From Pseudomonas profundi (GTDB lineage: Bacteria > Pseudomonadota > Gammaproteobacteria > Pseudomonadales > Pseudomonadaceae): a stretch of DNA of 64,000 nucleotides. Below, in pieces: positions 1 to 64,000 of this stretch. The notes below the pieces were generated by a model that had not been told where the DNA came from, searched no databases, and worked only from the letters and a program-made list of their open reading frames with translations. Both the position numbers and the translations under genes were made by a program. Position 1 is the stretch's first letter. Each line of letters opens with the position of its first letter. The stretch lies in the NCBI RefSeq assembly GCF_008638305.1, contig NZ_VTPZ01000001.1, forward strand, positions 186,001 through 250,000, written 5' to 3'.

Positions 1-1610
<1,610 letters not shown>

Positions 1611-1614
<4 letters not shown>

Positions 1615-2447
1615 AATATTGCCTGCCTAGCCAATGCTTGCGCCTGGCGTGTGAACGGTCCTGGCGACCAGGTTTTGTCCATCAATCCAACCACCGGCCA
1701 AACCCCAGAGACGCTATTGCAGCAAAAAACCTCGTCGCTATCGAGCAGCTCCTGCAGCTCAACCGCTCGCTGCCTGACCGGCTCGCCCTGGGCAGCAAGT
1801 TTCGCAAGCAGATAATCGCGCATCACCCCTCGGACGCCGCATTCGATCACCTCAGGGGTTACCCATTCGCCTTTATGCCGCAAGAACAGATTGCTCATGG
1901 TGCATTCCACCGGTTTGCCTAACATGTCGCAGACCAGGCCCTCGCCAAAAGGCGCTTGCCACTCTGCACGCGCCAGGACCTGTTCGAGCCGATTGAGATG
2001 CTTCATGCCGGCGAGCGCGGGCTGCAGAGCAAGGCGGGTAACACAGGAATAGAGCACTACGCCCTGCTCTTCGCGTTCCGCTGGATAATCCGGGAGCTGA
2101 GCGCCCAGGACAATGCGCGTGGCCGGCCCGTCGGACGGTGCGTAACCCCGCTCGCCGAGCCCCCGCGTAATAATCAGCTTGATCAGCCCTTCACCCAGCC
2201 GTGACGCCAGATTGGAGGCTTCCGTGATAAGCATTGGTAGATCAAGCGCGATCCGCAGCCGCGCAGCGTCGCGCTCGAGTCTGGCGAAATGATAGTCCGC
2301 CAGAGTAAGCCTGCCCTGAGCGACCCGGATGGTCTCGAACAGTCCGTCACCATATGCCAGGCCCCGGTCCCGGGCAGATACCTCGCCCGCGGGCTGTCCA
2401 TTTACAAGACAGATATCACCGGCATCGCAAGCCATTGACTGGCTCAT
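1611..2447 (-). CDS. pabC: Aminodeoxychorismate lyase
   Basis: PLP-dependent fold-type IV enzyme that converts 4-amino-4-deoxychorismate to p-aminobenzoate and pyruvate for folate synthesis. At 278 residues it has the usual length. The N-terminus carries the family pattern [14 protein letters not shown]; the PLP lysine is expected in the block [17 protein letters not shown], and the SNLFL and CGVRGVMRD segments follow. Branched-chain aminotransferases share this fold, but the length and the position between fabF and mltG favour PabC. ATG at 2447 overlaps the fabF stop by ATGA, so the gene is probably translated from the fabF transcript. Confidence 0.93.
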
Positions 2448-3685
2448 GCGTGGCGACGGAAAACCAGGCTACCGTTGGTGCCGCCAAAGCCGAAGGAGTT
2501 GGAAACGGTGACATCGAGCGATCGTGCTTGTGCCTCAAGGGCCACGTAGTCGAGATCACAGCCTTCGTCAGGATTGTGCAGGTTGATAGTCGGCGGAGCC
2601 ACCTGATCGCGAAGCGCCAGAATGCTGAAGATAGCCTCGACCGCGCCCGCTGCGCCCAGCAAATGCCCCGTCATGGATTTCGTGGAGCTGATCGCTAGTC
2701 TGGAAGCGTGCTCGCCAAATACGGTCTTCACGGCGCGCGTTTCAGCCAGGTCCCCGGCCATGGTGGAGGTACCATGGGCATTGATGTAGCCGACCTGGTC
2801 TGGCGTGACGCCCGCATCGCGCAAAGCATTGTTCATGCACTTGGCTCCGCCACGCCCATCTTCAGGCGGTGCGGTCATGTGATATGCGTCCCCACTCATA
2901 CCGAAACCAATCAACTCAGCATAGATGGTCGCGCCACGCGCCCTGGCCTGCTCATACTCTTCGAGTACGACCGCACCCGAGCCATCGGACAGGACGAATC
3001 CGTCGCGATCCTTGTCCCAGGGTCGACTGGCTGCCTGCGGGTCATCATTACGGGTGGACAGCGCCCGCGCGGCACTGAAGCCACCGAGCCCAAGACCACT
3101 GGTCGCCATTTCCGAGCCGCCGGCAATCATCACGTCCGCTTCGCCATAGGCGATGTTGCGCGCGGCCATACCGATACTGTGGCTTCCGGTGGTGCAGGCT
3201 GTGGTCAGGGCGTAGTTCGGACCCTGCAATCCGTACTGAATGGATAGATACCCGGCAACCATGTTGATGATGGACCCGGGGACGAAGAACGGAGAGATTC
3301 TCCGCGGGCCGCTGGCCATCAACAGCTCATGGTTCTTCTCGATATTAGTCAGACCACCAATACCAGACCCCATGGACACACCAATACGGTCACGGTTTGC
3401 ATCGGTGACTTCGATTCCCGAGTCGTTCAACGCCTGCATGCACGCTGCAACGCCGTACTGAATAAACAGATCGAGCTTGCGCGCCTCCTTGGCGGCCATG
3501 TAAGGCTCGATATCGAAATCTCTGATGGAGCCGCCGAAGCGCGTGCCAAAGGCGCTGACATCCATGTGCTCTATCGGGCCGATACCGCTCTTGCCCGCCA
3601 ATGCGGCCTGCCAGCTGCCTTCTACCGAATTACCCAGCGGGGTCAACATGCCCAGGCCAGTTACCACGACGCGTCTGCGCGACAC
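2444..3685 (-). CDS. fabF: 3-oxoacyl-ACP synthase II
   Basis: Condensing enzyme that elongates acyl-ACP with malonyl-ACP in type II fatty acid synthesis, including the unsaturated branch and temperature adjustment. The Cys-His-His triad is visible in [21 protein letters not shown] and [13 protein letters not shown]; the C-terminus has [10 protein letters not shown] longer frame opens at a TTG at 3703, but GTG at 3685 is chosen because an AAGGAG lies 6 nt upstream and the protein then begins (M)[12 protein letters not shown], the family N-terminus; length 413 residues. A hairpin terminator separates it from acpP, so it may have its own promoter as well as read-through. Confidence 0.96.
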
Positions 3686-3819
3686 AGGAAACTCCTTATT
3701 CAACTATCGAGAAGCACGGGGAAGCCATAGCCTCCCGCGAGCGCGGTATTGTCGCATAATGCGCGACCACGGCAACTCAAGCGAGCACGCCAGAATACAA
3801 AACGCTCGCTGCAGATACT

Positions 3820-3856
3820 AAAAAGCCGCAGTACTTGAACAGGACTGCGGCTTTTT
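3820..3856 (-). terminator. Intrinsic terminator after acpP
   Basis: A perfect 13-bp stem (AAAAAGCCGCAGT / ACTGCGGCTTTTT) with an 11-nt loop lies 24 bp beyond the acpP stop. It has A and T tracts on both sides, so it could work on either strand. On the minus strand it ends in a U run and should cap the abundant acpP transcript while limiting read-through into fabF. Confidence 0.85.
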
Positions 3857-3880
3857 ACTGGCCCTTATCAGGCTACGCGA

Positions 3881-4117
3881 TTACTTCTGGTTGGAGTTCA
3901 CGTAGTTGATAGCTTCCTGGACAGTGGTGATCTTCTCGGCTTCTTCATCCGGAATCTCGGTCTCGAACTCTTCTTCGAGAGCCATCACCAACTCGACGGT
4001 GTCGAGGGAGTCAGCACCAAGATCCTCAACGAAAGAAGCGTTGTTGGTCACTTCTTCTTCTTTGACGCCGAGCTGTTCGGCAACGATTTTCTTGACGCGT
4101 TCTTCGATGGTACTCAT
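3881..4117 (-). CDS. acpP: Acyl carrier protein
   Basis: Small acidic carrier of acyl chains in fatty acid, LPS and phospholipid synthesis. The 78-residue protein has the four-helix ACP sequence with the phosphopantetheine serine S37 in the motif [21 protein letters not shown] at 4117 follows a purine-rich leader with AGGAG and AAGGT. It sits between fabG and fabF as in most gammaproteobacteria, with a strong promoter upstream and a hairpin terminator downstream, consistent with very high expression as a single-gene transcript. Confidence 0.98.
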
Positions 4118-4167
4118 ACCTTGTTCTCACTCCTATTTGCAGTTCCGAGAAGCCGGACTGCGGGTAG

Positions 4168-4195
4168 TTTATAGAAACGATTCGCGATTTTTCAA
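4168..4195 (-). promoter_or_regulatory. Sigma-70 promoter for acpP
   Basis: Read on the minus strand, TTGAAA and TATAAA are separated by 16 bp and lie about 50 bp upstream of the acpP start. This is a near-consensus housekeeping promoter and explains how acpP could be transcribed apart from the fabD-fabG genes before it. Confidence 0.7.
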
Positions 4196-4309
4196 GCGCC
4201 AAAAGCATCTATGTGTAAACGGTGCCGGCCAGGTAGACCCTCACCGAGAGATTCTTGACTGCGAAAGCATACCCGTGCCACCCGAAAGTGGATAGGGTTT
4301 GCCGGATAT

Positions 4310-5053
4310 TCAGCCCATGAACATGCCGCCATTGACCGGAATTGTCGCACCCGTGATATAGCCAGCAGGCTCACCTGCCAGGAAACTCACCACTGCTGCA
4401 ATCTCCTCCGCTTGTCCCAGACGCCCCAGAGGGATCTGTTCGAGCATGACTGATCGCTGATTTTCATTCAGAGCCCGGGTCATATCGGTATCAATGAACC
4501 CCGGAGCAACGGAATTAACGGTAATCGACCTGGAGCCTACTTCCCGCGCCAGTGATCTTGCGAAGCCTTCCATGCCCGCCTTGGCTGCAGCATAGTTGGA
4601 TTGTCCGCCGTTGCCCATCCCGCTGACTACGGAACTGATGTTAATGATACGTCCCCAGCGTGCCTTGGTCATACCCCTGAGTACAGCCTTTGACAGACGG
4701 TACACCGAACTCAGGTTAGTACTGATGACGTCTTCCCACTCTTCTTCTTTCATCCGCATCAGCAGGTTATCGCTGGTGATCCCTGCGTTATTGACGAGAA
4801 TCAGTGGGGCGCCAAATTCGTTGGTGATGCGCTCAAGCACATCGGAAACAGACTGGGGGTCGCGTACATCAAGCTTGAGCCCTGTGCCCTTGTACCCTGC
4901 TTCGGCAAGTTTCTCGGCTATCTCAGCCGCGCCCCGGTCGCTGGTTGCAGTCCCGACAACGACTGCCCCCTGAGCAGCCAGCTCGTGGGCAATGGCCTGG
5001 CCGATTCCCCGACTTGCGCCAGTGACCAGCGCTACCTTTCCTTCCAGACTCAT
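4310..5053 (-). CDS. fabG: 3-oxoacyl-ACP reductase
   Basis: NADPH-dependent short-chain dehydrogenase that reduces 3-oxoacyl-ACP in each elongation cycle. It shows the cofactor motif TGASRGIG, the NNAG motif, and the Ser-Tyr-Lys triad (about S141, Y154, K158) in INISSVV and SNYAAAKAG. A longer frame begins at TTG 5059, but ATG at 5053 is preferred since AAGGAG lies 7 nt before it, giving 247 residues and the family start MSLEGKVALVTG. It follows the fabD stop by 2 nt, so the two are co-translated. Confidence 0.97.
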   Translation of the reverse strand: MSLEGKVALVTGASRGIGQAIAHELAAQGAVVVGTATSDRGAAEIAEKLAEAGYKGTGLKLDVRDPQSVSDVLERITNEFGAPLILVNNAGITSDNLLMRMKEEEWEDVISTNLSSVYRLSKAVLRGMTKARWGRIINISSVVSGMGNGGQSNYAAAKAGMEGFARSLAREVGSRSITVNSVAPGFIDTDMTRALNENQRSVMLEQIPLGRLGQAEEIAAVVSFLAGEPAGYITGATIPVNGGMFMG

Positions 5054-5055
5054 GC

Positions 5056-6003
5056 TCAAGCTCCTTGTTTGAATGTTGCTCGGGTGGCGGAGAAGCCGTC
5101 GATGGTATCCAGATGATGGGTATTGACCCCTTTAGCGCAGCGCTTGTTCAACCCGGACAATACCTTTCCTGGACCACACTCGACCAGATCAGTAACGCCT
5201 TGCGCCGCCAGATACTCGATACTTTCAACCCAGCGCACCGGACTGTACAGCTGCTCCACCAACAACGAGCGTAGCGCATCTGTGTCGGCCGCGGGCCGTG
5301 CGGTGACATTCTGTACCAACGTAATGGTCGGTGCGCCCCACTCCAGAGCGGAAAAGTCCTTGGCCAACTGCTCCGCTGCCGGCTTCATCAGCGCGCAATG
5401 TGACGGCACGCTGACCGGCAAGGCAATGGCACGCTTGGCACCAGCTTCCTTGCAAGCCTCAATGGCCCGCTGCACAGCACTCGCCTGACCTGCGATGACC
5501 ACCTGGCCGGGAGCATTGAAGTTAACCGCGCTGACCACCTCGCCTTGAGCAGCGACGGCACAGATCTCGATGATTTTTTCATCGTCCAGGCCGAGAATCG
5601 CCGCCATGCCGCCCGCGCCTTCAGCCACGGCCTGCTGCATCAGCTGACCTCGACGTTCGACCAGCCGCAGCGCGTCCGCAAACCCCATAACCTCGGCAGC
5701 CACCAATGCTGAATATTCACCCAGGCTGTGCCCTGCGACAAACGCCGGACGCACTTCGCTCTGCGCACACCACAAACGCCACAAGGCAACTGAAACGGCC
5801 AGAATCGCTGGCTGGGTCCGATCAGTGCGATTCAGCTCTTCCACCGGACCGTCCTGGCACAATTGCCATAGATCGTACCCCAGCGCGCTTGACGCTTCGG
5901 CAAAGGTTTCGCCGATCAGCGGCTCCTGTTTTGCCAGCTCCGAGAGCATACCTAAAGCCTGGGAACCCTGGCCGGGAAAAACGAATGCGAGGGATTGAGT
6001 CAT
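5056..6003 (-). CDS. fabD: Malonyl-CoA:ACP transacylase
   Basis: Transfers malonyl from CoA to ACP, loading the extender unit for fatty acid synthesis. The 315-residue sequence has the N-terminal FVFPGQGSQ motif, the nucleophile S93 in GHSLGEYSALVA, and the catalytic histidine region VSVPSHCALM. The gene starts with ATG at 6003 and ends 2 nt before fabG; plsX lies 80 bp upstream on the same strand. Length and all active-site blocks are intact. Confidence 0.97.
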   Translation of the reverse strand: MTQSLAFVFPGQGSQALGMLSELAKQEPLIGETFAEASSALGYDLWQLCQDGPVEELNRTDRTQPAILAVSVALWRLWCAQSEVRPAFVAGHSLGEYSALVAAEVMGFADALRLVERRGQLMQQAVAEGAGGMAAILGLDDEKIIEICAVAAQGEVVSAVNFNAPGQVVIAGQASAVQRAIEACKEAGAKRAIALPVSVPSHCALMKPAAEQLAKDFSALEWGAPTITLVQNVTARPAADTDALRSLLVEQLYSPVRWVESIEYLAAQGVTDLVECGPGKVLSGLNKRCAKGVNTHHLDTIDGFSATRATFKQGA

Positions 6004-6082
6004 GCAGCCTTCCTCGTTATTGAAGTAATTGAAGGATTGAGTGAATCAGAATGCAGGTTGGATGCACCGCAGCAACACCAGG

Positions 6083-7108
6083 TCACACCCGCGGTTGCCT
6101 ACAGGTGACCAGCCGTTTTGCGATACGTTTCGGCAATCCTGCCTGACTGGCCAGTATCGCTTGGCCAATCGCTGCTTCGAAGCCAGCCTGGCTGGCAGCA
6201 CCGTGACTTTTCACCACCACGCCGGACAACCCGAGTAACGTGGCGCCATTATATCGCGCTGGATCGTGGCGCTCATAAACCGGGCGCAGCACGCGCCGCA
6301 GCAGGGGGCTGAGCAGACGTAGCGTACGACTGCCCTGCAGCGCGCGACGCGTCTCGTTCTGCATATATACAGCCAGCCCCTCACAACTCTTGAGCATTAT
6401 GTTGCCGACAAATCCGTCACAGACCACCACGTCCGCCTGATTGCGGAACAAGCCGTCGCCCTCGACATGCCCGATGTAATTAAGCTCCTGACAGGCGCGC
6501 AGCATTTCTGCCACCTCCCGGACGCGCTGACCTCCCTTGTTGATTTCCTCGCCGATGTTCAGCAGACCGATACGTGGGCGATCGATACCGGTAAGTTCGG
6601 CCACGGCTTCGGACCCCATCACCGCGAACTCGAATAGCTGCTGGGCGGAGCAATCAACATTGGCACCCAGATCAAGTACGTAACAGGAGCGCCCTGCTAC
6701 CGGCAGCGCCGCCATGATCGCCGGGCGCTGGATACCCTCAAGGGTGCCCAGCACGGATCTGGCCAGCACCATCAGCGCGCCGGTATTGCCCGCGCTCAAA
6801 CACGCCTGGGCCTTGCCATCGCGGACCTGCTCAATCGCCACACGCATGGACGCGTCCGGCTTGGCGCGCAGGATGCTGGCGGGCGAATCGGTGGAGAGCA
6901 CTACATCGGAGGTGAACACATACTGCACGCGCTGTGGCGGCAACAGATGCTCTTTTGCAAGTTGCTGGACCGGGTCGGCAGAACCAACCAGCACAACATT
7001 CAGATCGGGATATTGACGAAGGGAGCGAGCTACGGCGGGGATAATGCAACGGGGACCGAAGTCCCCGCCCATTACATCAATTGCCAGGGTCATTTGAGGT
7101 GTCGTCAT
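6083..7108 (-). CDS. plsX: Phosphate acyltransferase PlsX
   Basis: Makes acyl-phosphate from acyl-ACP, feeding the PlsY branch of phosphatidic acid synthesis. The family start DVMGGDFGPR, the SAGNTGALM block, LDLGANVDC and DGFVGNIMLKS are all present. The longest frame begins at a TTG (7141); ATG at 7108 (341 residues, MTTPQMTLAIDVMGG) is the more likely start, with a second ATG at 7093 possible and no strong ribosome-binding site deciding between them. It lies between rpmF and fabD in the usual rpmF-plsX-fab order. Confidence 0.94.
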   Translation of the reverse strand: MTTPQMTLAIDVMGGDFGPRCIIPAVARSLRQYPDLNVVLVGSADPVQQLAKEHLLPPQRVQYVFTSDVVLSTDSPASILRAKPDASMRVAIEQVRDGKAQACLSAGNTGALMVLARSVLGTLEGIQRPAIMAALPVAGRSCYVLDLGANVDCSAQQLFEFAVMGSEAVAELTGIDRPRIGLLNIGEEINKGGQRVREVAEMLRACQELNYIGHVEGDGLFRNQADVVVCDGFVGNIMLKSCEGLAVYMQNETRRALQGSRTLRLLSPLLRRVLRPVYERHDPARYNGATLLGLSGVVVKSHGAASQAGFEAAIGQAILASQAGLPKRIAKRLVTCRQPRV

Positions 7109-7158
7109 TGACCGCAACGTACTATCAGCGGACCTGGGCAAATTGACGTGGACAAGAC

Positions 7159-7341
7159 TTACTCGTCGTTGTCCTTGTTGATCACCTGGCGGCCGCGATA
7201 GAAGCCATCGGGAGATACGTGGTGACGAAGGTGAGTCTCACCAGTAGTCTTGTCAACAGACAAGGACGGTGCGGACAGAGCATCGTGTGAGCGACGCATG
7301 TCACGCGCGGAACGAGACTTTTTGTTCTGCTGTACAGCCAT
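7159..7341 (-). CDS. rpmF: 50S ribosomal protein L32
   Basis: Small basic protein of the large ribosomal subunit. The 60-residue sequence starts [20 protein letters not shown] and continues with [21 protein letters not shown], matching bacterial L32 of the zinc-free type (no C-x2-C pairs). It lies 19 bp after yceD and about 50 bp before plsX, the common yceD-rpmF-plsX order that ties ribosome and phospholipid synthesis together. Confidence 0.98.
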
Positions 7342-7360
7342 GACTATAAGCTCCTAAGCT

Positions 7361-7882
7361 TTAGGTATCACGTTTCAACTTGGCCAGCACGCTGAAAGGG
7401 TTGGGCTTTTCGGCTTCTTCCTCCGGCTCCGGGATATCGGGCTGATAACCTGGTGGATGCTGACATGTTCCCGTTGGATGCATCGGAACCGCTGGCAGGG
7501 CCAGCAAGAGCTCATCTTCGATCAAAGCGTGCAGATCGAGTTTTTCATCATCCAAGATAACCGGTTCATAGTTCCGGGGCAGGTTCTTGGCCGCCTCGTC
7601 ACTGCTTACAAAACCCACGTCGCACTCACTGTCGAGCGGGATCATTACCTGCTCAAGGCAGCGCTGACAAATCAGCGCCACATCGACCTGATAATGGCCG
7701 TGCATGGCATGCACGCCCTGTTCGTCACGCGAAAACGACAGTTTTACCTGTACATCTTTAGCGGGGGCGTCCAGTAAGGCGCTCAGACGCGGCATCTTGC
7801 TCGCAGGAACCGTCCCTTCCAGAACGATGCTGCGGTCAATCAGCTTGTGCGGCTCAATGTGTGCGGGTATAGGTCCTGACAT
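7361..7882 (-). CDS. yceD: 23S rRNA accumulation protein YceD (DUF177)
   Basis: Member of the DUF177/YceD family, linked in E. coli and plants to 23S rRNA accumulation and large-subunit assembly. The 173-residue protein contains the family CxxC in LICQRCLE, an acidic middle part (VILDDEKLDLHALIEDELLLALP) and a proline- and glutamate-rich tail ending NPFSVLAKLKRDT. It is first in the yceD-rpmF-plsX-fab run and is divergent from yceF. The molecular role is not settled. Confidence 0.92.
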   Translation of the reverse strand: MSGPIPAHIEPHKLIDRSIVLEGTVPASKMPRLSALLDAPAKDVQVKLSFSRDEQGVHAMHGHYQVDVALICQRCLEQVMIPLDSECDVGFVSSDEAAKNLPRNYEPVILDDEKLDLHALIEDELLLALPAVPMHPTGTCQHPPGYQPDIPEPEEEAEKPNPFSVLAKLKRDT

Positions 7883-8072
7883 AAGCGCGCAATTCTAGGG
7901 ACCACGCCCTCCGCTGTCAAAACTATTTGCAGAAATATGCACAGGGTCTGCTCCCGTGTCAGCGCGGCCCCACCCGAAGTGAGGCAAAGCGACTCCTGGA
8001 TCGCGTCCGATGTCCATTCTGCCTTAGGATAGCCGCAGCACTGCCCCTTCTCCACCGCAAAAGGAACTCCTA

Positions 8073-8651
8073 ATGCCTGGCCTGGTACTGGCATCCAGCT
8101 CCCCATACCGCCGCGCGCTGCTGCAGCGCTTGCAGCTGCCCTTCGAATGGGCAGCTCCCCATATAAATGAAGACCCCCAAGCTAACGAAACCGCGGAACA
8201 ACTGACACTGCGCCTGGCGCTGGAGAAAGCACGAGCTCTGGCAGAACGCTTCCCGAATCATCTGATAATCGGTTCGGACCAGGTACTGCTGCTGGGGGAC
8301 GATCCAGTCAGCAAGCCCGGCGATCACGCCACTGCCGCAGCCCAACTGCGCCAGTGCAGCGGCAGAGCTGTACGTTTCGTCACATCACTATGTCTGCTCA
8401 ACTCCGCCACGGGCGACTATCAACAGGACTATGTGCCGTTCGAAGTCGTGTTCCGGACGCTGGACGATGCCAGCATTGAACGCTACCTGGCCCGCGAACA
8501 ACCATATGATTGCGCGGGCAGCTTCAAAGCGGAGGGACTGGGTATCAGTCTGTTCAGGGCGCTGCGCGGCGACGACCCCACCAGCCTGATCGGTCTTCCC
8601 CTGATCAGGCTATGCGAGATGCTCAGGCAGCAAGGTATTCAGATTCCCTGA
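8073..8651 (+). CDS. yceF: Maf-like nucleotide pyrophosphatase, YceF type
   Basis: Cytoplasmic house-cleaning pyrophosphatase; the YceF subgroup hydrolyses 7-methyl-GTP to the monophosphate. The 192 residues show LASSSPYRRALL at the N-terminus, HLIIGSDQV with the catalytic aspartate, CAGSFKAEGLG and LIGLPLIRLCEML, which fit YceF rather than the YhdE (dTTP/UTP) subgroup. The start is set by AAGGAA 6 nt before ATG 8073. The gene is divergent from yceD and convergent with sppA, whose stop is 9 bp beyond. Confidence 0.9.
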   Translation: MPGLVLASSSPYRRALLQRLQLPFEWAAPHINEDPQANETAEQLTLRLALEKARALAERFPNHLIIGSDQVLLLGDDPVSKPGDHATAAAQLRQCSGRAVRFVTSLCLLNSATGDYQQDYVPFEVVFRTLDDASIERYLAREQPYDCAGSFKAEGLGISLFRALRGDDPTSLIGLPLIRLCEMLRQQGIQIP

Positions 8652-8660
8652 CCAGGACAG

Positions 8661-9677
8661 CTAGCGCAGGGTTGGAGCCGGCGCAGTACTGGCCAACTCC
8701 AACTGCCTGGCCAACGCCGCGCCGATGCTCGTGCCGAGCTGCCGGGTAAACCGCGCCAGAGGGGACTCTCGATGAGTAAAGTCCACCGTTTCTTCAGCCC
8801 CAATGATGTCCCGGGCAACACTAGAAGTACTGGCCAACCCATCAATCAAGCCCAACTCAAGCGCCTGTTCGCCAGACCACACCAAACCACTGAAGAGATC
8901 AGGGTGATCCTTGAGCCGATCGCCCCGCCCCGCCTTTACCTGATCGATAAATTGCTGGTGGGTATTGTTCAGCACGGATTGCCAGAACTCGCGTTCATCG
9001 GCTTTTTCTGGCTGAAAGGGATCAAGAAAGGTTTTATGCTCACCGGCCGCGTACGTCCGGCGCTCGACACCCAGCTTGTCCAGCGTGCCAACAAAACCAA
9101 ATCCGGCTGCCGTCACACCGATTGAGCCGACCAGGCTGGCCTTGTCGGCATATATCTCATCCGCCGCGGCGGCAATGTAATAGGCACCCGAGGCACCTAT
9201 ATCCGCGATGACTGCATAGAGTTTGATATCCGGATGCTCACCGCGCAGCCGCTTGATTTCATCGTACACATAGCCAGACTGAACCGGACTGCCGCCCGGA
9301 CTATTGATACGCAGCACCACGCCCTTGGTGTTCTCGTCTTCAAAGGCGCGCCGCAGGCTAGTCACCAGATTGTCGGCGCTGGCCTCTTCGAGATCCGCGA
9401 TAGTGCCGCGCAGTTCAACCACAGCGGTATGCGGCTCCGTTGTACCGGCACCGTCCCCGCCACCCCAGGGCGAAAGCATCAGGAAAGCGCCAAGTAGATA
9501 CAGGAATGTCAGCGACTTGAAGAAGATGCCCCAGCGGCGCGACCGACGCTGTTCCTGAACCGAGGCCTGCAGCGTTTTGTCCAGCAATTGCCAGGCTTTG
9601 CGATCTTCTTTCTCCACTGCAACCTCCTCCCTGGAGCGCATCGGACCTTCGGTCCACTCATCCCCTTGCATGCTCAT
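8661..9677 (-). CDS. sppA: Signal peptide peptidase SppA, 36K type
   Basis: Membrane-anchored serine/lysine protease that degrades cleaved signal peptides. The 338 residues have a charged cytoplasmic N-terminus, one membrane segment (about 50-70) and a single S49 protease domain, so this is the short form rather than the 618-residue E. coli type. Visible motifs are LRINSPGGSPVQSG, the nucleophile serine in GASGAYYIA and the downstream block LVGSIGV, with the general-base lysine expected in AGEHKTF. ATG at 9677 comes first in the protein; its stop is 9 bp from that of yceF. The HAD gene upstream overlaps it as ATGA. Confidence 0.92.
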   Translation of the reverse strand: MSMQGDEWTEGPMRSREEVAVEKEDRKAWQLLDKTLQASVQEQRRSRRWGIFFKSLTFLYLLGAFLMLSPWGGGDGAGTTEPHTAVVELRGTIADLEEASADNLVTSLRRAFEDENTKGVVLRINSPGGSPVQSGYVYDEIKRLRGEHPDIKLYAVIADIGASGAYYIAAAADEIYADKASLVGSIGVTAAGFGFVGTLDKLGVERRTYAAGEHKTFLDPFQPEKADEREFWQSVLNNTHQQFIDQVKAGRGDRLKDHPDLFSGLVWSGEQALELGLIDGLASTSSVARDIIGAEETVDFTHRESPLARFTRQLGTSIGAALARQLELASTAPAPTLR

Positions 9678-10357
9678 ACCTCGATTGTCTGGCGGGCGCC
9701 GTAACGCGGCATCACCCAGCCGTGGAACTCAATAAACTCATCAATGCAGTGCACCGGGTCGCAACACAACAGCTGCTCCCTGCTCTGCGCCCCGTAGCTG
9801 ACCGCAACACCCGCCATGCCGGCATTACGCGCCATGTGCATATCGAACTCGCTATCGCCAACCATCAACGCCTGCTCAGGCGCAACGTCCAGCTGCGCCA
9901 ATATTTCCCGCAGCATCAACGGATGCGGCTTGCTGGCCGTTTCGTCGGCACAGCGCGTGGCATCGAAATAATCCGTCAGACCATGCTGTGCGAGAATCCG
10001 CTGGAGCCCACGCCGGCTCTTGCCGGTTGCCACCGCAAGATTGAAACCCTGCTTCCGGCACGCATCCAGTGTATCCATCACCCCCTCAAACATAGGCGAA
10101 GGAGTAAGCTCCAGCCGGATATAGCAGTCGCTGTATGCTTGCTTGAGAGCCGCAGCCCGCGATGGGTCATCCAACTCGGGGTACAGGGTGGCGATGGCCT
10201 CGGGCAATCCCAAACCAATAATGCCGCGCACAGCCCCGGCAGCCGGAACAAGCAAACCCACTTCATCGGCCGCCACCTGCATGGCCTCGACGATTTTCTC
10301 GACCGAATCCACCAGCGTGCCATCCCAATCGAAGATCAGAGTATTGAATTCATTCAT
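9674..10357 (-). CDS. HAD-superfamily phosphatase, phosphoglycolate phosphatase-like
   Basis: Cytoplasmic haloacid-dehalogenase-type hydrolase of 227 residues. Motif I is [10 protein letters not shown] with the nucleophile and general-acid aspartates, motif II lies in AVATGKS, motif III includes the lysine in SKPHPLM, and motif IV is VGDSEFD. The helical cap between motifs I and II is like Gph/PGP enzymes. Substrate cannot be told from sequence. It overlaps the rluC stop by 8 nt upstream and the sppA start by 4 nt downstream, so rluC, this gene and sppA form one operon. Confidence 0.88.
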
Positions 10358-11327
10358 AGCCGGTTAATCGCGCCAGGGTGCTGTCCCACATCTGACCGGG
10401 TTCAGCACTGATTTCCAGCACCGCACCATCTGGCAGCTCTGTACGCAACGAGGCTGCGTGCAGAAATAAACGTTTACCACCCAGCTCTTTTATCTTCTGC
10501 GAGAAATCGTCATCACCATACTTGGGGTCGCCGGCTATCGGATGCCCTGCATGGCGGGCATGCACGCGGATCTGATGCGTTCTGCCAGTGATAGGCTGCG
10601 CCTCGACCAGCGTGGCGAAATCACCAAAACGCTGCAGCACACGAAACTCGGTCAGGGATTCCTTGCCGTCCGCGTCTACCTCAACCATCCGCTCACCAGA
10701 ACGCAGATTGTTTTTCTGCAACGGAGCGTGCACCCGCTTGGTGGTGGCCGGCCAGCGGCCACGCACCAGCGCAATGTATCGCTTGGTCACGCTATCGCTA
10801 CCGTTGTCGCCTCGCAGCGCCGCGTGCAAATGGCGCAACATGCTGCGCCGCTTGGCAATCATCAGGCAGCCGGAGGTGTCACGATCCAGCCGGTGCACCA
10901 GCTCCAGCTGACCACTGGCTTCAGGCCGCAACTGACGAATAGCCTCAATCACGCCAAAATTCAAACCGCTACCACCATGCACCGCCAGACCTGCCGGCTT
11001 GTTGACGACAATCAGCGCTTTGTCTTCATACAGAATGCTGGCTTCCAAAGCTTGCAATATGCCGCGTCCTACGAGCGCGGGCTCGTTGGGCTCCGGCAGG
11101 CGCACCGGCGGAATCCGTACGCTGTCACCCGCCTTCAACCGGTAGTCAGGCTTGATCCGCCCCTTGTTCACCCGCACTTCCCCCTTACGGAGAATCCGGT
11201 AAATCAGGGTTCTTGGAGCGCCTTTGAGGCGAGTAAGCAGGAAGTTGTCAATGCGCTGCCCGGCCAGGTCCTCGGGAATCAGCACGGTTTGCACGGCAGA
11301 AGGCGCTTCAGATGCAGGAATTTTCAT
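10350..11327 (-). CDS. rluC: 23S rRNA pseudouridine synthase RluC
   Basis: Isomerises uridines in helix 35 and the peptidyl-transferase region of 23S rRNA (positions 955, 2504 and 2580 in E. coli). An S4 RNA-binding domain ([20 protein letters not shown]) precedes the RluA-type catalytic domain with the active-site aspartate in HRLDRDTSG and the later [12 protein letters not shown]. Frames extend to GTG 11363 and ATG 11342; ATG at 11327 (325 residues, [13 protein letters not shown]) is preferred from family N-termini, but no clear ribosome-binding site settles it. It is divergent from rne, as in other pseudomonads. Confidence 0.93.
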
Positions 11328-11354
11328 CCGCGCATGATACATTTTTTCATGCAA

Positions 11355-11383
11355 TTGAAGCACTTAAAAAATGCTGATATAGT
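11355..11383 (+). promoter_or_regulatory. Sigma-70 promoter of rne
   Basis: TTGAAG (11355-11360) and TATAGT (11378-11383) are spaced by exactly 17 bp. Transcription would begin near 11390, about 475 nt before the rne start codon. Part of the promoter lies inside the longest possible rluC frame, which supports the shorter rluC start. Confidence 0.75.
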
Positions 11384-11389
11384 CCGGCG

Positions 11390-11864
11390 AGCTGCGGTTA
11401 TTGCAGCCGGGGAAGATGGATGAACACTCGTCCTGCAGACGTTCCCCAGAAATACCGAGATAGAGGCTTAGCCAGGCCAAAACAGATGCCGGCGGCCACT
11501 ATGATCGACACCCTGTTTGCCACATGCGCAAACAGAATATAAACCCGCTCTCCGGAAAACGATGAGCGGCACCCGATTCAGATGGGTAAGTGTTTAGGTG
11601 GAGATGCACAGCTTCAGGATCATGTGACGAGCGCTGACACTTGCCATTTCATTGTGTCCCCGTTCCCAGTCCGGCTGATTCCTCCCTAAAGTATCGTTTC
11701 GCTGTACTCGCCACAGACTCAACTGTCGCCGCCAACGGGCGCGATATGAACTCTGAACAAGGGCAAGGTTTGGCCCAAGCAGAAACACACCTGACACCTA
11801 ACGGACGAGTCGCAGGTGCCGTACTCGTGTTTTCCAGAGAAGCACTGGAACACAACGGTACTTC
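11390..11864 (+). promoter_or_regulatory. Long 5' leader of rne mRNA
   Basis: About 475 bp without a convincing gene separate the predicted rne transcription start from its ATG. The leader opens with a small hairpin (GCTGC 11391-11395 with GCAGC 11403-11407) and holds another at 11545-11569 (CCGCTC / GAGCGG). RNase E controls its own mRNA through a structured leader in enteric bacteria, and a conserved rne leader motif (rne-II) has been described for Pseudomonas. This sequence is in the right place for that element, but I matched it by position only. Confidence 0.6.
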
Positions 11865-14800
11865 ATGAAAAGAATGCTGATCAACGCAACTCAACCCGAA
11901 GAGTTGCGAGTAGCCCTGGTAGATGGCCAGCGCCTGTACGACCTGGATATTGAATCCGGCGCACGCGAACAGAAGAAAGCCAACATCTATAAAGGCCGGA
12001 TCACTCGAGTAGAACCCAGCCTGGAAGCCGCTTTTGTCGATTTCGGCTCGGAGCGCCATGGCTTTCTCCCTCTCAAGGAAATCTCCCGCGAGTACTTCAC
12101 CAAACAGCCTGAAGGCCGCGTCAACATCAAGGAAGTGCTCAAGGAAGGCCAGGAAATCATTGTCCAGGTCGACAAGGAAGAGCGTGGCAACAAAGGCGCA
12201 GCACTAACCAGTTTCATCAGTCTGGCAGGCCGCTATCTGGTCCTGATGCCAAACAACCCCCGGGCCGGTGGTATCTCGCGCCGCATTGAAGGCGAAGAGC
12301 GCAACGAACTGCGCGAGGCCATAAACAGCCTGAACGTCCCGCCGGACATGGGCATGATCGTGCGTACCGCCGGTCTGGGCCGCAGCGCAGAAGAACTGCA
12401 ATGGGATCTCGACTACCTGCTTCAATTATGGGAAGCCGTCAAGTCCGCCTCCTCGGAGCGTAGCGCTCCGTTCCTGATCTATCAGGAAAGCAATGTCATT
12501 ATTCGTGCAATCCGCGACTACCTGCGCCAGGACATCGGCGAAGTCCTCATCGACAGCGAAACGGTGAAGGAAGAAGCACTCAACTTCATCAGCCAGGTGA
12601 TGCCGCAGTACGCCACCAAGGTCAAACTGTATGAAGACAGCGTGCCGCTGTTCAACCGTTTCCAGATTGAAAGCCAAATTGAAACGGCCTTCGAACGCGA
12701 AGTAAAACTACCCTCCGGCGGCTCGATAGTCATCGACCACACCGAAGCCCTGGTATCTATTGATATCAACTCGGCGCGTGCGACCAAGGGTACTGATATC
12801 GAAGACACCGCCTTACAGACCAACCTGGAAGCGGCAGAAGAAATCGCTCGCCAGCTGCGTCTGCGCGACATCGGCGGCTTGATCGTCATCGACTTCATCG
12901 ACATGAGCCCGGCAAAAAACCAGCGCGCAGTGGAAGAGCGCGTGCGCGAAAGCCTGGAGGCTGATCGCGCCCGGGTGCAGGTGGGTCGCATCTCGCGCTT
13001 TGGCCTGCTGGAGATGTCTCGCCAGCGTCTGCGCCCGTCACTTGGCGAAACCAGCGGCATTGTCTGCCCGCGTTGTAATGGCCGCGGCACCATCCGTGAC
13101 GTCGAATCACTGTCGCTTTCGGTGCTCCGCCTGATCGAGGAAGAAGCGCTTAAGGACCGTACTGCAGAAGTACGGGCACACGTGCCCATCGCTGTCGCCA
13201 CTTTCCTGCTCAACGAAAAGCGCGAAGCACTGGCCTTGACCGAAGCCCGGAACAAGGTTCGCGTTCTGATTCTGCCCAGCGAGCACATGGAAACGCCCCA
13301 TTTCGAAGTTCAGCGTCTGCGTGACGATCACGAATCGGTACTGAACGGCGAAACCAGCTACACCATGAGCGCAGATATTGTCGCCGAGGAGCCCGTGCCA
13401 GTCAGCCAGACTCGCGCCATTGTTCGTCAGGAAGCTGCGGTGAAGAGCATTTCCCCTTCCCGTCCAGCACCTACACCGGTTGCCCCGATTGCAGCCACCC
13501 AGGCGATTCACGAGACCCAGCCAGGCCTTTTCAAGGGTTTGATCAAATCACTGGTCAGTCTGTTTGCCAGCGATGAGGAGCCGGCCGAAGAGAGCAAGCC
13601 TGCCGCCGCAACAGCCACCCCAGAGCGCAAGCCACGCGAGAATAATCGCAGCAGCGAAGGACGCAGCAATACGCGCAACCGGCGTCAGCGCAGTGATCGC
13701 AGCGACAAGGCTCAGACCCCGCGCCCGCCGCGCCCTGAGCGTGCGCCCAAACCGGAGCGTGCCGAGCGCAATATCGAAGAACCGGCCGCCACTACGCAGG
13801 CGCCTGCCCCGGTTGAAAGCAAGCCAGCAGAAACCACTACGCGCCGTCGTCGCCGTAGCCAGGAGACAGCCAGCGAACCACGTGCACAGCAGGATACCGA
13901 AATCAACCGCAGCGCAGCGCCTGCAGAGCGTCGCCCCCAGCGCAACGAAGAAACGGCGGCTGCCATAGAAGAGCCGGTAACGGCTGAGGCTCAGGCTGAT
14001 GAAGCTGGTAACGAGGGTGACCGTCCGAAGCGCCGCTCGCGTAACAGTCAGCGTCGCCGCAACAACCGTCGCAGCCGCCCCGCTCAGGACGAGACTGCCG
14101 CAGAGAACAATGCGCAAACCGATGCAGAGTCTTCTGCCTCCACCCTGGACGCCTCTGACCCGAACAGCGATGTAGTGCCGGCGGCGGCAGCCATTGCTGC
14201 GACAGCCGCGATCGCGTCGTCAATCGGTGAGGAGCCGAAAACGGTGCCCGCGTCGCAAGACGAGGCGCAGTCAACTGATACAGCTAACCCACTTGAACAA
14301 GTCAAGATGCCTGTCGAAACCGGTCTGAACCAGACTGCAGTCAACGCCGAGCAATCGATTGAGAACGCAGTGGAAGCCTTCAGCCAGTCCAGCCGCCAGG
14401 ATTCAGACGAGGAGACTGACGGCACGCCCACTGTTCAGCCTGACTCCGTCCCGACGCCTGCCGCACCCGAGGCTGTCGCTGCACCGGCCGAGACAGATCG
14501 CCCGGCTACCCGGGTTAACGAGGAAGCGGTGGAAACTCCGGTACCCGAGACGAAGCCCGTCGCTGAGGAACCTGAGAAAGCCGAGCAGGCAGCCGATCCT
14601 GTGGCACAGGAGACTGAATCGCCCGCCGAGACAGCTGTCACGGAGCCCGTTGCGGCACCGCAGGTAACTGAGCCAGAAAAGGCAGCAGCACCAGAGCCCG
14701 TCTCCAAGCCGGCTCCGATGCTGACTGAAAGCGGCCGTGCCTACAACGATCCACGGGAAATCCGTCGTCGCCAGCAGGAAGCCAAGCGTCTTGCCGAAGA

Positions 14801-15251
14801 GCAGGCTCGCGAAGCTGAAAAACCTGCAGCAGAGCAGGCCGACACGCCACTCGAGACCGTCGAAGCCCCTGCTTCCGCCAACGCCACCGGCGATGATCAA
14901 CATCCGGATACTCATGTATTGGGCCAGCAGTTTGTCACACCAGAAGAATCGGCAACCGAGACTGCGAAGCCAACGCATGATGCCACTGGTGGCCAGGCGC
15001 ACCCTGCGACCAATGCGGTAGAACAGCAGCAGGACGTGCTGAATCGGACCGATCTGGAAACAACCGACGAGCTGCCGGAGCCGAGCGATGTAAAGGATCA
15101 TCCGGACACGCACGTCCAGGGCCAGCAGCGTGACGAAGCAGCCGAGGAACGTGCTTCATCCAGAACGCGGCCGACGCACGATGGCACAGGGAAGGAAGGT
15201 CATCCGGACACCCATGCGCTGGAGCAACAACAGGAAGAGCCCAAACAGTAA
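11865..15251 (+). CDS. rne: Ribonuclease E
   Basis: Essential endonuclease that starts mRNA decay and processes rRNA and tRNA, and scaffolds the degradosome at the inner membrane. At 1128 residues it is near the usual gamma size. The N-terminal half has the S1 domain, the DNase I-like catalytic region ([13 protein letters not shown] and VIDFIDM with the metal aspartates) and the zinc link CPRCNGRG. After residue about 530 the protein is low-complexity: an amphipathic segment ([14 protein letters not shown]) for membrane contact, arginine-rich blocks ([16 protein letters not shown]) for RNA binding, an Ala/Glu/Pro-rich linker, then [11 protein letters not shown] at about 960-970, a short motif known from Pseudomonas RNase E tails. 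The last 115 residues hold four 33-residue repeats marked by HPDTH...QQ. The ATG gives the conserved start [20 protein letters not shown]. Confidence 0.97.
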
Positions 15252-15262
15252 TCGGGCTTCAT

Positions 15263-15294
15263 AAAAAAGGGGATGCTTCGGCATCCCCTTTTTT
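15263..15294 (+). terminator. Intrinsic terminator after rne
   Basis: A perfect 14-bp stem (AAAAAAGGGGATGC / GCATCCCCTTTTTT) closes on a TTCG tetraloop and runs into a T tract 11 bp beyond the rne stop. The A/T-flanked stem could also stop minus-strand transcripts coming from the murB side. Confidence 0.95.
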
Positions 15295-15331
15295 GTGGCC
15301 ACGTTTTTTAAGCCCCACCGCGACCCTGCGC

Positions 15332-15380
15332 CTAGTTGGCTAGTTGGCTAGTTGGCTAGTTGGCTAGTTGGCTAGTTTGG
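15332..15380 (+). repeat. 8-bp tandem repeat (CTAGTTGG)
   Basis: Five exact CTAGTTGG units and a sixth with one inserted T (CTAGTTTGG) lie head to tail between the rne terminator and the left end of the inverted-repeat element. Such simple arrays vary in length by slippage. No reading frame or promoter uses it, and its function is unknown. Confidence 0.95.
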
Positions 15381-15395
15381 AGCCGAGGGCTTAAG

Positions 15396-15830
15396 GCTGG
15401 AAGCTGGAAGCTGGAAGGGCTAGGTTAGCGTTGATGGTTGATCCTTTGCGCTCGATCGGGCGACGAAAAGAGCAAAATTTTAGCGTCCCAGCTCATTGCA
15501 ACTCATGTTTGAGGCGCGACAGCGCGCCGCCGAAGGTGGGGTGAAATCTCCCGGGTAAAACTATGCTCTACCAGAGCGCTGCGCCCCCTGGGGCTGTAGA
15601 GCGCCTGCTCTACGGCAAACCGTCGCGCGCACAAACCTCACGATCGCCACTCGCAGCAGCGTGTCGATGTGTGGCTCCGTGCAAACCCAGCGTCGAGCAG
15701 GCACTCGACACACCCAGGAGACACACTCGCCCACCGCGGGCGGCCTACCCTTTCGTCGCCCGAACGAGCCCAAAAAACCAACCAACAACTCCGATCTCAC
15801 CCTTCCAGCTTCCAGCTTCCAGCTTCCAGC
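15396..15830. repeat. 435-bp MITE-like element with long terminal inverted repeats
   Basis: The left end has three GCTGGAA units (15396-15416) and the right end four in inverse orientation (15803-15830). The next 52 bp inward on each side (15417-15468 and 15751-15802) match as inverted repeats at about 40 of 52 positions without gaps, ending in a perfect 12-bp pair (CGGGCGACGAAA / TTTCGTCGCCCG). The interior of about 280 bp has a GTAGAGC-gcct-GCTCTAC hairpin at 15596-15613 and no convincing gene or transposase. The structure looks like a miniature non-autonomous mobile element. Its right end lies within the 3' end of murB. No obvious target-site duplication was found. Confidence 0.75.
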
Positions 15831-16855
15831 TCTCGTCGGCCGATTAACAACGGTTCCATCTCCAGCATTACGCCAAAACGTTGCTGGATATCCGATTGGA
15901 TCCGGGCGGCGAGTCCCATTATCTCCTCTCCCCTCGCCCCACCGTAATTCACCAATACCAGTGCCTGCTCCCGGTGTACGCCAGCGTCTCCATCGCGGTA
16001 GCCTTTCCAGCCCGCCTGATCAATCAGCCAACCGGCAGCCAACTTGTAACGCCCATCCGATTGGACAAAGGTCGGCAAGCCCGGCCAGCTGCGCTGCAGT
16101 TGCGTGGCCTGCTCAGCCGACACCAGCGGGTTCTTGAAGAAACTACCCGCGTTAGCCAGCTGCGAGGGATCTGGCAGTTTGGAACGACGAATCTGGCATA
16201 CCAGCTCGCTGACAACCCGGGCATCGGCGCGCTGCAAACCAGTCGCCCGCCAGGCATTGGCGAGCGGTCCGTACTCAAGCTTCGGGTGGGGCACTGACGA
16301 CAGGCGCAGCCGGAGTCGCAGGATAACGTAACGACCCGGCTCTTTTTTGAACAGGCTGTCGCGGTAGGCAAACCGGCATTGCTCACGGTAAAGCCGGCAG
16401 ATCACTGCAGTGCGCCTGTCATACACCTCGACGCTTTCGAAAACATCCTCCAACTCTACGCCATAGGCGCCAATATTCTGTACCGGCGCGGCGCCAGCAG
16501 TGCCTGGTATGAGAGAAAGGTTTTCCAGGCCACACAAGCCAAGATCCAGGGACCAGTTGACCAGCGCATGCCAGTTCTCCCCTGCTTCTGCTTCGACTAT
16601 CACATCCTGGCCGCTACGCGAGACCACGCGGCGGCCACGGCTGCGCATAGCCAGCACCAGGCCCGGAACGGGTGCGGCCAGCACCAGGTTGCTGCCACCT
16701 CCAAGGAGGGTTACCGGCCACGCGTGCCTGTTCGCAAGGGATAAGGCTTCCAGCAATTGTCTGTCGTTATCCACAAATGCCAGCCGCTCGGCACGCTCGC
16801 TGATACCGAAGGTATTGTGCGTACGCAGGTCAGCGTTGGCGATCACTTCAAACAT
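15797..16855 (-). CDS. murB: UDP-N-acetylenolpyruvoylglucosamine reductase
   Basis: FAD enzyme that reduces enolpyruvyl-UDP-GlcNAc to UDP-MurNAc, the second committed step of peptidoglycan synthesis. The 352 residues show the FAD-binding LGGGSNLVL, GLENLSLIPGTAGAAPVQNIGAYG, the active-site YRDSLFK, the catalytic serine in NAGSFFKNP and the terminal glutamate region MLEMEPLLIG; this is the type I form. The family normally ends soon after that last motif, but here a tail RRELEAGSWKLEG follows, encoded by the GCTGGAA repeats of the adjacent inverted-repeat element. ATG 16855 lies 2 nt after the phosphatase stop. Activity is probably kept, since the added tail is short. Confidence 0.94.
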   Translation of the reverse strand: MFEVIANADLRTHNTFGISERAERLAFVDNDRQLLEALSLANRHAWPVTLLGGGSNLVLAAPVPGLVLAMRSRGRRVVSRSGQDVIVEAEAGENWHALVNWSLDLGLCGLENLSLIPGTAGAAPVQNIGAYGVELEDVFESVEVYDRRTAVICRLYREQCRFAYRDSLFKKEPGRYVILRLRLRLSSVPHPKLEYGPLANAWRATGLQRADARVVSELVCQIRRSKLPDPSQLANAGSFFKNPLVSAEQATQLQRSWPGLPTFVQSDGRYKLAAGWLIDQAGWKGYRDGDAGVHREQALVLVNYGGARGEEIMGLAARIQSDIQQRFGVMLEMEPLLIGRRELEAGSWKLEG

Positions 16856-16857
16856 GA

Positions 16858-17340
16858 TTAGCTGGCCGTGGTCGCTGAGGAGTATTCACCCAGGCTTGCC
16901 AGCAGACCCTGCGATGCGCGCTCAAGCATGTCGAGGACACCCTCAAAGCCTTGGTCGCCGCCATAATAGGGATCCGGAATTTCCTCGCCGTCATTCGGGG
17001 CGTAACTCATGAACAAGCGGATTTTCGCGGCGCAGTCTGCTGGTGCGCGACGCAACAGCTCCTGCAGGTTGCTATGGTCCGCAGCGAGGATCAGATCAAA
17101 CTCAGCAAAATCACTGTCGGCCACCGCCCTGGCGCTCAATGTGCTGATATCCACGCCGCGACGTGAGGCTGCAGCGATGGCGCGGCGATCCGGCGGTTTT
17201 CCCACGTGATAGTCAGCGGTACCTGCAGAACCCACCGCGACATCGCTGGCCAGCTCACTGCTCGCCAACAACTTTTCAAACACACCCTGTGCTGACGGGG
17301 AGCGACAAATATTGCCCAGACAAACGAACAACACCCGCAT
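16858..17340 (-). CDS. Low molecular weight protein-tyrosine phosphatase
   Basis: Cytoplasmic phosphatase of 160 residues. The P-loop Cx5RS is seen in VCLGNICRSPSA near the N-terminus and the general-acid aspartate in DPYYGG towards the C-terminus. An upstream extension of the frame is discarded: ATG at 17340 yields the family start [15 protein letters not shown] and shares one base with the kdsB stop (TAATG), so it is translationally coupled to kdsB. It lies between kdsB and murB as in other pseudomonads. The physiological substrate is unknown. Confidence 0.92.
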   Translation of the reverse strand: MRVLFVCLGNICRSPSAQGVFEKLLASSELASDVAVGSAGTADYHVGKPPDRRAIAAASRRGVDISTLSARAVADSDFAEFDLILAADHSNLQELLRRAPADCAAKIRLFMSYAPNDGEEIPDPYYGGDQGFEGVLDMLERASQGLLASLGEYSSATTAS

Positions 17341-18098
17341 TACAGGGCACCTAGTACGGCACGGACGCGATCCAGGTCGGCCGCCGTATCGACTCCGGCC
17401 GGCGGAATCTCGCAGGCCTCGGCAACATGGATCCGGCAACCGAACCAGAGCGCGCGCAGCTGTTCCAGGGCTTCGGCTGTCTCCAGCGGGCTCGCTGGCC
17501 AGCCCACATAGTCGTGCAGGAAGCTGACCTTGTAGGCATAAAGGCCAATGTGTCGCTGAAAAGGGACACCTTCCGGGAGCGCCTGAGGTTTGTTTGCAAA
17601 CTGATCACGGCACCAGGGGATGGGGGCCCTGCTGAAATACAGTGCGAACCCCCGGTTGTCAGTCACTACCTTGACCGCATTCGGATTGAATAAGGTGTCG
17701 ATATCCGTGAGCGGTTCGGAGAGCGTCGCGATACTTGCCTCAGGAAACTGAAGCAGATTGCCCGCCACCTGATCGATCAGTGCAGGCGGAACCAGCGGCT
17801 CATCGCCCTGGACGTTCACCACACAGGCATTGTCATCCAGGCCAAGCTGAGTGACCACTTCCTGTAGCCGGTCGGTGCCGGAGGGATGGTCAGCGCGGGT
17901 CATGATCACGTCGGCACCGAAACCGCGACAGGCGTCAGCGATGCGTTGATCATCGGTCGCCACTGTCACGCTCTCGGCCTGGCTTTTGCGGGCTTGATTC
18001 CAGACATGCTCAATCATTGGTTTGCCGGCAATGTCCTGCAGCGGCTTGCCCGGCAAACGCGTGGACGCATAGCGCGCCGGGATAATGACGTGGTACAT
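17340..18098 (-). CDS. kdsB: 3-deoxy-manno-octulosonate cytidylyltransferase
   Basis: Activates Kdo with CTP to CMP-Kdo for the LPS inner core. Motifs include the nucleotidyltransferase start [17 protein letters not shown], the block [17 protein letters not shown] and HIGLYAYK. The frame extends to ATG 18119, but ATG 18098 (252 residues, [10 protein letters not shown]) fits the family length and begins 1 nt beyond the stop of the upstream Trm112-like gene. With lpxK upstream it forms an LPS-synthesis operon that continues into the phosphatase and murB. Confidence 0.95.
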
Positions 18099-18099
18099 A

Positions 18100-18285
18100 T
18101 CAGCGATCCAGCCGTTCATCTGCGTCGAGCGACCGCGCCTCGCTCTCCAGCATCACCGGGATACCGTCGCGAACCGGAAATGCCAGACCATCAGCGCGAC
18201 ACCAAAGCTCGGTCTTGTCGCTGTTCTGGACCAGCGGACCCTTGCATAGGGGGCAGGCGAGAATATCAAGCAGTTTGGGATCCAT
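18100..18285 (-). CDS. ycaR: Trm112-like zinc-binding protein (YcaR family)
   Basis: Small 61-residue protein of the UPF0434/Trm112 family, found between lpxK and kdsB in many gammaproteobacteria. It shows a C-x2-C pair in [10 protein letters not shown], a third cysteine in LWCRAD and the closing [13 protein letters not shown]. Eukaryotic Trm112 activates methyltransferases; the bacterial role is not established. The start ATG 18285 has AGGAG 7 nt upstream. The much longer open frame before it is not coding. Confidence 0.9.
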
Positions 18286-18305
18286 GGTACGACTCCTGGG
18301 AAAGG

Positions 18306-19313
18306 TTAATAAGCAGCGCCAAGCCTGGCGTCCAGCGCCCCGGCGAAGGCGTCGCTCAGCTCGGCGTCGACAGCCAGATACCACCAGCTGGCCTGTGCAA
18401 AACCGATGCATTTGACAGCGTCTTTTTCGGTCATGATTACCGGCAGGGCTGCATCCAGCCCGGCAAAACTGTCGGCATTGTAATCGGCATGATCGCCAAA
18501 GGCATACTCTCGAGGGCTGAAAGACAGGCCTTTCAGGGTATCGAAGAAACGGCTCGGGTTACCGATACCTGCGACAGCGCTGATCTCCCTGCCGTGCGGC
18601 CAGCTTTCGATACTGCAGCGTTCTCCTGTAAGCAGATTCACCAGCGCAGCGGGTCGCAGTTGCATTGCGAAACCGTCAGGGCGGTCGAACTCGGCGCCGT
18701 TGCGGATAACAAAGTCGACGGAATCGAGCCGTTCCGCGGGTTCGCGCAGGGGGCCTTCCGGCAAACACCGCGCATTTCCCAGGCCACGCGCAGCATCAAT
18801 CAGCGCCAGCTCAAGCGTGCGGCCCATCCGGTAGTGCTGCAATCCATCATCACTGATAATCAGGTCGACATTCCGCTGGGCCAACAATTGCCTGGCCGCG
18901 CGTGAGCGATCAGGGTCGATGACAACCGGGACATTGCAGCGCCGAGCTACCAGCAGCGGCTCATCCCCGACCTGCTCGGACGTATCGAGCGCAGCGTCGA
19001 TCAGCCAGGGAAGCGACGGCGGAGCCGCACCGTAGCCACGGCTGATGACGCCGGGGCTAAACCCCCGGCGCTGGAAATGCTCAATCAACCAGATAGTCAT
19101 CGGGGTCTTGCCGGTGCCGCCCAGGGTGATATTGCCAACCACGATCAGGGGAACAGGCGGCTTCCAGCTGACAGCGGGATCAGAGAGATACGAGCGGCGA
19201 CGGCGGACCGCCACCGCTCGATATAGCATGGACAAAGGTCGCAGCAGCTTCAGCCAGGCGTGCCCTTCATACCAGGCACGCAGCATGAACTGTTCGAGCG
19301 ACAGCTGTTTCAC
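18306..19313 (-). CDS. lpxK: Tetraacyldisaccharide 4'-kinase
   Basis: Inner-membrane P-loop kinase that phosphorylates the 4' position of the lipid A precursor, giving lipid IVA. The 335 residues have an N-terminal hydrophobic helix that sits on the membrane, the Walker [21 protein letters not shown], and [18 protein letters not shown] at 19313 overlaps the exbD stop as GTGA and gives the usual N-terminus ending in LRAWYEGH. It belongs to the exbB-exbD-lpxK-ycaR-kdsB cluster. Confidence 0.95.
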
Positions 19314-19741
19314 TGACCGTCGCCCGCCTCCAGCTCGCTGGTGGTCAGTCGCAGGCGGCTGAAGCCCAGCTGCCCTGCCGCGTCCATAACGGTAATCACC
19401 GACTGGTGCGATGCCTTACCGTCTGCAGTGATCACAACGGGCAGGCTGGTATCGCCGGCCGACTCGCGCTGCAGCGCACCTTTGATGGTATCCAGTCCCG
19501 GAGCCAGCAGCGTTTTATCGTTGATCGCTACCTCTCCAGTCGCTGAAATCGTCAGTTCGATCTGCTGCGCGCGGCTTTCGACCGGATTACCCGAAGCAGC
19601 CTCGGGCAGGTCCAGCTCCAACTGCGTTTCCCGGGTAAAGGTGGTCGATACCATGAAGAAAATCAGCAGCAAAAACACTACGTCAATCAGCGGAGTCAGG
19701 TTGACGCTGATCTCCTCGGGTCGCGTACGCCGGAAGTTCAC
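19310..19741 (-). CDS. exbD: ExbD/TolR-family membrane protein
   Basis: Proton-channel partner of an ExbB-type protein, with one N-terminal membrane helix and a periplasmic domain. The 143 residues carry the transmembrane aspartate in VNLTPLIDVVFLLLIFFMV and a periplasmic C-terminal part (LPVVITADGKASHQSVITVMDAAGQ). GTG at 19741 is 2 nt from the exbB stop, and the 3' end overlaps lpxK. No tonB is adjacent, so the energised partner is unknown; position beside lpxK is conserved in pseudomonads, where the pair is named exbB/tolQ and exbD. Confidence 0.9.
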   Translation of the reverse strand: MNFRRTRPEEISVNLTPLIDVVFLLLIFFMVSTTFTRETQLELDLPEAASGNPVESRAQQIELTISATGEVAINDKTLLAPGLDTIKGALQRESAGDTSLPVVITADGKASHQSVITVMDAAGQLGFSRLRLTTSELEAGDGQ

Positions 19742-19743
19742 GG

Positions 19744-20418
19744 TCAGGCTCCCTTGCGAACGCTGCCGGGACGCAACGGAGCGCCATCCTGGGCGGCCGC
19801 CGACGCATCGACATCACGATTACCCTGGATGACTTCAACCAGTTTGGTGGCTTCCTGCTCCATGGCAATCACCAATTCATCGATGCGGCGCATCAGAAAC
19901 CGATGAAAGAACAGGGCCGGAATTGCTACGGTGAGGCCCGCCGCGGTGGTCATCAACGCCTTGGAGATGCCCCCGGCGAGCACACCCGTATTACCGGTAC
20001 CCTGCGCCATGATCGCGCTGAACACATCGATCATGCCGACTACCGTGCCAAGCAGACCCAGCAAGGGCGTAATGGCTGCGATGGTGCCAAGCGTGCTGAG
20101 GTAGCGCTCCATCTCGTGAATCACCTTGCCGGCCGATTCCTGGATGCTTTCCTTCATGATCTCCCGGCCATGACGGGAGTTGGCCAGGCCCGCAGCGAGG
20201 ACCTCGCCCAGGGGTGAGTCGGCACGGAGTGTCTTCAGTTTTACCGAATCCAGCTGGCCTTCCTTGACCCAGCGCCAGACCTGCCCGAGCAGGCTTGGCG
20301 GTGCGACCTTGCTGCTGCGCAGCGTCCACAGTCGCTCTATTACAATGGCGACGGCAATTACCGATGACACCAGAATTGGCAACATTAGCCAACCACCCGC
20401 ACTGATCAATTCCCACAC
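19744..20418 (-). CDS. exbB: ExbB/TolQ-family proton channel protein
   Basis: Inner-membrane MotA/TolQ/ExbB family protein using the proton gradient with ExbD. The three membrane segments are visible: WLMLPILVSSVIAVAIVI, then TLGTIAAITPLLGLLGTVVG and a third with the conserved ALMTTAAGLTVAIPAL. The frame opens further upstream at 20490, but GTG at 20418 is taken because GGAGG lies 8 nt before it and the protein then starts (M)WELISAGGWLMLP like its relatives (224 residues). It is first of the exbB-exbD-lpxK-ycaR-kdsB run, downstream of comEC. Confidence 0.91.
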   Translation of the reverse strand: MWELISAGGWLMLPILVSSVIAVAIVIERLWTLRSSKVAPPSLLGQVWRWVKEGQLDSVKLKTLRADSPLGEVLAAGLANSRHGREIMKESIQESAGKVIHEMERYLSTLGTIAAITPLLGLLGTVVGMIDVFSAIMAQGTGNTGVLAGGISKALMTTAAGLTVAIPALFFHRFLMRRIDELVIAMEQEATKLVEVIQGNRDVDASAAAQDGAPLRPGSVRKGA

Positions 20419-20498
20419 AAGCGATCCCTCCCCCAAATGGTTGAATACTCTAGCACAGACCGCGTATACCGCGGCCCCGGCGGATATCAAGTGCTGGA

Positions 20499-22751
20499 CT
20501 ATTCATGCCAGAAGCGTCTTGAATGCTCACGCCAGCTCCACAGCTGCATGCTCTGTCCTGTTCCATTCAGGACGAACCGCACAGCTCCGGACGTCGCAGT
20601 ATAAACAGGTTCGGCGCCGAGTTCGCGGTAGCGTTGCACAACGCTCTGGTGAGGATGACCGAAGCGGTTGCCATGGCCCGCGCTGAACACCACCCAGCGT
20701 GGCGCAACGGCGCGAATAAAAGCATAGGATGACGAGCTACGACTGCCGTGATGGGGTGCAAGAAGCAAGCTTGCCTGCACATCCTCGGCTAACAGCTCGT
20801 ACTCCCCGGCCATGCCCAGGTCACCGGTGAGCAACAGGCTGGACTCACCCGTGGTGACTTTAAGCACGCAGGAGCGATCGTTGGAATCAGCCGGCGCGCC
20901 TGCAGCATACAGAACAGCAAAATGCACACCATCCCAGTCCCAGCTGTCACCCGCACGACACTGCTCGGCATTCAAGGCGGCCTCTTGGCGCTCGTACTCG
21001 CCCGATAGTACCCGTTCTACGCGCATCAGACGCTGAATGGCCAGTGCGCCACCTGCGTGATCGTTATCTGCGTGGCTCAGCAGCATGGCATCAAGCTTTC
21101 TGAGTCCGAACGAAACCAGGGCTGGATGAACCACAGCTTCGCCGAGGTCAAAGCCACTACTGAGCCGTGCCCCGGTATCATAAAGCAGCGCATGATTGCG
21201 GGTCTGAATGAGGACCGATGAACCCTGGCCGACATCCAGCACGGTTACCCAGATGGCCCCCTGCTCCGGACTTGGCCGACCAGGGATCAGCAGAACGGCC
21301 AGGCCCAGCGCCGCAGGCAGGAGCAGTAGCCTGCCCAGAGGGCTGAGCAGGGCGAGCGTTCCTATAGCCCCAACCGACCAACCCAGCCAATCCGGAAAAG
21401 CCATCCGCAGCGGCGCCTGGAAGTCAGCAACCCAGGTCAATCCATCAAACAATGCATCGAGCGCGTGCGCGGCGGCCCATAACAGCCAGGACCAGCCAAA
21501 CGCCAATTCAAGCACAGCGCCAAGCAACGCAGCCGGCACCACCACCAGACTGACCCAGGGAATGGCAACTGCGTTTACCAGCGGCGCCGACAGGCTCACA
21601 GGCATCGCCCAGAGCACGAGCCAGGGCCACAGCCCAACGAAAATGATCCACTGCGCCTTGCCCCAGCGCAGCCAGATACCGCGTACGGCAAGCCTTCCGC
21701 TCATGCCAAAGAGAAGCAGACCCACTGCCATGAAAGATAACCAGAATCCAGCCTTGAGCGGGGCTGCAGGCGATACCATGACCACGGCGCAAAGCGCGGC
21801 TAGCCAGGTTACCCATGGGCCGGGCTGGCGGTACAGCAACCGCGCGATCAGAACCAGCATGATCATCAACAATGCGCGCTGCGTCGGCACCGCAAAGCCT
21901 GCCAGCGCTGCATAGCCGGATGCGAAGAGAACAGCCAATGGCGCGGCAAACCAGAACCGCGGCCACCTGGCAGGAAACAGACGCAACCGGGCAAGCACTG
22001 CCATGATCAGAAAGGCAAGAGACGCCAGCATGCCCACATGTAAACCGGAGATCACCATCAGGTGACTGGTCCCCGTCGCCTGCATGACCGTCCAGTCGTC
22101 AGCGCTCAGAACGCTGCGATCACCCACTATCAACGCCAGCAGACGCTGCCCGCCCGATTGAGCGCCCAGCGTTGTGTCCAGCCGATGCCTTATACGACTA
22201 CGCAGCCCGTTCAGCCTGACCGCCGGTTGCTCGAGCAACTGACCTTGACGAATACTGCCCAGGGCACCGATTTCCTGGGCATAGAGCCAGGCTTCATAAT
22301 CAAATCCTCCCGGATTGGACATGCCGCGCGGACGCCGCAGATTCGCTTCGAACTGCCAGCGCTGGTCGCTTGTCACTGGCTCTCCGCCATACCAGTGCGC
22401 GCGAATCAGGGGCAACGCCTCGCCGGTTTCGACCAGTCGCGCATCGGCCAATTCGAAGCGCCAGCCGGTGAGCGTAGGTTCGGGCAGTCCGCTGATGCGG
22501 CCTTCGAGCACTACTTTCTGACCATCAAGGGCAGGCGCGAGGCGCTGATCAAGCGCCTGATGATGACAGTAGCTGGCCCAGATCAGACCCGCTAGAAATG
22601 CCGCAAGTACCCGACCGGAGCCGCCAGACAATGCGGCTCCCAGCATAACCGGCAGCGCAACTGCGATCGACCAGCCGGGAGGCAGGCTCGGCATAAGCAA
22701 CGGTGTGATAAGCCCGACAAAAAATACAAAAAGCGCGGCTGACAACGCCAT
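20499..22751 (-). CDS. comEC: DNA internalization protein ComEC/Rec2
   Basis: Polytopic inner-membrane protein that carries single-stranded DNA into the cytoplasm during natural transformation. Domain order over 750 residues: N-terminal membrane/DUF4131 part, the Competence domain with GTSHLMVISGLHVGMLASL and many membrane helices (about 220-480), and a C-terminal metallo-beta-lactamase domain with VLDVGQGSSVLIQT and the metal motif SHADNDHAGG plus LLAPHHGSRSSSS. The gene is intact and full length, which implies possible competence, though other com/pil genes are outside the window. Confidence 0.94.
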   Translation of the reverse strand: MALSAALFVFFVGLITPLLMPSLPPGWSIAVALPVMLGAALSGGSGRVLAAFLAGLIWASYCHHQALDQRLAPALDGQKVVLEGRISGLPEPTLTGWRFELADARLVETGEALPLIRAHWYGGEPVTSDQRWQFEANLRRPRGMSNPGGFDYEAWLYAQEIGALGSIRQGQLLEQPAVRLNGLRSRIRHRLDTTLGAQSGGQRLLALIVGDRSVLSADDWTVMQATGTSHLMVISGLHVGMLASLAFLIMAVLARLRLFPARWPRFWFAAPLAVLFASGYAALAGFAVPTQRALLMIMLVLIARLLYRQPGPWVTWLAALCAVVMVSPAAPLKAGFWLSFMAVGLLLFGMSGRLAVRGIWLRWGKAQWIIFVGLWPWLVLWAMPVSLSAPLVNAVAIPWVSLVVVPAALLGAVLELAFGWSWLLWAAAHALDALFDGLTWVADFQAPLRMAFPDWLGWSVGAIGTLALLSPLGRLLLLPAALGLAVLLIPGRPSPEQGAIWVTVLDVGQGSSVLIQTRNHALLYDTGARLSSGFDLGEAVVHPALVSFGLRKLDAMLLSHADNDHAGGALAIQRLMRVERVLSGEYERQEAALNAEQCRAGDSWDWDGVHFAVLYAAGAPADSNDRSCVLKVTTGESSLLLTGDLGMAGEYELLAEDVQASLLLAPHHGSRSSSSYAFIRAVAPRWVVFSAGHGNRFGHPHQSVVQRYRELGAEPVYTATSGAVRFVLNGTGQSMQLWSWREHSRRFWHE

Positions 22752-22850
22752 GGCGGAAACATCCTGTTCACCTGAAGTGCCGCCAGCCGGTAGTTTGACC
22801 GTGGCATTCCATGCATAATTGATTCACTTCCAGCTGCTGGCTAGTCTGCA

Positions 22851-23375
22851 ATGCCCCGCCGCCTTCTCAAACGCTACATGCCAAGTCCAGAGCGCATTAA
22901 GCGAAGCAAGTCGCTTCGTTTCATGGGGACTCTTCTGCATGATGCAAACCTGTGGCATCTCAACCGCCACAGTGTTGCGCGGGCGATGTCGATTGGTTTG
23001 TTTGTGGCGATGCTGCCGATTCCCATGCAGATGCTGCTGTCGGCGTCCATTGCACTCCCCGCACGCGCCAACCTTCCGGTATCCATTGGCCTGGTCTGGC
23101 TCACCAATCCGGTCACCATGCCACCGATATTCTTCGTGCAGTACAAGGTGGGTACGCTGTTGCTGGGGACGCCGGAACGCACCATGCCCATGGAGCTATC
23201 ACTGGCCTGGCTTAGCGCAGAATTCCATCACATCTGGCAACCGTTACTGCTCGGATCGATGCTATTTGGCATTATCCTGGCTCTGATAGGTTACGGTGCC
23301 ACCATGTTGTATTGGCGACTATGGGTATCCCGCAACTGGCAACAACGCAAACTGCGACGTCGTAGTCAAAGCTGA
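22851..23375 (+). CDS. DUF2062 membrane protein
   Basis: Predicted inner-membrane protein of 174 residues in the DUF2062 family. A basic N-terminus is followed by the family core LWHLNRHSVARAMSIGLFVA, two or three membrane segments (one with NPVTMPPIFFVQYKVG, another with LLGSMLFGIILALIGYGA) and a basic C-terminus. Its function is unknown. It is divergent from comEC and faces lolD across a gene-free stretch, as its orthologue does in P. aeruginosa apart from a missing neighbour. Confidence 0.9.
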   Translation: MPRRLLKRYMPSPERIKRSKSLRFMGTLLHDANLWHLNRHSVARAMSIGLFVAMLPIPMQMLLSASIALPARANLPVSIGLVWLTNPVTMPPIFFVQYKVGTLLLGTPERTMPMELSLAWLSAEFHHIWQPLLLGSMLFGIILALIGYGATMLYWRLWVSRNWQQRKLRRRSQS

Positions 23376-23640
23376 GCGACTATCATTCGCCGATGCTACC
23401 GCTGCCGGCACGGGTAACGTCCTGATTCCTTCACCTTCTGCATGATCTAATTCTTGGGGGACTGCAGATTGGCCGCGCCAACAGAATGCCGCCCAGCAGC
23501 TTTCGGTAGGACGCTGTCTCTTTGATTTGCGCCTTACCAGATAGCCAAACAAGGCGCTACGGTGAGCTCGAACTAGATTCTCGGCCGCTCGGAGCTCACA
23601 GTGGCCACTTCAGATTCCTGATCTGCCGTTCAACGCAACG
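23376..23640. other. Gene-free stretch at the expected lolE position
   Basis: No credible coding sequence was found between the DUF2062 gene and the lolD terminator. There are two weak inverted repeats: GCGCCTT / AAGGCGC (23529-23557) and TGAGCTC / GAGCTCA (23563-23598). An antisense 77-codon frame here has no family resemblance. In P. aeruginosa I recall a second Lol permease gene at this place; nothing here resembles its remains. Confidence 0.6.
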
Positions 23641-23668
23641 AAAAACGGCCGCTCACTGAGCGGCCGTT
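23641..23668 (-). terminator. Intrinsic terminator after lolD
   Basis: AACGGCCGCT (23644-23653) pairs perfectly with AGCGGCCGTT (23659-23668) around a 5-nt loop; on the minus strand the stem is followed by a run of U. It ends the lolC-lolD transcript directly after lolD, so no further lol gene is in the operon. Confidence 0.88.
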
Positions 23669-23702
23669 CTCCATTGCGGACATGTTCCACGGAAGCGCCG
23701 AG

Positions 23703-24389
23703 TCAATCCTGGCGTGCTTGCAGATGCCCTTCCTGCAAGGTCAGCACCCGATCCATTTGCCCGGCAAGGCTCAGATCATGAGTCACCACCATGAATGCGG
23801 TGTTGAGCCGCTGACTCAACTCCAGCATCAATTCCTGAACACCCCGCGCTGTGTGGTGGTCGAGGTTGCCGGTTGGCTCATCCAGCAACACACATGCCGG
23901 CTGGTTAATCAAAGCTCTGGCAATCGCAACCCGCTGACGTTCACCGCCGGACAGTTCGGCCGGCTTGTGGCCTGCCCGTTTGGCAAGCCCGACGCCAGCC
24001 AGCATCGCATTGGCCCGCTCACGTGCCTGCGCAACCGGCATATTGCCAATCAGTAGCGGCATGCACACGTTTTCCAGAGCGGTGAACTCGGCCAACAAGT
24101 GATGAAATTGATAAACGAACCCCAGGCCGGTATTTCGCAACCGACCACGCTCGGATTCCTTCAGGGCCGACATCTGACGGCCAGCCAACCAGACCTCGCC
24201 TTCGCTGGGCGTGTCCAACCCGCCGAGCATGTTCAACAAGGTGGTCTTGCCGGAACCTGAGCTGCCCACTATCGCTACCCGCTCGCCGGGCAGCAATTTG
24301 AGGTTGACCCTGTCCAGTACCTTCAGGCGCTGGGGCCCGACGGCGTATTCCTTACTCAGCTCGCGACATTCCAGAACTGCTTCAGTCAT
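23703..24389 (-). CDS. lolD: Lipoprotein-releasing ABC transporter ATPase LolD
   Basis: ATPase of the Lol complex that extracts mature lipoproteins from the inner membrane and passes them to LolA. The 228 residues contain Walker [13 protein letters not shown], the Q loop FVYQFHHLL, the signature [15 protein letters not shown], Walker [12 protein letters not shown] and the H loop VVTHD. ATG 24389 overlaps the lolC-type permease stop by 8 nt, showing tight coupling. Length and all motifs are complete. Confidence 0.95.
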
Positions 24390-25626
24390 AACGCAAAGCC
24401 TCCGCCGGCTCGGTACGGGACGCCCGCCATGCCGGATACAGTGTTGCCAGAAAACTCATCCCCAACGCGGCGGAACAGATGAGAACGACATCGCTCCAGA
24501 TCAACTGGGACGGCAGATAACTGATGAAGTAGACATCCGAGCTCAGGAACTGCATGCCCAATAGCTTCTCCAGTCCGGCGACCAGCGCCGAGACATTCAA
24601 CGCAGCCAGAACGCCGAGAATACCGCCGACCAGCGTGCCCACCACACCGATTACCGACCCCTGCACCATGAATATGCCCATGATGGTGCCCGGCGAAGCG
24701 CCCAGCGTACGCAGAATCGCGATATCGGCTTTCTTGTCGGTGACAACCATTACCAGCGTGGAGATGATATTGAACGCGGCGACTGCCACGATCAGCAGGA
24801 GCAGCAAACCAATCATGGTTTTTTCCATGCGGATCGCAGCAAACAGATTGCCGTGGCTACGGGTCCAGTCCTGCGCGTAATAATCGCCCGACAAGCCGGA
24901 CACCAGTTCCCATGACACCGTGGGTGCCTGGAACAGGTCATGCAATTTGACCCGAACACCCTCCATCTGACCCGAGGGCCAGCGACTCAGGCGAGCTGCA
25001 TCCCCGGCATGGATAATGGCCAGGGAACCATCCAGCTCGGCACCGACCTTGAAGATGCCCTTGACCTCGAAACGCTTGAGTCGGGGAAATACGCCCGCTG
25101 GTGTCACCGAGGCTTCCGGAAGCACGAAGGTCAGTTTGTCGCCAGGCCGCACGCCGAAACGGTTGGCGGTCAGCTCGCCGATGATGATGCCGAATTCACC
25201 GTCGGCCAGATCCTCGAGAGTGCCCTCTTCCATATGCTCGCCGATAATCGAAACCCGCTGTTCGGCTTCGGGAATGATCCCGCTCACCAGTACCGGGGCC
25301 ACGCTGCCGTCATGGGTGAGCATGCCCTGGAGCTGGATAAAAGGCGCGGCGGATTCGACCTGGGGATGTTCTTCAAGTTTGGACGCAAGCGAGCGCCAGT
25401 CTTCGATCGGCTGATAACCATTGATGGTGGCATGTGGCACCATGCCGAGAATGCGCGTGCGCAGCTCTCGATCGAAACCATTCATAACCGACAGGACGAG
25501 AATCATCACCAGCACGCCCAGGGTCAGACCCAGCATGGAGATCAGCGATATGAAGGAGATAAAATGGTTGCGACGTTTCGCCCGCGTATAACGCAGGCCA
25601 ATAAAGAAAGGCAAAGGTCTGAACAT
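24382..25626 (-). CDS. lolC: Lipoprotein-releasing ABC transporter permease, LolC/LolE family
   Basis: Inner-membrane permease partner of LolD. The 414 residues show the family N-terminus [21 protein letters not shown] leading into membrane segment 1, a large periplasmic domain (about 50-270) with [10 protein letters not shown] and LQGMLTHDG, then three C-terminal segments including [30 protein letters not shown], the FtsX-type signature. E. coli uses a LolC-LolE heterodimer; here only one permease gene sits with lolD. It may therefore act as a homodimer (the arrangement called LolF), or its partner may lie elsewhere. Confidence 0.92.
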
Positions 25627-25720
25627 GAAATATCAGGTCCCTGACGGGGGAATAGACCCGTGAGTGGCTATTGGGGGAGACATGTTACACTGAATTCAGC
25701 TGGGATAAACGGACCATGAC

Positions 25721-26302
25721 ATGCAAGTGATTGACGATAGCATTCAAGATAAAAGGGATTTTTACCGCATCGAGGATCTGCTCGCCCTCGATTATCGGGT
25801 TATCGGTGGTCCGGATCTGGCTGATGCTCAATTCGGGTCTCCGCAATTTCACATGCTCAGTGAGCTCCAGGTCCTGGAACAGGAATCCCAGCACCTGCTG
25901 CGCCAGATAGGTGAACGTGACCGTTCGCTGGCGGCCTACCTCAAGATTGTGAACAAGCGCATCGAGTTGATCGCCAGGACGCTGGTTAGCCAGGCCGCCG
26001 ATACGCCGACCCACAAGCTGCTGGTCACTTTGAGCGAAGGAGGTATGTCCTTCGCGGCCACCGAACCTCTCGCACCGGAAACCTGGCTAGCCCTGAGGCT
26101 GGTACTTATGCCCTCTCCCCTCGGCCTGGTGATTCCGGCACGGGTGCTACGCTGCGATCCCGCTGAATCAACCGGTAACTGGACCATAGGCGTCAGCTTC
26201 GAGGCATTAAGCGATCCGGAACGCCAGCTGCTCGCCAGGCATATTCTGCAGAAGCAGGCACAGGAGATTCGTGCCGCGAAAACCGAAAGGACTCAACCAT
26301 GA
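25721..26302 (+). CDS. PilZ-domain protein
   Basis: Putative cyclic-di-GMP receptor of 193 residues. The N-terminus has the RxxxR pattern as R12-DFY-R16, followed by a helical region (LQVLEQESQHLLRQIGER) and a C-terminal PilZ barrel. The second binding motif, normally (D/N)xSxxG, reads TLSEGG, with threonine in place of the acidic or amide residue. Binding is plausible but not assured. It is divergent from lolC; its stop overlaps the start of the next small periplasmic gene as ATGA. Function unknown. Confidence 0.85.
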   Translation: MQVIDDSIQDKRDFYRIEDLLALDYRVIGGPDLADAQFGSPQFHMLSELQVLEQESQHLLRQIGERDRSLAAYLKIVNKRIELIARTLVSQAADTPTHKLLVTLSEGGMSFAATEPLAPETWLALRLVLMPSPLGLVIPARVLRCDPAESTGNWTIGVSFEALSDPERQLLARHILQKQAQEIRAAKTERTQP

Positions 26303-26598
26303 AGATTTTGAACGCCCGATTGCTCGCTTGCTCTCTCGCCCTTACCACGCCCGTGGCATGGGCCGATACTTTAACCATTCCCGTCGGACAACAGCACAGC
26401 TCCGCTGTCTCGAACGAACTACCTCGGCGCGGCCTGTCAGCTGCATCGGTGATCCAGCGCCACGGCGAGCCTGCGGTACGTCATCCAGCTATTGGCGAGC
26501 CGCCTATCAGTCGCTGGGACTACCAGGGCTTCAGCGTGTACTTCGAAGCAAGCACCGTCGTACACAGCGTTCATCAACACCGACCGCGGGCCAATTGA
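26299..26598 (+). CDS. Small conserved periplasmic protein
   Basis: A 99-residue protein of unknown function. Residues 1-22 form a Sec signal peptide with a likely cut after VAWA. The mature part has a family-like pattern LPRRGLSAASVIQRHGEP followed by IGEPPISRWDYQGFSVYFE and VVHSV, recalling the short two-strand repeats of SmpA/BamE-like proteins. ATG 26299 overlaps the PilZ gene stop and its own stop is 4 nt before the phosphodiesterase start, so three genes form one operon. A similar small gene lies at this place in other pseudomonads. Confidence 0.75.
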   Translation: MKILNARLLACSLALTTPVAWADTLTIPVGQQHSSAVSNELPRRGLSAASVIQRHGEPAVRHPAIGEPPISRWDYQGFSVYFEASTVVHSVHQHRPRAN

Positions 26599-26602
26599 GC
26601 AC

Positions 26603-27331
26603 ATGACGGTTCTCTACGGCCACCGCGGCGCCCGAGGCGAAGCCCCGGAAAACACTCTTCAAAGTTTTCGCCAGGCGTTGAATGCAGGCGTAACGCGGAT
26701 GGAGCTGGATCTGCACCTGTCGTCTGACCGTAAGTTGATGGTCATCCATGATCCCACGCTTAAGCGCACCACCGGCCTGCGGGGCAAAATTGCCCAGCAC
26801 ACGGCGGAGGAACTGATGCAGCTTGATGCCCGGTTTGCCCTGCCGGGTTGGCCGAGCGCGTGTGCGATCCCGTCCCTAGAACAGCTGTTCCGCGAGTTTC
26901 CCGAGATCGAGCATTACCAGCTTGAGGTCAAGTCAGGATCGATCAGTCAGTCTCAGATTGTGCTGGATGTGATCAATCGACTGGTTGAGCAGTTCGGGCT
27001 GGAAAACCGGGTCGTGATTACTTCTGGCAGCCGCACGCTGCTCAAGGTAGCCAAAACATCAGGTTTTGCCTTGCCGACCGGCCTGGTGGAGGAATATGGC
27101 CTGCTTGATCCTATACGCAGCGCTCTGCGCTATGACTGTCAGTTTCTGGTGCTGAACTGGAAGCTATGCAACCCGCAGCGGGTCCGTCACGCGCAGCGCC
27201 AAGGCTTGCACGTATCGGTGTGGACCGTTAATGATCCTGCGCTGATGCACAGATTGGTCGAGATGGGCGTTGACAGCATTATCACCGATGTCCCGCACCT
27301 GGCAGTCGAGACGATTGGCCTGCAAGCCTGA
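26603..27331 (+). CDS. Glycerophosphodiester phosphodiesterase
   Basis: Hydrolyses glycerophosphodiesters from phospholipid turnover to glycerol 3-phosphate and an alcohol. The 242 residues have the GDPD motif HRGARGEAPENTLQSF, the metal-binding MELDLHLSSD and VIHDPTLKRTT, and a C-terminal SVWTVNDP block. No signal peptide is seen, so it is the cytoplasmic UgpQ type rather than periplasmic GlpQ. A longer frame starting at 26492 overlaps the preceding gene and is rejected: ATG 26603 gives the proper N-terminus MTVLYGHRGA. Confidence 0.92.
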   Translation: MTVLYGHRGARGEAPENTLQSFRQALNAGVTRMELDLHLSSDRKLMVIHDPTLKRTTGLRGKIAQHTAEELMQLDARFALPGWPSACAIPSLEQLFREFPEIEHYQLEVKSGSISQSQIVLDVINRLVEQFGLENRVVITSGSRTLLKVAKTSGFALPTGLVEEYGLLDPIRSALRYDCQFLVLNWKLCNPQRVRHAQRQGLHVSVWTVNDPALMHRLVEMGVDSIITDVPHLAVETIGLQA

Positions 27332-27357
27332 AAAAAACTGCCCGGCTCATGCCGGGC
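27331..27357 (-). terminator. Intrinsic terminator after sthA
   Basis: GCCCGGC (27340-27346) pairs with GCCGGGC (27351-27357) around a TCAT loop, and on the minus strand the stem is followed after three bases by seven U residues. It ends sthA transcripts and lies against the stop of the convergent phosphodiesterase gene. Confidence 0.85.
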
Positions 27358-27367
27358 GGAGTTCGCT

Positions 27368-28765
27368 TCAGAATAACCGGTTCAGACCATCCAACGCCGC
27401 CACGCGGTAGGCTTCCGCCATGGTGGGATAGTTGAAAGTCGTGTTGACGAAGTACTTGATCGTGTTCGCTTCGCCCTTCTGGTTCATGATCGCCTGGCCA
27501 ATGTGAACGATCTCGGAAGCCTGGTCACCAAAACAATGGATGCCCAATACTTCCAGCGTTTCACGGTGAAATAACAGTTTGAGCATGCCAACCGGCTCGC
27601 TACTGATTTGCGCACGGGCCATGTTCTTGAAAAAGGCCTGGCCAATTTCGTAGGGTACTTTCTCTCCGGTCAGCTCTCTTTCGGTCTTGCCCAGCGAGCT
27701 GATTTCCGGAATTGTATAAATGCCGGTCGGCACATCGTCGACAAATCGCCAGGCGTCGTTGCTGACGATATTGCCAGCGGCGGAACGGCCCTGATCAAAA
27801 GCAGCACTGGCGAGACTTGGCCAGCCGATAACGTCACCCACGGCATAGATGTTCGGCACCTCGGTCCGATAGTTCTCATCGACGCTGAGCTGACCACGGC
27901 CGTTAGGCTGCAGCCCGACATTCTCCAGGCCCAGTCCGTCGGTGTTACCCGTACGTCCGTTGCACCACAGCAATGCGTCAGCCTTGAGCTTCTTGCCCGA
28001 CTTCAGATGCAGGACTACGCCCCGGGTATCCAGCCCTTCGATCTTCTCGTATTCCTCATTGTGACGAATCAGGACGGCGTTGTTGCGCAGGTGATAACTC
28101 AGCGCATCGGAGATTTCATCGTCAAGGAAGCTGAGCAGCCGATCGCGGTTATCAATCAGATCAACCTTCACCCCCAGACCACAGAAGATCGAGGCATATT
28201 CACAGCCGATAACCCCGGCCCCGTAGATGATCAGGTTCCGTGGCGTATGGTTCAGCTTGAGAATCGTATCGCTGTCGTAAATGCGCGGGTGGTTGAAGTT
28301 CACGTCTGCCGGACGATAAGGCCGTGACCCGGTCGCGACAATGATTTCCTTTGCCGCCAACCGCTCCACCACGCCCTGAGCGTTAACCAGCTCGATAGTA
28401 TTGGCGTCTGCAAAGCTACCGCGGCCGAAAAACAGGTCAACCCGATTGCGGGCGTAATAACTGGTGCGCGAGGCGACCTGCTTGGTCATGACGCTTTCGG
28501 CGCTTTTCAGCACGTCAGGGAAGGAAAACCAGCGCGGATCACCGATGACGCGAAACATCGGGTTAGTATTGAAATGGATGATCTGTTTGACCGAATACCG
28601 CAGTGCCTTGGATGGAATCGTGCCCAGATGCGTACAATTGCCCCCCACCAGGCTGTGGGCTTCGACCACCGCAACCTTGCGGCCGTGCTTGGCGGCGTTC
28701 ATCGCAGCGCCCTCGCCCGCCGGCCCGGAGCCCAGCACCACTACATCATAGTTATATACGGCCAT
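27368..28765 (-). CDS. sthA: Soluble pyridine nucleotide transhydrogenase
   Basis: FAD flavoprotein that balances NADPH and NADH in the cytoplasm. It has the FAD motif [21 protein letters not shown], the segment [16 protein letters not shown] in which only one of the two redox cysteines of disulfide reductases is kept, as is typical of SthA, a second nucleotide motif [12 protein letters not shown], and the C-terminal dimer domain with [20 protein letters not shown]. The frame opens at a TTG (28786), but ATG 28765 with AAGGA upstream is preferred; length 465. Confidence 0.95.
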
Positions 28766-28819
28766 ACTTCGATTTCCTTGTTCCAATACCCGGATGCTTG
28801 CATAGCGCCACTATGCTAA

Positions 28820-29053
28820 CTACTCGACCTTGGTCGCGTCGTAGGCCAGGTTTGCCTTGGGCTTCTTTTTCGTGTCGAGGCTGTTCTCGTCACACTTTTC
28901 GGCGTTTCCGCCACAAATCGAGCAGCTGGAGTCCAGACCTGTTGCGCCGATGCCACCGCACGAACCAGCAATTGGCTTGCGGCCCATCATCACGCCGACA
29001 GCCATGCCGGCCACGATCAAACACATCAACAGAAATGCTAATAACCAGACCAT
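28820..29053 (-). CDS. nqrM: Na+-NQR maturation protein NqrM
   Basis: Small membrane protein needed for assembly of Na+-translocating NADH:quinone reductase, thought to help deliver iron to the NqrD/NqrE site. The 77 residues have one N-terminal membrane helix and four cysteines C32, C44, C47 and C54 in the pattern SCGGIG, SSCSICGG and KCDE that defines the family. It follows apbE by 3 nt as last gene of the nqr operon. Confidence 0.92.
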   Translation of the reverse strand: MVWLLAFLLMCLIVAGMAVGVMMGRKPIAGSCGGIGATGLDSSCSICGGNAEKCDENSLDTKKKPKANLAYDATKVE

Positions 29054-29056
29054 TTT

Positions 29057-30079
29057 CTACTCCTTGCCCTGTTCGAGGGCCTTGAATCGGGGCGTGCTTC
29101 GCGATTCGAAGCCCACCCCTTTGCGTTCTACAAATAACGCAGCGATATCCTGCTCAACAGCATACTGCCAACCCTGGTCCGGCCCCTTGACCAATAACAG
29201 GGTCGACAACCCGTCAGCACGAGCCGTATCGGGGTGTAGTACCGTTACTGCGGCCAGCTGATGCATGACCGGTTGCCCGCTACGCGGATCAAATGTGTGT
29301 GAATACCGTTTGCCTTCAAACTCGAAGTAGTTGCGGTAATCACCGGAGGTAGAAACCCCGTGCCCATCAAGCGGGAGGATCACCTGCGCGATACGGTTGT
29401 CATCACGCGGCTCTTCGATAGCTATCCGCCAGGGTACACCACCTGGTTTCAGACCCGCCGCCTTGAGCTCACCGGTGATTTCCACCATATAACTTGTGAT
29501 GCCCTGCGCAGCCAGGTGTTCCACTACCCGGTCTACCACGTAACCGGCCGCCATAGCGCTCAGATCCACCTGTACATCGGCGTCCTTGCATAGCTGGCCG
29601 TCCACCGCTTGCAGATGTTGCTGGCCCACTTTCTCCAGCACCTCGGTCAGCGCTGCGGCTTCAGGAACCGACTGGCCGGCCAGGCCGCCATGAAACCCCC
29701 ATAGTTCCAGCAAGGGTCCGATCGTGATATCGAAACCACCGTTACTTTGCTCATGGAGTTCTTCAGCCAGAGACACCATTTCCAGAACGGATTCAGGCAT
29801 AGCCTGACAGGAACCCGCCGGAAGACTGTTGAAACGTGCCAGATTCGAATCATCACGCCAGGTCGACACCTCGCTATCGAACTCCGCTAACAGCGCTTCG
29901 ATACTGGCTTGCAACGCATCCGGCGCAGGCGTCTCCTCGGCACTTACCCATTTTATCGAATAGGTACTGCCCATGGTGCCGCCGTAAACTTCGGAAACGG
30001 TTTCTGCAGAATTGAAACAGCCCGCCAACGTAGCTGCCAGGGCAACTACGAAAGCGGGCCGAGTGACGCGATGCAGCAT
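29057..30079 (-). CDS. apbE: FAD:protein FMN transferase ApbE
   Basis: Periplasmic lipoprotein that attaches FMN through phosphodiester bonds to threonines in NqrB and NqrC. The N-terminus MLHRVTRPAFVVALAATLAGC is a lipoprotein signal with lipidated Cys. The mature part shows GGTMGSTYSIKW, FDSEVSTWRDDSNLARFN, and SNGGFDITIGPLLELWGF. Longer frames start upstream inside nqrF; ATG 30079, 1 nt after the nqrF stop, is chosen because it leaves a clean signal peptide (340 residues). It belongs functionally and by position to the nqr operon. Confidence 0.92.
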   Translation of the reverse strand: MLHRVTRPAFVVALAATLAGCFNSAETVSEVYGGTMGSTYSIKWVSAEETPAPDALQASIEALLAEFDSEVSTWRDDSNLARFNSLPAGSCQAMPESVLEMVSLAEELHEQSNGGFDITIGPLLELWGFHGGLAGQSVPEAAALTEVLEKVGQQHLQAVDGQLCKDADVQVDLSAMAAGYVVDRVVEHLAAQGITSYMVEITGELKAAGLKPGGVPWRIAIEEPRDDNRIAQVILPLDGHGVSTSGDYRNYFEFEGKRYSHTFDPRSGQPVMHQLAAVTVLHPDTARADGLSTLLLVKGPDQGWQYAVEQDIAALFVERKGVGFESRSTPRFKALEQGKE

Positions 30080-30080
30080 G

Positions 30081-31304
30081 CTAGCCGCCGAAGTCATCGA
30101 GCAGGATATTCTCCGGCTCAACACCCAGATCTTGCAGCATCTTGATCACCGAGGCGTTCATCATCGGCGGTCCACACATGTAGTACTCGCAATCCTCTGG
30201 CGCCGGATGGTCCTTGAGATAGTTCTCGTAGAGCACGTTATGAATGAACCCGGTCGGACCTTCCCAGTTGTCTTCCGGCAACGGATCGGACAAAGCCAGG
30301 TGCCAATCGAAATTCTCGTTCTCTGCGGCGAGTTGGTCGTACTCCTCGACATAGAAAGCTTCGCGCAGCGAGCGTGCACCATACCAGAAGGACATCTTGC
30401 GCTTGGACTGCAGTCGCTTGAGCTGGTCGAAGATATGCGAGCGCATGGGCGCCATACCTGCACCACCGCCAATGAAGACCATTTCGGCTTCGGTATCCTT
30501 GGCAAAGAATTCGCCGAACGGACCATAAACGGTGACTTTGTCGCCGGGCTTCAGACCGAACACCCAGGAAGACATCTTGCCAGGTGGCAACTCATCACGT
30601 CCGGGGGGCGGCGACGCCACACGGATGTTGAATTTGACCAGGCCCCTTTCTTCCGGATAGTTCGCCATGGAGTACGCGCGGATAACGGTCTCATCCACCT
30701 TGGAAACGAATTTCCACAGGTTGAATTTGTCCCAGTCGCCGCGGAATTCCGGCTGGATGTCGAAATCCTTGTAGTTCACGGTGTGCGGCGGGCATTCCAG
30801 CTGCACGTAGCCGCCTGCGCGGAAGTCGACGTTCTCGCCTTCCGGCAACTTCAACGTCAGTTCCTTGATGAAGGTCGCGACGTTGGGGTTCGATTCAACG
30901 GTGCATTCCCACTTCTTGACCCCGAACACTTCCTCCGGGACCTCAATCTTCATGTCCTGCTTGACTGGAGTCTGGCAGGAAAGACGCCAGCCCTCCTTCG
31001 CCTCGCGCTTGGTGAAATGCGTTTCTTCGGTGGGCAACATTTCGCCGCCGCCGCTTTCAACGATACATTTGCACTGAGCGCAGGTGCCGCCACCGCCACA
31101 AGCAGACGAAAGGAAAATGCCATTGGAAGACAGCGTATTCAGCAGCTTGTCACCTGCAGCGACAGTCACGGTGCGCTCGCCGTTGATCTCGATGCTGACA
31201 TCACCGCTGCTGACAAGCTTTGAGCGCGCGATCAGGATGACAGTCACCAGGGTCAATACAATGGCTGTGAACATTCCTACGCCGAGATAAATTTCCATCT
31301 CCAT
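30081..31304 (-). CDS. nqrF: Na+-NQR subunit F (NADH dehydrogenase)
   Basis: Entry subunit that oxidises NADH. One N-terminal membrane helix anchors a [2Fe-2S] ferredoxin domain with cysteines in [15 protein letters not shown] (C69, C75, C78) and a fourth in LSCQTP, followed by FAD-binding RAYSMANYP and NADH-binding [15 protein letters not shown]. It ends in [10 protein letters not shown] as usual. The 407-residue length is normal. ATG 31304 or the second ATG two codons later could be used. Confidence 0.97.
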
Positions 31305-31319
31305 CAGTTCAGCTCCTCT

Positions 31320-31931
31320 TTACAGTTGCACGCCGGAAAACGACATGAAACCGAGGGACATCAGACCCACGGCGATGAATGTTATGCCCAGACCACGGAG
31401 ACCGTCCGGAACATCGCTGTACTTGAGCTTCTCGCGGATACCCGCCAACGCAACGATCGCCAGCGCCCAGCCGGTTCCCGAGCCAAAGCCATACACAACA
31501 CTTTCACCAAAGGCGTAATCCCGCTCGACCATGAACAGTGCAGCACCCATGATCGCGCAGTTAACCGTGATCAGTGGCAGAAACACGCCCAGGGCGTTGT
31601 AGAGCGCAGGGACGAACTTGTCGAGCAGCATTTCCATGATCTGCACGATCGCGGCGATAACGCCGATGTAACTCAGCAGACCCAGGAAGCTGAGATCGAC
31701 GTTGGGCAAGCCCGCCCAGGCCAATGCGCCATCCTTGAGCAGATAGGTATAGATCAGGTTGTTGGCCGGAACCGTAATCGTCAATACGACGATGACCGCG
31801 ATACCCAGACCAATCGCCGTCTGCACCTTCTTGGAAATGGCGATAAAGGTACACATCCCGAGGAAAAACGCGAGGGCCATGTTTTCAACAAAAATGGCCC
31901 GGACTGCGAGGCTAATGTAATGTTCAATCAT
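31320..31931 (-). CDS. nqrE: Na+-NQR subunit E
   Basis: Integral membrane subunit of 203 residues, one half of the inverted NqrD/NqrE pair that holds an intramembrane iron centre. Six membrane helices are predicted; the iron-ligating cysteines are expected in [13 protein letters not shown] and in [11 protein letters not shown]. It starts with ATG at 31931, 3 nt after nqrD, and is followed by nqrF. Confidence 0.96.
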
Positions 31932-31934
31932 GAT

Positions 31935-32606
31935 TTACATAGCCTCCTTCACGGCACGGGACTGCGGTGCCATCGGGTAATCCTTCGCTTCAACCTGCTC
32001 GGTCTTCCAGCTACGCAACCCCCAGATAATCAAGCCGATGATAAAGAATGCCGACGGTGGCAGGAGCAACAAGCCGTTGGGCTGGTACCAGCCGCCTTCG
32101 CTGATGACCGGCAGGATTTCATAGCCCATCAACTTGCCAGCGCCAAGCAGCTCACGGATGGTCGCAACCACGATCAGGATGAAGCTGTAGCCCAACCCGT
32201 TACCCAGACCATCCAGGAAACTGAGGTGGGGCGGATTCTGCATGGCGAACGCTTCGGCACGGCCCATGACGATACAGTTGGTGATGATCAGACCAACAAA
32301 CACCGACAGCTGCTTGCTGATATTGAAGGCATAAGCCTTCAATACCTGGTCTACCACGATAACCAGCGACGCAATGATCACCATCTGTACGATCATCCGG
32401 ATCGAGCCGGGAATCTGCGACCGGATCACCGAGATGAAGGTATTGGACAGCGCCACTACCGACGTCAACGCCAGACACATGACCAGTGTCACGTTGAGGC
32501 TGGTGGTGACCGCCAGAGCCGAACAGATACCCAGGATCTGAAGTGCGATCGGGTTGTTCTTGAATACAGGATCGAAAAGGACCCCTTTGGCACTTACATT
32601 AGCCAT
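31935..32606 (-). CDS. nqrD: Na+-NQR subunit D
   Basis: Integral membrane subunit of 223 residues with about six helices, paired with NqrE around the iron centre. The matching cysteines are in [14 protein letters not shown] and [16 protein letters not shown]. The start at 32606 is 1 nt from the nqrC stop. Gene order and lengths agree with the standard nqrABCDEF operon. Confidence 0.96.
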
Positions 32607-32607
32607 G

Positions 32608-33384
32608 TCATGCCTCCCCTGCTTTCAGGTTTTGCAAGAAGGAACGGAAACCGGTGTCGCCCATCCAGAACCGAACCAGATTCTCGACGCCGCGACTGGT
32701 CAGCGTGGCGCCTGCCAGACCGTCAACCTTGTACTGACGACGCGGATCGCTGCCATCGACGGTACCCTTGACTACCTGTACGCCGACCTCGCCTTCCTCG
32801 TTATATACGACGTTGCCTTTCCACAGCTCGCGCCAACGGGGGTTGTCCACCTCGCCACCTAGCCCGGGGGTTTCACCATGCTGATAGAAACCCAGACCGC
32901 GGATGGTGTTCAGGTCGCCCTCCAGTGCAAGGAACCCGTATAGAGTGGACCAAAGACCATAGCCATGGATTGGCAGGATCATGGTTTCGATGCCGTCTTC
33001 GTTCTCGATCATGTACACCGTAGCGTAATGCTCGCGACGACGGATGCTGGCGACATCCTCATGTGCTTCCAGCGCCCGCGACAGATTCGGATCCCGTGCA
33101 GCGGCTTGCTGGTCGTATGTCAATGGCTCCTGGGCATCGCTGAACTCACCGGTACGCAGGTCAACCAGACGCGCAGTGACCTGCTCGAACTGTTCAGCCA
33201 CGCTCGGCCCTTCTTCCAGCAGACCGGCGATCAGCAGAATATTGCGCTGTTTGTCGAGCAACTGGTTCTTTACCTGCACAGGCTTGAGCGACACTGCGGC
33301 GACCGACACCACGATCGAGCACACCAGACAGACCAGCAGCGCGACGATAATGGTACGGCTGACGGATTCTTTTTTACTGGACAT
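32608..33384 (-). CDS. nqrC: Na+-NQR subunit C
   Basis: Membrane-anchored periplasmic flavoprotein subunit with covalently bound FMN. One N-terminal helix (about residues 11-35) precedes the FMN-binding domain; the attachment threonine is in the ApbE target block [13 protein letters not shown] near the C-terminus. ATG 33384 is chosen with GGAGG 10 nt upstream and overlaps the end of nqrB by 11 nt; an upstream TTG is one base from that ribosome site and is unlikely. Length 258. Confidence 0.95.
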
Positions 33385-34588
33385 TACGTGCAAGCCTCCG
33401 TTTGATGTTGGCCTGAACGACGAAGTGATCGATCAGGGGAGCAAAGAGGTTGGCGAACAGAATCGCGAGCATCATGCCCTCCGGGAATGCTGGATTCACT
33501 ACCCGAATCAGCACCACCATCAAACCAATCAGGGCACCGAATACCCACTTGCCGGTATTGGTCATGGACGCGGACACAGGATCGGTAGCCATGAAGATCA
33601 TGCCGAAGGCAAACCCACCAGTGACCAGATGCCAGTACCAGGGCATTGCGAACATCGGGTTGGTCGTCGAGCCCAGCACGTTGAACAGCATGCTGGTCGC
33701 GATCATGCCAAGCATCACACCACCGACGATCCGGAAGCTGGCGATCCGCGTCATCAGCAGCACCGCGCCGCCAATGAAGATGGCCAGAGCCGAGGTTTCA
33801 CCCATCGAACCGTGGATATCACCCAGGAATGCATCCCACCAGGTAATGCCCTGGCCAACGACTGCTTCTATACCACCCATCGCCATGGCGCTCAGTGCAG
33901 TGGCGCTGGCATAGCCATCAACCGCAGTCCATACCGCATCACCGGAAATTTCCGCAGGGTACGCAAAGAACAGGAAAGCGCGACCGGTCAACGCAGGGTT
34001 GAGGAAGTTCTTGCCGGTTCCGCCAAACACTTCCTTGCCGATAACCACACCGAAGCTGATGCCCAACGCAACCTGCCACAGCGGGATATCCGGTGGCAGA
34101 ATCAGAGCGAACAGGACCGATGTGACGAAGAAGCCTTCGTTGACCTCATGCTTGCGGACAGAGGCAAATACGACTTCCCAGAAGCCACCGACTATAAAGG
34201 TCACCGCATACACAGGCAGGAAGTACGCCGCACCATGCACGAAGTTGTCCCACAGGCTGGCCGGGTCGAATCCGGCGAACAGCTGGATCAGCGCAATGCG
34301 CCAGCTATCCTGCATACCGAGCATTTCAGGGTTTTCAGCATAAATGCTGTTGGCCTGAAAGCCGACGTTATACATCCCGTAGAACATCGCCGGGAAAGTA
34401 CACAGCCAGACGGTGATCATCATGCGCTTGAGGTCGAGACCGTCACGCACATGAGAAGTTGTCCGGGTAACGCTACCCGGGCGATACAGGAAAGTATCCA
34501 CCGCTTCATACAGCGCGTAGTACTTCTCGTGTTTGCCGCCCTTTTCGAAGTTATGCTCGATCTTGTCGAGCAATGCACGAAGACCCAT
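33374..34588 (-). CDS. nqrB: Na+-NQR subunit B
   Basis: Large membrane subunit of 404 residues carrying covalent FMN and riboflavin and forming part of the sodium path and quinone site. About ten helices are visible; the FMN threonine is expected in the ApbE motif [33 protein letters not shown] and [15 protein letters not shown] are family-typical. It begins 3 nt after the nqrA stop. Confidence 0.97.
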
Positions 34589-34591
34589 GGC

Positions 34592-35929
34592 TTAACCCTC
34601 CTTTTCGATGCGGGTTAGGTTGTCCCGCAGAATCGGGCCGTATTCGTACTTACCGGCACACACGTAACTGCACAGCGCCAGATCTTCTTCATCCAGCTCC
34701 AGACAACCGAGCTGCTGGGCGACTTCTGTGTCCCCTACGATCAGTGCACGTAACAGCTGGGTCGGCAGGACATCCAGCGGCATGACCTGTTCATAGTTGC
34801 CCACCGGGATCATGGCGCGGGGACTGCCATTGGTGGTGGTAGTCATGTCGAACAGCTTCGACGGGCTGAGCTTGGACAAAAAGATGTTCATCACAGAGTG
34901 CTTGTCACTACCGGCACGCAAGTAATGCAGCATCTGCCGATCAGTGCCTTCCAGCAGCACGGATGCCTGCAGATGGTAACGACCGAGATAACTGACCGGG
35001 CCACGCGCATGACGACCGCCAAACACCGAACCCGAAATAACGCGATTAGCGCCGGGTTTGAGCTCACCAGCGGTCAGCTCGTCAAGGTTCGCCCCCAGAC
35101 GGGTTTTCAGCAGACGCGGGGTTTCTACCTGAGGGCCGCCCAACGCGATAACACGCTCAGTCCAGAGTCGGCCTTCAGTAAACAGCTTGCCGACCGCGAT
35201 CACGTCCTGGTAATTGATATGCCAGACCTGGCGATTCTCGCTGACCGGATCAAGCATGTGGATATGCGTACCGGGAAGGCCCGCCGGATGCGGCCCGGCA
35301 AAGCTCTCTGTGCGGACACCTTCAACATTTTCGCCGGGGATCGATGCATCGCCGGCCTTGCACAGCCAGACGCGCGCAATCCGGGAAAGCACCTTGAGAC
35401 CGTTTTCGAAGGCTTCAGCCTGATCGGCAAGCACGACAGCCGGATCGGCTGACAGAGGATGGGTGTCGACGGCTGTGACAAAAATCGAACTGGGCGTTGC
35501 GTCCACTTCGGGGACCTTGCTGTAAGGTCGCGTCCGCAGGGCTGTCCACATGCCTGAATTGATCAGCTGTTGACGAACCTTTTCGCCATCAAGGGTGCCC
35601 AGGGCTGCGGCTTCGTGCGCATCGAACTCGACGGCGTCATCGCCTTCTACATCGATCACGACAGACTGCAAAACACGCTTCTCGCCACGATTGATGGCGC
35701 TTATGACGCCGCTGGCAGGAGCGGTATACACCACTCCAGGTGTTTTCTTGTCACTGAACAGGATCTGTCCCAATCTGACCCGGTCACCCAATTGTACTTC
35801 CATGGTAGGTTTCATACCGTGGTAGTCGAAGCCGATTACGGCCACGCTACGTACCTGACGGGCATCGTCAATACGTTGCTCGGGCGACCCGGTGATTGGC
35901 AAGTCCAAGCCCCGTTTGATTTTTATCAT
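34592..35929 (-). CDS. nqrA: Na+-NQR subunit A
   Basis: Cytoplasmic peripheral subunit of 445 residues at the quinone-reduction side of the complex and first gene of the operon. It begins [18 protein letters not shown] and has a biotinyl-lipoyl-like domain ([22 protein letters not shown]), then a Rossmann-like part and a C-terminal block with [19 protein letters not shown]. The whole nqrABCDEF-apbE-nqrM set appears complete, so the organism should have sodium-pumping NADH oxidation. Confidence 0.97.
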
Positions 35930-36256
35930 ACGAATAGCCTAATCACTGGTTGGAATCTATAAGGGTGTGCCGCTACCGAACCGGGGAACCCGACGATATG
36001 GCGCTGAAGACAGACGCGGAATCAAAGCAAGACGGCAGCAAACCCCCACCAAAAATCCCGCTAAGTATAAAGATCCTGCCTAACCAAAGCTACTCAAGCA
36101 CTTGAATATTTCGGGGTATCTGCTTCATCCGGGCGCAGTGACAATCAGTCGCATTTGGGTTGCTGCAGAAGGCTCGGACGCCATCAAGACAGAGCCGCTA
36201 CAGCACGGCGCCATTCGGATGACATGGTGTGGACGGCACTTGAAAATGAGCAACAA
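35930..36256. other. Upstream region of nqr operon, gene-free
   Basis: This stretch separates the nqrA start from the gap terminator and must hold the nqr promoter. On the minus strand a possible -10 TATACT is at 36064-36069, but no good -35 stands 16-18 bp away, so I do not call a promoter. No gene was seen. Confidence 0.5.
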
Positions 36257-36278
36257 AAAAGGCGCCGAAGCGCCTTTT
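36257..36278 (-). terminator. Intrinsic terminator after gap
   Basis: AAAAGGCGC (36257-36265) and GCGCCTTTT (36270-36278) form a perfect 9-bp stem around CGAA (TTCG on the transcribed strand), ending in a U run 16 bp after the gap stop. It insulates nqr from gap transcription. Confidence 0.9.
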
Positions 36279-36293
36279 CTGTCTAGCCGATAT

Positions 36294-37739
36294 TTAACCC
36301 TTCGACGGAAATGCCGGGGGATTCACATTGGCCATATCTTCCAGAATCCGCACAACCTGACAGCTGTATCCGAATTCGTTGTCATACCAGACATACAGAA
36401 TCACACGATTGTCATTGCAGATGGTTGCTTCAGCATCCACTACCCCTGCGTGACGCGAGCCCACGAAGTCGGTCGAAACCACTTCCTGAGAGTTGGTGAA
36501 GTCAATCTGCTTGTGCAGGTCGGAGTGCAACGCCATGTAACGCAGGTAATCATTCACCTCGTCACGATCGGTACTGCTTTTCAGATTCAGGTTCAGGATC
36601 GCCATGGAAACATTCGGCGTCGGCACCCGGATCGCATTACCGGAGAGCTTGCCTGACAGCTCGGGTAGCGCCTTGGCCACGGCCTTGGCGGCACCTGTTT
36701 CGGTGATGACCATGTTCAACGCGGCGCTACGGCCACGGCGATTGCCTTTATGGAAGTTGTCGATCAGGTTCTGGTCATTGGTGTAGGAATGCACAGTCTC
36801 GACGTGACCATTCTCAATGCCGTACTTGTCATTGATTGCCTTGAGCACCGGCACGATGGCGTTGGTGGTACAGGACGCAGCCGAAATGATCTTGTCTTCA
36901 GGCGTGATTGCGGCATGGTTGATACCATGAACAATATTCTTCAGATCGCCTTTGCCCGGCGCGGTCAGCACGACCTGGGATACACCCGGGCACTTCAGGT
37001 GCTGCGACAGACCTGCTTCGTCACGCCACACGCCGGTATTGTCGACAACGATGGCGTCCTTGATGCCGTACTGGGTATAGACGACGCTGCTCGGATCGCT
37101 GGCATAAATGATCTGGATGACGTTGCCGTTGGCGGTGAGCGTGTTGCTCTCTTCATCAATGGTGATGGTGCCCTGGAAGGAACCGTGGACTGAATCGCGG
37201 CGCAGCAGACTGGCGCGCTTGGCCAGATCGTTGGCGGCGCCTTTGCGCACGACGATCGCACGCAGACGCAGGCCGTCCCCAGCGCCGGTCTTTTCGACCA
37301 TGATGCGTGCGAGCAGGCGACCGATACGACCGAAACCATACAGCACGACATCGCGCCCTTCACGCCGCTCGCCTTTCTTACCGATTACCGCAGCCAGCTC
37401 ATCCTTCAGAAAAGCTTCCAGGTTATCGCCGCCAGCGTCACGGAATTTGTTTACCAGTCGGCCAAGGTCAATCGAAGCCGGCCCCAGATCCAGATCCAGC
37501 AGGGCCTTGATGACAGGGAAGGTGTCGTGGACCGATAGCTCTGTATCATCAATCTGGCGGGCGAAACGGTGGGATTTGAGCAGGCTGATAACAGACCGGT
37601 TCACCAGACCCCGGCCATAGATTGAGGTGACCACGTTGTTCTCGCGGTACAGCCGACCGATCAGCGGAATCATCGCCTCAGCGGTTGCTTCTCGTTCAGT
37701 CCAGGCTTCCAGGCATTGATCGTATTGGGCTTGAGTCAC
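36294..37739 (-). CDS. gap: Glyceraldehyde-3-phosphate dehydrogenase with N-terminal extension
   Basis: Phosphorylating GAPDH of glycolysis/gluconeogenesis. At 481 residues it is about 140 longer than classic GAPDH: residues 1-125 form an extra helical domain (EAMIPLIGRLYRENNVVTSIYGRG and following) before the Rossmann motif VVLYGFGRIGRLLARI. The catalytic cysteine is in SAASCTTNAIVPVLK and substrate sites in VRVPTPNVSM-like IRVPTPNVSM and WYDNEFGYS. The start is GTG 37739 with GGAAGGA 6 nt upstream; the longer frame lacks support. The extended form is known in P. aeruginosa and some other gammaproteobacteria; what the extra domain does is unclear. Confidence 0.93.
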   Translation of the reverse strand: MTQAQYDQCLEAWTEREATAEAMIPLIGRLYRENNVVTSIYGRGLVNRSVISLLKSHRFARQIDDTELSVHDTFPVIKALLDLDLGPASIDLGRLVNKFRDAGGDNLEAFLKDELAAVIGKKGERREGRDVVLYGFGRIGRLLARIMVEKTGAGDGLRLRAIVVRKGAANDLAKRASLLRRDSVHGSFQGTITIDEESNTLTANGNVIQIIYASDPSSVVYTQYGIKDAIVVDNTGVWRDEAGLSQHLKCPGVSQVVLTAPGKGDLKNIVHGINHAAITPEDKIISAASCTTNAIVPVLKAINDKYGIENGHVETVHSYTNDQNLIDNFHKGNRRGRSAALNMVITETGAAKAVAKALPELSGKLSGNAIRVPTPNVSMAILNLNLKSSTDRDEVNDYLRYMALHSDLHKQIDFTNSQEVVSTDFVGSRHAGVVDAEATICNDNRVILYVWYDNEFGYSCQVVRILEDMANVNPPAFPSKG

Positions 37740-37902
37740 GGCGTTTCCTTCCAGGTCTTGGGAGCTAAAGAGGGCCAATATTATGCGTTTAGCGGGCAGG
37801 AGAGGCAATCATCCTTGGAAAAAGCCGGAGACAGGGCAGACCATGTCGGACAGACCGTACCAGACGGCGTTACACTAGCGCTTTTCCTGATGGACCCCAA
37901 GC

Positions 37903-40900
37903 ATGCCCGGCAGTCAGACGATATTACCCCTCGAAAAGTTCAACGTTAATAGTGGCAAAGTTGCATGGGGCCGGCTGGACGGCGCAGCGCGCGCGCTGGC
38001 CATTGCAGAAGCAGCGAGCCGGCACCAGGGCCTGAGCCTGGTGATAACGCGCGATACGGCAATGGCGGATCGCCTCGACCGTGAGCTGCGTTTCTTTGCG
38101 CCCCATTTGCCGGTACTCACTTTTCCTGACTGGGAAACCCTGCCCTATGATCGCTTCTCGCCGCACCAGGACATTATTTCCCAGCGTCTGAAAACCCTTT
38201 ATCAACTGCCGCAGGTCAATCAGGGGATTCTCGTCGTCCCCATGACTACCCTGCTCCACCGCATTCCGCCGCGTCCGTTCCTGGGCGGCTCGGTGCTGAT
38301 GATGGAAACCGGCCAGCAGCTCGATATCGATCGCATGCGCATGAACCTTGATGCAGCCGGTTACCGCTGTGTGGACACAGTTTACGAGCACGGCGACTAC
38401 GCTGTGCGCGGTGCACTGCTGGATCTGTTTCCGATGGGCAGCAAACTGCCCTACCGAATTGACCTGTTCGACGACGAAATCGAGACGCTTCGCACCTTCG
38501 ATCCGGAAACCCAGCGCTCGATCGACAAGGTGGAGCGGATCCACCTGCTTCCAGCCCGCGAATTCCCGCTGGACAAGTCTGCCCTCACCGGCTTTCGCGC
38601 ACGCTTTCGTGAACGCTTCGAAATTGATCATCGCAAGGTGCCGCTGTACCAGGACATGTCCGAAGGCTTGATCCCGCCAGGCATCGAATATTATCTGCCG
38701 CTGTTCTTCGAAGAACTCGGCACACTGTTCGACTATCTGCCCGAGAACACCCTGCTGTTTAGCGAGCCGGGCATCGAAGCGAGCGCCGAGCAGTTCTGGA
38801 ATGACGTACGCGTACGCCATCAGGATCAGAGCCTGGATCCGACCCGACCTCTGCTTCCGCCCGCTGAGCTGTTTCTCACCGTAGAAGACTGCTTCGCCCA
38901 GGTTAAAGGTTATCCCCGGGTTGTCTGCCACACCGAAGAGCTGGAACCCGGCGCCGGACGCAGCAACCTGCCCTGTCAGCCGCCACCGGAGTTGCCGCTG
39001 GACAACAAACGCGAGCGCCCCCTGGCAGAGCTGGAAACCTTCCTGAACGGCTTCTCTGGCCGCGTATTGTTCGCTGCCGATTCCGCCGGGCGCCGTGAAG
39101 CGCTGCTTGAGCTACTGTCTCGCATCGACATCAAACCGGAACAGTTCGAAACCTGGCATGGGTTCGTTCAAGCGGGGAGCGTAATCGGCATCATCGTAGC
39201 GCCGGTTGATCAGGGGCTCGTCGTCGATGCTCCTGCAGTCGCGCTGATATCCGAAACGCAGCTGTTCGGCAAACGTGTCATGCAGCGCAGGCGTCGTGGC
39301 AAAGTTACCGACCTGGGTGACGCGGTCATCCGCAACCTCACCGAGCTGCGCGAAGGCGCTCCGGTGGTGCATATCGATCACGGTGTCGGACGCTATTGCG
39401 GCCTGGTCAACCTGACGGTTGAGGATCAGGAAGCCGAGTTTCTCAAGCTGCTCTACGCCGACGAAGCGACGCTGTATGTGCCGGTATCGAACCTGCACCT
39501 GATTGCCCGCTATACCGGCTCCGAAGACGAGAACGCACCGCTGCATCGGCTGGGTTCCGAGCAATGGCAAAAATCCAAACGCAAGGCGGCCGAGCAGGTA
39601 CGTGATGTAGCGGCCGAATTGCTCGATGTCTACGCTCGACGGGCAGCGCGCAAGGGCTTCAGTTTCAGCGAGCCAGAGCATGACTATGAGGCGTTCGCTG
39701 ACACCTTCCCGTTTGAGGAAACCGCTGATCAGCAGGCGGCCATCGAGGCCGTCATCAGTGATATGACCGGCGGCCAGCCAATGGATCGCCTGGTCTGCGG
39801 CGACGTCGGCTTCGGCAAGACCGAAGTCGCCATGCGGGCTGCGTTTGTTGCGGTACATAGCGGCAAACAGGTAGCGGTGCTGGTACCCACAACGCTGCTG
39901 GCTCAGCAACATTTCAACAGCTTCAGCGACCGCTTCGCCGACTGGCCCGTCAAGGTCGAGGTCATGTCGCGTTTCAAGTCCGCGAAGGAGATGAAGTCAG
40001 CGGTCGCCGAACTCGGCGAAGGCAAGGTCGACATCATGATCGGCACGCACAAGCTGCTGCAGGAAGACATCAGGTTCAAGGATCTGGGTCTGGTGATTAT
40101 TGATGAAGAGCACCGCTTCGGTGTGCGCCAGAAGGAAAGACTCAAGAAGCTGCGCAGCGAAGTGGACATCCTGACCCTCACAGCCACCCCGATCCCGCGT
40201 ACGCTGAACATGGCCATGTCCGGCATGCGGGACCTGTCGATCATTGCTACGCCACCAGCACGCCGTTTGTCTGTAAAGACCTTCGTCATGCAGCAACAGC
40301 CAGCCGTGCTCAAGGAGGCGATCCTCCGCGAACTGCTGCGTGGTGGGCAGATCTACTATCTGCACAACGAAGTGCAGACCATCGAGAAATGCGCTGCCGA
40401 CCTGGCTGAGCTGGTGCCTGAAGCGCGTATTGGCGTGAGCCATGGCCAGATGCCGGAGCGTGCGTTGGAGCAGGTGATGCGCGATTTCTATCACCGCCGC
40501 TTCAACATCCTCGTCACGACGACCATCATCGAGACCGGTATCGACGTCCCCAGCGCCAATACAATCATCATCGAACGCGCGGACAAATTCGGCCTGGCGC
40601 AACTGCATCAGTTGCGTGGCCGCGTCGGCCGCAGCCATCACCAGGCCTACGCCTACCTGCTCACCCCCGCCGGCAGGAAAGTCACTGGCGATGCGGAAAA
40701 GCGTCTGGAGGCCATTGCCATGGCTCAGGATCTGGGTGCCGGCTTCACCCTGGCAACCCATGACCTGGAAATACGCGGCGCAGGTGAACTGCTTGGTGAC
40801 GGGCAAAGCGGCCAGATCCAAGCGGTTGGCTTCACGCTCTACATGGATATGCTGGAACGCGCAGTCAAGGCAATCCAGAACGGCAAGGAACCCTCGCTGG

Positions 40901-41388
40901 AGCAACCGCTCGGTGGCGGACCGGATATAAATTTGCGTCTCCCGGCGCTGATACCGGACGATTACCTGCCTGACGTTCACGCGCGATTGATTCTCTACAA
41001 ACGCATCGCCAATGCCAACGACGAAGACGCATTACGCGATCTGCAAGTAGAAATGATAGATCGCTTCGGCCTGCTGCCTGCCCCGGTCAAGAGCCTGTTC
41101 CGGATAACCTCGCTCAAACTGCGCTGCGAGCCGCTAGGCATCTGCAAGGTAGATGTGGGCGCGGAGCACGGCAGGCTCGAATTTGCGGCCGAAACCTCAG
41201 TTGATCCACTGGTGCTGGTGCGCCTGATACAGGACAATCCGCAGCGATATCGACTGGAAGGCGCGACAATGTTTCGCTTCAGCGCGCCAATGGCCAACGC
41301 TGAGCTGCGGCTCAACACAGTCGAAGCGCTTATTGAACGGCTTGAGAAACCGCCAGCCGAACCGCAAGCCAAAGGAAAACGCAAATGA
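37903..41388 (+). CDS. mfd: Transcription-repair coupling factor Mfd
   Basis: ATP-driven translocase that removes RNA polymerase stalled at DNA damage and recruits UvrA. Over 1161 residues the order is: UvrB-like N-terminal domains (TRDTAMADRL, LTFPDWETLPYDRFSPHQD), the RNA-polymerase-interacting domain (APVVHIDHGVGRYCGLV), helicase motifs with Walker A CGDVGFGKTEVAMRA, DEEH box VIIDEEHRFGVRQ, LTATPIPRTL, TRG-type motor motifs, RGRVGRSHHQAYAYLL, and the C-terminal autoinhibitory domain. Divergent from gap; its stop overlaps csiV by ATGA. Confidence 0.97.
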   Translation: MPGSQTILPLEKFNVNSGKVAWGRLDGAARALAIAEAASRHQGLSLVITRDTAMADRLDRELRFFAPHLPVLTFPDWETLPYDRFSPHQDIISQRLKTLYQLPQVNQGILVVPMTTLLHRIPPRPFLGGSVLMMETGQQLDIDRMRMNLDAAGYRCVDTVYEHGDYAVRGALLDLFPMGSKLPYRIDLFDDEIETLRTFDPETQRSIDKVERIHLLPAREFPLDKSALTGFRARFRERFEIDHRKVPLYQDMSEGLIPPGIEYYLPLFFEELGTLFDYLPENTLLFSEPGIEASAEQFWNDVRVRHQDQSLDPTRPLLPPAELFLTVEDCFAQVKGYPRVVCHTEELEPGAGRSNLPCQPPPELPLDNKRERPLAELETFLNGFSGRVLFAADSAGRREALLELLSRIDIKPEQFETWHGFVQAGSVIGIIVAPVDQGLVVDAPAVALISETQLFGKRVMQRRRRGKVTDLGDAVIRNLTELREGAPVVHIDHGVGRYCGLVNLTVEDQEAEFLKLLYADEATLYVPVSNLHLIARYTGSEDENAPLHRLGSEQWQKSKRKAAEQVRDVAAELLDVYARRAARKGFSFSEPEHDYEAFADTFPFEETADQQAAIEAVISDMTGGQPMDRLVCGDVGFGKTEVAMRAAFVAVHSGKQVAVLVPTTLLAQQHFNSFSDRFADWPVKVEVMSRFKSAKEMKSAVAELGEGKVDIMIGTHKLLQEDIRFKDLGLVIIDEEHRFGVRQKERLKKLRSEVDILTLTATPIPRTLNMAMSGMRDLSIIATPPARRLSVKTFVMQQQPAVLKEAILRELLRGGQIYYLHNEVQTIEKCAADLAELVPEARIGVSHGQMPERALEQVMRDFYHRRFNILVTTTIIETGIDVPSANTIIIERADKFGLAQLHQLRGRVGRSHHQAYAYLLTPAGRKVTGDAEKRLEAIAMAQDLGAGFTLATHDLEIRGAGELLGDGQSGQIQAVGFTLYMDMLERAVKAIQNGKEPSLEQPLGGGPDINLRLPALIPDDYLPDVHARLILYKRIANANDEDALRDLQVEMIDRFGLLPAPVKSLFRITSLKLRCEPLGICKVDVGAEHGRLEFAAETSVDPLVLVRLIQDNPQRYRLEGATMFRFSAPMANAELRLNTVEALIERLEKPPAEPQAKGKRK

Positions 41389-41939
41389 CCAGACCCGCCT
41401 CTCCCCTGCATGCTCTGCTGTTCCTGCTGCTGTTCAGCGTGACATCGCTGGCCAGCGCGCAGGATTACATCGTCGAAGTCGTGTTATTTACTCAGCCTGG
41501 CAGCGGCATCGTCGAGGGCCCCGGACCCGAGCTGGACTGGAAATCGGACGCCGCAGAACTGGACAGCACCACCCGCAGCAATGTGCGCCCTATCGACGAG
41601 TCCCGCCATCGCCTGGCCAACGAGGCGCGAAAACTGTCCGCCCAGGGCTCCAGGATTCTGTTTCACAAAGCCTGGACCCAGCCAGCCGGCACGCCTGTAG
41701 CGGTGACCAAGGGCGACGACCTGACCGGCTTCGATCTTTATCCGGTACAGGGCGTCGTCAGCCTGAGCCGCGCTAACACTCTGGAGGCCGACGTCGCTTT
41801 CTGGGTCAACCACGAAACAAGTTCGACGGACAGTCAACCGGTCAGCGAACGCCTGCAACAGAGCCGCCGCCTGCGCCCTGACGAGGTTCATTACCTGGAT
41901 CACCAAAGCCTGGGGATGCTGATTATCGTTAGCCGCTAG
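41385..41939 (+). CDS. CsiV family periplasmic protein
   Basis: A 184-residue protein with a Sec signal peptide (about 1-25, cut after ASA). The mature part begins YIVEVVLFTQ and contains DLYPVQGVVSLSRANTLEADVAFW and the terminal blocks RLRPDEVHYLDHQSLGMLIIV, which match the peptidoglycan-associated CsiV family described in Vibrio as an activator of cell-wall stress signalling for PBP1A. Assignment of the same role here is inference. It is translationally coupled to mfd. Confidence 0.85.
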   Translation: MTRPASPLHALLFLLLFSVTSLASAQDYIVEVVLFTQPGSGIVEGPGPELDWKSDAAELDSTTRSNVRPIDESRHRLANEARKLSAQGSRILFHKAWTQPAGTPVAVTKGDDLTGFDLYPVQGVVSLSRANTLEADVAFWVNHETSSTDSQPVSERLQQSRRLRPDEVHYLDHQSLGMLIIVSR

Positions 41940-42109
41940 GCCCGATCTGAAGTTGCTAACCAGCAAGCAATGGGCATGTTGCGGTAAGTCTGATTAGACT
42001 CAGCATGACCCAAACATCAAACTACCTGACAGCACAGCCTGGTTCCCCCCTCTGCAAAGGGGGGTTAGGGGGGATTGCCCGCGGCCCCTCACCGATTCAT
42101 TCCGAAGTC
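41940..42109. other. Gene-free stretch with C/G-run hairpin
   Basis: After csiV comes a hairpin made of a six-C run (42045-42050) and a six-G run (42059-42064), then TTAGGGGGG. It lacks a T tract, so it is a weak terminator candidate at best; the strong G runs could form other structures. No gene is present; the repeat copies follow directly. Confidence 0.6.
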
Positions 42110-42412
42110 AATCGCCCGCCAGCTACCAGGATTTCGCAAGACGCCGTAAACCCATCCTTGGGGGCTTGGTGAAAACATCCCTGTTTTCAACACTTGCTCT
42201 ACCCTGACAGCTGGCGGGCTTGATCTCGCGTCGGTGTGAGGCAGAGTTCAAAACCCTTTTCTGGGTTTCTGCCCAGCGACTCAAATCTTCACGGCAGAGC
42301 GAGGCGACAGGGTTGCGATGACCGTTCGATGACAGGGATGTCATCACCGAGCTTACAGGGACGTACTTGCAGCGTGTCAGCGCAGCCCTGCCGGCTCGCG
42401 GAGCCCAACTCC
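42110..42412 (+). repeat. Palindromic repeat element, copy 1
   Basis: Block A (42110-42222) is bounded by the 11-bp inverted pair GCCCGCCAGCT (42114-42124) and AGCTGGCGGGC (42209-42219). It holds two small hairpins with a TCCY loop: CCCA-TCCT-TGGG (42151-42162) and GAAAACA-TCCC-TGTTTTC (42171-42188). After about 65 diverged bases, block C (42287-42412) holds the same hairpin type in reverse orientation: GATGACA-GGGA-TGTCATC (42328-42345) and a weaker TACAGGGACGTA (42354-42365). No reading frame is convincing. A near copy starts 383 bp further on. Confidence 0.85.
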
Positions 42413-42492
42413 ACTTAGCCACTCGACAGTGACTTCCACGTCACCCTGGTTCGTTTACGAACTCTTGAAAGCTGCGCTGATAGGCAGGGTCC

Positions 42493-42795
42493 AATCGCCC
42501 GCCAGCTACCAGGATTTCGCAAGACGCCGTAAACCCATCCTTGGGGCTTGGTGAAAACATCCCTGTTTTTCAACACTTGCTCTACCCTGACAGCTGGCGG
42601 GCTTGTTCAGGCATTGGTGCGGCTGAGAGTTTGAAAACACTTAGACTGGCCATCTGGCAACGCGAATCTCCACGGCGGAGCGAGACGACAGGGCTGCGAT
42701 GACCGTTCGATGACAGGGATGTCATCGCCGAGCTTACAAGAACGTACTTGCAGCGCGTCAGCGCAGCCCTGTCGGCTCGCGGAAGCTAACTCCGA
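42493..42795 (+). repeat. Palindromic repeat element, copy 2
   Basis: Direct repeat of the preceding element. Block A (42493-42605) has the same length of 113 bp and differs by one lost G in the first hairpin region and one gained T in the second; its hairpins are at 42534-42545 and 42553-42571. The middle 60-65 bases differ strongly. Block C (42668-42793) keeps the GATGACA-GGGA-TGTCATC hairpin (42709-42726) and ends in a perfect 12-bp inverted pair GACAGGGCTGCG (42687-42698) and CGCAGCCCTGTC (42762-42773), imperfect in copy 1. The fourth hairpin has lost its GGGA loop. Confidence 0.85.
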
Positions 42796-42851
42796 ACTCA
42801 AACTCATAATCGCCCGGCTCTCGCGAAAGCTATCTCGGAACACACAAAAAG

Positions 42852-44596
<1,745 letters not shown>

Positions 44597-44654
44597 TCCT
44601 ATTACTCCTGCCTAGCTAAGGGGTTGATGGCAGCGACCAGAACGCTGCGGGGGC

Positions 44655-45140
44655 TTATTCTTCAATCTGGACCTTGCAACCGACCGGAGTCATGTCGAAA
44701 AGCTCGATGATATCGCTATTGCGCAGCCGCACGCAGCCGTGTGACAAGGGTACGCCCATGGGTTGGTCATCGCCGGTACCGTGAAGATAAATGTAGCGTC
44801 GCTGAGAGTCGCAGGTACCGCCACGGTTGAAACCAGGCTGTTCGCCACACAGCCAGAGAATCCGTGAAAGAATCCAGTCCCGCTGGGGATGCTGCCTGGC
44901 CAGTTCGGGCGTCCAGATCTCGCCGGTGGGCCGCCTGCCAATAAACACGGTGCCCTGGGGCTCAGCGCCGCCGATGCGCGCGCGCACCCGATGCAGACCA
45001 CGCGGCGTACACCCACTGCCATCGCGCTCGCCAGCGCCATTGACTGCGGTGGAAACCGGGAACGTGCACAGCAGCTGACCGGATGCATATCCGGTCAGCT
45101 GCTGAGAAGAAAGCGATATGTGGATCAGATCCAGTTGCAT
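44655..45140 (-). CDS. L,D-transpeptidase (YkuD-domain) protein
   Basis: YkuD-fold protein of 161 residues. The active-site signature is HGTGDD followed by GVPLSHGCVRLRNSDI with the catalytic cysteine. Such enzymes form 3-3 cross-links or attach or remove peptides on peptidoglycan in the periplasm. Here neither the preferred start (ATG 45140, with AGGGG upstream) nor the longer GTG start (45164) provides a signal peptide or membrane anchor, which is odd for the class. It lies between nagZ and psrA, both cytoplasmic in action. A role in muropeptide recycling or export by another route are both possible. Confidence 0.85.
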   Translation of the reverse strand: MQLDLIHISLSSQQLTGYASGQLLCTFPVSTAVNGAGERDGSGCTPRGLHRVRARIGGAEPQGTVFIGRRPTGEIWTPELARQHPQRDWILSRILWLCGEQPGFNRGGTCDSQRRYIYLHGTGDDQPMGVPLSHGCVRLRNSDIIELFDMTPVGCKVQIEE

Positions 45141-45196
45141 GCGCGCCCCTGCGAAAGTGCACACGATAACGGATCAGAGCATGAGAGGTAAGCCCA

Positions 45197-45880
45197 TCAG
45201 ACCGTTTCCAGGCGACCCTCGGGCACGGCTGTGCGCGCCGCCGCACTTCCGTCGGCACGCATACCGGCGGCGAGAAACGGGACCATCAGACGGAGTACAC
45301 GATCCACGCTATGGTGGACGCCGAACTCATCTTCAGCGATCGCCCGCAGCGCCTTCATGCTGGACATGGTAAACGCAGCGCTTCCGAGCATGAAATGCAC
45401 CCGCCAGAACAGCTCATCGGGAGGCAGCTGCGGCGCGGCCCGGTATACCAGCACCATATAGCGCTGGAATACCTTGCCGTATACCTCACCCAGATACTTG
45501 CGCAGATGGCCCTGGCTCTGACTGAAAGCCAGACCCAGCAACCGCATGAATGTGGACAGGTCATTACCGCTGCGGGGTTTGACCGTCAGAACCTGACGCA
45601 CCAGCATCTCCAGCAGTTCTTCCAGGCTGGGGTCTGCCTCCTCAGCAGCCTCCTGACGGCGGTCCAGCTCCCGTTCCAGACTCGAGACGAACGGATCAAG
45701 GAACCGCACGAACACCGCTTGTATGAGCGCCTTCTTGGAACCGAAGTGATAATTCACTGCCGCCAGGTTGACCCCCGCCTTGCTGGTGATCAGCCGTAAG
45801 GAGGTTTCGGCAAAGCCCTTTTCAGCAAAAGACTGCTCAGCAGCATCGAGAATTCTTTGAACGGTATCAGAATGGGCCAT
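45197..45880 (-). CDS. psrA: TetR-family transcriptional regulator PsrA
   Basis: Fatty-acid-sensing regulator; in P. aeruginosa it represses itself and the fadBA5 operon, activates rpoS, and is released by long-chain fatty acids. The N-terminal helix-turn-helix (DAAEQSFAEKGFAETSLRLITSKAGVNLAAVNYHFGSKKALI) and the ligand domain with KPRSGNDLSTFMRLLGLAFSQSQGHLRKYL are close to PsrA as remembered. ATG 45880 gives 227 residues; the frame upstream to 45925 runs through the operator and is not coding. A perfect PsrA-type palindrome overlaps its promoter, and lexA is divergent, as in P. aeruginosa. Confidence 0.93.
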   Translation of the reverse strand: MAHSDTVQRILDAAEQSFAEKGFAETSLRLITSKAGVNLAAVNYHFGSKKALIQAVFVRFLDPFVSSLERELDRRQEAAEEADPSLEELLEMLVRQVLTVKPRSGNDLSTFMRLLGLAFSQSQGHLRKYLGEVYGKVFQRYMVLVYRAAPQLPPDELFWRVHFMLGSAAFTMSSMKALRAIAEDEFGVHHSVDRVLRLMVPFLAAGMRADGSAAARTAVPEGRLETV

Positions 45881-45903
45881 CTGGTTTCCAAGGACGCCAA
45901 CGT

Positions 45904-45939
45904 GTGTTTGAAACATACGTTTCAAACGTCGTGACTGTC
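45904..45939 (-). promoter_or_regulatory. psrA promoter with PsrA operator
   Basis: On the minus strand TTGACA (45934-45939) and TATGTT (45910-45915) are 18 bp apart. Overlapping the -10 is a perfect palindrome with 9-bp arms GTTTGAAAC / GTTTCAAAC and a 4-bp spacer (45904-45925), which contains the published PsrA pattern GAAAC-N2-4-GTTTC. Binding here would block RNA polymerase, so negative autoregulation is expected. Confidence 0.85.
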
Positions 45940-46035
45940 AAGCATCACGGGATACGTCAGTTAAGAGAAGCCTCTGATCGAGCTACGTTTTAAACAACCT
46001 GCCCGCTCGATGCAAGCGTTTGCGCGCACGCAAGC

Positions 46036-46063
46036 TTGTACTAGCAGATCAACTGTATATAAT
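46036..46063 (+). promoter_or_regulatory. Sigma-70 promoter of lexA-sulA
   Basis: TTGTAC (46036-46041) and TATAAT (46058-46063) are separated by 16 bp. The -10 hexamer lies inside the first LexA box, so repressor binding would exclude polymerase. Confidence 0.8.
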
Positions 46064-46068
46064 CACAG
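46053..46068 (+). promoter_or_regulatory. LexA operator 1
   Basis: CTGTATATAATCACAG fits the gammaproteobacterial SOS box CTG-N10-CAG and overlaps the -10 element of lexA. Together with the second box 3 bp downstream this reproduces the double-operator control of lexA known in E. coli. Confidence 0.9.
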
Positions 46069-46071
46069 CTA

Positions 46072-46087
46072 CTGTATAAAAAAACAG
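46072..46087 (+). promoter_or_regulatory. LexA operator 2
   Basis: CTGTATAAAAAAACAG is a second good CTG-N10-CAG box 10 bp before the lexA start codon. Its A-rich centre departs from the alternating AT of the consensus but both half sites are intact. Confidence 0.9.
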
Positions 46088-46097
46088 GCACAACCCA

Positions 46098-46706
46098 ATG
46101 CAAAAGCTTACCGCACGGCAGCAGCAGATCCTTTCCTTTATAAAGGATTACATGGATGCCCACGGATACCCGCCCACCCGCGCAGATATCGCCCGGGAAA
46201 TCGGCTTCAAGTCGCCGAATGCCGCCGAGGACCACTTGCGCGCTCTTGCTCGCAAGGGTGCTATCGAGATGATACCCGGTGCATCCCGCGGTATTCGTTT
46301 ACCTGCAGAAACTCTGAATGCTGCCGAGGATCGCTTACCGGTCATCGGCCAGGTTGCGGCTGGCGCCCCGATTCTGGCGGTCGAGAATATCGAGGACCAT
46401 TGCCGGGTGGACCCTGACTTTTTCCATCCCAGGGCTGACTACCTGCTCAAGGTAAAAGGCATGAGTATGAAGGACATCGGCGTATTCGATGGCGATCTGC
46501 TGGCTGTGCATAGAACCACTGAAGCGCGCAATGGCCAGGTCGTAGTCGCGCGAATAGACGATGAAGTCACAGTAAAACGCTTCATGAAGAAAGGACGCAA
46601 GGTGTCACTCATTGCCGAAAATCCGGACTTCGCGCCGATCGACATCGATCTTGCCGAGCAGGAATTGATTATCGAAGGCTTGAGCGTCGGCGTCATACGC
46701 CGCTAA
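46098..46706 (+). CDS. lexA: SOS repressor LexA
   Basis: Represses DNA-damage genes and cleaves itself when RecA filaments form. The 202 residues have an N-terminal winged helix ([29 protein letters not shown]), the cleavage bond A88-G89 in VAAGAP, and the Ser-Lys dyad S123 (KGMSMKDIG) and K160 (DEVTVKRF). ATG 46098 is 10 bp after the second LexA box. The gene is followed by sulA on the same strand after 29 bp, forming a lexA-sulA operon under LexA control. Confidence 0.98.
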
Positions 46707-46735
46707 CCATTTGCCGTTTACGCCAGGAGCTGACC

Positions 46736-47239
46736 ATGCCGTACTTCCAGGAAACGCGTCTCGAACAGTCTGACCTCATCAAGAACGCCCTGCTCGCGTC
46801 TTGCTACAAGGCACCGCTGGGGTTGATAAATCAGCCGCCAGTAGCGGCGCCTACCGAGAGCAACGAGGATTCGGGATTCAGTGAGATCTGTCTGAATGGC
46901 GCTCCGCGGCAATGCATGCAATGGCTCGCACCCGTTCTGCGCGATTTGAGCCAGACCAGAACACCGCGCTGGCTGACATTGATCGACCCGCCGGAGAACC
47001 TGAGCCATAACTGGTTGCGTTCAGCGGGGCTGGACCCGAGCCAGATACTGATCGTCCGCCCGAAGCGCAGCATGGACTGCCTGACTTTCTGTTGCGAGAT
47101 TCTGGCGCTGGGTAACAGTCACACGGTGGTCAGTTGGCTGACAACAGGGGCGCGGGAGGCCAATATGCTGGAAGGTGCGGCTCACAAGGGCAACTGCCGC
47201 AGCCTGAACGTGCGGCTCGACGCAGCCAGAGCTGCCTGA
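46736..47239 (+). CDS. sulA: SOS cell-division inhibitor SulA
   Basis: Blocks FtsZ polymerisation during the SOS response. The 167 residues resemble the SulA fold with GLINQPPVA, NGAPRQCMQWLAPVLRDLS, RWLTLIDPPENLS and LLIVRPK-type SQILIVRPKRS, then TVVSWLTTGAREANMLEGAAHKGNC. AGGAG lies 6 nt before ATG 46736. No separate LexA box was seen, so SOS control comes from the lexA promoter. This gene pairing is known in Pseudomonas. Confidence 0.9.
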   Translation: MPYFQETRLEQSDLIKNALLASCYKAPLGLINQPPVAAPTESNEDSGFSEICLNGAPRQCMQWLAPVLRDLSQTRTPRWLTLIDPPENLSHNWLRSAGLDPSQILIVRPKRSMDCLTFCCEILALGNSHTVVSWLTTGAREANMLEGAAHKGNCRSLNVRLDAARAA

Positions 47240-47266
47240 AGCGCGCTCGTTGTCAGGCAACAGCAG

Positions 47267-47500
47267 TCAGTGCAGGACCCGATCCTCAGGGATGGTATCG
47301 TCTTCTTCCATAACCTGCCCCGCCACCTGCATTCCGGCACTGATCATGGCCTTGGCAACTTCGATATAATGACCCTGCAGAAAATCCTTCGCGTCGGGCG
47401 AGAACTCGATGACCAGCAAAGGCTCACCGTCCTCGTCAGAACGTCGCAGCGCGACCTTGCCGTTGGGGAGCTCAACTATTTCGAGAAAGGGTGAAGGCAT
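47267..47500 (-). CDS. Conserved protein of unknown function (77 residues)
   Basis: Acidic cytoplasmic protein without membrane segments or signal. It starts MPSPFLEIVELPNGKVALRR at ATG 47500 with AGGAG 7 nt upstream, and continues with PLLVIEFSPDAKDFL, then VAKAMISAGMQVAGQV and ends EEDDTIPEDRVLH. A gene of this type lies at the same place in P. aeruginosa (between sulA and the topA cluster). I know no function. The upstream extension of the open frame is not supported. Confidence 0.8.
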   Translation of the reverse strand: MPSPFLEIVELPNGKVALRRSDEDGEPLLVIEFSPDAKDFLQGHYIEVAKAMISAGMQVAGQVMEEDDTIPEDRVLH

Positions 47501-47611
47501 GTCTGGTCTCCTGGCTACTGGCGCGCAGTGTACCACAGGCGAGACCCGCTCCGCGTTAGGCCTGTCAGAGCCTGTCAGCAGCCCCCACAAACCGGGACCA
47601 ACTGGCGGAGA

Positions 47612-48121
47612 TTAATACTCCACCATCCCGTCACGGTAACGGCTGACCAGTTCGTTAAGCGCGCCCACCGCGTCATCAGCATCAGCCAGCGACCACTCGG
47701 CGCGAGCGGTCACGGCACTGCTTGCTATCAACGAGGCGTCCTCTGGCTTGCTGCCAGCCTGCACCGGTGGCGCGTGCAGGGCTAGCCAGCCGGCGAGCAT
47801 CCTACTCAACCAGGTATCCTGTTCACGGGCCAGCTCGCTTAGCTCGGCCAGCTCCGGGCCAGGGAAACGCTTTGCCGCCTCCCCATCCAGCGCCTGTTCT
47901 ACCGTGCGCAGCTCCAACAGCGGCCAACGGTAACGGTCCGCCACTTCGTGGACCATGGCCAATACCGTGCGATACAGGTGGAAAAGCACATGCTCTCGGT
48001 GATAAAGCGCCTGAGTCCGGGCGTCAAATGCCTGTGAGCCTTCCGCTTCACGCCACGCATCAAGCGCCTTGCGCGCGAAAAACAATGCCTGATTGGTTCG
48101 GGTATAGACTTCGTTAGCCAT
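47612..48121 (-). CDS. DUF6586-like conserved protein
   Basis: Cytoplasmic, largely helical protein of 169 residues. It starts MANEVYTRTNQALFFARKAL at ATG 48121 (GAGG 7 nt upstream), 2 nt after the topA stop, so it is probably co-translated with topA. Visible segments include LYHREHVLFHLYRTVLAMVHEVADRY and a C-terminal LNELVSRYRDGMVEY. It corresponds in position to a conserved gene beside topA in pseudomonads. Function unknown; the family name is from memory. Confidence 0.78.
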   Translation of the reverse strand: MANEVYTRTNQALFFARKALDAWREAEGSQAFDARTQALYHREHVLFHLYRTVLAMVHEVADRYRWPLLELRTVEQALDGEAAKRFPGPELAELSELAREQDTWLSRMLAGWLALHAPPVQAGSKPEDASLIASSAVTARAEWSLADADDAVGALNELVSRYRDGMVEY

Positions 48122-48123
48122 GT

Positions 48124-50751
48124 TCAAGCCTCTTTACGCTTGGCCTTGGTCCGTCCGTCTTCGACAACCCAGCCCTTGTCGCCGTGGAATGCGCGCCATC
48201 CGGTGGGCTTTCCGTCAACTTCGCTCTGCACATACTGCTCTTTTGTCTTGCGGCTGTAACGCACGACCGTCGGATTGCCTTCAACGTCAGCAACCGGCGC
48301 GTCCATCAGGAAGTGATACTTGGGATCGATCTCTGACTTGTGCGGCAGCAATTCCTTGACCAGTGGCGCACGTGTTTCCCTGTTCTTGGGAAATTTGCTG
48401 GCAGCCAGGAAGAGTCCGGAAGCGCCGTCACGCAGAATATAAACGTCGTCTACCTTCTCGCATTTCAGCTCCGGCATGGGCACCGGATCCATCTTCGGCG
48501 GAGCCGCTTCGCCGCTTCTCAACAGTTTACGGGTGTTCTTGCAGTCTGCGTTGGTACAGCCGAAATACTTGCCGAAGCGGCCTGTCTTGAGCTGCATTTC
48601 ACTGCCGCATTTGTCGCACTCGATAACCGGGCCATCGTAGCCCTTGATCTTGAAGTGACCTTCCTCGACCTCGAAGCCGGTGCAATCGGGGTTATTACCG
48701 CACACGTGAAGTTTGCGGGTCTCGTCGACCAGATAACTGTCCATCGCTGTGGAGCAGATAGGACAACGGCGCTTGGCACGCAGAATCCGCGATTCGCCTT
48801 CTTCGTCATCAGCAGCGACTTCGTTACCGGGCACAAGATTGACGGTCTCCTTGCAACGCTCCTTCGGCGGCAGGGCGTAACCTGAGCAACCGAGGAACAC
48901 ACCGGTCGAGGCGGTACGAATCATCATCGGCCGACCACAGTTGGTGCAGGCAATGTCGGTCGGCGTGGGCAGATTGGCACGCATGCCCTTGCCCTCTTCA
49001 GCCGCTGCTGCTGCGCCGAGTTTCTGCCTGAAATCGGTATAAAAGTCGTCGAGAACCTGTTTCCAGGGCACATCGCCCTGGGCCACGTCATCCAGCGATT
49101 CTTCCATGCGCGCGGTAAAGCCGTAATCCATCAGATTGGGGAAGCTTTCGCTCAACCGCTCGGTGACGATATCACCCATTTTCTCGGCATAGAAACGGCG
49201 GCTGTTCAGCTCGACATAACCGCGCTCCTGAATCGTGGAAATGATCGAAGCATAGGTCGATGGCCGACCAATTCCGCGCTTTTCCAGCTCCTTGACCAGG
49301 CTTGCTTCGGCGTAGCGCGCCGGCGGCTTGGTGAAGTGCTGCTTGGGCTCTAGCTTGTTCAGCTTGAGTGCATTATCCACCTGAAGATCAGGTAGCACTT
49401 CATCTTCGCCACCCTTGCCCTGTGGCGGCATAACCCGGGTGTAACCGTCGAACTGAAGAATGCGGCCCTTGGCGCGCAGATCGAAATCACCGGCCTTGAC
49501 CGTGATACTGGTAGAGAGATAACGCGCCGGCGGCATCTGGCAGGCAACGAACTGACGCCAGATCAGCTCGTACAGGCGCTCAGCGTCGCGTTCCATGCTG
49601 TTCAGGTCAGACGTCTTGGTCTTCACATCAGAGGGACGGATCGCTTCGTGGGCTTCCTGGGCGCCTTCCTTGCTGCTGTACAGATTGGGCTTTTCCGGCA
49701 GGTACTTGTCGCCGTAATTCTTTTGTATGAAGTCGCGGGCCATGGCGATGGCGTCGGCTGACAGATTCGTCGAGTCGGTACGCATATAGGTGATGTAACC
49801 GGCCTCATAGAGCCGCTGCGCCATCATCATGGTCTTCTTCACGCTGAAACCCAGGCGTGTACTGGCAGCCTGCTGCAACGTGGAGGTAATAAAAGGCGCG
49901 TTGGGTCGGGTGCTGGTCGGCTTGTCTTCGCGCTTGGCGACGCGGTAATCAGCCCCCTGCAACGCGCCCAGCGCGGTGTCGGCCTGTTCCTTGTTAAGCG
50001 GACGGAAAGCTTCGCCCTTCTCACGGACCACTTCGAAGCGCACGGCCTCGGCCTTGGGCGAATCCAGCAGAGCATGGATCTCCCAGAACTCCTCCGGAAT
50101 AAATGCGCGGATTTCTCGCTCACGATCAACGATCAACTTGACCGCGACTGACTGCACCCTGCCGGCAGACAGGCCACGGGCGATCTTCTGCCACAGCAGC
50201 GGCGAGACCATATAACCCACGACCCGGTCGAGGAAGCGGCGCGCCTGCTGGGCATTGACGCGATTGATGTCCAGCTCACCGGGCTTGGAGAAGGCTTCCT
50301 GGATGGCCTTCTTGGTGATCTCGTTGAACACCACGCGCTTATAACGGGCGTCATCGCCGCCAATGGATTCGCGCAGGTGCCAGGCAATGGCTTCCCCTTC
50401 GCGGTCCAAATCCGTCGCGAGATAGATAGCGTCGGCATCCCGGGCCAGACGGCGGAGCTCATCGACCACCTTTTCCTTACCGGGGAGAATCTCGTAGTGC
50501 GCCTTCCAGCCGTTTTCCGGGTCAACGCCCATACGCTTGACCAGCTGCATGCGCGCCTTGGTCTCCTTGTCCAGCTCTGGAGCGGAGGCGGCTTTCTTAC
50601 CCTTTGGTTTGCTCTCGGTCTTGCTGCTGCCACTGGTGGGCAGGTCCCGAATATGGCCAATACTCGACTTCACGATGAAGTCGTTGCCAAGGTACTTGTT
50701 GATCGTCTTGGCCTTGGCCGGAGACTCCACAATGACCAGTGCTTTTCCCAT
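48124..50751 (-). CDS. topA: DNA topoisomerase I
   Basis: Type IA topoisomerase that relaxes negative supercoils. The 875 residues start [21 protein letters not shown] at ATG 50751; a longer frame to 50814 is rejected. The Toprim domain shows [16 protein letters not shown], the active-site tyrosine is in [14 protein letters not shown], and the C-terminus carries three cysteine-rich zinc ribbons (CTNCGRPM with [14 protein letters not shown] with [15 protein letters not shown] with FGCTNADC) and then a basic tail. Domain content and length are normal for Pseudomonas. Confidence 0.97.
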
Positions 50752-50852
50752 GGGTAATCGTATTCCTAACTCAATCATCTGAATTGCCCACTGCGGGCAA
50801 AGAATAACCGGCATGGCTGAAAACTGATGCCAGAGCGCCGGACGGCCAGAGC

Positions 50853-51071
50853 CTACACGTCTTCGCTGATAAAGGTAAAGCGTGGGATAGCCACGTCGTC
50901 AACCTGAACCTGCTCGACAAACATGCTTAGCGGCCTGACCCAAAGATCATAATTTCCGTACAAGGTGCGATATACGACCAGCTGCTCGCCGGTCTCGGAA
51001 TGCTGTGCCAGACCGATGACCTGATAATCGCTACCTTTATAGTGGCGATACCGGCCGGGAATGATCTTCAT
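50853..51071 (-). CDS. DUF1653 protein
   Basis: Small 72-residue protein of the DUF1653 family. It starts [20 protein letters not shown] at ATG 51071 with AGGAG 8 nt upstream; the pattern [16 protein letters not shown] and LWVRPLSMF is family-typical and suggests a small beta barrel. Function is unknown. It lies between topA and fadA with the fadBA terminator just upstream of its ribosome site, so it probably has its own promoter or read-through. Confidence 0.85.
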
Positions 51072-51095
51072 CCTGCAGACTCCTGTTTCTGCAAT

Positions 51096-51122
51096 AAAAA
51101 AGCCGGGGCAATGCCCCGGCTT
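51096..51122 (-). terminator. Intrinsic terminator after fadBA
   Basis: AAGCCGGGGC (51100-51109) pairs with GCCCCGGCTT (51113-51122) around a 3-nt loop, followed on the minus strand by a U run. It ends the fadB-fadA transcript 18 bp past the fadA stop. Confidence 0.9.
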
Positions 51123-51139
51123 GTTTGACCCACCTGGCT

Positions 51140-52342
<1,203 letters not shown>

Positions 52343-54490
52343 TTAACCGAAAAATTTCTTGCCGGCCTTGGCCATCTCACGCAACTTCTCGGTCGGGTGA
52401 TACATGGCGCCAAACTCGGCGTACTTGTCGGCGATGGCAACAAACTCGGCCACGCCAATGGTGTCGATGTAGCGCAGAGCGCCGCCACGGAAGGGAGGGA
52501 ACCCGATACCGTAGATCAGACCCATGTCAGCGTCGCCAGCGGACTCGACGATGCCGTCTTCCAGGCAACGTACAGTCTCGAGGCACAGCGGAACCATCAT
52601 GATCTCGACGATTTCCTCGTCGGTGAACTCACGCTGCTCCAGCACGATCGGCTTGAGCAATTCATAAGCCTGGGGATCAACGACCTTCTTCTGCTTGCCT
52701 TTCTTGTCCAGCTCGTAGGCATAGAAGCCCTTGCCGGACTTCTGGCCCAGACGGCCTTCGTCATACATCACATCGACGGCGGTCCGAGTGGTATCAGCCA
52801 TACGGTCCGGATAACCTTCGGCCATGACGTCACGACCATGGTGGCCCGTATCCATACCCACTACGTCCATCAGGTACGCAGGACCCATCGGCCAGCCGAA
52901 TTTTTCCATCAGCTTGTCGACGCGCTGGAAATCAGCGCCCATATTGATCAGGCGAGCAAAGCCGCCGAAATACGGAAACAGCACCCGGTTCACCAGGAAG
53001 CCCGGGCAGTCGTTGACCACGATCGGCGTCTTGCCCATCTTCTTGGCATAGGCGACGGTGGTGGCGATGGCCTTTTCACTGGATTTCTCACCACGGATAA
53101 CCTCAACCAGCGGCATCATGTGCACAGGGTTAAAGAAGTGCATACCGCAGAAGTTTTCCGGACGCTTGAGCGCCTGGGCCAGATAGGTAATGGAGATGGT
53201 GGAAGTGTTGGATGCAATGATCGCATCGTCCTTCACGTGACCTTCCACTTCAGCCAGCACAGCGTGCTTGACCTTCGGGTTCTCGACAACGGCCTCGACC
53301 ACGATGTCGACATTACCGAAATCGCCATAGGACATGGTCGGACGGATCGCATTCAGAGCGCCAGCCATCTGCTCCGGCTTCATGCGGCCCTTGGCAACAC
53401 GCTTGCCGAGTAGCTTGGACGCTTCATCCAGACCCATCTGGATGCCTTCCTCACGAATATCCTTCATCAGGATAGGCGTGCCCTTGGAAGCGGACTGGAA
53501 AGCAATACCGCCGCCCATGATACCTGCACCCAAGACAGCGGCCAGCTTCACATCGGCAGCTTGCTTGTCGTACTGCTTGGCCTTCTGCTTGAGGGCCTGA
53601 TCGTTGAGGAACAGACCAACCAGGCTAGCCGCCACAGAAGTCTTGGCCAGCTTGGCAAACCCGGCAGCTTCGATTTCCAGCGCCTTGTCGCGACCGGCAT
53701 TGGCAGCCTTCTGGATGGTCTTGATGGCTTCAACCGGGGCCGGGTAATGCGGGCCGGCCTGACCAGCGACAAAACCCTTGGCAGTCTCGAACGCCATCAT
53801 CTGCTCGATGGTGTTGAGCTTGACCTTCTCCAGCTTGGGCTGACGCTTGGCGCGGAAATCCAGCTCACCGGACATCGCGCGCTTGCATAGATCGATAGCG
53901 CCTTCCTTCAGCTTGGCCGGAGCAACAACGGCGTCAACCGCGCGCAGGCTCAGCGCCTTGTCAGCACGCTGCTCACCGCCACCACAGATCCACTCGATGG
54001 CGTTGTCGATACCCATGATGCGCGGCGCACGCACGGTGCCGCCGAAACCAGGGTAGATACCCAGCTTGGTTTCCGGCAGGCCGACCTTGGCGGTCGAGGA
54101 CATGATGCGGTAGTCACAGGCCAGACACATTTCAAAACCGCCGCCCAGCGCCATACCATTGATGGCAGCAACTGTCGGAACGTTCAGGTCTTCGAATGCA
54201 TTGAAGATCTGATTGGCTTCCAGGTTGCCGGCAACGAGATCTTCCTCGGGCAACTGGAAAGTATTGACGAATTCGTTGATATCGGCGCCGACGATGAATA
54301 CGTCTTTGCCGCTGGTGACAATAACGCCCTTGACGCTGGCGTCGGATTGAATGGCCTCGACGGCGGCTTGCAACTCCGCCAGGGTGGCACGATTGAACTT
54401 GTTGACAGACTCGCCCTGCAGATCGAACTTGAGTTCGACGATGCCGTCTTCAAGGGCTTGAACCGTGATGGCTTTACCTTCGTAAATCAT
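52343..54490 (-). CDS. fadB: Fatty-acid oxidation complex alpha subunit FadB
   Basis: Multifunctional enzyme with enoyl-CoA hydratase, isomerase and 3-hydroxyacyl-CoA dehydrogenase activity. The N-terminal hydratase domain shows [28 protein letters not shown] and [21 protein letters not shown]; the dehydrogenase domain starts at [13 protein letters not shown] and has the catalytic histidine in [17 protein letters not shown]. The start is ATG 54490 with GGAG 8 nt upstream (715 residues), one codon inside a TTG. Expression is probably controlled by PsrA; a candidate site lies about 300 bp upstream. Confidence 0.96.
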
Positions 54491-54783
54491 CAACTGATCT
54501 CCACGCTATAAAAGCACTTGAGAAGCAGCGTCCAACGAGGCCGGTCCGGTTTTGACGAGCCGGGCCTGATGCAGGACGATGCCGTGAACGTTCCCGATGC
54601 GGTGAAGGCTGCGCGATACAAACACAGAAATTCATACGCTTGTTTGATTCGGGTGCGCACACCTTCGGGGAAAACCTTGCGATTGTCAATCAGCTACTGG
54701 CCAGTTGCGCTGCAACGGCAACCCAGCGAGAACAGTTTTCCTCTTCAAAGCCTTTACATTCAACGCGTTACAAGCTGTTTAGA

Positions 54784-54795
54784 GAAACAGGTTTA
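54784..54795. promoter_or_regulatory. Candidate PsrA site upstream of fadBA
   Basis: GAAAC-AG-GTTTA matches nine of ten defined positions of the PsrA pattern (G/C)AAAC-N2-4-GTTT(G/C), about 290 bp upstream of fadB in an otherwise gene-free 326-bp stretch (54491-54816). It overlaps a CTGTTT-AGAG-AAACAG palindrome at 54775-54790. In P. aeruginosa PsrA represses the corresponding operon. No confident promoter was found beside it, so the call is tentative. Confidence 0.45.
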
Positions 54796-54816
54796 CTTTC
54801 TGGACAGCGTTCCTTC

Positions 54817-55254
54817 TCATTCGACAGGTAATCGATGCAGAGGTTGCAGGGCGACAAAAAGCCGGTCCAGCGCCTGCGGATCCTCGGGCTCTACCCAGTA
54901 TACCGTCAGCGAAAAGCTCGACCGATCCAGCCCTGACACATTAGCGGGTAACCCCGTGAGCAGACCGGCAAGATGGGGCTGGTTGTGCGACCCGAAGCGA
55001 CGCTCCCAGCCCGCCTCGGTCCGCCGATAACTGAACTCTTCTTCCATCGGACACTTTTCCAGTGCGAGGCGATAGCCAACGCAACCTTCAAGCGCAGCGT
55101 CGCGGGCACTCCCCTGTTGACGCTCCACCACAAAACCCAGCTTTCGGGCATGCTCACGCAGTCGATGCAAATGCAGCTGGCGCCCGCGCGGCAGAATCTT
55201 GTGAAGCGACGAAATAAATATAGCGGCAACCAGCCCAAAGGCTATCCAGGTCAT
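54817..55254 (-). CDS. Conserved single-pass membrane protein, function unknown
   Basis: A 145-residue protein with an N-terminal membrane segment (WIAFGLVAAIFISSL) followed by a basic stretch and a cytoplasmic domain containing RQLHLHRLREHARKLGFVV, YRRTEAGWERRFGS and SLTVYWVEPEDPQALDRLF. It resembles the conserved gene found upstream of fadB in pseudomonads but no function is known to me. It begins with ATG 55254 and is divergent from the universal stress gene. Confidence 0.75.
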   Translation of the reverse strand: MTWIAFGLVAAIFISSLHKILPRGRQLHLHRLREHARKLGFVVERQQGSARDAALEGCVGYRLALEKCPMEEEFSYRRTEAGWERRFGSHNQPHLAGLLTGLPANVSGLDRSSFSLTVYWVEPEDPQALDRLFVALQPLHRLPVE

Positions 55255-55394
55255 GACCCTACTCCCCCGCTACAAAGCAAGCCGCGCAGCAGGCAAACAC
55301 AGAAACCGGCGCAAAACTGTCGAATAATGATAAATCCTCCGCGGATTGCGGTATAAAGGCTGCTAGTATCAGCGAAAAGCCAGGAGGAACCTGC

Positions 55395-55841
55395 ATGCTT
55401 TACTCTCACGTGCTGGTGGCAGTGGATCTGATTGATGAATGTCGCTCGGTAGCCGACCACGCCATGTCACTCGCCAAGGCGCTGGATGCCGATTTAACGC
55501 TGTTACACGTCGTCGAACCCCTTGCCATGGCCTATGGCGGCGATGTGCCCATGGACCTGTCGATGCTGCAGCAGCAGCAATTCGAACAGGCCCGCGAGCG
55601 CATGCAGATATTTGCCGGCGATTACGGTCTACCGGAAAGCCAATTGCAAATTGCCTTCGGCCATCCGCGCCAGGAAATTCACCGCGTCGCCACCGAACAG
55701 GGGTGTGACTTGATTGTAGTCGGTAGCCACGGCCGACATGGCCTCGCCCTTCTGCTCGGATCTACCGCCAATGATGTGCTGCATGGCGCACCCTGCGATG
55801 TCATCGCGGTGCGCCTGGAAAAGAAAAAGAAAACCGGTTAA
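55395..55841 (+). CDS. Universal stress protein (UspA family)
   Basis: Cytoplasmic stress protein of 148 residues. It begins MLYSHVLVAVDLIDECRSV and has the ATP-binding pattern G-x2-G-x9-G(S/T) in VGSHGRHGLALLLGSTANDVL, followed by APCDVIAVRL. AGGAGG precedes ATG 55395. It is a single-gene unit between two minus-strand genes and convergent with uup. Which stress controls it is not evident from the short upstream region. Confidence 0.92.
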   Translation: MLYSHVLVAVDLIDECRSVADHAMSLAKALDADLTLLHVVEPLAMAYGGDVPMDLSMLQQQQFEQARERMQIFAGDYGLPESQLQIAFGHPRQEIHRVATEQGCDLIVVGSHGRHGLALLLGSTANDVLHGAPCDVIAVRLEKKKKTG

Positions 55842-55892
55842 ACAGCCAACCGACCGCAGCTGACTGACATGCAGACAGCTGCGCGCTACTTC

Positions 55893-57815
55893 TCAGCCTT
55901 GCAAGTCATCCAGCTCAGCCCAGCGTTCCAATGCGCCATCCAGTTCCGCCTGTTTGGCCGCCAGCGCGTCGATGACGGGCGCGGTCTGCTCGTGTGGCTG
56001 CTGATAAAAATCAGGGGCATTAACCTGTTGCTGAATCGCTTCCAGCTCGCTTTCCAGGCGCTCAAGCAGTTCGGGGAATGCATCAAGTTCCCGCTGTAAC
56101 TTGTAGCTAAGCTTGGGTTTTTGCGCTGGCGCAGTAGCCTGAACTGGTGCCGGCGCGACCTCCTGCTCAGCTTCCATGGCTGCCTGGGTCGCAGCATCAT
56201 CGCCCCACTCGGCCAATGCTTCGATCTTGCCGCCCTGGCGTAGCCAATCGGCATAACCGCCGACGTATTCCCGCACCTTACCATTGCCCTCGAAAACCAG
56301 ACTGCTGGTCACCACGTTGTCCAGGAAGACCCGGTCGTGGCTCACGATCAGAACCGTACCATCGAACCCGGCAAGCACTTCTTCGAGAAGCTCAAGCGTT
56401 TCCACGTCAAGATCATTGGTTGGCTCGTCAAGCACCAGCATGTTGGCTGGCTTGCTGAACAGCCGTGCCAACAGCAGCCGCGCTCGCTCACCACCGGACA
56501 GCGCTTTGACGGGGGTCCGGGAACGTTCGGGCGAAAACAGGAAATCGCCCAGATAGCTGATGATGTGCCGGCGCTCGCCGTTGATCTCGATGAAATCGCG
56601 CCCTTCAGAAATATTGTCGATAACCGAACGCTCAAGATCGAGCTGCCCACGGAGCTGGTCGAAATAAGCCACCTCCAGACGAGTGCCGTGCTTGACTGTG
56701 CCGCTGGTGGGCTCGAGCTGGCCCAACAGCAACCTGAGCAAAGTACTCTTGCCCGAGCCGTTGTTACCAATCAGACCGATACGGTCACCGCGCAACACCA
56801 CCGTACTCAGGTCGCGGATCAGCGGTCGCTGTCCCGGATACGCAAAGGAGACGTTCTCCACTTCGATAACACGCTTGCCTGACGAGTCTGCAGTTTCCAG
56901 CTGGAAACTGGCGCGCCCCTGGCGCTCGACACGCTGGGCACGCTCATCACGCATGGCCTTGAGTGCGCGAACACGACCTTCGTTACGGGTCCGCCGTGCC
57001 TTGATGCCCTGGCGAATCCAGACTTCTTCCTGCGCCAGACGTTTGTCAAACAGCGCATTGGCGCTGGCTTCGGCAGCCAGCTGCTGCTCCTTGTGTTCGA
57101 GAAAGCTGGTGTAATTGCCCTGCCAGTCGATCAACTGGCCGCGGTCCAGCTCCATGATCCGGGTCGCCAGCGCCTGGAGAAACTGCCGATCGTGAGTAAT
57201 AAACAGGACCGCACCGCGGAAATCGAGCAACACCTGCTCAAGCCAGGCAATGGTATGGATATCCAGATGGTTGGTTGGCTCGTCGAGCAACAGGACGTCC
57301 GGCTCCGCCACCAGTGCCTGAGCCAACAGCACCCGGCGACGCCAGCCGCCCGACAGCTCGGACATGCGCTTTTCCGCCGGCAGCCCGAGGCGCGTGAGGG
57401 TCGTTTCTACCAGCTGATTCAGCCGCCATCCATCCTTGGCTTCGAGGCGACCCTGCACTTTTTCCAGACGCTCCAGCTCGGCTTCGCCCATCTCGCCATG
57501 TACCAGATGATGATACTCAGCAAGCAGTTCGCCGACACCCGTCAACCCTGCAGCCACCACATCGTATACCAACAGCTCGCCAGCCTCGGGCAGCTCCTGC
57601 GGCAACTGGCCGATCTTCAGGCCTGGCGCATACCAGATCTCGCCTTCATCGGCGGACTGTTCACCGTTGACCAGCTTGAACAGACTGGACTTGCCGGCGC
57701 CGTTGCGACCAATCAGGCAGGCGCGCTCGCCGCGCTCCAGCTGAAAGCTGACCTTTTGCAAGAGGGGGTTGAGGCCATAGGCCAGAGATACATCAGTAAA
57801 CGAGAGCAGCGCCAT
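55893..57815 (-). CDS. uup: ABC-F ATPase Uup
   Basis: Cytoplasmic ABC-F protein of 640 residues, linked in E. coli to ribosome function and to replication/transposon excision. Two ABC domains are complete: Walker A GRNGAGKSSLFK and GNNGSGKSTLLR, signatures ELSGGWRRRVLLA and ALSGGERARLLLA, Walker B VLLLDEPTNHLD and MLVLDEPTNDLD. The linker between them is arginine-rich, and after an Ala/Pro segment the C-terminus (about 560-640) forms the coiled coil typical of Uup rather than EttA or YheS. Confidence 0.93.
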   Translation of the reverse strand: MALLSFTDVSLAYGLNPLLQKVSFQLERGERACLIGRNGAGKSSLFKLVNGEQSADEGEIWYAPGLKIGQLPQELPEAGELLVYDVVAAGLTGVGELLAEYHHLVHGEMGEAELERLEKVQGRLEAKDGWRLNQLVETTLTRLGLPAEKRMSELSGGWRRRVLLAQALVAEPDVLLLDEPTNHLDIHTIAWLEQVLLDFRGAVLFITHDRQFLQALATRIMELDRGQLIDWQGNYTSFLEHKEQQLAAEASANALFDKRLAQEEVWIRQGIKARRTRNEGRVRALKAMRDERAQRVERQGRASFQLETADSSGKRVIEVENVSFAYPGQRPLIRDLSTVVLRGDRIGLIGNNGSGKSTLLRLLLGQLEPTSGTVKHGTRLEVAYFDQLRGQLDLERSVIDNISEGRDFIEINGERRHIISYLGDFLFSPERSRTPVKALSGGERARLLLARLFSKPANMLVLDEPTNDLDVETLELLEEVLAGFDGTVLIVSHDRVFLDNVVTSSLVFEGNGKVREYVGGYADWLRQGGKIEALAEWGDDAATQAAMEAEQEVAPAPVQATAPAQKPKLSYKLQRELDAFPELLERLESELEAIQQQVNAPDFYQQPHEQTAPVIDALAAKQAELDGALERWAELDDLQG

Positions 57816-58135
57816 ATCACACCTTTTGCGGAGCGCTGAAAACCGAGCAACATGAAGCCAGGGGAGCGAAATCGAACACAGGCGGACCGGACTCGCCCAA
57901 ACGGAAGGGCTGGACAGCAGGCGGTTTTTGAGCGATTCCAGCGCCGCTTGGCAGAGCGCAGGTATTTTCAGAGGATCCTTAACTTGTATTGAGGGGCATT
58001 CTACCCTTCCCGCTAGTCTGCTGCATCGCTTATTCCCGCGCCCGACCCTATGCCGACCCAGAGCAACAGGCTAAGCTGTCAGACATCGTAGTTTCCCGTT
58101 CGTACTTCCTCTGACTGCCCTTCCGGCCAGGATTC
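57816..58135. other. Intergenic region between uup and slt
   Basis: This 320-bp stretch must carry divergent promoters for uup (minus) and slt (plus). A TTGTAT at 57984-57989 has no well-placed -10 partner, so no promoter is called. No gene, repeat or terminator was recognised. Confidence 0.5.
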
Positions 58136-60094
58136 ATGATGCGCTGTAACGTCCTACAAAGGCTGACAAGATTCTCCGCTTTAGTTTTGATTTTCCAAGG
58201 TTTTTTTATTACCGAAGCCGTCGCAGACAGCCGACTCGAAAGTCAGCGACAGAGTTATGACCAGGCCATGAAAGCGCTCAAACAGGGCCAGCACAGCCGC
58301 TATTTGCAGCTCAAACAAGGTCTGCGCGATTACCCCCTTTATTCCTATCTTTTGCTTGAGGAAATAAAGCAACAGGATGCGCCGGCGGATCACGAGGTCC
58401 AGGCATTTCTGGTAACGCAGGGCGACCTGCCAGCAGCGCAGGGCATAAAGAACAAGTGGCTGCAGCGTCTGGCCAAGACGGGAAAATGGGACCTGTTGCG
58501 CAAGCACTACGATACAGACAGCCAAAGCACCGAGCTGGACTGCCAGCTCACGCTACAGATGTGGCGCGAGGGTGATGCCTCGCTCGCCAGACAGAGAGCT
58601 ACTGAACTGTGGACAGTTGGCCATTCGCAGCCAGACGCCTGCGACCCGCTCTTCGAAAAGTGGCGGGCCGCCGGAGGCTTGACTGAAGATGTTGCCTGGC
58701 AGCGCCTGCGGCAGGCTTTGCTTTATCGTCAGGACGCGCTGGCGCGCTATCTGGTGCGTTATCTTCCCAGCCAGACATTATTGGCTGAGCGTTTTATCGA
58801 AGCTGCGACCCAGCCTGCCCGCCTCAGTGATACTGCGCGCTTCAGGCCAGCCGTCGGCCAGCCGAGCAATCGGTTGACGGACATCGTCACCGTAGCCCTG
58901 CGCCGCATGGCGAGGGACGATCCAGCAGCCGCAATGGCGTTGTGGCCCTTCTACCGCGACTTGCCCTTCGCGGAAGAAGACCGGCTGGCGATTACCCGTG
59001 ACATTGGCGTGCGCCTGGCTAAGCGGCATGATCCTCAGGCATTACCTTTCATGGCCGCCAACGATCCATCGATGGCGGATGACCAGGTCAGCGAATGGCG
59101 CATTCGCCTGGCCCTGCGCACTGGCCAGTGGCGCCAGGCGCACGCCCTTACCCAGGCGATGCCGGAATCGCTACAGCAACAGAACCGTTGGCGCTACTGG
59201 CGCGCCCGCAGCGCCCAGCTGGCATTCCCTGAACGCGATATGGCTGGCGAGTACGCCGAACTGGCCGATGAGCGCGATTTCTACGGGTTTATCGCAGCGG
59301 AACGCAGCCGCAAGCCCTACGCTCTGAATCATAAGCCCGCCGAGGTTGACCCCCGCGCCCATGCTCGTGTAAGCCAGACGGCAGGTATTCGTCGTGCGCG
59401 CGAATTCCTCGCCCGCGGTCAGATAGTCAATGCCCGGCGGGAGTGGTATCACGCAGGGCGGACCTTCAGCCGTGAAGAACTCATCGCACAGGCAGCCATG
59501 GCTCGCGATCTGGGCTGGCACTTCCCGGCTATTCGCGGCATCAGTCAGGCGCAGCACTGGGACGATCTGGATATCCGCTTCCCCCTTGCCTACCAGCAAC
59601 CAATAACCCAGCAGGCCCGCGCACGGCAGCTCAATCCAACCTGGGTGTATGCCATAACCCGTCAGGAAAGCGGCTTCATGGAGGACGCGCGCTCGCATGC
59701 TGGCGCGATCGGTCTGATGCAGCTAATGCCTGGCACAGCCAGGGAAACAGCGCGGCGCTTTGGCATCGCGCTCAACAACCCCAACGATGTACTCCTGCCC
59801 GAGCGCAATATTGCGCTGGGTACGGCGTATCTGGCGCAGTTGCATGAGCAGTTCCAGGGCAACCGCGTGTTGGCTTCAGCGGCCTACAACGCCGGCCCCG
59901 GCCGCGTGCGCCAATGGACGCGCGACGTCGACAAGCTGCCGGCGGACATCTGGATAGAGAACATTCCCTTCGACGAGACGCGCCAGTACGTTCAAAGCGT
60001 GCTGAGCTATGCGGTGATCTATGGGGACAAACTGGGAATCGAGCAGCCCGTCATGAACAACGACGAGCATATGCTGAATTTTCCGGCTCGGTGA
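58136..60094 (+). CDS. slt: Soluble lytic murein transglycosylase
   Basis: Periplasmic exolytic transglycosylase that releases anhydromuropeptides, substrates for the recycling enzyme NagZ. The 652 residues begin with a signal peptide (about 1-30, cut near AVADS), continue with a long superhelical ring domain and a linker, and end with the lysozyme-like SLT domain: catalytic glutamate in TRQESGFMEDARS, AGAIGLMQLMPGTA and AYNAGPGRVRQW. ATG 58136 or the ATG directly after it may start translation. Length and domains match Slt70. Confidence 0.95.
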   Translation: MMRCNVLQRLTRFSALVLIFQGFFITEAVADSRLESQRQSYDQAMKALKQGQHSRYLQLKQGLRDYPLYSYLLLEEIKQQDAPADHEVQAFLVTQGDLPAAQGIKNKWLQRLAKTGKWDLLRKHYDTDSQSTELDCQLTLQMWREGDASLARQRATELWTVGHSQPDACDPLFEKWRAAGGLTEDVAWQRLRQALLYRQDALARYLVRYLPSQTLLAERFIEAATQPARLSDTARFRPAVGQPSNRLTDIVTVALRRMARDDPAAAMALWPFYRDLPFAEEDRLAITRDIGVRLAKRHDPQALPFMAANDPSMADDQVSEWRIRLALRTGQWRQAHALTQAMPESLQQQNRWRYWRARSAQLAFPERDMAGEYAELADERDFYGFIAAERSRKPYALNHKPAEVDPRAHARVSQTAGIRRAREFLARGQIVNARREWYHAGRTFSREELIAQAAMARDLGWHFPAIRGISQAQHWDDLDIRFPLAYQQPITQQARARQLNPTWVYAITRQESGFMEDARSHAGAIGLMQLMPGTARETARRFGIALNNPNDVLLPERNIALGTAYLAQLHEQFQGNRVLASAAYNAGPGRVRQWTRDVDKLPADIWIENIPFDETRQYVQSVLSYAVIYGDKLGIEQPVMNNDEHMLNFPAR

Positions 60095-60112
60095 GCCATT
60101 GGAAGGTGTGGC

Positions 60113-60145
60113 GGCTCGGCACGCAGATGAAGCTGCGTCCGAGCC
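60113..60145. terminator. Hairpin between convergent slt and cheV-type genes
   Basis: GGCTCGG-cACGCAG pairs with CTGCGT-CCGAGCC around a short ATGAAG loop, with a single bulged base. Neither side has a T tract, so efficient intrinsic termination is uncertain; it may only protect the 3' ends of the two converging transcripts. Confidence 0.5.
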
Positions 60146-60162
60146 ATATCGAAAGGAGTCCC

Positions 60163-61095
60163 TCAGTCAGGCAGGCGTTTCAGTCGTTCGCGAACCACTT
60201 CGACAAGCTGGTCGGGCTGAAACTTGGAAAGGAAGCCGTCACAACCGACCTTTTCAACCATCGCCTTGTTGAAGGTTCCGGAAAGCGACGTATGCAGCAC
60301 CACGAAAAGGTCCTTGAGGCGCGGATCCTTGCGGATCTCGGCGGTCAGGCGATAACCATCCATTTCCGGCATCTCTGCATCGGTGATAACCATCAGAAGC
60401 CGATCATTGACATTGCCGCCCTCGTCGGCCCAGGCCTGCAACTGGCGGAGTGCACGTAAACCATCAGTCTGCACATGCATCTGCAGCTCCAGCTGGGAAA
60501 GTGTTTCGCGCAACTGGTTCATGCCTGTCGGGGAGTCATCTACCAGCAACACTTCACGGCCCCGCGCCTTGTTGAGCAACTCGTCATCCAGAAGCTCGTC
60601 GCTGACCCGGGTATTGAAGGGTACGATTTCCGCCAGCACCTTTTCCACGTCGATGATTTCAACCAGACGCTGGTTTTCGAGCCGCGTAATGGCTGTGAGG
60701 TAATGAGCGCGACCCGCGCCACGGGGCGGCGGCAGCACGGTGTCCCAGTTCAGATTCATGATGCGATCGACCGAGCCGACCAGAAACGCCTGAACCGACT
60801 GGTTGTACTCGGTGACAATGATGGTGCTTTCGGCGGTGACCGTCTGCGCCCGCATACCAATGGCGGCCGAGAGATCGATCACCGGAATCGCCTGCCCGCG
60901 CAAATGAATAACACCGAGCACATGCGGATGACGCTTGGGCATCTGAGTCAGCCGTGGCAACTGCAGCACTTCACGGATCTTGAACACGTTAAGCGCAAAC
61001 AGCTGCGGCCCGGCCAGTCTGAACAGAAGAATCTCCAGACGATTCTCGCCTACCAGGCGTGTCCTCTGGTCTACGGTATCCAACACTCCGGCCAT
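60163..61095 (-). CDS. CheV-type chemotaxis coupling protein
   Basis: Cytoplasmic adaptor that couples chemoreceptors to CheA, with a regulatory phosphorylation domain. Residues about 15-160 form a CheW domain (FALNVFKIREVLQLP, VIHLRGQAIPVIDLSAAIG); residues about 180-308 form a receiver domain with acidic pair D186-D187 in LLVDDSP, the phospho-acceptor D239 in VITDAEMPEMDG, a TS in LHTSLSG and the lysine in FLSKFQP. No other che genes are nearby, as is usual for the several CheV copies in pseudomonads. Which receptor it serves is unknown. Confidence 0.9.
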   Translation of the reverse strand: MAGVLDTVDQRTRLVGENRLEILLFRLAGPQLFALNVFKIREVLQLPRLTQMPKRHPHVLGVIHLRGQAIPVIDLSAAIGMRAQTVTAESTIIVTEYNQSVQAFLVGSVDRIMNLNWDTVLPPPRGAGRAHYLTAITRLENQRLVEIIDVEKVLAEIVPFNTRVSDELLDDELLNKARGREVLLVDDSPTGMNQLRETLSQLELQMHVQTDGLRALRQLQAWADEGGNVNDRLLMVITDAEMPEMDGYRLTAEIRKDPRLKDLFVVLHTSLSGTFNKAMVEKVGCDGFLSKFQPDQLVEVVRERLKRLPD

Positions 61096-61190
61096 ATTGC
61101 CCTCGTCAAATCAATCAGCTTTATGGCCCTACGCCACCAGCAGAGGATACCGCGTTACTGCGGCATTTTCAGTAGTCGACGGTCAACCGA

Positions 61191-61775
61191 TCAGTAGTAG
61201 GCATTCTCGGTGACAGTGTGGTCCGTCACGTCACGCACTGCAGTCAGCTCTGGAATACGGGCCACCAGGGTCTTCTCGATACCCTCCTTGAGCGTCACGT
61301 CGACCATACCGCAGCCCTGACAACCGCCACCAAACTGCAAAATGGCTACGCCACCTTCTACCACGTCGACCAGCTTGACCTCCCCGCCGTGACTGGCCAG
61401 ACCCGGATTGATCTCGGTCTGCAACAGATAGTTGATGCGATCATTGAGCGGGCTGTTGTCATTGACCATGGGCACCTTGGCATTCGGCGCCTTGATGGTC
61501 AGCTGCCCACCCATACGGTCGGTGGCGTAATCCACCACCGCATCTTCCAGGAAGGGCTCACTGATCGTATCGATCCAGACCCCGAATGAATCAAGCTGGA
61601 GCAGGCGATCCTCCGGCTTTTCCTCACCCGGCTTGCAGTAGGCGATGCAGGTCTCCGCATAGGGAGTACCCGGCTGGGTAATGAATACCCGGATACCAAT
61701 ACCGGCGGTATCCTGTTTTGCCAGCAGCTCGGCCAGATAGGCTTCAGCTGCGGAGGTAAGAGTAATGCCTGCCAT
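61191..61775 (-). CDS. nfuA: Fe-S biogenesis protein NfuA
   Basis: Carrier that delivers [4Fe-4S] clusters to client enzymes, mainly under oxidative or iron stress. The 194 residues combine an N-terminal degenerate A-type domain ([18 protein letters not shown]) with a C-terminal Nfu domain carrying the cluster-binding CxxC in [19 protein letters not shown]. The longer frame to 61871 is rejected: ATG 61775 has GAGG 6 nt upstream and gives the family length. It is divergent from metH. Confidence 0.95.
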
Positions 61776-61961
61776 GAAATGCCTCATACGCAATGGGTTC
61801 AATGGCGATAGTGTACGGGAGATGGCTGACCGGATAAAGTCCCACTGTTTTGGTAGGGTATTTCCAGGCATGACGAATGAGCTCGCCCGCCGCGGCCATA
61901 CAGTGTTGCAGGCGCATCTGTTAGACTAGCCGGCTTTCCAGTATGTCATCCCGGAGTCCCA

Positions 61962-64000
61962 ATGCTTGATCTGAACGCTCGATTAACCGCCCTGCATGAG
62001 GCGCTGCGCCAGCGCATCCTGATTCTCGACGGTGGCATGGGAACCATGATCCAGAGCTATCGACTCGAAGAGGCTGATTTCCGCGGGGAACGCTTTGCCG
62101 ATTGGCCGACCGACCTCAAGGGCAATAATGACCTGTTGATCCTGACGCGGCCCGATGCCATTGGCGCGATGGAGAAAGCGTATCTCGATGCCGGCGCGGA
62201 TATCATCGAAACCAACACCTTCAACTCGACGCGGGTGTCCCAGGCCGATTACGGCATGCAGGAGCTGGCGTACGAGCTTAACCTGGAAGGCGCACGACTG
62301 GCTCGCCGCGTCTGCGATGCGAAGACCGCAGAAACACCGGACCGCCCCCGCTTTGTCGCCGGGGTCCTGGGGCCGACCAGCCGAACCTGCTCGCTGTCAC
62401 CTGACGTCAACAACCCCGGCTACCGCAACGTCACCTTTGACGAGCTGGTCGAGAATTACAGCGAAGCCACGCGCGGGTTGGTAGAGGGTGGCGCTGACCT
62501 GATCCTGATCGAAACCATTTTCGACACGCTGAATGCCAAGGCGGCGATATTCGCCGTTCAGCAGACCTTTGAAGACCTGGGTGTGGAACTGCCGATCATG
62601 ATTTCCGGCACCATTACCGATGCTTCTGGCCGGACACTCTCAGGCCAGACCACCGAGGCCTTCTGGAACTCGGTACGCCACGCCAACCCACTGTCGGTCG
62701 GCCTGAACTGTGCGCTGGGTGCCAAGGAACTGCGCCCCTATCTGGAAGAACTGTCCGACAAGGCTGACACACACATTTCAGCACACCCTAATGCGGGTCT
62801 ACCCAACGAGTTCGGCGAGTACGACGAATCGGCCGCCGAGATGGCCGAGATTGTCGAAGAATTTGCCGCAGCGGGCTTTCTGAATATCGTTGGTGGTTGC
62901 TGCGGTACGACACCGGAACACATCAGGGCGATTGCCGAGGCCGTGGCCAAGTATCCGCCGCGCCAGATCCCGGATATTCCGAAGGCCTGCCGCCTCTCTG
63001 GCCTGGAGCCCTTTACCATCACCCGCGAATCGCTGTTCGTGAACGTGGGCGAACGCACCAACATAACCGGCTCGGCCAAATTTGCCCGCCTGATCCGCGA
63101 CGAGAACTACACCGAGGCGCTGGAGGTTGCCCTGCAGCAGGTCGAGGCAGGCGCGCAGGTTATCGACATCAATATGGATGAGGGCATGCTGGATTCGAAG
63201 AAGGCCATGGTGACCTTCCTCAATCTGATTGCCGGCGAGCCGGACATCTCCCGCGTGCCGATCATGATCGATTCCTCGAAGTGGGACATCATCGAAGCTG
63301 GCCTGAAATGCATCCAGGGCAAGGGTATCGTCAACTCCATCTCGATGAAGGAAGGCGAAGAGCAGTTCCGTGAGCATGCCCGGTTGTGCAAACGCTACGG
63401 CGCCGCAGTGATCGTCATGGCCTTCGACGAAAAAGGTCAGGCTGATACCGCTGAGCGCAAACGCGAGATCTGCAAGCGCTCCTACGACATCCTGGTCAAC
63501 GAGGTCGGCTTCCCGGCTGAAGACATCATCTTTGACCCGAATATTTTCGCCATCGCCACAGGTATCGAGGAGCACAACAACTACGCTGTCGATTTCATCG
63601 ATGCCTGTCGTTATATCCGGGACCACCTCCCCTACGCCCTCACCTCCGGCGGCGTATCCAACGTGTCGTTCTCGTTCCGGGGCAACAACCCGGTGCGTGA
63701 AGCCATTCACTCGGTGTTTCTGTTCCACGCGATCAAAGCCGGCCTGACCATGGGTATCGTCAATGCCGGTCAGCTGGAGATCTACGACGAGATTCCTCCC
63801 AAGCTGCGGGATATTGTCGAGGACGTCGTGCTTAATCGCTCCGAGGGTGGCACCGAAGCCCTGTTGAACATCGCCGATGAGTACAAGGGTGACGGCAGCG
63901 TAAAGGAAGCGGAAAGCGAAGAGTGGCGTAGCTGGGACGTAAATGAGCGCTTGTCGCACTCGCTGGTCAAGGGCATCACCATGCATATCGTTGCCGATAC
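61962..64000 (+). CDS. metH: Cobalamin-dependent methionine synthase, C-terminus beyond window
   Basis: Transfers a methyl group from methyltetrahydrofolate through cobalamin to homocysteine. About 680 codons are visible of roughly 1230. The N-terminal homocysteine domain has [18 protein letters not shown] and zinc ligands in GLNCALG and [10 protein letters not shown]; the pterin-binding domain begins [16 protein letters not shown] and continues through [22 protein letters not shown] and [15 protein letters not shown]. The cobalamin and activation domains lie outside. ATG 61962 starts [20 protein letters not shown]. No cobalamin riboswitch is evident in the 186 bp before it. Confidence 0.96.

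Follow-up and report, generated by a model that had tools for sequence, protein, structure and literature searches.

Bacterial intergenic DNA is full of short palindromic repeats, many of which lack an explanation. The 64-kb stretch of DNA that we analysed (the window, below) contains one set of such repeats between 2 convergent genes, and the question raised by this locus is what kind of element the repeats represent and in which form, DNA or RNA, their hairpins have been maintained.

Organization of the array

A preliminary description of this DNA, made from the letters alone, had reported 2 tandem copies of a repeat with block structure. Repeat comparison bore this out, returning one direct-repeat family of 145 nt (at 42109 and 42492; 83% identity, spacing 383) and another of 137 nt (at 42276 and 42657; 89% identity, spacing 381), and it also agreed with the description that the block ends are inverted repeats. 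The hairpins listed there, CCCA-TCCT-TGGG (42151-42162), GAAAACA-TCCC-TGTTTTC (42171-42188) and GATGACA-GGGA-TGTCATC (42328-42345), are present as written. Its proposal that the second block carries the same hairpin type in reverse was correct and can be extended: block 2 is block 1 inverted, and the window holds 4 copies of one ~109-nt element in the order - + - +, that is, 2 tandem divergent pairs (<- ->), with the supposed diverged middle of each copy being simply a spacer. A search of the 64-kb window with R1, a covariance model made from other organisms without window sequences, gave 4 matches at E up to 1, all in the array (E 7e-18 to 4e-13). The features are as follows.

42109-42793, no single strand: array of 2 tandem units, each a divergent pair (<- ->), from repeat comparison, R1 matches and locus scans
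42113-42221, minus strand: element copy 1 (block 1, unit 1), outer stem and 2 hairpins, with GGA loops on the minus strand; R1 match 42126-42207 (-), 75.0 bits, E 7.4e-18
42151-42162, minus strand: hairpin 2 of copy 1, CCCA-AGGA-TGGG (minus strand), from sequence, R1 alignment and fold
42171-42188, minus strand: hairpin 1 of copy 1, GAAAACA-GGGA-TGTTTTC (minus strand), from sequence, R1 alignment and fold
42295-42403, plus strand: element copy 2 (block 2, unit 1), with GGA loops on the plus strand; R1 match 42308-42390 (+), 68.1 bits, E 5.4e-16
42328-42345, plus strand: hairpin 1 of copy 2, GATGACA-GGGA-TGTCATC, from sequence, R1 alignment and fold
42354-42365, plus strand: modelled form of hairpin 2 in copy 2, TACAGGGACGTA, from R1 alignment
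42496-42604, minus strand: element copy 3 (block 1, unit 2); R1 match 42509-42590 (-), 57.7 bits, E 3.5e-13
42676-42784, plus strand: element copy 4 (block 2, unit 2); R1 match 42689-42771 (+), 64.5 bits, E 5e-15

When block 1 is taken from the minus strand, both blocks show one order of parts: the outer stem first, then hairpin 1, followed by AGC, hairpin 2, a CRGCG tail and the outer stem again. The tandem units probably arose by later duplication of an inverted pair. One of the flanking convergent genes ends at 41939 (+) and is, to judge by its sequence, csiV-like; the other, at 42852-43637 (-), presumably encodes an MTAP-like nucleoside phosphorylase. Among the 27 genus genomes with this locus that were scanned, only G000, G016 and G021 carry elements at it. 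A second repeat, GGTTCCCCCC..AAAGGGGGGTTAGGGGGGATT, adjoins the array (window positions 42041-42077) and also flanks several other arrays of the genome.

Predicted fold of the element

Seven window strands were folded as RNA, and gave z-scores of -4.4 to -7.9, well outside what chance would produce, with good folds from both strands. For copy 1 (z -6.1), both modelled hairpins are in the lowest-energy fold. The lowest-energy fold of copy 2 (z -5.3) joins CAGG to CUUG in place of the modelled hairpin 2, that of copy 3 (z -6.4) has another hairpin 2, and for copy 4 (z -6.0) the opposite strand is the more stable (-63.0 vs -59.1 kcal/mol). Hairpin 2 as modelled is thus in the lowest-energy fold of 1 of the 4 window copies. 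In 4 larger copy sets it was present in the lowest-energy folds of 20/44, 28/80, 42/113 and 26/48 copies, and hairpin 1 in those of 35/44, 66/80, 102/113 and 32/48. In the same sets, the strand carrying the GGA loops, folded as RNA, was more stable than its complement for 40/44, 73/80, 102/113 and 44/48 copies.

As modelled, the element is a three-way junction in which an outer stem of ~27 bp and nearly free sequence closes 2 hairpins. Watson-Crick pairing of the outer stem holds to ~27-28 bp and then drops, abruptly in the genus set but by degrees across the class, which sets the length of the element at ~109 nt; past the outer stem the flanks show weak conservation, confined to the genus sets. 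The class-wide alignment also contains an 11-bp stem of varied sequence. We are virtually certain of this assignment of family and structure.

Covariation and selection on one strand

The preliminary description had argued for selection on hairpin structure and had suggested that a covariance model be built. Such a model (R1) was made, and the stems do covary across homologues. In a class-wide alignment of 45 sequences, the frequency of paired cells (90.2% vs 60.4% shuffled), the number of double-change cells (445 vs 138) and the covariation score (0.743 vs 0.183) were each reached in 0 of 500 shuffles; the 45 sequences were those of 52 fixed-geometry matches in which 9 or more of the 15 outer pairs formed, a choice that favours the outer-stem percentage and in which hairpin 1 played no part. 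All four Watson-Crick pair types occur at most outer-stem positions, and when pairing partners were slid by 1 to 3 columns, at most 43% were paired.

Perfect stems of free sequence are also what template switching during replication produces, and palindromes perfected in this manner would need no selection. That mechanism predicts neither a kept loop nor more G·U than A·C, and we regard it as a very improbable source of the repeats. On the GGA strand, over the first 20 bp, we counted 103 G·U vs 31 A·C cells class-wide (47 vs 7 elements) and 207 vs 39 in the genus set (88 vs 9 elements), where 2 positions account for 91 of the 207, so that shared descent inflates the count; in three complete genomes the figures were 31 vs 5. 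The excess was equal in antisense copies of tandem gaps (21 vs 6 and 62 vs 5). Taken together with the stabler fold of the GGA strand, the G·U excess argues that one strand is under constraint to fold while single-stranded, regardless of its neighbours, a conclusion that we hold with high confidence. Single-stranded DNA tolerates G·T as well. The folded strand can now be named as the GGA strand, and of the 2 forms between which the preliminary description had not chosen, it is probably RNA rather than single-stranded DNA that is selected.

Comparison of orthologous copies extended these observations to elements resident at one site. We observed 7 pairing-keeping double changes in 5 of 7 orthologous element pairs (G000 vs G016 or G021), compared with 1.2 in a simple simulation, and 18 pairs lost in one of the 2 genomes, compared with 28.6 simulated; the 7 element pairs were hand-picked from loci with matching flanks. 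At L084 and L020 copy number was unequal and the copy compared was our choice, and L274b, L268a, L268b, L266b, L267a, L267b and L020b were omitted. Such compensatory changes point to constraint on resident copies, unless gene conversion caused them. In the aggregate, covariation, loop retention, the G·U excess and in-place compensation strongly support selection on the hairpins. We regard as established the family and how widely it occurs, the retention of a fold on one strand, and compensatory evolution that goes on in place.

Copy number, spread and genomic context

A search of the genome and its relatives had been proposed at the outset, along with the suggestion that broadly similar palindromes occur in marine gammaproteobacteria. 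Within its own genome, an 801-bp query returned 37 BLAST matches, and R1 at least 60 matches at E 0.001 (79 candidates scored). R1 was positive in 28 of 37 genomes of the genus (own genome included; nine without), in 5 of 21 from the rest of the order, in 53 of 274 sampled genomes of the class and in 19 of 249 of a phylum sample, all 19 of them of the same class. A 28-nt core pattern, AGCNYNCANGGAYGNRYTYRCRGCGTNT, for which our own arithmetic gives a chance expectation of ~1 match in 257 Gb, was found in at least 119 stretches of named genomes; the taxa among the matches listed included Xanthomonas, Stenotrophomonas, Marinobacter, Microbulbifer, Shewanella, Rheinheimera, Halopseudomonas and others. 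We take 78 of the 80 titles among the matches listed to be a gammaproteobacterial taxon or 'Gammaproteobacteria bacterium', the other two reading 'Proteobacteria bacterium'. From these named matches, Gammaproteobacteria was taken to be the class of the window as well. The suggestion held: by both pattern and R1 searches, related palindromes are widespread in marine and other gammaproteobacteria.

The arrays of the own genome contain one to three units, mostly with alternating blocks; a few loci have 2 like blocks consecutively or a single block. At 24 own-genome loci compared with 2 close relatives, flank-to-flank distance differed between species (754 vs ~391 and 757 vs ~1245 bases, for example), which indicates that arrays differ by units. 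Adjacent copies are mostly inverted, with divergent, convergent and direct pairs numbering 16, 4 and 7 in one set, 49, 23 and 5 in a second, and 26, 11 and 7 in a third. Near some arrays (flanks of L088 and L090) there are other palindromes, whose foot is GTAG-like (GTAGCGCGCCTGCGCTACGCC), making BIME-like mosaics.

Of 205 copies with 2 neighbours, 73 lie in convergent gaps, 121 in tandem gaps and 11 in divergent gaps, a type that makes up 67 of all 312 gaps; this count used our own ORF caller, omitted 23 ORF-overlapping copies and counted arrays several times. For singles in three complete genomes, 60 of 65 were placed: 19 convergent, 15 sense, 13 antisense, 9 divergent and 4 within ORFs, so that convergent gaps hold 19 of 56 singles vs 32 of 166 of all gaps, and divergent gaps 9 of 56 vs 45 of 166. 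There was no clear bias toward sense orientation to the preceding gene (67 sense and 54 antisense in the tandem gaps; 22 and 16 for singles; 15 and 13 in the complete genomes). Copies thus favour gene ends, without a clear sense bias. An inverted pair would place one GGA-strand copy in transcripts arriving from either side, which may explain both the inverted pairing and the absent sense bias.

The rarity of copies in divergent gaps and the frequency of singles in convergent ones would fit a bidirectional 3'-end element whose hairpin terminates or shields transcripts, as REP/BIME sequences do between convergent genes. Yet avoidance of promoters is expected equally of a harmless insertion, and a strand-neutral protector leaves both the kept loop and the one-sided G·U excess unexplained. 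Moreover, a run of five T's within ~15 nt of the stem is almost absent (GGA strand plus other strand: 1+1 of 102, 0+1 of 140 and 0+0 of 59), and we rejected the intrinsic terminator on this count. A 3'-end element of this kind appears improbable to us.

Probable mobility and its candidate agents

Copies probably spread by some mobile mechanism. At one locus, a filled and an empty site could be compared and showed a clean gain or loss, with a possible duplication of ~8 bp. Flanking direct repeats in general did not exceed the shuffled level (1 of 102 vs 1.5 shuffled; 2 of 59 vs 0.8 shuffled), and there was no class-wide signal of target duplication.

The preliminary description had pointed to a RAYT/IS200-like transposase as a candidate agent. 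This was not supported: none of 14 RAYT loci in G000, G016 and G021 (covering 15 of 16 RAYT matches) carries the element, copies occur in G004, G015 and G023 although these lack a RAYT match, and in 7 genus genomes RAYT is present and the element absent. RAYT presence does not track element presence, and mobilization by RAYT/IS200 was rejected. Two of the RAYT loci (L091, 2097-3502; L072, 2419-3335) bear different palindromes of their own (GGCCGGGATGGAACCCGGCC), and those at the RAYT locus of G021 sit within 218-bp tandem repeats.

A second candidate was a resident reverse transcriptase, with the element as a SINE-like retroposon whose folded RNA is copied. Selection of one strand as folded would suit such a history, as would the behaviour of YPAL, a Yersinia repeat to which we return below; according to PMC2229807, YPAL has moved recently and its target duplications, which vary in length from 3 to 26 bp, lie at or beside dyad symmetry. 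RVT_1 genes, however, do not track the element, there being no RVT_1 match in six element-bearing single-contig genomes (G001, G012, G021, G026, G028 and G029), and the flank duplications of our element do not exceed chance. A resident reverse transcriptase was not supported as the agent, and we judge a retroposon origin to be extremely doubtful.

Matches to plasmids and phages were absent for the window array, as were matches of a Xanthomonas copy to plasmids and of the published core of RU-2, which is YPAL, to phages. The RU-2 core was present in 17 plasmid records and in 5 of 5426 E. coli genomes, in 4 of them on plasmids; plasmids can thus carry a relative of the element. In E. coli, a conjugative IncN plasmid carries a YPAL-like unannotated stretch (NZ_CP058883.1, 37573-37644; L340), and matches of equal range and identity were seen on Klebsiella and Citrobacter plasmids.

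The properties of the element might be accounted for as mobile DNA only, a REPIN/MITE-like miniature element whose strand-specific single-stranded DNA hairpins are read by a recombinase, with the loop as the mark of that recombinase and its fit to CsrA a coincidence. The patchy, high-copy presence, the mostly inverted adjacent copies, the filled and empty site and the lack of clear orientation bias to genes all agree with this reading, as does an excess of the GGA strand on the lagging strand (84 vs 54; singles 44 vs 21; G021, G028 and G029), an exploratory result from one of several tests, with the terminus assumed to lie opposite dnaA. It is weakened by the RAYT loci and flanking repeats described above, and by compensatory changes that go on in place after insertion, for which gene conversion between copies is an alternative source. 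We consider mobility without an RNA function rather unlikely.

Loop sequence and the CsrA/RsmA question

The preliminary description had also emphasized that a single loop is kept on different stems. Among 84 distinct pattern matches, the best tetraloop of hairpin 1 was TGGA in 50, GGGA in 17 and AGGA in 6, a total of 73; since the search pattern did not cover hairpin 1, this count is a fair test of the loop. The claim stands to that extent, with exceptions: hairpin 2 of copy 4 (42735-42746) has the loop AGAA, in which GGA is lost, the sole such case among the window's 8 loops. Among distinct R1 matches, hairpin 1 has the form CANGGANG in 78 of 104 from the class, 123 of 137 from the genus set and 40 of 55 from the complete genomes, sets that are biased for the loop since the model already contains it; their hairpin 1 stems numbered 80, 43 and 22 distinct forms, respectively, and CA or GGA is missing from some of their loops.

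RsmA/RsmE sites are likewise written CANGGANG. The CsrA SELEX consensus is RUACARGGAUGU with GGA inside a hairpin loop, as summarized in a review (PMC4347634). Both loops of the element are of the CANGGANG type and, by their sequence, would fit a CsrA/RsmA site: their GGA sits within a hairpin loop that CA/UG or similar pairs close, with hairpin 2 often outside the lowest-energy fold. Binding of CsrA/RsmA by the element RNA is, in our estimate, a possibility somewhat short of even; we had put it at an even chance and lowered it because hairpin 2 is so often outside that fold.

CsrA matches were found in 49 of 53 element-bearing class genomes. As CsrA is present in 235 of the 274 sampled class genomes overall, this co-presence says little. 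The four element-bearing genomes without a CsrA match are 67, 75, 88 and 98% complete, G253 being the 98% complete one; a strict requirement of the element for CsrA is not evident. In the literature searched, no paper joined the words YPAL and CsrA.

If CsrA/RsmA does bind, the GGA strand would be transcribed, the 2 GGA loops, whose starts are ~23 nt apart, might bind one CsrA/RsmA dimer, and the copies could serve as dispersed CsrA ligands, either as decoys or as RNA protected by CsrA. An extension of this scheme, in which dispersed, once-mobile copies act as a distributed CsrA/RsmA sponge, a selfish element having spread class-wide via its host's global RNA regulator and now shifting the free concentration of that regulator, is speculative and on balance unlikely. 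The overall reading toward which we lean slightly is that of a class-wide, probably once-mobile structured element of the YPAL/RU-2 kind whose RNA would bind CsrA/RsmA. The CsrA component is the most useful hypothesis for the element and is directly testable: it makes the old question of repeat function open to binding and CLIP tests, and the loop match would matter if binding is true.

Comparison with known repeats and RNAs

The CsrB/RsmZ-type sRNAs, like the element, have GGA hairpin loops fitting the CsrA consensus; the element differs in having 2 sites per unit and dozens of dispersed copies, and no CsrB/RsmZ-type family was listed among its Rfam matches. Nor was TwoAYGGAY RNA, an Rfam family, among the Rfam matches listed. 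Ysr224 (RF02770) aligned end-to-end with one copy at 31.2 bits, vs a gathering score of 70 bits; its consensus resembles the C-rich strand of the element, and it is entered as a Yersinia sRNA on the opposite strand. The other Rfam matches were sub-threshold and mostly to microRNA families. ERIC (127-bp consensus, TA ends) appears to share GAGCTTACA with the element.

REP/REPIN/BIME sequences have inverted pairs, tandem arrays and a location at gene 3' ends in common with the element, according to the available part of PMC3733652. Their unit is 20-40 bp with one hairpin, however, and that of the element ~109 nt with 2. The GTAG tag is absent from the hairpin foot of the element, where the junction in the class-wide alignment reads GACCGT or variants. 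CGTC REPs are described in the same portion of that source as having 8-9 bp stems beginning with AT, unlike the 11-bp stem of varied sequence found here.

The closest relative is YPAL. A text search for the core words led to one paper, Delihas 2007 (PMC2759123), in the available text of which the words are located in RU-2, that is, YPAL of Yersinia. The published RU-2 matches the full 28-nt core pattern and is predicted to fold into an outer stem with 2 hairpins, whose AGGA and TGGA loops are placed as in the element; RU-2, which was compared by pattern and fold, differs in an extra 3-bp hairpin between the 2 NGGA hairpins. YPAL, like the element, is dispersed, intergenic and present in many copies, and is abundant in most Yersinia, with up to 144 copies, and present in 3 copies in E. 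coli (excerpt of PMC2847712). It is also said to be 'co-translated', in the authors' word, with upstream genes (PMC2229807, in the part available). As excerpted, the literature gives YPAL/RU-2 as a repeat of Yersinia and Erwinia of 167-168 bp, vs ~109 nt for the element, which we call a variant of YPAL on account of this length difference. The finding is larger than first described, being a class-wide variant of the YPAL kind, one family that spans a class, with a conserved fold on one strand and candidate sites for a known global regulator. Its core is class-wide, its outer stem nearly free in sequence and its copies arranged in divergent pairs and tandem arrays, by all of which it differs from YPAL; and the core pattern and covariance model now allow Yersinia YPAL, Rfam Ysr224 and unnamed repeats from many further genera to be compared.
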